DNA of 22,325 nt, from IMG/VR virus record IMGVR_UViG_3300024974_000019, positions 1 through 22,325 of that record; one strand, written 5' to 3'. This document shows, in pieces, positions 1-22,325 of this stretch. Positions within the stretch are counted from its first letter, which is position 1; each line of letters starts with the position of its first letter. The notes beneath the pieces were generated by a model. The model was given only the letters and a program-made list of their open reading frames with translations, did not search any database and was not told the origin of the DNA. This DNA comes from a virus. The position numbers and the translations under genes are program-made.

Positions 1-9
1 TATTTCCTG

Positions 10-795
10 TTAGTTGGTTAAAATGTCGCAAAAAAAGCTGGCCTGCGCCAACACGTCATCGACGTTGACCGCGACCTGCTTGTAGCCCTGCATATACAGC
101 GTATTCCAGGTCGCGTCGTCGTTCGGATAGGGTTGCGGGATCATCGACACCCGCCGCCATCGGAACATCGACTCCGGCAAACTGTCGGTGATCTCAACGC
201 CGTTTTTGAACACGTGCGCCTTGATCAGCGTGGTGGTGCTCTGCCCGACCCGAAACTCGGTGCCGTTGGTCGATTCGACGATGACCAGATAGGCCTGTCC
301 ATCGAGACCTGCCGACGCCTTGGTTACGGAAAACTCCAGGCCGATCGAGCGGTCCATGTAGGTCGCCGTAAACAGGATCGTGCCGATGTCTGCCGTCAGC
401 GCCGTGGCAATATACGCGCCGCCGGCGGCGATGTTGGCGGTCATGTTGACCCCGCCGGACGCGGCAAACACGCAGCTCGATGTAATGTCGACGCCGTCCT
501 TGTGCACGATAAAATGGCCGGAGGCCGCGCTAAAGTCGGTGACCACGCCGTTCTCGTCCGCCGGCAGCACTACTGCGCCCTTCGTCAGATAACCGGACAG
601 CGTGCCGACTGCCTCGCCGCCGGCGCCGTAATAATTGGCGGGATGCCAGTCCGTGCCGTTGTTCGAGTCGAGCGCGCGTAGCCAGGGCGCGACGTCGGCC
701 AGCCCGCCCGAGGCAGGGCCGGCAACGGCAGAACCGCCGGGCGGCAGCGAGGCGGCGATGACCAGTTGCCCGGAAGCGTCTTTGTAGAGCGCCAT
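10..795 (-). CDS. Tail-tip protein with Ig-like repeats
   Basis: Predicted 261-residue protein, the last complete gene of the tail block in this window. I do not recognise a named family. Two stretches with the same start, HKDGVDIT (98-105) and FKNGVEIT (196-203), each open a beta-rich, Thr/Ser/Val-rich segment, which suggests two Ig-like modules. The N-terminal 90 residues are Gly/Ala/Ser-rich and low in charge. No signal peptide or membrane segment is visible. The start ATG overlaps the stop of the discoidin-like gene by one base (TGATG), so the two are translationally coupled. Position downstream of tape measure and hub implies a distal tail or fibre component, possibly contacting the host surface. 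That role is inferred from position and composition only. Confidence 0.75.
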   Translation of the reverse strand: MALYKDASGQLVIAASLPPGGSAVAGPASGGLADVAPWLRALDSNNGTDWHPANYYGAGGEAVGTLSGYLTKGAVVLPADENGVVTDFSAASGHFIVHKDGVDITSSCVFAASGGVNMTANIAAGGAYIATALTADIGTILFTATYMDRSIGLEFSVTKASAGLDGQAYLVIVESTNGTEFRVGQSTTTLIKAHVFKNGVEITDSLPESMFRWRRVSMIPQPYPNDDATWNTLYMQGYKQVAVNVDDVLAQASFFCDILTN

Positions 796-1577
796 CAGGC
801 AATGATCTCCAGCACTTCATACCCAACCTGGTGGTTCGTAAGGTACGGGTTTTTGATCGGCGACAGTTGCTGTAACCGCCCCAGATAATGCCGTTTTTGA
901 TTGTACGTCGTATCGGCCGGATCGCGGATCAGCAGCACCTCGCCGTGAATATCGCAGAGTCGCTGCAACTCCAGCGCCTGATCATGCGCCTCGGCCTCGG
1001 TCAGCCAGTCGAGCGCAAACGCAAACAGCCGGCGGCCGGCGCGGATGTCGAAATGATCGACGCCGCCGAGCGACTGCTGCACGCCGGTGCGCGACTGGTA
1101 GCCGAGCTCGGCGCCCTTGCTGTAATTGTCGGCCGGCGCCAGGGCCGGGCCGATGAACAGGCGTCCGATCTGCACATAGCCAGCCGCGTTGGCCGTGTCG
1201 GTGATTTCCAGGCGCCAGTAGCGGGCGGTCACCGCTGCCGGCAGACCGATGATCAGGTCAGGCGTCTGCGCATTCGCCGACACCGTGCCGGAGTCGTACA
1301 CGCTGCTCGCAAAATTGCTGACGCTCGAGCCGCGCAGCCGGTAGCTCGCGCCGCTCGCGCTGAGGTTCGTGCGGATCGCGCCGAAGGCCTGCACCGATTT
1401 CGCGCTGCCCAGATCGATGTCGATCAGCGTCGATGCGGCCAGCGCATTGCTCGACCGGGCGGCCTTCGACAAATAGCGGCTTTTCAGGTTGGCCAGCGGC
1501 AGCGCGCCGCTCCAGCTGCCGCCGGACAGCGTGGCGCCGTCGATCAGGTTGTTGTAGCCCAGGATCAGGTTGCTCAT
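795..1577 (-). CDS. Minor tail protein with discoidin-like domain
   Basis: Predicted 260-residue tail protein. The first half (about 1-145) reads like an F5/8 type C (discoidin) jelly-roll domain: an LANLKSRYLSKAAR stretch, then IDIDLGSAKSVQAFGAI, then ARYWRLEITD near the domain end, the usual pattern of a sugar- or surface-binding fold. The second half (about 165-260) is shorter-stranded and ends in a conserved-looking LTNHQVGYEVLEIIA tail. ATG at 1577 was chosen because it overlaps the stop of the upstream hub gene (ATGA); a GTG six bases earlier is the alternative. It lies between the hub-like and Ig-like tail genes, which supports a tail-tip role. The discoidin call rests on pattern recognition, not a search. 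Confidence 0.75.
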   Translation of the reverse strand: MSNLILGYNNLIDGATLSGGSWSGALPLANLKSRYLSKAARSSNALAASTLIDIDLGSAKSVQAFGAIRTNLSASGASYRLRGSSVSNFASSVYDSGTVSANAQTPDLIIGLPAAVTARYWRLEITDTANAAGYVQIGRLFIGPALAPADNYSKGAELGYQSRTGVQQSLGGVDHFDIRAGRRLFAFALDWLTEAEAHDQALELQRLCDIHGEVLLIRDPADTTYNQKRHYLGRLQQLSPIKNPYLTNHQVGYEVLEIIA

Positions 1578-3094
1578 CCCCACAGCCTCATATTGATCTG
1601 ATTGCGTTGATAATCGCCCTCGATGTCAATCACGCGCAGCAGCTTGCCGCCGAGCAGCCCGAAGCGGTCGAGCACGACCGAGACGACGGAGCCCAGGTCA
1701 ATAGCCGCCAGCAGGTCCGCGTCGATGCGGACCGTGGCGTTGTAGATCAGCCGGCTGGTTTTCAGCAAACCGAGCCGCCGCGCGGCCTCGGGTCCCGCAT
1801 AACCGGCGCCGGCCAACAACGTGTCGTAAACGATCTCTTGCGCCAACGGATGCGCGGTTTTTACCGAAGCGTCCTCCGCCACGGTTTGACGGTTGGGCTT
1901 TTCCAGCCAGGCGCGGCGATCGGCCGCTACCACGCCGGCCACATTGCCGGCCTGTACCGTGTAATTGATGTCGTGGTTCAGGGTGATTTTCCACGCCGGC
2001 ACCGCCTCGCCGTTGATCGTGGCGGCTTCGGTGTCGATGCTGATGATCTCGTCGCTGGTCAGTGTCGCCACGGCGGTTCCCGATGGCGCATCGAACCGGG
2101 CGACCCGGAAGCGGCCAAGCTGGTCGAATCCCCACCAGGCGCCTACGCTTGCGGTAATTCGGTCCAGCGCCTCGGCGATGGTCAAGCCGTCCGTCACCCA
2201 CAGGCCGATGCTGCCGGCGTTCTGGCCGTCGAGCAGCGTATAGTCGGCGGCGACGGTATCGGACGGGGCGATGCCGCCAGGGCCGGTCGCCAGCCGGTAG
2301 GCGATTTGCGCGGCGGTCGAGCCTTCGATGGTATTGTATTCCCAGGCGGTGGCGGTAATGCTACCCGCGGGCGACGAGCCCAGCCGGAATATGCCGCCGG
2401 CTTTCCAAACGCGGAAATAACCGGCCGACGGCGCGTTCGCCTCCATGTCAGCTTGATCCGTGTAGTCGGCTTCGCGGCCCAGATAGGCGCCGGCGTCGAA
2501 CACGTTCACGACCTCGGCCAGCGTGCCGGTCGTGAGCTGGTAGAGCAGGCGGCTGCTGTTGATCAGCGTCGGCGCGATGTTGTTGACGCGACCGTAAAAC
2601 AGCGGCTTCGGCGCATCCTTCAAATCGGACACGCCTTCCAGGCCATTCGGTAGGCTGTTGCTGCCGGCATACGCCAGCGTCTGGATCGGCTTGTTAAATT
2701 CGGCGTAGCGATCGCGCAGGCGGATCGAAACCCGCTCCCATTCCATCGCGGCCTGCTGCATCAATCCTTTTAATACGGTGGCAAAACTCGCATAGGCCGC
2801 GGACTCGTCGCCGACCTTGACGATCAACTGCCGGCCGTTGACCGCATAGCCCGTTAAATAATCCAGCTCGCCGTCATTGTTGACGAGAGTCAACTCGCCG
2901 AGACTGGCCGACGCCGCGCCGCCGATCTGGCCGTCCGCAAATATCTCGCGGCGCATCAAAGCCGGCTGCTCGATGCGCGGAGCGTAATAGTTGCCGGTCG
3001 CGTTGTCGATGTAGCCGTCACCGGAAGAGAAGCGCAAGGTCTCGACCGCCGAGGTGGACATGTTAAAGACCGTCAGTTCCGCCAGATAGATCAT
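1574..3094 (-). CDS. Tail tip/hub-like protein
   Basis: Predicted 506-residue structural protein following the tape measure gene, the usual place of the baseplate hub in siphoviruses. It is rich in beta-strand and low in cysteine. It has a central GAWWGFDQLGRFRVARFD segment (about 330-350), typical of hub proteins that build a ring around the tail tip, and it ends in YQRNQINMRLWG. I see no signal peptide, peptidase motif or membrane segment. Its ATG overlaps the tape measure stop (ATGA). It is much shorter than lambda gpJ, and no lambda-type M, L, K or I genes lie nearby, so the tip is of a different, shorter type. Function is inferred from gene order and general sequence character. Confidence 0.75.
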   Translation of the reverse strand: MIYLAELTVFNMSTSAVETLRFSSGDGYIDNATGNYYAPRIEQPALMRREIFADGQIGGAASASLGELTLVNNDGELDYLTGYAVNGRQLIVKVGDESAAYASFATVLKGLMQQAAMEWERVSIRLRDRYAEFNKPIQTLAYAGSNSLPNGLEGVSDLKDAPKPLFYGRVNNIAPTLINSSRLLYQLTTGTLAEVVNVFDAGAYLGREADYTDQADMEANAPSAGYFRVWKAGGIFRLGSSPAGSITATAWEYNTIEGSTAAQIAYRLATGPGGIAPSDTVAADYTLLDGQNAGSIGLWVTDGLTIAEALDRITASVGAWWGFDQLGRFRVARFDAPSGTAVATLTSDEIISIDTEAATINGEAVPAWKITLNHDINYTVQAGNVAGVVAADRRAWLEKPNRQTVAEDASVKTAHPLAQEIVYDTLLAGAGYAGPEAARRLGLLKTSRLIYNATVRIDADLLAAIDLGSVVSVVLDRFGLLGGKLLRVIDIEGDYQRNQINMRLWG

Positions 3095-6000
3095 GCCGAT
3101 GCCTTCAATCGCGTCTTGCGCTCGATGCTGCCCATGCTGCCGGCCATCTTGTCGAGCCGGTCGAGCAGCGCCTGGTTCGCCTGCATTTGCAGCCGGACCA
3201 GCGCGGCCAGCTCTTCGTTGGATTTGCGCAGCTCGGCGATGATCGCATCATTGCCGCCGGCGATGATGGATTGCGTCTGCCGGTTGCTTTGCACCTGCGT
3301 CGGCCGCGCGAAGTTGATCAGCTCCGGACCGTTCTCGCCGACGATCGTCGGGCCTTGCGTCCAGCCGCCTTGCTCCTTGAACTTGACCTTGCCGAGCGCC
3401 TTGCGCTGGGCGACCAGGCCATCCATCTGCGCATTCATCTGATCGCGCTCGGCGCCCTTCGGCGCATCCTTGACCTGCGCCTTCAGCGCATCGATCTGCT
3501 GCGTCAGCGCCTGATACTGCTGGGTTTTCGCCAGCTCGTCATCGCCGCCGTACAACCATGCCTTGATCTGACTTTGCAGCAATTTGTTTCGCGCCTTCAC
3601 CGCCTTCTGCGCGGCCTTGCTCGCATCATCAGGCAAGGCGTCGATATTGGCGGCCATCTGGTTTTCGGTCAGGTCCTGGAAGTTTTTGGCAGGTCCCGAA
3701 GCCGCGCCGCCCAGGCCGCCGGCCTGATTGTCGAAATTGCCGCCGGCCGTGGCGGTCAGTTGCGCGATCAGGTCGGCCAGGCCTTGCAGACTGGATGCCA
3801 GCGCATCGGCGGCGGTTGTCGCCGCATCGGTCGCGTCGATATTGCCGCCAACCGACGCGCCCAAACTGCCCAGCGTGTCGGTCACGTTGCTGAAAATATC
3901 GGCATAGGCAGGCGATGCGGCATAGAAGCTTTTCGCCTCCTGCAAATAGCTTTGCGCGGTATTGGCCAGGTTCGCCAGCGCGGTTTGATCGCCGGACTGC
4001 GCCTTTAATAAGGTGGTGCCGTACTGGCCTTGCGCCTCGCGCAGCCGGGCCGACGGATCGAGCGGCGACAGGTCGCTAAGTTTCAAACTGTCGACGAATG
4101 CCTTCAGATTGCTGACCGCGCCGGCGGTCTTGTTGATGGCCGCGATCTCGCCGTTGTAGCGCTGGGTCAAGGCGCGCTGAATGCGGTCGATGTAGCGCGC
4201 CTGCTCGGTCGGATCGGTCGAGGCTTGCAGCAGTTCGAACAGCGGCGCGGTGTCCTCCGCGGTCGGCAACACGCCGGTAATCGAGGCGATCTGGTCGGCG
4301 ATCGAGGCGGTCGCATCGGTCAGCGGCGACAGATATTGCTCTTTCGCCAGCGCGATGGATTTTTGGCGCAGCCCGGCCAGGTCGCTTTCGGCGATTTTCA
4401 GCGATCTTGCGTTCGCCTCCAGCGCGCGCAATTGATCGTTCAGGCCGGCCAATTGCGCGGCCAGCGTCGGGCCGAGGCCGGCAAGCTGGCGGAAGGCGGT
4501 GATCGTGTCGTTTTTCAGGGAGTCGATCGCGCGCTGGCGGGCGGCTTCGATGTCGGCTTCGGCGAAGCGGTATTTACGCGCCGTTATCGCCAGTTCGTCG
4601 AACTGTCCATTGATTTCTTTGAGTTGCTGCAGCGCCTGGCCGTACTCGCCGATTGACAAGCCGATGGTGTCGATTTCCCCGATCGCTTTCGACAACTTCT
4701 TCAGCGACTTGTTGTCGCGGATCGCCTCGCGGTAATGCAGATCGTCCTGACTTGAGATATTGCGTTTGATGACCGCCAGCGACGCCTGGCTGGCCAATGT
4801 TTTAAAATCGCCGTCCGAACTGGGCGTCCGGGTGAAGAAATTGCCGCCCTTGTCTTTCAGCCAGCCCGCGAACTGGTCGGTCCCGGTCTTGTCCAGTTGA
4901 TGCCAGAATGTCGTGTTGAAATCGCGGAACGTCATGTTCAGTTGATGTCCGAGACCGGTGATCATGTCGCCGAACGAGTTGGTAAAATCTATCGTGTTTT
5001 GCTTGTTGCCGCCGTCCTCGGTGCCGCTCTTGCCGATCGTCATCTTGCCGGCGCTGTAGCGGCCCTTGGTCCACTCGGTCGGCTGCGGGATCTTCTCGCC
5101 CATCATAAAGGTCATCAGCATGTCCCAGATAGGCGCGGCTATCGCGGGAAAGATGACTGACATCAGCGGGGCGAGCAAATGCCCGGTCGTGGAGGGCTTG
5201 CGGTCCGGGAACAGCTTATGCCCCAGGTTCATTATCCCGTTTTTCAAGGGCGCCATCAGCTTGAACAGTGGGAAAAAGTTACCGACCATATCCGTGATGC
5301 CGTTCTCTATGCCGACCATATTTTCCAGTGACTTATTGCGCCCCGGCCCGCTCATCTTAAATTCGCCGGCACCAGGGATCAGTTTTGCCAGACTGCCTAG
5401 CGCCGCCCAACCTGAGCCGCCGCCGCCCGCGCTGCTGAAACTGAAACCGCCGCCAGAACCGGAGCTGAAGAACTGGCTGAAAAGCCCGCCAAGGCCGCCG
5501 CTGGCCGGGTTTTGATATGACATCAGCGGCCCGTTGCCCTTGAAATAGCTGCCGCCGGAAGACGACCCGCCAAACAGGCTGCTGAACCAATCGCCGATGC
5601 CGCCGCCGCTCGATGACCCGCCGAACAGACCGCTAAATAAACCGCCGATGCCGCCGGATGATCCGCCGGAACCGCCGGAGGTGAACGCGCTTTGCAGCAT
5701 CTTTTGAATGCCCTGGGCAAAGTTCTGGGCAAAGACTTTATTCAGCGAGCGCTTGATGTTGTCGAAAAAATCCTCGAAGCTGCCCAGCGCATCGCCGTTC
5801 AGCAAGTTCTCGAACATATTCGCCAGCGCATCCTGGATGTTCTCCGCCGCCCGCTTCCAGGCTGCCTCCATGAAGTCGGCCGATTTCTGGCTGCCGTCAT
5901 TGGTAATGCCTACCAGCCGCTTTTGCCCCTGGAGCCGCTGCTGCAAGTGCCTTCTGACCTCCTCGGGGTCCAGGTCAGGATTGTTCTTGATCGTATCGGC

Positions 6001-8355
6001 CAGCTCTTTTTCTAGATCTATCTGTTCGCGAATTTCTTCGTTGTTCAGCCCACGCGCCTTCAGCTCTGCGGCTAGATTCGCCAAATACCCGCTTTGGCTT
6101 GCACTGGTGCGCAACTCATCCAGGTAATCGAGCTGCTTCCCGTAGTCGTCAATAATTTCATTCCGGCGCTCTTCCGCATCCATTTCGTCCCATTTGACTT
6201 GTAGCGCAGCCTTGATCGACTCAGCCTCGGCACCCTTGGCCTTGGTCAAGGCATTGGTCAACTCGACCGCGCGCTGACGGGCTTTGTCGTTCAGCCCGAT
6301 CAGCGAGGTTTCAAACTGGATTTGTTCGATGGTTTTGGCGATTTCGTCGCGGCGGCTCTCCTCCGCCTTAGCAAATTTTTTCGCTTCCGATGCCGCGCCA
6401 TTGCTGGCTTTGCCATGCTGCTTCAACGATTCGATTTCAAGCTTTTCTTGCACATAGCGTTTTTGGCCTTCGGCATCCAAGCCTTTAATCGCCGTCGCCT
6501 CCAGCTCATACGCTTTACGCAAATCACCTTTCGCCTTAAGCAGCGCAATATCCGTATCGAGGAGCGCTTTTTTGGATTCCGCTTCTTGCTGCTGTTTAGC
6601 CAGCTCGGCGGATTTTGCTTGCTGATCCTGTAGAAATTTTTTATATCCTGCATCCAAGCCTTGAGAAGATGGCGGAGCCTTATCAAGCCCTAAATAGCTG
6701 TCGGCAACGGACGCCGATATACCTTGTTGTAATTGATAATGTTGCTGTTTGATCGCTGACAAATCGCCAAACCGACCGGACAAAACGGCCCCGGCCGCAC
6801 TGAAACCATATTGCGCCAAATTGATCATGTGGGCGATCGATCCTGCAACAACATTGGCCGCGCGCCGAACAGACTCGAACTGATCGAGCAGGCTGGCAAA
6901 CTGCCAACCCGCAAAAACGGCAATGCCGGCGTTCAACACATTCATCGGCGATAGCAGCGCCTTGATCGATCCAAGCAACGTGGCATTCGCCGCCCCTTGC
7001 GCCGCCGCCGCTGCCGCCGCCGATTCTTGCGCGGTCGCCAGTGCCGCTTGCGCACTACCCAGCGCCGCAGCCTGCGCGGTCTGTTGAGCCATAAGCACGT
7101 TCAGTTGCTCGGTCAGCAGGATATGCCGACTGATGGTAACGCTGGCGGCAATTTTGGCCTGTGTCTGCGCGATTTCGGCATTTGTCGCCGCCAACGCCGC
7201 GGCGACGGCAGCAGTGTTGGCCTCGGCATTGGCTAGCGTTGCCGCCGATAACTGTACGGTTCGCTCCAGGTCCAACGTAATCGCAGCCGCATGGGCGCGC
7301 TCTATTTCGATGGCCGTTAGTTTTGCCGCCACATACTGCCCGATCGCACCGACCAATTGCCCGGCAAAAACAGCCAACGCAACCTTGCCGAGCCTAACGA
7401 TACTATCCAGCACTGGAGGCAGATTCGTAGCCAATGCCTGAAACGCATTGGCTAGACCATGAGTCGCCGACGAACTCGAATCGACGGAATGAATGTATTG
7501 CTCGAATTGCGTGCGGACATCTTGCAATGCCGCGCCGACTGTCATCGGCAGGCGCTTGTATTCCCCGTCGATCACCTGTGATTGGCTCATGATGGCCTGC
7601 ATAAAACGGCCAGCGGTTAACTCGCCGTTTTCCGCCATTTTGCGTAATTCGCCCACGTTGACGTTCAACCCGGCAGCGAGCGCATAGGCCAAGCGCGATC
7701 CGTTCTCCATAATGGAATTGAACTCGTCTCCGCGCAATACGCCAGACGCCAGAGCTTGCGATGTTTGCCGTACAACAGAGGACAACTCGCCCGCGCTAGC
7801 GCCTGAAATCCGTAGTGCTTGCGCCATTGTCTCGGTCAACGCCGTGGTAGCGCTGGCCGTGCCGCCCATCGTTTCCATTGCCTTGTTGACGCGGGAAAAC
7901 AACGTGGCATTCGCGTCGAATGACGTATGAGTACGTAAGCTGATGTTGACCAGCTCTTGATATGAGGTTGCAAAATTCTGCGCGCTGCTGGTTGCCACTT
8001 TGATGCGGCCCTCAAGCAATTTCATCGAGTCAGCCGTTTCTATCAATTGCTTACCAGTTTGGTACAAGGCTATGGCGGACAAACCGGATACCAACCCGCG
8101 TAGCGCGCCATTCAGGTCGAGCGTATTGCGCGCCATTTGGCTGAGCGATTGGCCAGCATTACGCGCTTCTGAGCTGGTATCGCGTAGGGAGTTTCGTAGC
8201 TGTTGATTGCCGGAGGCACTACCGCGAGCCGATTCGCCCTGCTCGCGCGTAGCATTCGACAGGCGATTAAGATCGTCCAACAGTAAACGCACCTGTCCAT
8301 CAACCTCGCGGCCGTCCAGCTTGATCTTGATGCCCAGTGTAATGTCGTTGGCCAT
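3091..8355 (-). CDS. Tail tape measure protein
   Basis: Predicted 1754-residue tape measure, the scaffold that sets tail length and is ejected with DNA. The N-terminal part (about 105-290) matches the tape-measure N-terminal domain: alpha-helical, with repeated Ala/Ser/Thr and motifs such as ASGVLRGDEFNSIMENGSR. Hydrophobic segments lie near 315-345, 468-488 and 1058-1088. Long coiled-coil stretches lie around 560-830, a Gly/Ser-rich linker around 888-985, and a C-terminal GPTIVGENGPELI motif near 1670, common at tape-measure ends. At about 1.5 angstroms per residue the length would fit a tail of up to about 260 nm. The 5' part is poorer in GC than the 3' part (about 49% at 7921-8040, about 67% at 4201-4320), which suggests mosaic exchange. 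It follows the G/GT chaperone genes, as expected. Confidence 0.95.
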   Translation of the reverse strand: MANDITLGIKIKLDGREVDGQVRLLLDDLNRLSNATREQGESARGSASGNQQLRNSLRDTSSEARNAGQSLSQMARNTLDLNGALRGLVSGLSAIALYQTGKQLIETADSMKLLEGRIKVATSSAQNFATSYQELVNISLRTHTSFDANATLFSRVNKAMETMGGTASATTALTETMAQALRISGASAGELSSVVRQTSQALASGVLRGDEFNSIMENGSRLAYALAAGLNVNVGELRKMAENGELTAGRFMQAIMSQSQVIDGEYKRLPMTVGAALQDVRTQFEQYIHSVDSSSSATHGLANAFQALATNLPPVLDSIVRLGKVALAVFAGQLVGAIGQYVAAKLTAIEIERAHAAAITLDLERTVQLSAATLANAEANTAAVAAALAATNAEIAQTQAKIAASVTISRHILLTEQLNVLMAQQTAQAAALGSAQAALATAQESAAAAAAAQGAANATLLGSIKALLSPMNVLNAGIAVFAGWQFASLLDQFESVRRAANVVAGSIAHMINLAQYGFSAAGAVLSGRFGDLSAIKQQHYQLQQGISASVADSYLGLDKAPPSSQGLDAGYKKFLQDQQAKSAELAKQQQEAESKKALLDTDIALLKAKGDLRKAYELEATAIKGLDAEGQKRYVQEKLEIESLKQHGKASNGAASEAKKFAKAEESRRDEIAKTIEQIQFETSLIGLNDKARQRAVELTNALTKAKGAEAESIKAALQVKWDEMDAEERRNEIIDDYGKQLDYLDELRTSASQSGYLANLAAELKARGLNNEEIREQIDLEKELADTIKNNPDLDPEEVRRHLQQRLQGQKRLVGITNDGSQKSADFMEAAWKRAAENIQDALANMFENLLNGDALGSFEDFFDNIKRSLNKVFAQNFAQGIQKMLQSAFTSGGSGGSSGGIGGLFSGLFGGSSSGGGIGDWFSSLFGGSSSGGSYFKGNGPLMSYQNPASGGLGGLFSQFFSSGSGGGFSFSSAGGGGSGWAALGSLAKLIPGAGEFKMSGPGRNKSLENMVGIENGITDMVGNFFPLFKLMAPLKNGIMNLGHKLFPDRKPSTTGHLLAPLMSVIFPAIAAPIWDMLMTFMMGEKIPQPTEWTKGRYSAGKMTIGKSGTEDGGNKQNTIDFTNSFGDMITGLGHQLNMTFRDFNTTFWHQLDKTGTDQFAGWLKDKGGNFFTRTPSSDGDFKTLASQASLAVIKRNISSQDDLHYREAIRDNKSLKKLSKAIGEIDTIGLSIGEYGQALQQLKEINGQFDELAITARKYRFAEADIEAARQRAIDSLKNDTITAFRQLAGLGPTLAAQLAGLNDQLRALEANARSLKIAESDLAGLRQKSIALAKEQYLSPLTDATASIADQIASITGVLPTAEDTAPLFELLQASTDPTEQARYIDRIQRALTQRYNGEIAAINKTAGAVSNLKAFVDSLKLSDLSPLDPSARLREAQGQYGTTLLKAQSGDQTALANLANTAQSYLQEAKSFYAASPAYADIFSNVTDTLGSLGASVGGNIDATDAATTAADALASSLQGLADLIAQLTATAGGNFDNQAGGLGGAASGPAKNFQDLTENQMAANIDALPDDASKAAQKAVKARNKLLQSQIKAWLYGGDDELAKTQQYQALTQQIDALKAQVKDAPKGAERDQMNAQMDGLVAQRKALGKVKFKEQGGWTQGPTIVGENGPELINFARPTQVQSNRQTQSIIAGGNDAIIAELRKSNEELAALVRLQMQANQALLDRLDKMAGSMGSIERKTRLKASA

Positions 8356-8359
8356 GATG

Positions 8360-8698
8360 CTATTTCGATTTGCTGTTTAGAATCGGCAACGCCGCCTGTT
8401 CCATGACCTGCACCGCCGCGAATATTGCATTATGTTTGCGTTTCGGCAGTGTTAACTCGATGACCGATTTAACACCCTGATAGTCCATGCCGAGCACGCC
8501 GCCCATCGGGCCGTGGCGCCACTGGGATGCGCAACGGAGAAACACCAAAACCGCGTCCCAGTTGGCCGGATCGACCGCAAAATCCGGATCGTCCTCCTCG
8601 ATCGCCGGCAGCTCGATCCCGAGCAGCGCCGCATCCTCGATCAATTGCCCGCCGTCATCCTTGCCGCCGCGCGCCCAATACTCGGCGGCGGCAATCAG
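8360..8698 (-). CDS. Tail assembly chaperone GT extension (DUF1799-like), made by -1 frameshift
   Basis: This frame is most likely expressed as a C-terminal extension of the preceding gene. Ribosomes slipping back one base at A AAA AAC (8698-8704) bypass its TGA and continue with LIAAAEYWARGG, giving a 233-residue fusion. The frame holds a DUF1799-type domain with WDAVLVFLRCASQWRHGPMGG and LGMDYQGVKSVI, a family common just upstream of tape measure genes. The only independent start would be TTG at 8644, which has no convincing ribosome site and would drop the Ala-rich linker. It ends five bases before the tape measure start. In lambda the corresponding gpGT fusion recruits the tube protein to the tape measure; the same role is inferred here. 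Confidence 0.85.
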   Translation of the reverse strand: MIAAAEYWARGGKDDGGQLIEDAALLGIELPAIEEDDPDFAVDPANWDAVLVFLRCASQWRHGPMGGVLGMDYQGVKSVIELTLPKRKHNAIFAAVQVMEQAALPILNSKSK

Positions 8699-8704
8699 TT
8701 TTTT
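8663..8704 (-). promoter_or_regulatory. Programmed -1 ribosomal frameshift site (G to GT)
   Basis: On the minus strand the heptamer A AAA AAC (8704-8698) is in phase with the upstream reading frame. TGA follows at once, and after a five-base spacer (TGATT) comes a perfect 7-bp stem, GCCGCCG (8692-8686) pairing with CGGCGGC (8669-8663). Slippery site, short spacer and hairpin are the standard parts of a bacterial -1 frameshift signal. The new frame opens into the DUF1799-like domain with no stop. Frameshifting between these two tail genes is a conserved feature of long-tailed phages. Confidence 0.88.
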
Positions 8705-9060
8705 CTTTGCTGGCCGCCGTTGACCGATTCGACGAACGCCTCGGTAATCAAGCGGTGAATCGACGGCACGCCGTTCAGCAGCGCGCGCAGGTTGTCGCGG
8801 TTGAACACGCTATCGCCGCCGATCTCGACATCGCGCCAACCGAGCACGAACCGCAACAGATAATCCAAATCGGATTCGATCACCTCGGCGCCGGTGCGCA
8901 GCTCGGACTCGCCATCGGGGCGAATGATGTCGATGAATTCCTCGCGCTCGACGCGCTTGAAAATCAGCGTGATGGTGTGGGCTTGCTTGCGGCCCTTGGC
9001 GTCGATGGTGCCGAATTTAACCGGCCATTCGTAGGTGTCGGAGTTGTCTAGCTTGAACAT
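8695..9060 (-). CDS. Tail assembly chaperone (gpG-like)
   Basis: Predicted 121-residue chaperone that coats the tape measure before the tube polymerises. Recognition rests on four things: size, position between the tube and tape measure genes, acidic helical content (FIDIIRPDGESELRTGAEVIESDL), and a frameshift signal at its 3' end. The gene ends in AGA AAA AAC TGA, so the stop lies directly after the slippery heptamer. TTGAGG before the ATG is a plausible ribosome site. An intrinsic terminator lies about 50 bases upstream of the start, so expression depends on readthrough or on a separate promoter that I could not identify. The bulk of translation should end here; a minority should continue into the GT extension. 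Confidence 0.85.
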   Translation of the reverse strand: MFKLDNSDTYEWPVKFGTIDAKGRKQAHTITLIFKRVEREEFIDIIRPDGESELRTGAEVIESDLDYLLRFVLGWRDVEIGGDSVFNRDNLRALLNGVPSIHRLITEAFVESVNGGQQRKN

Positions 9061-9108
9061 GCTGCCTCAAGATTGCGTTGATGTTGGGCACATGGTAAAA
9101 CGCGGGGC

Positions 9109-9147
9109 AAAAAAAAACCCGCGGGGCTGTGTTCCGCGGGTTTTGAG
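9109..9147 (-). terminator. Intrinsic terminator between tube and chaperone genes
   Basis: On the minus strand AAAACCCGCGG, a short loop (AACACAGC) and CCGCGGGTTTT form a strong hairpin that runs into nine T residues (9117-9109). It lies about 50 bases after the tail tube stop and about 50 bases before the chaperone start. The plus strand also shows four T residues after the stem, so weak bidirectional action is possible. It would lower transcription of the low-copy tail genes relative to the highly expressed tube protein. Confidence 0.85.
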
Positions 9148-9198
9148 TGGGGGGGTATTTACCGCCTTATGATGGCGATTTAGGGGCGATATTGCAAC

Positions 9199-10377
9199 TT
9201 ATTTGCAGCAGATGCGGATTTCGTCGTTGCCGGACGCGCCCGATGGAATGAACGCCAGTTGCGCGTCGAACATTGCCACGCCGTCGCTGTCCGAGTATTT
9301 CGGCTGCATCAGCTGCACCTTCGGCGCGACGACAGCAACGATATTGCCGGCAGCCTGGCCGTGTTTGACGCAGAACGGTCCGGTCGTCGCATTCTTCGCC
9401 AGCGCCCACCAATCCTTCGTGGCGACAGTCGTCGCCTCTATCGAAATGTTGCCGGTCGGCTTGCGGTCGGTGATCAGCACCGATTCGCCGCCAACCAATT
9501 GGCGATAGACGACCTGATTGGCGATGTCGAAATTCAGCGTTTGCAGCACCGCGCCGTTGAAGCCGAGCAGGTTCAAGTCGGTGGTGTTGGCGGTCGACAC
9601 GGCAACCGGCACTTGCCAGCCGGTAAAGTCGACGGACGGCAGCGCGGCATCGGAGACCGTGCCGAGCAAGCCGGTAAAGCTCCATTTGATCACCGGCAAC
9701 TGTTTGGCCGATAGATCCGGGGCAAAACTGCCGCGCGCGCCGAGCAAAACATGCCGAACGCCGTCGACGTTGAAATAAATCGTCGCCGAGGTATTCGCCA
9801 CCCCCGTGCCGAAGTTGCTGTTCGGCGTGTACAGCACATTGGCGCCGATGGAATATTGGCTGGTCGCATCCGACGCCAATGCCCAGGCCTTCGCGATCGT
9901 CGCGACCTTGGTCGTGCCGTTGTAACCGATGATCTCGCCGGCCTGGCCGCTGCCGGCGCCGCCGGTGATCGAGACGGTCATGCCGGTATAGAAGTCATCG
10001 ATGGACGAGGCGCCCGCCGCCAGCTTGATCGTCGTCGTGGTGCCGCCCGCCTGCGCGGTGCCTGTGATCGCGGCCGCCGTGATCGTCTCGCTGAAATTGC
10101 AGGCTTTCAGCAGCGCGCCCCATTCCGGCGGCGTCGCCGCCGCGCCGGAGCACGCCAGCTCGGTCTCGAAATTCATCGTTACGTAATTCTCGACCCGGAC
10201 CGCTCCGGAGGCGCCGAAATACGGGCGAATGAAATCGCGCTCGACCTGGCTGCCTTCGAGCGGGTTGATGTCCAGGTTACGACACAGGACCGCATCGCCC
10301 GCGGCGGGCGTAGAGTCGGTGCCATAAGTGGCTTCGAGCTTGACCAGAATGACGCGTTTGCGTTGTGCCAGTGCCAT
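9199..10377 (-). CDS. Major tail tube protein
   Basis: Predicted 392-residue tail tube subunit, which stacks as hexamer rings around the tape measure. The N-terminus (LVKLEATYGTDSTPAAGDAV) and the core with FRNLDI-like strands followed by DFIRPYFGASGAV are typical of siphovirus tube proteins. An apparent inserted beta domain lies at about 104-178 (GTAQAGG, DDFYTGMTVSITGGAGSGQ, GYNGTTKVATI). Similar modules occur in many phage structural proteins, and here it could project from the tube surface. The start codon overlaps the stop of the preceding small gene (TAATG). It is the last gene before a strong terminator, which fits a product needed in high amounts. Confidence 0.85.
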   Translation of the reverse strand: MALAQRKRVILVKLEATYGTDSTPAAGDAVLCRNLDINPLEGSQVERDFIRPYFGASGAVRVENYVTMNFETELACSGAAATPPEWGALLKACNFSETITAAAITGTAQAGGTTTTIKLAAGASSIDDFYTGMTVSITGGAGSGQAGEIIGYNGTTKVATIAKAWALASDATSQYSIGANVLYTPNSNFGTGVANTSATIYFNVDGVRHVLLGARGSFAPDLSAKQLPVIKWSFTGLLGTVSDAALPSVDFTGWQVPVAVSTANTTDLNLLGFNGAVLQTLNFDIANQVVYRQLVGGESVLITDRKPTGNISIEATTVATKDWWALAKNATTGPFCVKHGQAAGNIVAVVAPKVQLMQPKYSDSDGVAMFDAQLAFIPSGASGNDEIRICCK

Positions 10378-10532
10378 TAGTTAGTCTCCGCTTGGGTTTC
10401 GTTTTTCGCTTTCGGCTTTGCCGCCCGCGCTTTCGCGTCCTGTTCGGCCTGCCATTGTTCGATCGGCACGCGCTCGCCCTTGTCGGGATCGACGACGAAC
10501 GTGCCGGCCTGTCCGGTGTATTGATCTTGCAT
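10377..10532 (-). CDS. Small neck/tail-region protein, unknown function
   Basis: Predicted 51-residue hydrophilic protein: a short N-terminal part with GTFVVDPDKGERVPIEQW followed by a Lys/Ala/Glu-rich disordered tail. ATG at 10532 overlaps the stop region of the tail terminator gene; a longer reading to 10628 would run deep inside that gene and has no support. Small proteins of this kind sit just before tube or sheath genes in several phages, including Mu-like ones (compare the position of Mu gp38), but I see no clear family match. A role in tail assembly is guessed from position only. Confidence 0.65.
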   Translation of the reverse strand: MQDQYTGQAGTFVVDPDKGERVPIEQWQAEQDAKARAAKPKAKNETQAETN

Positions 10533-10534
10533 GA

Positions 10535-10960
10535 TTAGCCTCGATATAAAAGCGGCAAAATGATTTCGGTTTCGTAATATGGGTGCCGCGCGCCCAGATC
10601 GGTGACCACGCGCGCCTGCCCCAGCCAAACGGTTTTGCTGTCGATCGTGCCGACGGCGATCGCGGCCATGATCAGGCGCGCCGCCGCATCCGCGCCGGCA
10701 ACGCCGTCATAAATCTCGTCGGTAACGCCGGCATCGTTGATGCCGATCACCACCGACACGATGACGCGCTCGCCGCTCGGATCGCCCAGATCCGCCTGCG
10801 GCTCGACATAGGCGATAAACGGATAATCGTTGGCATTGCCGCTGCGTTTGTAGCCGACAATGTGCTTGGCATCCTTGCCGTATTGCCCGACAAAAAAGCC
10901 GGTCAACGCGGCGTTGGCTTTCAGTTTGGTTTTCAGCGCCTTGACGGCTTCGATGCTCAT
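10535..10960 (-). CDS. Tail terminator-like protein
   Basis: Predicted 141-residue protein in the slot where siphoviruses encode the tail terminator (gpU-like) that caps the tube and joins it to the head. Mixed alpha/beta character: an N-terminal helix (VKALKTKLKANAALTGFF), a beta segment with NDYPFIAYVEPQADLG, a strand pair around ERVIVSVVIGIND, then a helix with AAARLIMAAIAV. This order is typical for the tail completion fold. The ATG overlaps the previous stop by one base (TAATG). The assignment depends on gene order and fold-like pattern; no sequence motif is diagnostic. Confidence 0.65.
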   Translation of the reverse strand: MSIEAVKALKTKLKANAALTGFFVGQYGKDAKHIVGYKRSGNANDYPFIAYVEPQADLGDPSGERVIVSVVIGINDAGVTDEIYDGVAGADAAARLIMAAIAVGTIDSKTVWLGQARVVTDLGARHPYYETEIILPLLYRG

Positions 10961-11307
10961 TAGCCTCGCCCCAAAACCACATTGCCGTAACCCGCGCCGG
11001 CCGGCACGTCCAGCCCGAGCGCCGCGCGATTGATGCCGCCGAGCAGACGCACGGCATTACTATTGAATTCACGCGCCTTGGCGATCAAGGGCGAATCGTC
11101 GCCGATCGCGCCCTCGATCGCCGCGTGCCGCTTGGCGAAATTGCCGGCGATCTGCGTCAACAGCGCGATCGGCAAGGTCAAGGCGGCAGGATCGATGCCG
11201 CGCTCGCGCAGGGCGGCGTCGACATCCACGTCGGCCATGTCGGCATGCGCCTCGGTGATCGTCAGCGACGGGTCGCTCAGATCGACCGCGTTCACGTATT
11301 TAGCCAT
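10960..11307 (-). CDS. Head-tail adaptor-like neck protein
   Basis: Predicted 115-residue, mainly helical protein with no cysteine and no membrane segment. The N-terminal YVNAVDLSDPSLTITEAHADMA and the later FAKRHAAIEGAIGDDSPLIA look like the helical bundle of gp6/gp15-type adaptors that sit under the portal, but the match is weak. It lies between a HK97-gp10-like gene and a terminator-like gene, so it belongs to the neck module. Translation is coupled to the gene before it (the ATG overlaps its TAA in ATGGCTAA). Gene order differs from HK97, where the adaptor precedes gp10. Confidence 0.6.
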   Translation of the reverse strand: MAKYVNAVDLSDPSLTITEAHADMADVDVDAALRERGIDPAALTLPIALLTQIAGNFAKRHAAIEGAIGDDSPLIAKAREFNSNAVRLLGGINRAALGLDVPAGAGYGNVVLGRG

Positions 11308-11830
11308 GCTCGCCTCCGGCGTGCGCCGCCAGCACCGACAACACCCGCGCTATCATGCGCTCCTTGCGGTTGTCCAGATCGGCGAACATATAAGGATAAG
11401 GCCGCGAACCCGGATGATTGACTTCGCGACGCACGATATAACCAGCTCCGCCAGTCACGGGAATTTTTATTCCCTTACGTCCCGGCCTCGGTCTAATTAC
11501 ATGAGGACCTGAGCCGTATTCAACAGCAGCCGCATAACCTGCCGGATTGGATGCGTACCGATAATCGAGTTTTTCGTTATATCGCTGAAAACTCTGATCC
11601 CGCACATAAACTTCGGCTACGCCATGACCAGCAGGTCGCCAATTGATTGCGCCTTCAAGCCCCGCGCCACCGCCATGCGATGTAAACGCCCGCCCCGAAT
11701 CGATCCAGTCGTGAATATCGTCGTTAAACGATTCGGCCGCCGCATTCACCGCCTTGTCCACCAGCGCCGGATCGGCCAGCGCTTGCAGCACGGACGGGAT
11801 GCGCCCCAGATCGATTTCGAAGCGAATCAC
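11300..11830 (-). CDS. HK97 gp10-like neck/tail completion protein
   Basis: Predicted 176-residue protein of the HK97 gp10 type, a component of the head-tail joint. Supporting pattern: an N-terminal helical part with DPALVDKAVNAAAESFND, a central AAVEYGSGPHVIRPRPGRK (the characteristic 'EYG..PH.I.P..' signature of the family) and a C-terminal HPGSRPYPYMFADLDNRKERMI followed by a helix. It starts with GTG, which overlaps the upstream stop (GTGA). Part of the gene (about 11430-11600) is visibly poorer in GC than the flanks, which may mark a recombination patch. Confidence 0.75.
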   Translation of the reverse strand: MIRFEIDLGRIPSVLQALADPALVDKAVNAAAESFNDDIHDWIDSGRAFTSHGGGAGLEGAINWRPAGHGVAEVYVRDQSFQRYNEKLDYRYASNPAGYAAAVEYGSGPHVIRPRPGRKGIKIPVTGGAGYIVRREVNHPGSRPYPYMFADLDNRKERMIARVLSVLAAHAGGEHG

Positions 11831-12033
11831 GCCTCGGCTCCGCCCGGCGCCGGCTTTTTGCCCTTGGCCGGCCTGACTGCCGCCGCTCCCGCCGCCGGAT
11901 CTTCGGCGGCAGGCTCGCCCGTCTCGGGTTCTGGCGTATCCTCCGTGTCTGTCGGCAGGGGGTTATTCTCGCCGGCCTGCGCCGCTTCCTGCTCCCGCAG
12001 TCTGCGTGCCCGATTGAATGCCGTTAATCCCAT
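11827..12033 (-). CDS. Small Pro/Glu/Ala-rich protein after major capsid
   Basis: Predicted 68-residue, low-complexity protein: a basic start (MGLTAFNRARRLRE), an acidic middle rich in Glu, Pro and Thr, and a Lys/Pro/Ala-rich end. It has an excellent ribosome site (AAGGAGG, 4 bases before ATG) only ten bases downstream of the capsid stop. Strong translation and position suggest a head completion or capsid-associated accessory protein, as with the small genes after capsid in many phages. The likely disorder prevents family assignment. Confidence 0.65.
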   Translation of the reverse strand: MGLTAFNRARRLREQEAAQAGENNPLPTDTEDTPEPETGEPAAEDPAAGAAAVRPAKGKKPAPGGAEA

Positions 12034-12042
12034 GAGCCCTCC

Positions 12043-12996
12043 TTACGCGATCTTGTGCTTGAACTGCACGATACGGATCTGCTTGTTCTCGTAGACCCGC
12101 GTCCAGTTGGTGCCGGTCGCCAGTTCCGTGCGCGACGGAAACGCGCCGGCCGGCGTGCCGCCCCATTTGATGCCGCGCGGATGCAGCAGGAAGCGGCGGC
12201 GCATCGTCATGACCGTATCGCCGGCCAAAATGTCGCGATCGGTTTCCAGGTCTTCCTCGCCGATCGTGTCCTCGGCAAAGCCGATCGCGCCGGGGCCGAA
12301 GATATAGGTCGTATAGGTGCCGGTCGTAACCGGCATGCCGTCATCGACGATCACGCGCTTGCCGAGATAGGTGGCGATGCGTTCGCCCTTGTCGGCCGTG
12401 GTCTCGTAGACGATCATTTGCTGCTTGGCCAGATACGCCTCGACCGCCGAATGCATCGCGATCGCGGTCACGCTGTCCTTGGCGTCGCCCAACAACTGGG
12501 TCGCGTCGATAAACGTGCCCTGGTTGATCGCGCGCACCGCTTCGGACGCGCCGGCGGAAATATCGCTGACGTTGCCGGACATCGAGGCGGCGGCGAAGGC
12601 GCCGGTCAACACCTTGATCAGCTCGGCCTGCAACTGCCGCGCCCAATAGCCGGCCAACAGATCCATGATCGCGGCGGCCGGATCGGCGCCGGAAAACACG
12701 CCGGCTAAATCGTTGACGCCGAAGGCGCGGCCCCGGCCGATCACCGCCGCAATGTCCTGCGCGGTGCCGATATTACCGACGGTCAGCGGCGATGCATCGC
12801 TCAGGTTTTCCGCATCCCCGGTCAAATCGTTGAAAAACGGCAGATTGATCGTGCCGCCGCCTTTGGGCAGGCTAATCCCTGGCACGGCGGCGACGATGCC
12901 GGACTGAAACAGCGCGGACAGTTCCGCGGTGCGCTGGACGCCATAGGCGTTCCAGATTGACGGCTTGAGAATATCGGCAATTTTTGTGGCGGACAT
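12043..12996 (-). CDS. Major capsid protein
   Basis: Predicted 317-residue major coat protein. It follows the scaffold gene and has a strong ribosome site (AAGGAG, five bases before ATG). The N-terminal region (IADILKPSIWNAYGVQRTAE) is a typical amphipathic N-arm. A long middle part carries SGIVAAVPGISLPKGGG and DLAGVFSGADPAAAIMDLL, which suits the spine-helix and loop region of a HK97-fold protein. The C-terminal half has TYLGKRVIVDDGMPV, a motif shared by phage coat proteins that lack cleaved delta domains, and RRRFLLHPRGIKW near the end. Without a separate protease gene in the window, proteolytic maturation is not indicated. The product should be the most abundant of the head. Confidence 0.88.
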   Translation of the reverse strand: MSATKIADILKPSIWNAYGVQRTAELSALFQSGIVAAVPGISLPKGGGTINLPFFNDLTGDAENLSDASPLTVGNIGTAQDIAAVIGRGRAFGVNDLAGVFSGADPAAAIMDLLAGYWARQLQAELIKVLTGAFAAASMSGNVSDISAGASEAVRAINQGTFIDATQLLGDAKDSVTAIAMHSAVEAYLAKQQMIVYETTADKGERIATYLGKRVIVDDGMPVTTGTYTTYIFGPGAIGFAEDTIGEEDLETDRDILAGDTVMTMRRRFLLHPRGIKWGGTPAGAFPSRTELATGTNWTRVYENKQIRIVQFKHKIA

Positions 12997-13011
12997 AAAA
13001 TCTCCTTAAGG

Positions 13012-13617
13012 TTATTTGCCGGCTTCGGCTTTGAGCTTGGCCGCCAGCGCGGCATTTTCGCGCTCGATGCGGATCTGTTCGGTCAGGTTGAAATGCTCTT
13101 TCGACCACGGGTTCTTGGCGGCGGCGCCGGTCTGTTGCGGCGCGCCCGAGCCGGTGCCGCCCTGGGCCTTCGCCAGAAACGGCTTGTCTTCGAGCAGCTT
13201 CTTGACCGCCTCGATCGCCGGCTTGCCGTCGATGCTGACATTGCCGTCTTCGTCGCAGGCCGCGCGCGCCGCCAACAGATCGCGGACCACGCCCGGATCG
13301 ACCGCATCGGTCGAGGCCGAAAGCAGCGCGGCGTTGATTTGGGATTGTTCGAAGCGCTGCTTGTAGGTTTGCGCTTCCTTGGTTTTGGCGTCGGCCAGCT
13401 CTTGCAGCCTGCCTTGCGCTTTCAGGGTCGCCTCGGTCAGCGACTTGATGTCGTCGTGGCCGGTGGCTTCCTTCAGCTGCCTGGAAAACTCGGCCTGCTG
13501 ATCGGCCAGGGCTTTTTTGATGGCGGCCTGCACATCGACGGCCGGAGGGTTGTTTGCCGGCGCGGGATTGGTATTCGCCGGAGGGTTTGAAGTTGGATCT
13601 GCGTTTGGATCGGCCAT
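13012..13617 (-). CDS. Scaffold protein
   Basis: Predicted 201-residue scaffolding protein that guides capsid assembly and then leaves. The first 30 residues are Asn/Pro/Ala-rich and disordered. About 35-110 is a charged coiled coil (VQAAIKKALADQQAEFSRQ onwards, to KTKEAQTYKQRFEQSQINAAL), and the end is Lys/Glu/Ala-rich. This matches GP20-type minor structural/scaffold proteins. ATG at 13617 was preferred to an upstream GTG at 13656 because AGGAG lies six bases before it, while no ribosome site precedes the GTG. It directly precedes the capsid gene, the classical place. Confidence 0.8.
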   Translation of the reverse strand: MADPNADPTSNPPANTNPAPANNPPAVDVQAAIKKALADQQAEFSRQLKEATGHDDIKSLTEATLKAQGRLQELADAKTKEAQTYKQRFEQSQINAALLSASTDAVDPGVVRDLLAARAACDEDGNVSIDGKPAIEAVKKLLEDKPFLAKAQGGTGSGAPQQTGAAAKNPWSKEHFNLTEQIRIERENAALAAKLKAEAGK

Positions 13618-13891
13618 CGAAGGCTCCTGTTGCCGGTTAATCGAAAAGTCCGGCACAGGATAAGGGAGGGGGATTTTTAAAACACGCCGGCTCCGATTCC
13701 GGGGGAAGATTCAGGGGGCTTTTATTTTTGCGACACTTGCGCTTGGAATGGCGACGAGGAGCGGCATAAATACGAACTACAACACCCGTTAACCGGGCGT
13801 TAAATTTTTTAGACGTGGCGTAGGCGCGAATTTTTAAAAACTCGGCTCAAATCGCCTAAGAATAGCTCAGCGGAAAATTGAGCGAACCGAC
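13618..13891 (-). promoter_or_regulatory. Noncoding gap with dyad symmetries before scaffold gene
   Basis: This 274-bp stretch is the longest gene-free segment in a window where genes otherwise overlap. It contains a weak hairpin after the DUF2513 gene (GCTCA...TGAGC, 13865-13883), a long imperfect dyad with TAGGCG/CGCCTA arms flanking an AT-rich core (13819-13858), and a near-perfect dyad centred on GTTAA (about 13780-13801). The last has A/T-rich flanks and could end plus-strand transcripts or bind a regulator. I found no promoter pair with good -35/-10 spacing. A transcription stop, a late promoter or a protein binding site are all possible. Confidence 0.45.
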
Positions 13892-14248
13892 CTATAACAG
13901 CACGCTGGCGATCACCGCCTTCGCCAGGTCCTTGATCACCGAAAACGACAAATCCACGCCCCGCGTTTGCGCGGTCGCCTTGACCTGCCGCCAGATCGAA
14001 TCGTTTTTGATCTTATCCAAAAACTCATGCCCTTCCCACGTCAATCGGTTGGCGTGGCAAAACGGCGGACCCAAGGCGTCGCGGCAACCGCCGACGATCA
14101 ATTGCGCTTCCAGCATCAGGCGCATGTGGTAAGCGACGGTTTCGGCATCCGTGCCGGCCAGCTCGGCCGAATTGAAGGTGCTGTCTTCGGTCGGCAGCGC
14201 TTCGACGGCGATTAAAATTTTTCTGATGACGTCCCAGTTACGCTGCAT
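13892..14248 (-). CDS. DUF2513 family protein
   Basis: Predicted 118-residue protein of the DUF2513 family: the opening MQRNWDVIRKILIAVEALP, the central HMRLMLEAQLIVG, and LTWEGHEFLDKIKNDSIW followed by a VKAT...GVDLS helix are the usual order. The family is small, found in phages and mobile elements, and looks like a winged-helix fold; its biochemical role is not established. The gene overlaps the preceding 97-residue gene by 11 bases and is followed by a 274-bp gap, so the two may form an accessory unit inserted between head morphogenesis and scaffold genes. A regulatory role is a guess. Confidence 0.75.
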   Translation of the reverse strand: MQRNWDVIRKILIAVEALPTEDSTFNSAELAGTDAETVAYHMRLMLEAQLIVGGCRDALGPPFCHANRLTWEGHEFLDKIKNDSIWRQVKATAQTRGVDLSFSVIKDLAKAVIASVLL

Positions 14249-14531
14249 GTTGCGCCTTCGACTTTTCGATCACATTGGCGCACAGCCGCAGAATAAGCAC
14301 ATCGTCGTCCTGCTCGTCCTCGTAACGCGCGGCGGCCAACTCCAAGACGCGGCGATCCGCCTCCGCCAGCAACGCGCGCTGAGCTGCCGTCAAGCTGTCG
14401 ATGTGCGCCTGCAAAAATTCGCGGTGTCCCAAAAAGACATGCGAATCGCCGGCGCCGAGCTCCCAGTATTGCACATCAATCGAATAACTTTTTAAACTGT
14501 CCGCCAACGCCTGGCTCGATGTCGTATTCAT
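14238..14531 (-). CDS. Unknown 97-residue protein overlapping head-nuclease gene
   Basis: Predicted 97-residue soluble, acidic, mostly helical protein with no recognised family. The first part (about 12-40) has SYSIDVQYWELGAGDSHVFL, the second is a helix ending in ARYEDEQDDDVLILRLCANV. Its ATG starts 56 bases inside the end of the head morphogenesis gene, so the two are probably translated together. Because that upstream protein ends in a nuclease-like domain, an inhibitor (immunity) role is conceivable, but nothing in the sequence proves it. The local base composition is lower in GC than in the surrounding head genes. Confidence 0.65.
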   Translation of the reverse strand: MNTTSSQALADSLKSYSIDVQYWELGAGDSHVFLGHREFLQAHIDSLTAAQRALLAEADRRVLELAAARYEDEQDDDVLILRLCANVIEKSKAQHAA

Positions 14532-16026
14532 ACACAGTATGTCCCAATCGGGTTTGTATCGATTTAAACGTCTCCGCGTTCGCCTCGTGCTGATAGGCTG
14601 TTTTGATCAAGCCGTCATGATTCAAGATCACCGACCAATCGCCGGCGATCAATTCCATTGATGAATGCTTGCCGTTGACCAAATGCAGCCGGGTGGACGC
14701 TGCCAAGGCGCCCTTTATTTTGTCGAAATAATCCTGCTCATTGCGCACGTGGCCTTTTTCGATCCGCTTCGCAATGTGTTTGCTGTGGCTCGATGTATTG
14801 GTCCACAAATCGACGAGCGCCGGGTTATTGTTCGCTCTTTCCGCCAATTTTTCAACGATATTTTCGATGGTATTCCGGTTCAATAAATCGATCGCGGAAG
14901 CCTTGGTCAACAACCCCATGCCGTCCGCCCGCATCAGCCGCTCCATCGGCACCCCGGACGACATGGCTTCCTGCGCCCATTTCGGCAACAACTGCTCCCG
15001 CCGCTCCGGCGCAACGCCCCGGATAAATTCCGCGTAATTTTGCGAGCCTTTGTGCCGGATCGGGGTCGCGCGCGGGATCAGCAGGCACATGCAGTGCGGG
15101 TGGGCCTTGTGGCGCGGCACGGTTTCTTTCGTGAACACGCCCTTGCCCAGGCCCATTTCGATATTCGCGTAATAATCGCAAATGTCCGGGCGCGGATGGC
15201 TGGCGGATAATCGCCACTGGTAGCCGATGATCCCATCGTTGCTCTTCGTGTCGTCGATCACGGCCCGGTGGCCGGCGGTCGCCATTTCGGTGCGGGCGAT
15301 GCGCTTTAAATGATAGAGCTGCTTGTCGTAGATCCACCAATGCACCGCCTTGGCGGCCATGTCGGCGTTGCCTTGCTTGACCGCCTCGCGCATTTTATCG
15401 AACAAGCGCTCGGCGGCGCCGCGCGTGCCGGCCACTTCGAGCTGGTCGATGTGCTTTTTGATGTCGGCGACCGTCGCCGCCCATTGCGTCTTGGCTTTCG
15501 GATCATGAATGAGGGTCTGCGCCGACTGCCACAATTCGGTCACCCAGTCTTCGCGGTACTTTTCGACGATCTTGAATTTCTCGCCGCCGGCCGCGCGCTC
15601 GATTTGGCGCTGCATGGCGTAAATCGTCTGGTTCGCGCTCTTGCCCTGGCGGATGGCGTCGCGCAATACGTTGGTCAGGCCGGCGCGGGTTTCCTTGTCC
15701 CAGCTCCATAGCCGCTTGGACAGCGTCAACCCGTCCGGCCAGCGCTCGTTGAATGCCGCCTCGGCGGCGGCCGATACGGCCGCGCTTTGCAGGCTGCCCA
15801 CGGCCATCGTCGCGATCGCGGCTTCGATCGCGGGCCGGATCGCGGCCTGCGCTGTGCTCAGGTAGGCGGAAAGCTCCTGCTCGGCTTCGGGGCCGATCTG
15901 CCAGCCTTCGGCCTGGAGCTTGGCGATCAGCCGGGCGACGAAAGCCTGCGCATCGCCGGCGAGCTTGCCGTCATGCTTAAGGATTTCCTCGGCCAGGCGG
16001 CGATAGAGTTCGGGATAGCCGGCCAT
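14476..16026 (-). CDS. Head morphogenesis protein with C-terminal RNase-like domain
   Basis: Predicted 516-residue minor head protein of the SPP1 gp7/Mu F type, injected or internal to the head, placed after the portal as usual. Residues 1-245 are helical. Around 270-315 lies the conserved core with SHPRPDICDYYAN and a C-terminal HPHCMC (309-314) that ends the standard domain. About 380-516 is an extra module: SSHSKHIAKRIEKG (412-425), DYFDKIKGAL, and DWSVILNHDGLIKTAYQHE (463-481). This order resembles BECR-fold (barnase/EndoU/ColicinE5/RelE) RNases reported at the ends of phage head proteins. Histidines 414 and 417 and the TAYQHE stretch are plausible active-site parts. The module's DNA is poorer in GC (about 50% at 14521-14820) than the core (about 62% at 15601-15720). 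Confidence 0.85.
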   Translation of the reverse strand: MAGYPELYRRLAEEILKHDGKLAGDAQAFVARLIAKLQAEGWQIGPEAEQELSAYLSTAQAAIRPAIEAAIATMAVGSLQSAAVSAAAEAAFNERWPDGLTLSKRLWSWDKETRAGLTNVLRDAIRQGKSANQTIYAMQRQIERAAGGEKFKIVEKYREDWVTELWQSAQTLIHDPKAKTQWAATVADIKKHIDQLEVAGTRGAAERLFDKMREAVKQGNADMAAKAVHWWIYDKQLYHLKRIARTEMATAGHRAVIDDTKSNDGIIGYQWRLSASHPRPDICDYYANIEMGLGKGVFTKETVPRHKAHPHCMCLLIPRATPIRHKGSQNYAEFIRGVAPERREQLLPKWAQEAMSSGVPMERLMRADGMGLLTKASAIDLLNRNTIENIVEKLAERANNNPALVDLWTNTSSHSKHIAKRIEKGHVRNEQDYFDKIKGALAASTRLHLVNGKHSSMELIAGDWSVILNHDGLIKTAYQHEANAETFKSIQTRLGHTVYEYDIEPGVGGQFKKLFD

Positions 16027-16029
16027 GGA

Positions 16030-16314
16030 CTAATAGCTGTTGTAATTGCCGCAATTCGGGCAGAAATGGCCTTCCCGCGTGATGTAGAACAACTGGTTGC
16101 CGCAATGGCATTCCCATACCTCACCGGCCGGGGCGAAATCGTAGCGCAGCCGTCCCGTCATGGTTTGGCATTGTGGACATTCCAGTAGAATATCGCAGAC
16201 TCTTTTGCCAGCTTGCACTACGGCCTGCCATTCGTGCCGGCATTGCAGACAGAACGCCTCGCCTTGAGCGGTCGGTTGCTCCGGCGCAGGAAACAGCGAG
16301 ACCACGTTCGTCAT
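16030..16314 (-). CDS. Zinc-ribbon protein
   Basis: Predicted 94-residue small protein with four cysteine clusters: CLQC (22-25), CPQC (46-49), CHCG (69-72) and CPNC (85-88), the pattern of two zinc ribbons. The C-terminal half (VWECHCGNQLFYITREGHF) is a compact ribbon. No membrane segment or signal peptide. It lies between the portal and head morphogenesis genes and starts with an ATG overlapping the portal stop (ATGA). Zinc-ribbon proteins are frequent in phages as nucleic-acid-binding or regulatory factors. I do not recognise a family, and this position inside the head module is unusual. Confidence 0.8.
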   Translation of the reverse strand: MTNVVSLFPAPEQPTAQGEAFCLQCRHEWQAVVQAGKRVCDILLECPQCQTMTGRLRYDFAPAGEVWECHCGNQLFYITREGHFCPNCGNYNSY

Positions 16315-17624
16315 GCGTTCGCTTGCTGGCCTAGTCGGTCGCCGTAGGTGTCGCCCTGCGCCTCGATCTCGTCGTCGATCGCCTGCATCGTGCTCGGCGC
16401 GGTATCGTTGGCGAGGATCTGCCGCGCCACGCGCTTTTTGACCGCCTTGTCGAATTCCGCGCCCAGCCCCAGGCTGATCGAATCCATCGCGATCTCCAGC
16501 GCTTGCTTGATGTCGGTCATGTTGAACTCGGTCGGATAGGCGATGTTGCCGGTAAACTCGCGGCCCTGCCAGGCGTAGACCAGGCTGGCGATTTCGGTTT
16601 CGGCCGCTTCCGCTTCGCCGGCCATGCCGCCGAGCGAGCTGTTCGCCTCCTGAAAGTGGAACGCCAGCGCCACGCCCGACTGCTGCACGCCGCCGACGAA
16701 TTCCAGATTGGCGACGCGATAGATGTCGGAGACCGTGCCGGCGATTTGCTGCATGTACAGATTGACCGGATCGGCCGGCGGCGCGATGAAGCCGGGTTGG
16801 CCGCCGGCGGTGGCGTTATAGGTCAGCGCGTTCTCGGTGCTGATGGTCAAATCCTTCAGCTTTTCCATTTCCGACGCATCCGCGACCGGCAGCGCCAGAA
16901 TCGCGAACGTCTGCCCGCGAAACAGCTCGCGCAGTTCCGAGCGGGCGTTGTACAGGTCCCAGTTAAGCCCCGCCAGGTCGTAAAACCACGACTGGCTGCG
17001 GCTTTCGGTCGGGTCCAGCGGTTTTTCGATGTGGAATCGCACCACCGGCACGCGGCCCAGGCTGTATTCGCCCTGATCGATCACCTCGCTGCCGTCGGCC
17101 TTTTTGCTGAGTTTCCAGCCGGCTGCGGTAAAGGTCCGGTACACGGTTTCGCCGTTCAGCATTTCCGAAAAGGTCACCGAGATCCAGCGGCCGGCCGCGT
17201 CCTTTTCTTCGGCGGCCAGTTGGCCTGGCAAGCGCATGGCCAGATAGGGCAGCGCCTGATCGGCGCGGGTTTGGCCCTGGTTTTGCGGTTTGTCGACGAT
17301 GATGTACACCGTGCCCAAAATCATCGCCAGGCGCTGATAGGCGAACAGCAGCGCATCGAGCTTGCCGCCGGCCCCGTTGGCGTTGCCGATGAATTGATCG
17401 TACAGCTCGTCGGCCTCACGGTTCGGCGGCTGTTTCCACAAAAACCCCATGAATACATTCGCGATCTTGCGGCAATAGTTCGGATATACCGCCAATTCTT
17501 TGCGGCGCGTGAATTTTTCGGCGCTCTCGCGCGGATGCGCGATCAGATAAGCGCCGCTCGCAAAACCGCCCTGGCCGCTGTAGGCGTCGAGCAGGAATTG
17601 ATCGGAGGTGCGGTCTATAGCCAT
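16311..17624 (-). CDS. Portal protein
   Basis: Predicted 437-residue portal, the dodecameric ring through which DNA enters and leaves the head. Visible features: an N-terminal part with KFTRRKELAVYPNYCRKIANVFMGFLW (given here as two halves: KFTRRKELAVYPN and YCRKIANVFMGFLW), a central alpha/beta part, and a helical region with SDIYRVANLEFVGG (about 293-306) then HFQEANSSLGGMAGEAEAAE, the long helix and tunnel-loop region. It does not read like the DUF935 portal of Mu. It begins ten bases before the terminase stop, which fits a terminase-portal pair. Confidence 0.85.
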   Translation of the reverse strand: MAIDRTSDQFLLDAYSGQGGFASGAYLIAHPRESAEKFTRRKELAVYPNYCRKIANVFMGFLWKQPPNREADELYDQFIGNANGAGGKLDALLFAYQRLAMILGTVYIIVDKPQNQGQTRADQALPYLAMRLPGQLAAEEKDAAGRWISVTFSEMLNGETVYRTFTAAGWKLSKKADGSEVIDQGEYSLGRVPVVRFHIEKPLDPTESRSQSWFYDLAGLNWDLYNARSELRELFRGQTFAILALPVADASEMEKLKDLTISTENALTYNATAGGQPGFIAPPADPVNLYMQQIAGTVSDIYRVANLEFVGGVQQSGVALAFHFQEANSSLGGMAGEAEAAETEIASLVYAWQGREFTGNIAYPTEFNMTDIKQALEIAMDSISLGLGAEFDKAVKKRVARQILANDTAPSTMQAIDDEIEAQGDTYGDRLGQQANA

Positions 17625-19204
17625 TTAACCCTCATGCCTTGGTAAATTTGATTCGATCCGGACACGCACAGCATCCACAGCATGTGCAGGGCGTCCGGGC
17701 CGTCGTCATGATCCGCTTTCGGAAAGTGCCGCAGCTGCTCGATCAGCGTGTGCTGGCTCGGGTGCAGGCGGATCAGGCCGTTAACCATGTGCGGCTGTAG
17801 CGATTCGATGCGTAGCAACTTGTCCGCATGCGGCACCACCGCCCGCGCCGGCACCGGAATGCCGCGCGCGGCCGAGCGCTTGACCAGCTCGGTTTTCAGA
17901 AACTCCTGAAACTGCACGGTTTCGATCGCCCATACCTGGCAGCGGTATTCGCGCTGCAAGGCGATCACGTCCTCGATGATCTTGTCCGGCAGGCGCTTTT
18001 TAATCGCCGCCTCGATTACATCCAGAATGCCGGTATTGCGGTTGAAGCCGCCCACCAGCAAGGCCGACGGGTCGCGGCTTGCGCCTTTCTTGCCGAGGGA
18101 CGGATCGCAGGCGCCATAAAACACCCAGTCGGCCAGGCGGTTGACCCAGAAGTTGATGCAGGCCGCGAACGGCGCGTCGTCGTCGCTGAGCGGATCGTTC
18201 TGCAATTCGGAATCGAAGGCGGCATGGCCGTCTCGGGCGCGCAGCTTCATCAAGGCGACCAAAGGCCGCCCGGCAGGCCAGGACACGATCGCGCCGGCGT
18301 TCATCGCCGCCTCGTTGTCTCGGTAAAACGCGCCGGCAGCTTCTTCGCTGACGTTCAGCAGCAGCTCTTCCCAGCGGTCCCACAGATCCATGTTGTCCGG
18401 CCATTGAATGACCGCCTTGAACTTGCGCGACTTCCACAGCGTATTTTTCAGCAGCCGGTTTAACACCGAGTCGTAATGCAGGATGGTGCCGATCACGATC
18501 ACGTCGAACTTTTCGCCCGCGCCGCCCAGTTTCAGCACCGCCTTGGTCAGCCAGCTTTGCAGCTTGTCGCGCTGATCCGGCGTGTTGACGTTCTCGTCAT
18601 TTTCCAGATCGTCGCCGATGAACAGATCCGGCCGGTAAGGCCCGTGCCGGCGGCCCCGAATGCGCTTGCCGCTGCCGACCGCCTCGATCTTGGCGTTGTT
18701 CGCGGTTACGATCACGCCCGTTTTCCACACGCGGCCGCGCCCCATCGCCTCGGGAAAATCCAGCGACAAACGCGGGTTAAACTCCAGCTCGGCCTTGATC
18801 GCTTCCAGCATGATCGCGGCCTGGTCGAAGGCGTCCATGCCGATCATCGGGTATTTCTTGCGGCAGGTTACAACGCACCACAGCACGAAAAGCTGACTGG
18901 TGATGGTCGATTTGGCCTCGCCCCGAGGTGCGGCGATCGCGTCGGTTTCGGCTTCCTTGGAGTCGGCGATTGCCGGCAGCCGCTGGTATAGATAATCGTG
19001 CAGGACCGAATTCGACTTCTTTACATAGTGCGGAAAGTACGTTTTGCAGAAGAACTCGAAATCGCCCTGGGCGCGCAAACGGCGCTCGGCGCTGGCCTGC
19101 GGATCGGCGGCAAAGCCGTCCACCTCCGACTCGATCCGCTGGCGGAACGAGTCGGCGAGCTGGCCGATGCCTTTGAGGAATTCCTTGGTGGAGGTTTTAG
19201 CCAT
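17615..19204 (-). CDS. Terminase large subunit
   Basis: Predicted 529-residue packaging motor ATPase/nuclease. Walker A-like APRGEAKST lies at 92-100 and Walker B-like LFIGDDLEND at 194-203. The nuclease half has acidic residues in GACDPSLGKKGASRDPS (D367), WAIETVQF (E428) and ADHDDGPDALHML (D near 501-504), as expected for an RNase H-like fold. ATG at 19204 was chosen because it overlaps the small subunit stop (ATGGCTAA); a longer reading to 19243 runs inside the small subunit gene. The large subunit pairs with the DUF1804 small subunit, like in D3112-type phages. Confidence 0.92.
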   Translation of the reverse strand: MAKTSTKEFLKGIGQLADSFRQRIESEVDGFAADPQASAERRLRAQGDFEFFCKTYFPHYVKKSNSVLHDYLYQRLPAIADSKEAETDAIAAPRGEAKSTITSQLFVLWCVVTCRKKYPMIGMDAFDQAAIMLEAIKAELEFNPRLSLDFPEAMGRGRVWKTGVIVTANNAKIEAVGSGKRIRGRRHGPYRPDLFIGDDLENDENVNTPDQRDKLQSWLTKAVLKLGGAGEKFDVIVIGTILHYDSVLNRLLKNTLWKSRKFKAVIQWPDNMDLWDRWEELLLNVSEEAAGAFYRDNEAAMNAGAIVSWPAGRPLVALMKLRARDGHAAFDSELQNDPLSDDDAPFAACINFWVNRLADWVFYGACDPSLGKKGASRDPSALLVGGFNRNTGILDVIEAAIKKRLPDKIIEDVIALQREYRCQVWAIETVQFQEFLKTELVKRSAARGIPVPARAVVPHADKLLRIESLQPHMVNGLIRLHPSQHTLIEQLRHFPKADHDDGPDALHMLWMLCVSGSNQIYQGMRVKWL

Positions 19205-19691
19205 CCGCCAACACCTCCCCGAACGGCTGCAAAATCTCCGCAAACGCTTCCTTATGCTGCGGAAAGCGCCCGTGAATGAACTCGGCCAGCTTCTTCAGCA
19301 CGTCCAGGCGGATCGCCAGCGCGTCAGTCTCCGGAGCGAATCTACGCAGGGCAGCGGCGTTTTTGCTGAACGCGTCGGACGCGGTAGCCAGCAAGGCGAC
19401 CTTTTTGTCCGGCGTCATTTCGCCGTCCAGCTCGATCTGGCTCATCGTCGCCTGCACGTTGCGGATCATCATGGTTAAGGTCTGCCGCACTACGTCGTCG
19501 ACCGCGCCGCCGGCAAGCAATTGTGCGGCGCGCGCCTTGTCCCAATCGTCGCCGGCCTTTTTCGCGTCCAGCTTCCAGCGCCGGGCAGTCGGCAGCGGCA
19601 CCTGGTTGACTTCGGCGGCCGTGGTCAGCTCGACGCAGTCGTAAATGTAGGCGGCGCGGACCTTGCGCTTGATGTTGTCGTCATGCGCCAT
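19197..19691 (-). CDS. DUF1804 small terminase-like protein
   Basis: Predicted 164-residue protein that matches the DUF1804 family, thought to act as the small terminase (DNA recognition) in D3112/Mu-like transposable phages. The N-terminal half has a DNA-binding helix-turn-helix look: KRKVRAAYIYDCVELTTAAE followed by PTARRWKLDAKKAGDDWDK. The C-terminal half is helical, with RLDVLKKLAEFIHGRFPQH. It precedes the large terminase with a short overlap. A REPIN-like element lies directly upstream of its start (19708-19778), which may affect its translation or transcription. Confidence 0.75.
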   Translation of the reverse strand: MAHDDNIKRKVRAAYIYDCVELTTAAEVNQVPLPTARRWKLDAKKAGDDWDKARAAQLLAGGAVDDVVRQTLTMMIRNVQATMSQIELDGEMTPDKKVALLATASDAFSKNAAALRRFAPETDALAIRLDVLKKLAEFIHGRFPQHKEAFAEILQPFGEVLADG

Positions 19692-19707
19692 TGCTCACAT
19701 CCACGGC

Positions 19708-19778
19708 GTAGGCCGGATAAGCGATAGCGCATCCGGCATGTCCCTGTTCGCCGGATGCGCTGCGCTTATCCGGCCTAC
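19708..19778. repeat. REPIN-like pair of REP palindromes (GTAG ends outside)
   Basis: Two copies of a REP-type imperfect palindrome face each other: GTAGGCCGGATAAGC...GCATCCGGC (19708-19737) and its near reverse complement GCCGGATGCGC...GGCCTAC (19750-19778), 12 bases apart. Each copy is flanked on the outside by GTAG/CTAC, the typical mark of REPs moved by RAYT-type enzymes. The pair lies in the 104-bp gap between the VpaChn25-like and DUF1804 genes. It can form a large hairpin in the late transcript. Confidence 0.85.
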
Positions 19779-19795
19779 GAATTGACTGATCATCA

Positions 19796-20152
19796 TCATT
19801 CTCCCCTCAGCGCGGCTTGCGCGGCGGCAATGCCGGCCTGCACGATCGCGTGTTTCATGTCGTCGATCTCGCCCGGCGTCGGCCGCGAAATCCCCGGCGT
19901 CGCGCTCCAGCCGTTCACGGTCGAGCGGCCGCGCTCGTTCAGAAGCGCGATGCCGTTGTTCACGGCCAATTGGTCCTGCTCGGCCAGCCACGCGCAATCG
20001 GTGGCGATGCGGTCCGGGGACGCGGCATAGCCGATCTGCTCGACCTGGTCGCGGATCGAGCGCAACGGCATCCGGTAGCCGCCGGAAAAACTCAGCACGG
20101 CCAGAATCGCCAGCCGCCGGCGTTGGGTTTCGAATTGGTTGAAATCGCTCAT
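19796..20152 (-). CDS. VpaChn25_0724-like winged-helix protein
   Basis: Predicted 118-residue protein matching a small family found next to DUF2730 and DUF1804 genes in Mu-like phages (Mu gp26 position). RRLAILAVLSFSGGYRMPLRSI, RIATDCAWLAEQDQLAV and the end part NGWSATPGISRPTPGEIDD are the usual succession of a winged helix-turn-helix with an RP-rich C-terminus. Its exact role in packaging is unknown. It starts at an ATG overlapping the DUF2730 stop (ATGA). Confidence 0.75.
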   Translation of the reverse strand: MSDFNQFETQRRRLAILAVLSFSGGYRMPLRSIRDQVEQIGYAASPDRIATDCAWLAEQDQLAVNNGIALLNERGRSTVNGWSATPGISRPTPGEIDDMKHAIVQAGIAAAQAALRGE

Positions 20153-20484
20153 TTGTGGTCCATCAGGTAGCGGTGGATGGTTTGCAGCAATTCCTTGGAG
20201 GCATGCGTCTCGCCGGACAGCCGCGCCAGATCGGCGCTGACCACGTCGAGGCGTTCGTGCACGCGGATGAAATCCTGCTTGTCCGGAACATGCTCCAGAT
20301 CCTGCTCGACGCGGGTCAGGCGTTCGGCCTGGGCGTTCAGCTTGCCGTCGATGTCGTAGCGCAAGGCCTTGATGTCGGCCTCGGTCGCCGCGTGGCGCTT
20401 ACCGAACCAGTTTTGCAGCCCGATCACCGCGATCAAGACCGTTTGCACCACGTCGAACCAGAATTTTGCCGCTGAATAATCCAT
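20149..20484 (-). CDS. DUF2730-like membrane/coiled-coil protein
   Basis: Predicted 111-residue protein: an N-terminal membrane segment (FWFDVVQTVLIAVIGLQNWF) and then a long coiled coil (EADIKALRYDIDGKLNAQ onwards). This is the DUF2730 (Mu gp25-like) pattern. The function in phages is unknown; anchored coiled coils in this place may be lysis or packaging related. ATG at 20484 was preferred over GTG at 20487, since GAGGAG lies five bases before it. It follows the broken small gene by 15 bases. Confidence 0.8.
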   Translation of the reverse strand: MDYSAAKFWFDVVQTVLIAVIGLQNWFGKRHAATEADIKALRYDIDGKLNAQAERLTRVEQDLEHVPDKQDFIRVHERLDVVSADLARLSGETHASKELLQTIHRYLMDHK

Positions 20485-20499
20485 CACCGCTCCTCGTTG

Positions 20500-20732
20500 T
20501 TATTTCGCCAGGCTCTTCAAATATGCCACGGCCAGCTCGATGCCGAGATTGACTCCTAGCCGGCCAGGTCGCCGGCAATCGCCTGGATGTCTTCCAGCGC
20601 GATCTGGCGTTTCTGTTCGCCGGTCAGGTTGCGGGCGTTCAGCGCGGTGACGGTGTAGCGGATTTTCTTGAAGGTTTCGCCGCCCAGCATGAACTGGGCG
20701 AAACTGTTGATTGCTGCGGCCTTGATGTTCAT
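20500..20732 (-). pseudogene. Small phage protein gene interrupted by a -1 frameshift
   Basis: From ATG at 20732, which overlaps the previous stop and follows GGGAG, a frame reads 58 residues (starting MNIKAAAINSFAQFMLGGE, then LTGEQKRQIALEDIQAI) and stops at TAG (20556-20558). The -1 frame continues from there without a stop to 20500 as a plausible amphipathic C-terminus, NLGIELAVAYLKSLAK. The two halves fit as one protein of about 76 residues. No slippery heptamer lies at the junction, so a one-base deletion in the coding DNA (or a sequencing error) is more likely than programmed shifting. The short product may still be made. Confidence 0.6.
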
Positions 20733-20911
20733 TCAATTCTCCCGGTTTGGCAGAAGCGGACCAGGCGGTTCAGCTTGACCTCGTGCAGTCGCTTGGTCAG
20801 GTCTTCGCTCAGATCAATGGCCGCCTCGATAATCAGCGTCTCGCTGGCTTCGATATTGTCGAGATCGGCGGCCTCGATGCCGGTGATCTTGCCGTTCAGT
20901 TTGATTTCCAT
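20729..20911 (-). CDS. Small acidic phage protein, unknown
   Basis: Predicted 60-residue acidic, mostly helical protein without cysteine clusters or membrane segments (IEAADLDNIEASETLIIEAA in the middle, then a Lys/Arg/Leu helix). No family recognised. Its stop overlaps the start of the broken gene after it (ATGA), so it belongs to the same transcript. The ribosome site is weak (GAGAAA), and REP elements lie about 30-100 bases upstream, so its translation may be low or affected by RNA folding. Confidence 0.6.
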   Translation of the reverse strand: MEIKLNGKITGIEAADLDNIEASETLIIEAAIDLSEDLTKRLHEVKLNRLVRFCQTGRIE

Positions 20912-20943
20912 CGTTTCTCGTTGGTCAATAAAATCAGAAACAC

Positions 20944-21014
20944 GGCGGATGCGCTGCGCTTATCCGCCCTACGATTACCCGTTTAGTAGGCCGGATAAGC
21001 GCAGCGCATCCGGC
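20944..21014. repeat. Pair of REP-like palindromes (GTAG ends inside)
   Basis: Two REP-type copies in inverted order: GCGGATGCGC...CCCTAC (20944-20972) and GTAGGCCGGATAAGC...CATCCGGC (20986-21014), 13 bases apart. Here the GTAG ends face inward, the opposite of the 19708-19778 pair. The first copy has GGCGG...CCGCC instead of GCCGG...CCGGC outer arms, an apparent compensated variant. They lie between the second lipoprotein gene and the 60-residue gene. Confidence 0.85.
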
Positions 21015-21027
21015 GGAAAGTCTGTTG

Positions 21028-21186
21028 TCAATAAATACACGCCACGCCCGGTTGAAATGCGTACATCACAATCGGTTCGTGCAAATCGCCCTGGTAGCTC
21101 ACTGTTAACCGGCAGGGACTCGCGCAGCCGGTTAACAGGGCTACAAGGAGAACCGCGGCAGGCCATGCCCTTATTTTGGCGGCCAT
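21028..21186 (-). CDS. Small lipoprotein, unknown
   Basis: Predicted 52-residue lipoprotein with a basic start (MAAKIRAWP), a hydrophobic stretch (AAVLLVALL) and a lipobox LLTGC, so the mature protein would be only 32 residues (CASPCRLTVSYQ onwards). ATG at 21186 was chosen as giving a classic signal; a longer reading to 21240 has no support and would bury the signal. It overlaps the preceding lipoprotein gene by 16 bases. It may be an extra lysis or surface protein; the REP pair follows directly after its stop. Confidence 0.6.
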   Translation of the reverse strand: MAAKIRAWPAAVLLVALLTGCASPCRLTVSYQGDLHEPIVMYAFQPGVACIY

Positions 21187-21446
21187 GCCTGAAGAATCGC
21201 CTCGCGCGTCCCCGTATAGCCGCGCAGGAGCTGCTCGCATCCCGGATCGCAGATCAGCAGCTCGCCGCCCTTAATTTCCAGCGTGATGTCAGTCGGCAAC
21301 GGCGCCGGCGCGGGGATTTGCACGCAGGCGGCCGGATTAAGTGCCGCGCCCTCTATCCTTAGCGTCGGGCCGCAGGCCGTCATCATCCACAGGGCGCATA
21401 TTGCGCTTAACCAGATCCAGCAGTTCGTCGGTTTTGGCTTTTTCAA
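21171..21446 (-). CDS. Outer-membrane lipoprotein, o-spanin (Rz1)-like
   Basis: Predicted 91-residue lipoprotein with a signal peptide and lipobox (MMTAC, cleavage before C25) and a Pro-rich mature part (IPAPAPLPTD), the look of phage o-spanins that link outer and inner membranes at lysis. It starts with TTG at 21446; GGAGG lies six bases before it, which supports that start. Its first 110 bases lie inside the small membrane protein gene in another frame, similar to the Rz/Rz1 nesting. A clear i-spanin partner is not visible. Two other cysteines (CDPGC) lie in the mature part. Confidence 0.6.
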   Translation of the reverse strand: MKKPKPTNCWIWLSAICALWMMTACGPTLRIEGAALNPAACVQIPAPAPLPTDITLEIKGGELLICDPGCEQLLRGYTGTREAILQAWPPK

Positions 21447-21609
21447 GCGCGCCTCCCACTTTTTCGATTTTATGGCCGACCCCGATCAGGCTCATGCCGG
21501 CAATCACGTAGCTCATCGCCTCGTCCGGCCCGTGCAGGCCGAAGGCCCAGCCGGCCAGGCCGTAGAGAATCGACAGAAACGCGGCCGCCTTGGTCTTCCA
21601 GCCGCTCAT
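21337..21609 (-). CDS. Small membrane protein, holin candidate
   Basis: Predicted 90-residue protein with a hydrophobic N-terminal segment (AAAFLSILYGLAGWAFGL), a second weaker one (AMSYVIAGMSLIGVGH) and a charged C-terminus (EKAKTDELLDLVKRNMRP). Two membrane segments next to a lysozyme gene fit a class II holin, which forms the membrane holes that release the lysozyme. It overlaps the secreted protein gene (ATGA) and contains the start of the lipoprotein gene. An i-spanin-like role is less likely since the C-terminus is short. Holin assignment is from topology and context. Confidence 0.6.
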   Translation of the reverse strand: MSGWKTKAAAFLSILYGLAGWAFGLHGPDEAMSYVIAGMSLIGVGHKIEKVGGALEKAKTDELLDLVKRNMRPVDDDGLRPDAKDRGRGT

Positions 21610-21965
21610 GTCGCGTCCTCGTCGGGATCGGCAGGATCATGGTTGCCGCAGTTGGCCTGGTAGCGTTCGCGCCAGGTATCGCGCAGGCTGGCGGTGATCG
21701 CGTAATTGACGACCCAATCCTCGCGCTGCGCCGGCGATTTCGCGGCCATTTTCGGATCGAGGTGATCGAGCCAGTATTGCTCCGCGTATAGCTTGTTGTA
21801 GACTTCCAGCGTGCCGTCGCACAGATTGGACTGGTATTCGGCATACTGCGGATCGCCGGGGTCGAGCGCGTTGAACGCCGGCTCGGCCCGCGCCGACACG
21901 CAGATCGACAGCAGTAGAACGGCGATGACGCCGAGAAAAATGGAGGAAATGATATTGCGTTTCAT
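21606..21965 (-). CDS. Secreted protein in lysis region, unknown
   Basis: Predicted 119-residue exported protein: N-terminal signal (KRN then IISSIFLGVIAVLLLSIC) with a likely signal peptidase I site at ARA/EP, then a soluble part rich in Asp, Tyr and Trp (AEYQSNLCDGTLEVYNKLYA, SLRDTWRERYQANCG) with two cysteines that could pair in the periplasm. No family recognised. It overlaps the lysozyme stop (ATGA) and the next start, so it belongs to the lysis operon. It may be a periplasmic accessory of lysis or a moron that changes the host envelope. Confidence 0.65.
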   Translation of the reverse strand: MKRNIISSIFLGVIAVLLLSICVSARAEPAFNALDPGDPQYAEYQSNLCDGTLEVYNKLYAEQYWLDHLDPKMAAKSPAQREDWVVNYAITASLRDTWRERYQANCGNHDPADPDEDAT

Positions 21966-22325
21966 GATGGTTCCTTCAGGTTGAACAATGCCTGCTCGGT
22001 GTCCCGGCGGGCGACCAGGCCCGGCAGCACGGCTTTTTCGCCGTTGACCGTGCCGTATTTCCAGCGCGGAAACTCGCTGCTGGCGCCTTCGTAGTCGCCG
22101 GCGTTGAGCTTTTTACGCAGGGTGGATTCGACGAAGTTGTTCTGCCCGACGTTGAACACGAACGAACAGAGCGCATCGAATTGGTGTTGACTGAGCGGTA
22201 CGCGGCTGACCGAATGCACGAACAGCGCGACCTGTTTAACATCCTGTTCCAGCAACTTGTCGGCGACTTCCTGATAGATGAACAGCCTGCCGGCCTCGCG
22301 CGTGACGCGGCGGGCGCTTTCGCAT
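21962..22325 (-). CDS. Phage lysozyme (GH24 type), 5' part outside the window
   Basis: About 120 C-terminal residues of a muramidase of the T4/P22 lysozyme type. The frame is open to the window edge. VADKLLEQDVKQV, PLSQHQFDALCSFVFNVG, STLRKKLNAGDYEGA and LPGLVARRDTEQALF are the family's well-known C-terminal lobe motifs. The catalytic Glu and its Asp/Thr partners lie in the missing N-terminal lobe, so activity and any signal-anchor (SAR) start cannot be judged. A TTG at 22255 is only an internal codon. It cuts the peptidoglycan at lysis and is the first gene of the visible operon. Confidence 0.88.
   Translation of the reverse strand, partial: CESARRVTREAGRLFIYQEVADKLLEQDVKQVALFVHSVSRVPLSQHQFDALCSFVFNVGQNNFVESTLRKKLNAGDYEGASSEFPRWKYGTVNGEKAVLPGLVARRDTEQALFNLKEPS

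What the first reader, a model, noticed from the sequence alone, without database searches (positions are those of the whole stretch)
14476..14900. RNase-like (BECR) module at the end of the head morphogenesis protein
Beyond the standard head-protein core (ending near HPHCMC, residues 309-314) the protein has about 135 extra residues with SKHIAKRI, DYFDKIKGAL and DWSVILNHDGLIKTAY, the order seen in BECR-fold RNases (PBECR-type, as described for phage head proteins, and related contact-toxin tips). Base composition falls from about 62% GC in the core to about 50% in the module (hand counts), which fits separate acquisition. A head protein with a toxin tail could be delivered with the DNA and act on host RNA or on rival elements.
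Basis: partly seen in the sequence, partly recalled or inferred. Interest (0 to 1): 0.62.

Follow-up and report, generated by a model that had tools for sequence, protein, structure and literature searches.

The report
Phage head protein carrying swappable toxin
The end of this phage head protein is a removable toxin domain, very probably an RNA-cutting one, followed by an overlapping small gene that looks like its antidote, so the phage may carry a toxin in its head and inject it together with its DNA.

Summary
The tail is real and separable (residues 376-516, 14476-14901, minus strand; 48.5% GC against 64.1% for the core). The closest relative, L032, is 85% identical in DNA over 5.1 kb but stops matching just before the tail, which it lacks.

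Relatives with the same tail have a homologous, overlapping gene. Among 38 non-redundant head genes, 18 of 18 long-tailed ones are followed by an overlapping small ORF, and 0 of 20 tailless ones (p = 3e-11). Several unrelated tails occupy the same slot. In cultured phages NrS-1 and NrS-3, about 90% DNA identity breaks exactly around tail plus small gene. The pair also stands alone in methanotroph chromosomes.

This is the signature of MuF polymorphic toxins with immunity genes, a known kind; the toxin-immunity family is undescribed in the libraries searched.

The BECR RNase reading is plausible but unproven. A confident AlphaFold2 model has an invariant His in the first core helix and an invariant Thr in strand 4, as PBECR requires. 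Foldseek finds no significant match, and the profile match to PBECR3 is only suggestive. Toxicity, RNase activity and delivery are untested.

The parts
14902..16026 (-). MuF-type head morphogenesis core, residues 1-375 (HPHCMC at 309-314, then a hinge also found in tailless relatives)
   Evidence: phrog_1657 E 3.4e-35, also a match to the MuF part of phrog_16625 (Bxa) E 1.3e-8; conserved in short and long relatives
14476..14901 (-). C-terminal toxin-like domain, residues 376-516 plus stop; invariant W408, H417, R421, Y433, W464, G472, T476, F487 across eight tails
   Evidence: AlphaFold2 pLDDT 90.8, pTM 0.86; alignments A2, A3, A6; absent from closest relative L032; GC 48.5%
14238..14531 (-). 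Candidate cognate immunity gene, 97 aa, acidic (pI 4.85), predicted four-helix bundle, overlaps the toxin 3' end by 56 nt
   Evidence: Homologues with the same overlap next to L036, L040, L054, L024, NrS-1 (L021) tails and next to stand-alone tails L087, L115; AlphaFold2 pLDDT 88.6; 18/18 against 0/20 association

Best explanation
Residues 376-516 are the exchangeable toxin domain of a MuF-type polymorphic toxin carried on a phage head protein, and the overlapping 97-aa gene is its cognate immunity gene. The toxin is most likely a metal-independent endoribonuclease of the BECR class, using H417 (with R421) on the first core helix and T476 on strand 4. The head domain would place a few copies in the capsid near the portal, to be injected with the DNA into the next cell, where the domain cuts RNA and slows or kills a cell lacking the immunity protein; the producing cell and lysogens are protected. 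Shown here by comparison: modularity, cassette exchange, strict pairing with the small gene, conserved candidate residues. Inferred: toxicity and immunity (about 0.9), BECR RNase (about 0.65), delivery in the capsid (about 0.7).
For: Closest relative L032: 85% DNA identity over 5.1 kb ending about residue 369; tail and small gene absent there, similarity resumes in the scaffold gene. 18/18 long-tailed head genes have an overlapping ORF of 60 aa or more, 0/20 short ones, Fisher p = 3e-11. At least six unrelated tail types on the same core, two with HExxH-type peptidase motifs. Tail type A is scattered on the core tree: 4 changes for 4 rows, at least 3 forced by strongly supported branches; the window pairs with tailless L032 at 100/100. 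NrS-1 and NrS-3: 87-90% DNA identity stops at the tail start and resumes after the small gene. Stand-alone toxin-immunity pair with the same overlap in chromosomes of G141, G356, G869. Tail and immunity homologues co-occur in every type A locus. AlphaFold2: H36-48 with H42, four strands, T101 in the fourth, the PBECR definition of PMC5512222. Best profile alignment pairs H42 with the invariant His of PBECR3, 0 of 200 column shuffles as good; NrS-1 tail reaches PBECR3 at E = 0.071.
Against: Foldseek found no BECR structure in PDB or BFVD at E <= 1e-3. No curated family is reached above cut-off. The PBECR2 comparison gave nothing, although known PBECR3 against PBECR2 also fails by this method, so it has little power. 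No toxicity, RNase activity, binding or virion location is measured. The predicted immunity fold matches nothing informative.
Confidence: 0.72

Rival explanations
1. Same toxin-immunity system, but the toxin is not BECR: a new fold or another catalytic class acting on another target.
For: No significant fold or sequence match to any BECR structure or family despite a confident model.
Against: Order of secondary structure and position of invariant His and Thr match PBECR; suggestive in-register match to PBECR3.
Confidence: 0.25
2. The tail is a structural or packaging extension of the head protein and the small gene a chaperone or structural partner, with no toxic function.
For: It is fused to a head protein; no activity is measured; PMC5512222 says phage Mu's own MuF-C domain is an inactive PBECR.
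Against: Close relatives do without it; the slot holds unrelated domains, some peptidase-like; strict pairing with an overlapping small gene; the pair exists with no phage head gene nearby.
Confidence: 0.06
3. The pair serves the lysogen rather than the virion: a toxin-antitoxin or superinfection-exclusion module that happens to be fused to the head gene.
For: Stand-alone chromosomal copies keep the overlapping pair, and the remnant in L116 keeps an intact immunity gene beside a truncated toxin.
Against: Phage copies are fused in frame to a head protein made late in infection, as in published MuF toxins (PMC5576092), which suits delivery better than lysogen maintenance.
Confidence: 0.12

Closest known systems
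MuF polymorphic toxins (Jamet et al. 2017, PMC5576092)
   Same: MuF head protein next to portal and terminase genes with a variable C-terminal toxin and a following ORF under 150 aa; short forms without toxin in relatives.
   Different: Described mainly for Firmicutes; C-terminal extensions in Proteobacteria were left without known domains. This tail and immunity family matches none of the libraries searched. Here the pairing is 18/18 and the genes overlap.
Bxa of Bacteroides stercoris and Apk2 toxins (PMC11699363, PMC12226406)
   Same: MuF-type delivery domain plus C-terminal toxin with adjacent immunity; the window core matches phrog_16625, named Bxa ADP-ribosyl transferase, over the MuF part only.
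   Different: Those toxins are an ADP-ribosyltransferase and (p)ppApp synthetases; this tail resembles neither.
PBECR3 (PF18812), phage BECR-like RNase family
   Same: Invariant helix His, helix 2 beginning D-Y/F, Thr or Ser in the last core strand; occurs fused to MuF-like proteins (L101).
   Different: No E-value below threshold; Pfam best 0.071 for the NrS-1 tail; the HGxxxxExxRGQ loop of PBECR3 is absent.
Nitratiruptor phages NrS-1, NrS-2, NrS-3 head morphogenesis protein
   Same: Same tail in a cultured, inducible temperate siphovirus, with the overlapping 84-aa partner in NrS-1.
   Different: Only 25-28% identical; annotated as head morphogenesis protein and hypothetical protein in the records. 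NrS-3 carries a diverged tail and a different partner.

Membership tests
MuF polymorphic toxin | N-terminal MuF or head-morphogenesis domain encoded beside portal and terminase genes | tested here: met
   phrog_1657 E 3.4e-35; portal phrog_145 E 3.3e-47 upstream; Pfam PF04233 itself only 13.5 bits, below cut-off
MuF polymorphic toxin | Variable C-terminal domains on a conserved core, including tailless forms | tested here: met
   At least six tail types and 23 short forms in the tree set
MuF polymorphic toxin | Small downstream ORF specific to toxin-bearing forms | tested here: met
   18/18 long, 0/20 short
MuF polymorphic toxin | Toxin-immunity cassette shared with other contexts | tested here: met
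   Stand-alone pairs in G141, G356, G869; no other delivery domain found
MuF polymorphic toxin | Toxic activity neutralised by the immunity protein | not testable with these tools
   Needs expression experiments
[quoted passage not shown]
   H36-48, H55-68, E71-75, E81-86, E89-93, E99-104, later E123-127; an extra N-terminal helix 3-25 precedes them
PBECR / BECR endoribonuclease | His in N-terminal helix and Ser/Thr in strand 4 | tested here: met
   H42 and T101 invariant in eight tails, in helix 36-48 and strand 99-104
PBECR / BECR endoribonuclease | Significant structural match to a BECR protein | tested here: not met
   Foldseek PDB and BFVD, none at E <= 1e-3
PBECR3 (PF18812) | Score above the family's curated cut-off or significant profile match | tested here: inconclusive
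   Best 13.5 bits against cut-off 30, so not filed as a member; hhalign E 0.027, 0/200 shuffles as good; the accepted sister pair PBECR3-PBECR2 also fails
PBECR / BECR endoribonuclease | RNA cleavage | not testable with these tools
   Needs biochemistry

The most novel reading that the evidence does not exclude
The tail is a toxin of a new fold or catalytic class, only superficially BECR-like, paired with a new four-helix immunity family, and exchanged between phage heads of methanotroph and vent bacteria and their chromosomes.
Probability: 0.25. Interest if true: 0.6.

Novelty: new member of a known kind. Interest (0 to 1): 0.42.

Why it matters
Jamet et al. (PMC5576092) left open whether C-terminal extensions of proteobacterial MuF proteins are toxins. 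In this lineage, extension and overlapping small gene come and go together without exception (18/18 against 0/20), which is strong genetic support for a toxin role. The pair also occurs in NrS-1, a cultured, mitomycin C-inducible phage, so delivery of a MuF toxin in the virion could be tested directly. The exact cassette boundaries and stand-alone chromosomal pairs show how phage heads pick up and exchange such cargo.

Tried and rejected
Tail alone against viral contigs, and the four-tail alignment against genome contigs: no relatives. Tail and immunity against plasmids: none. Profiles A2, A6, A7 against PDB sequences: nothing meaningful; the RNase III hits at E about 0.3 were rejected as chance. 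PADLOC: no convincing hit. hhalign against PBECR2: no match, but the method also fails between PBECR2 and PBECR3. PBECR1 (PF18809): no examples found to compare. An early profile match to PBECR3 was doubted because the reversed profile scored 16.1 against 17.8; with more sequences the gap widened to 18.2 against 12.4, still only suggestive. Considered and rejected: tail as an ordinary head domain (closest relative lacks it); small ORF as a chance overlap (conserved in sequence and position).

Full report
Observation. The ORF at 16026-14476 on the minus strand encodes 516 residues. Residues 1-375 belong to a head morphogenesis protein of MuF type (phrog_1657, E 3.4e-35), beside a portal gene (phrog_145). 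HPHCMC at 309-314 is followed by about 60 residues of hinge that tailless relatives share, so the separable module is residues 376-516 (14476-14901). Its GC content is 48.5%, against 64.1% in the core and 60.6% in the window.

Presence and absence. The nearest relative, L032, is 85% identical in DNA over 5.1 kb (through portal and core) and stops matching at about residue 369; its head protein ends soon after, and similarity resumes only in the scaffold gene. On a tree of 39 cores the window pairs with L032 at 100/100, while the four type A tails on the tree need four changes, at least three of them forced by strongly supported branches. The tail therefore moves independently of the core. The anomalous GC suggests gain in the window rather than loss in L032, but this is inference.

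The partner gene. A 97-aa ORF (14238-14531) begins inside the last 56 bases of the tail gene. Homologues sit next to every type A tail found, with overlaps of 56-62 bases; the diverged tail of NrS-3 (L022) has a different partner. In a non-redundant set that includes the window, 18 of 18 head genes with a long tail had an ORF of at least 60 aa starting within 90 bases before to 6 bases after the end of their stop codon; 0 of 20 without a tail did (p = 3e-11). The other tails are unrelated to this one by sequence and have their own partners: type B (L028, L046, L051), C (L029, L031, L048), D and E (L060; L076, L077, L081; HExxH-type peptidase motifs by eye, no Pfam support for D), F (L084, L085). 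The window's partner is acidic (pI 4.85) and predicted as a four-helix bundle (pLDDT 88.6).

Cassette exchange. Nitratiruptor phages NrS-1 and NrS-3 are 87-90% identical in DNA up to the tail start and again from just after the small gene; the segment between differs. NrS-1 is a cultured, inducible temperate siphovirus (PMC9723563). The same pair, without a head gene, occurs in chromosomes of G141 (no phage genes seen by eye in the 15 kb around it), G356 and G869. In G787 a remnant lacks the head core and the toxin's first half, including the candidate His, yet keeps the partner, beside intact scaffold and capsid genes. G141, G356, G869 and G787 were drawn from the same order, which also holds a Methylobacter genome, so methanotroph hosts are likely for this phage group. 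The window's own host is not known.

What the toxin does. From only four sequences AlphaFold2 gave pLDDT 90.8 and pTM 0.86: after an N-terminal helix 3-25, helix 36-48, helix 55-68, strands 71-75, 81-86, 89-93, 99-104, helix 112-118, strand 123-127. Invariant residues across eight tails include H42 and R46 in helix 36-48 and T101 in the fourth strand. PMC5512222 defines PBECR by an N-terminal helix with His, four or five strands and Ser/Thr in strand 4, and notes MuF fusions. The order fits. Foldseek did not recognise it in PDB or viral models, and sequence profiles fall short of any family. The best lead is PBECR3: the profile alignment sets H42 on its invariant His, with a score above all 200 column-shuffled controls, and the NrS-1 tail reaches PBECR3 at E 0.071 over the matching region. 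I therefore say it probably works like a BECR RNase (0.65) without filing it as a PBECR member.

Mechanism. [quoted passage not shown] The producing cell needs the partner for protection. Effects could be growth arrest of competitors or a bias of the lysis-lysogeny choice, both proposed in PMC5576092; nothing here separates them.

Novelty. The kind is known: MuF polymorphic toxins with immunity ORFs, including tested examples (Bxa, Apk2). The toxin and immunity families are absent from the libraries searched, so this is a new family of a known kind.

Noticed in passing
L020:139-1095 (IMGVR_UViG_3300013233_000732): The head protein is interrupted by a 319-aa intein between HPH and CMC of the conserved HPHCMC motif (Pfam Intein_splicing E 5e-12); L006 from the same sample lacks it.
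   Followed up: partly
L029, L031, L048 and L084, L085: Two further tail types with no Pfam match (type C with a 109-117 aa partner containing WWWHLGKIR; type F with a 98-107 aa partner) look like additional undescribed toxin-immunity pairs.
   Followed up: partly
L116:3618-4185 (minus): Prophage remnant in which the toxin's first half, with the candidate catalytic His, is missing while the immunity gene stays intact beside scaffold and capsid genes.
   Followed up: partly
L109:7327-7833 and L115:4864-5523: Stand-alone toxin copies share a short upstream stretch (DSLYHLKRFGEFGTMPRMD in G869, DPLYRLRRVGDIMPAMDD in G141) not found in phage copies; its role is unknown.
   Followed up: no
L115:3402-4448 (minus): A Rha-type phage regulatory gene (Phage_pRha E 6e-27) lies directly after the stand-alone toxin-immunity pair, hinting at a phage origin of that site.
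   Followed up: no
window 13892-14248: A DUF2513 gene (E 7.7e-28) overlaps the end of the immunity gene by 11 bases.
   Followed up: no
window 16030-16314: A 94-aa protein with several CxxC pairs (zinc-ribbon-like) lies between the portal and head genes; NrS-1 and NrS-3 have a small hypothetical gene in front of their head gene too.
   Followed up: no
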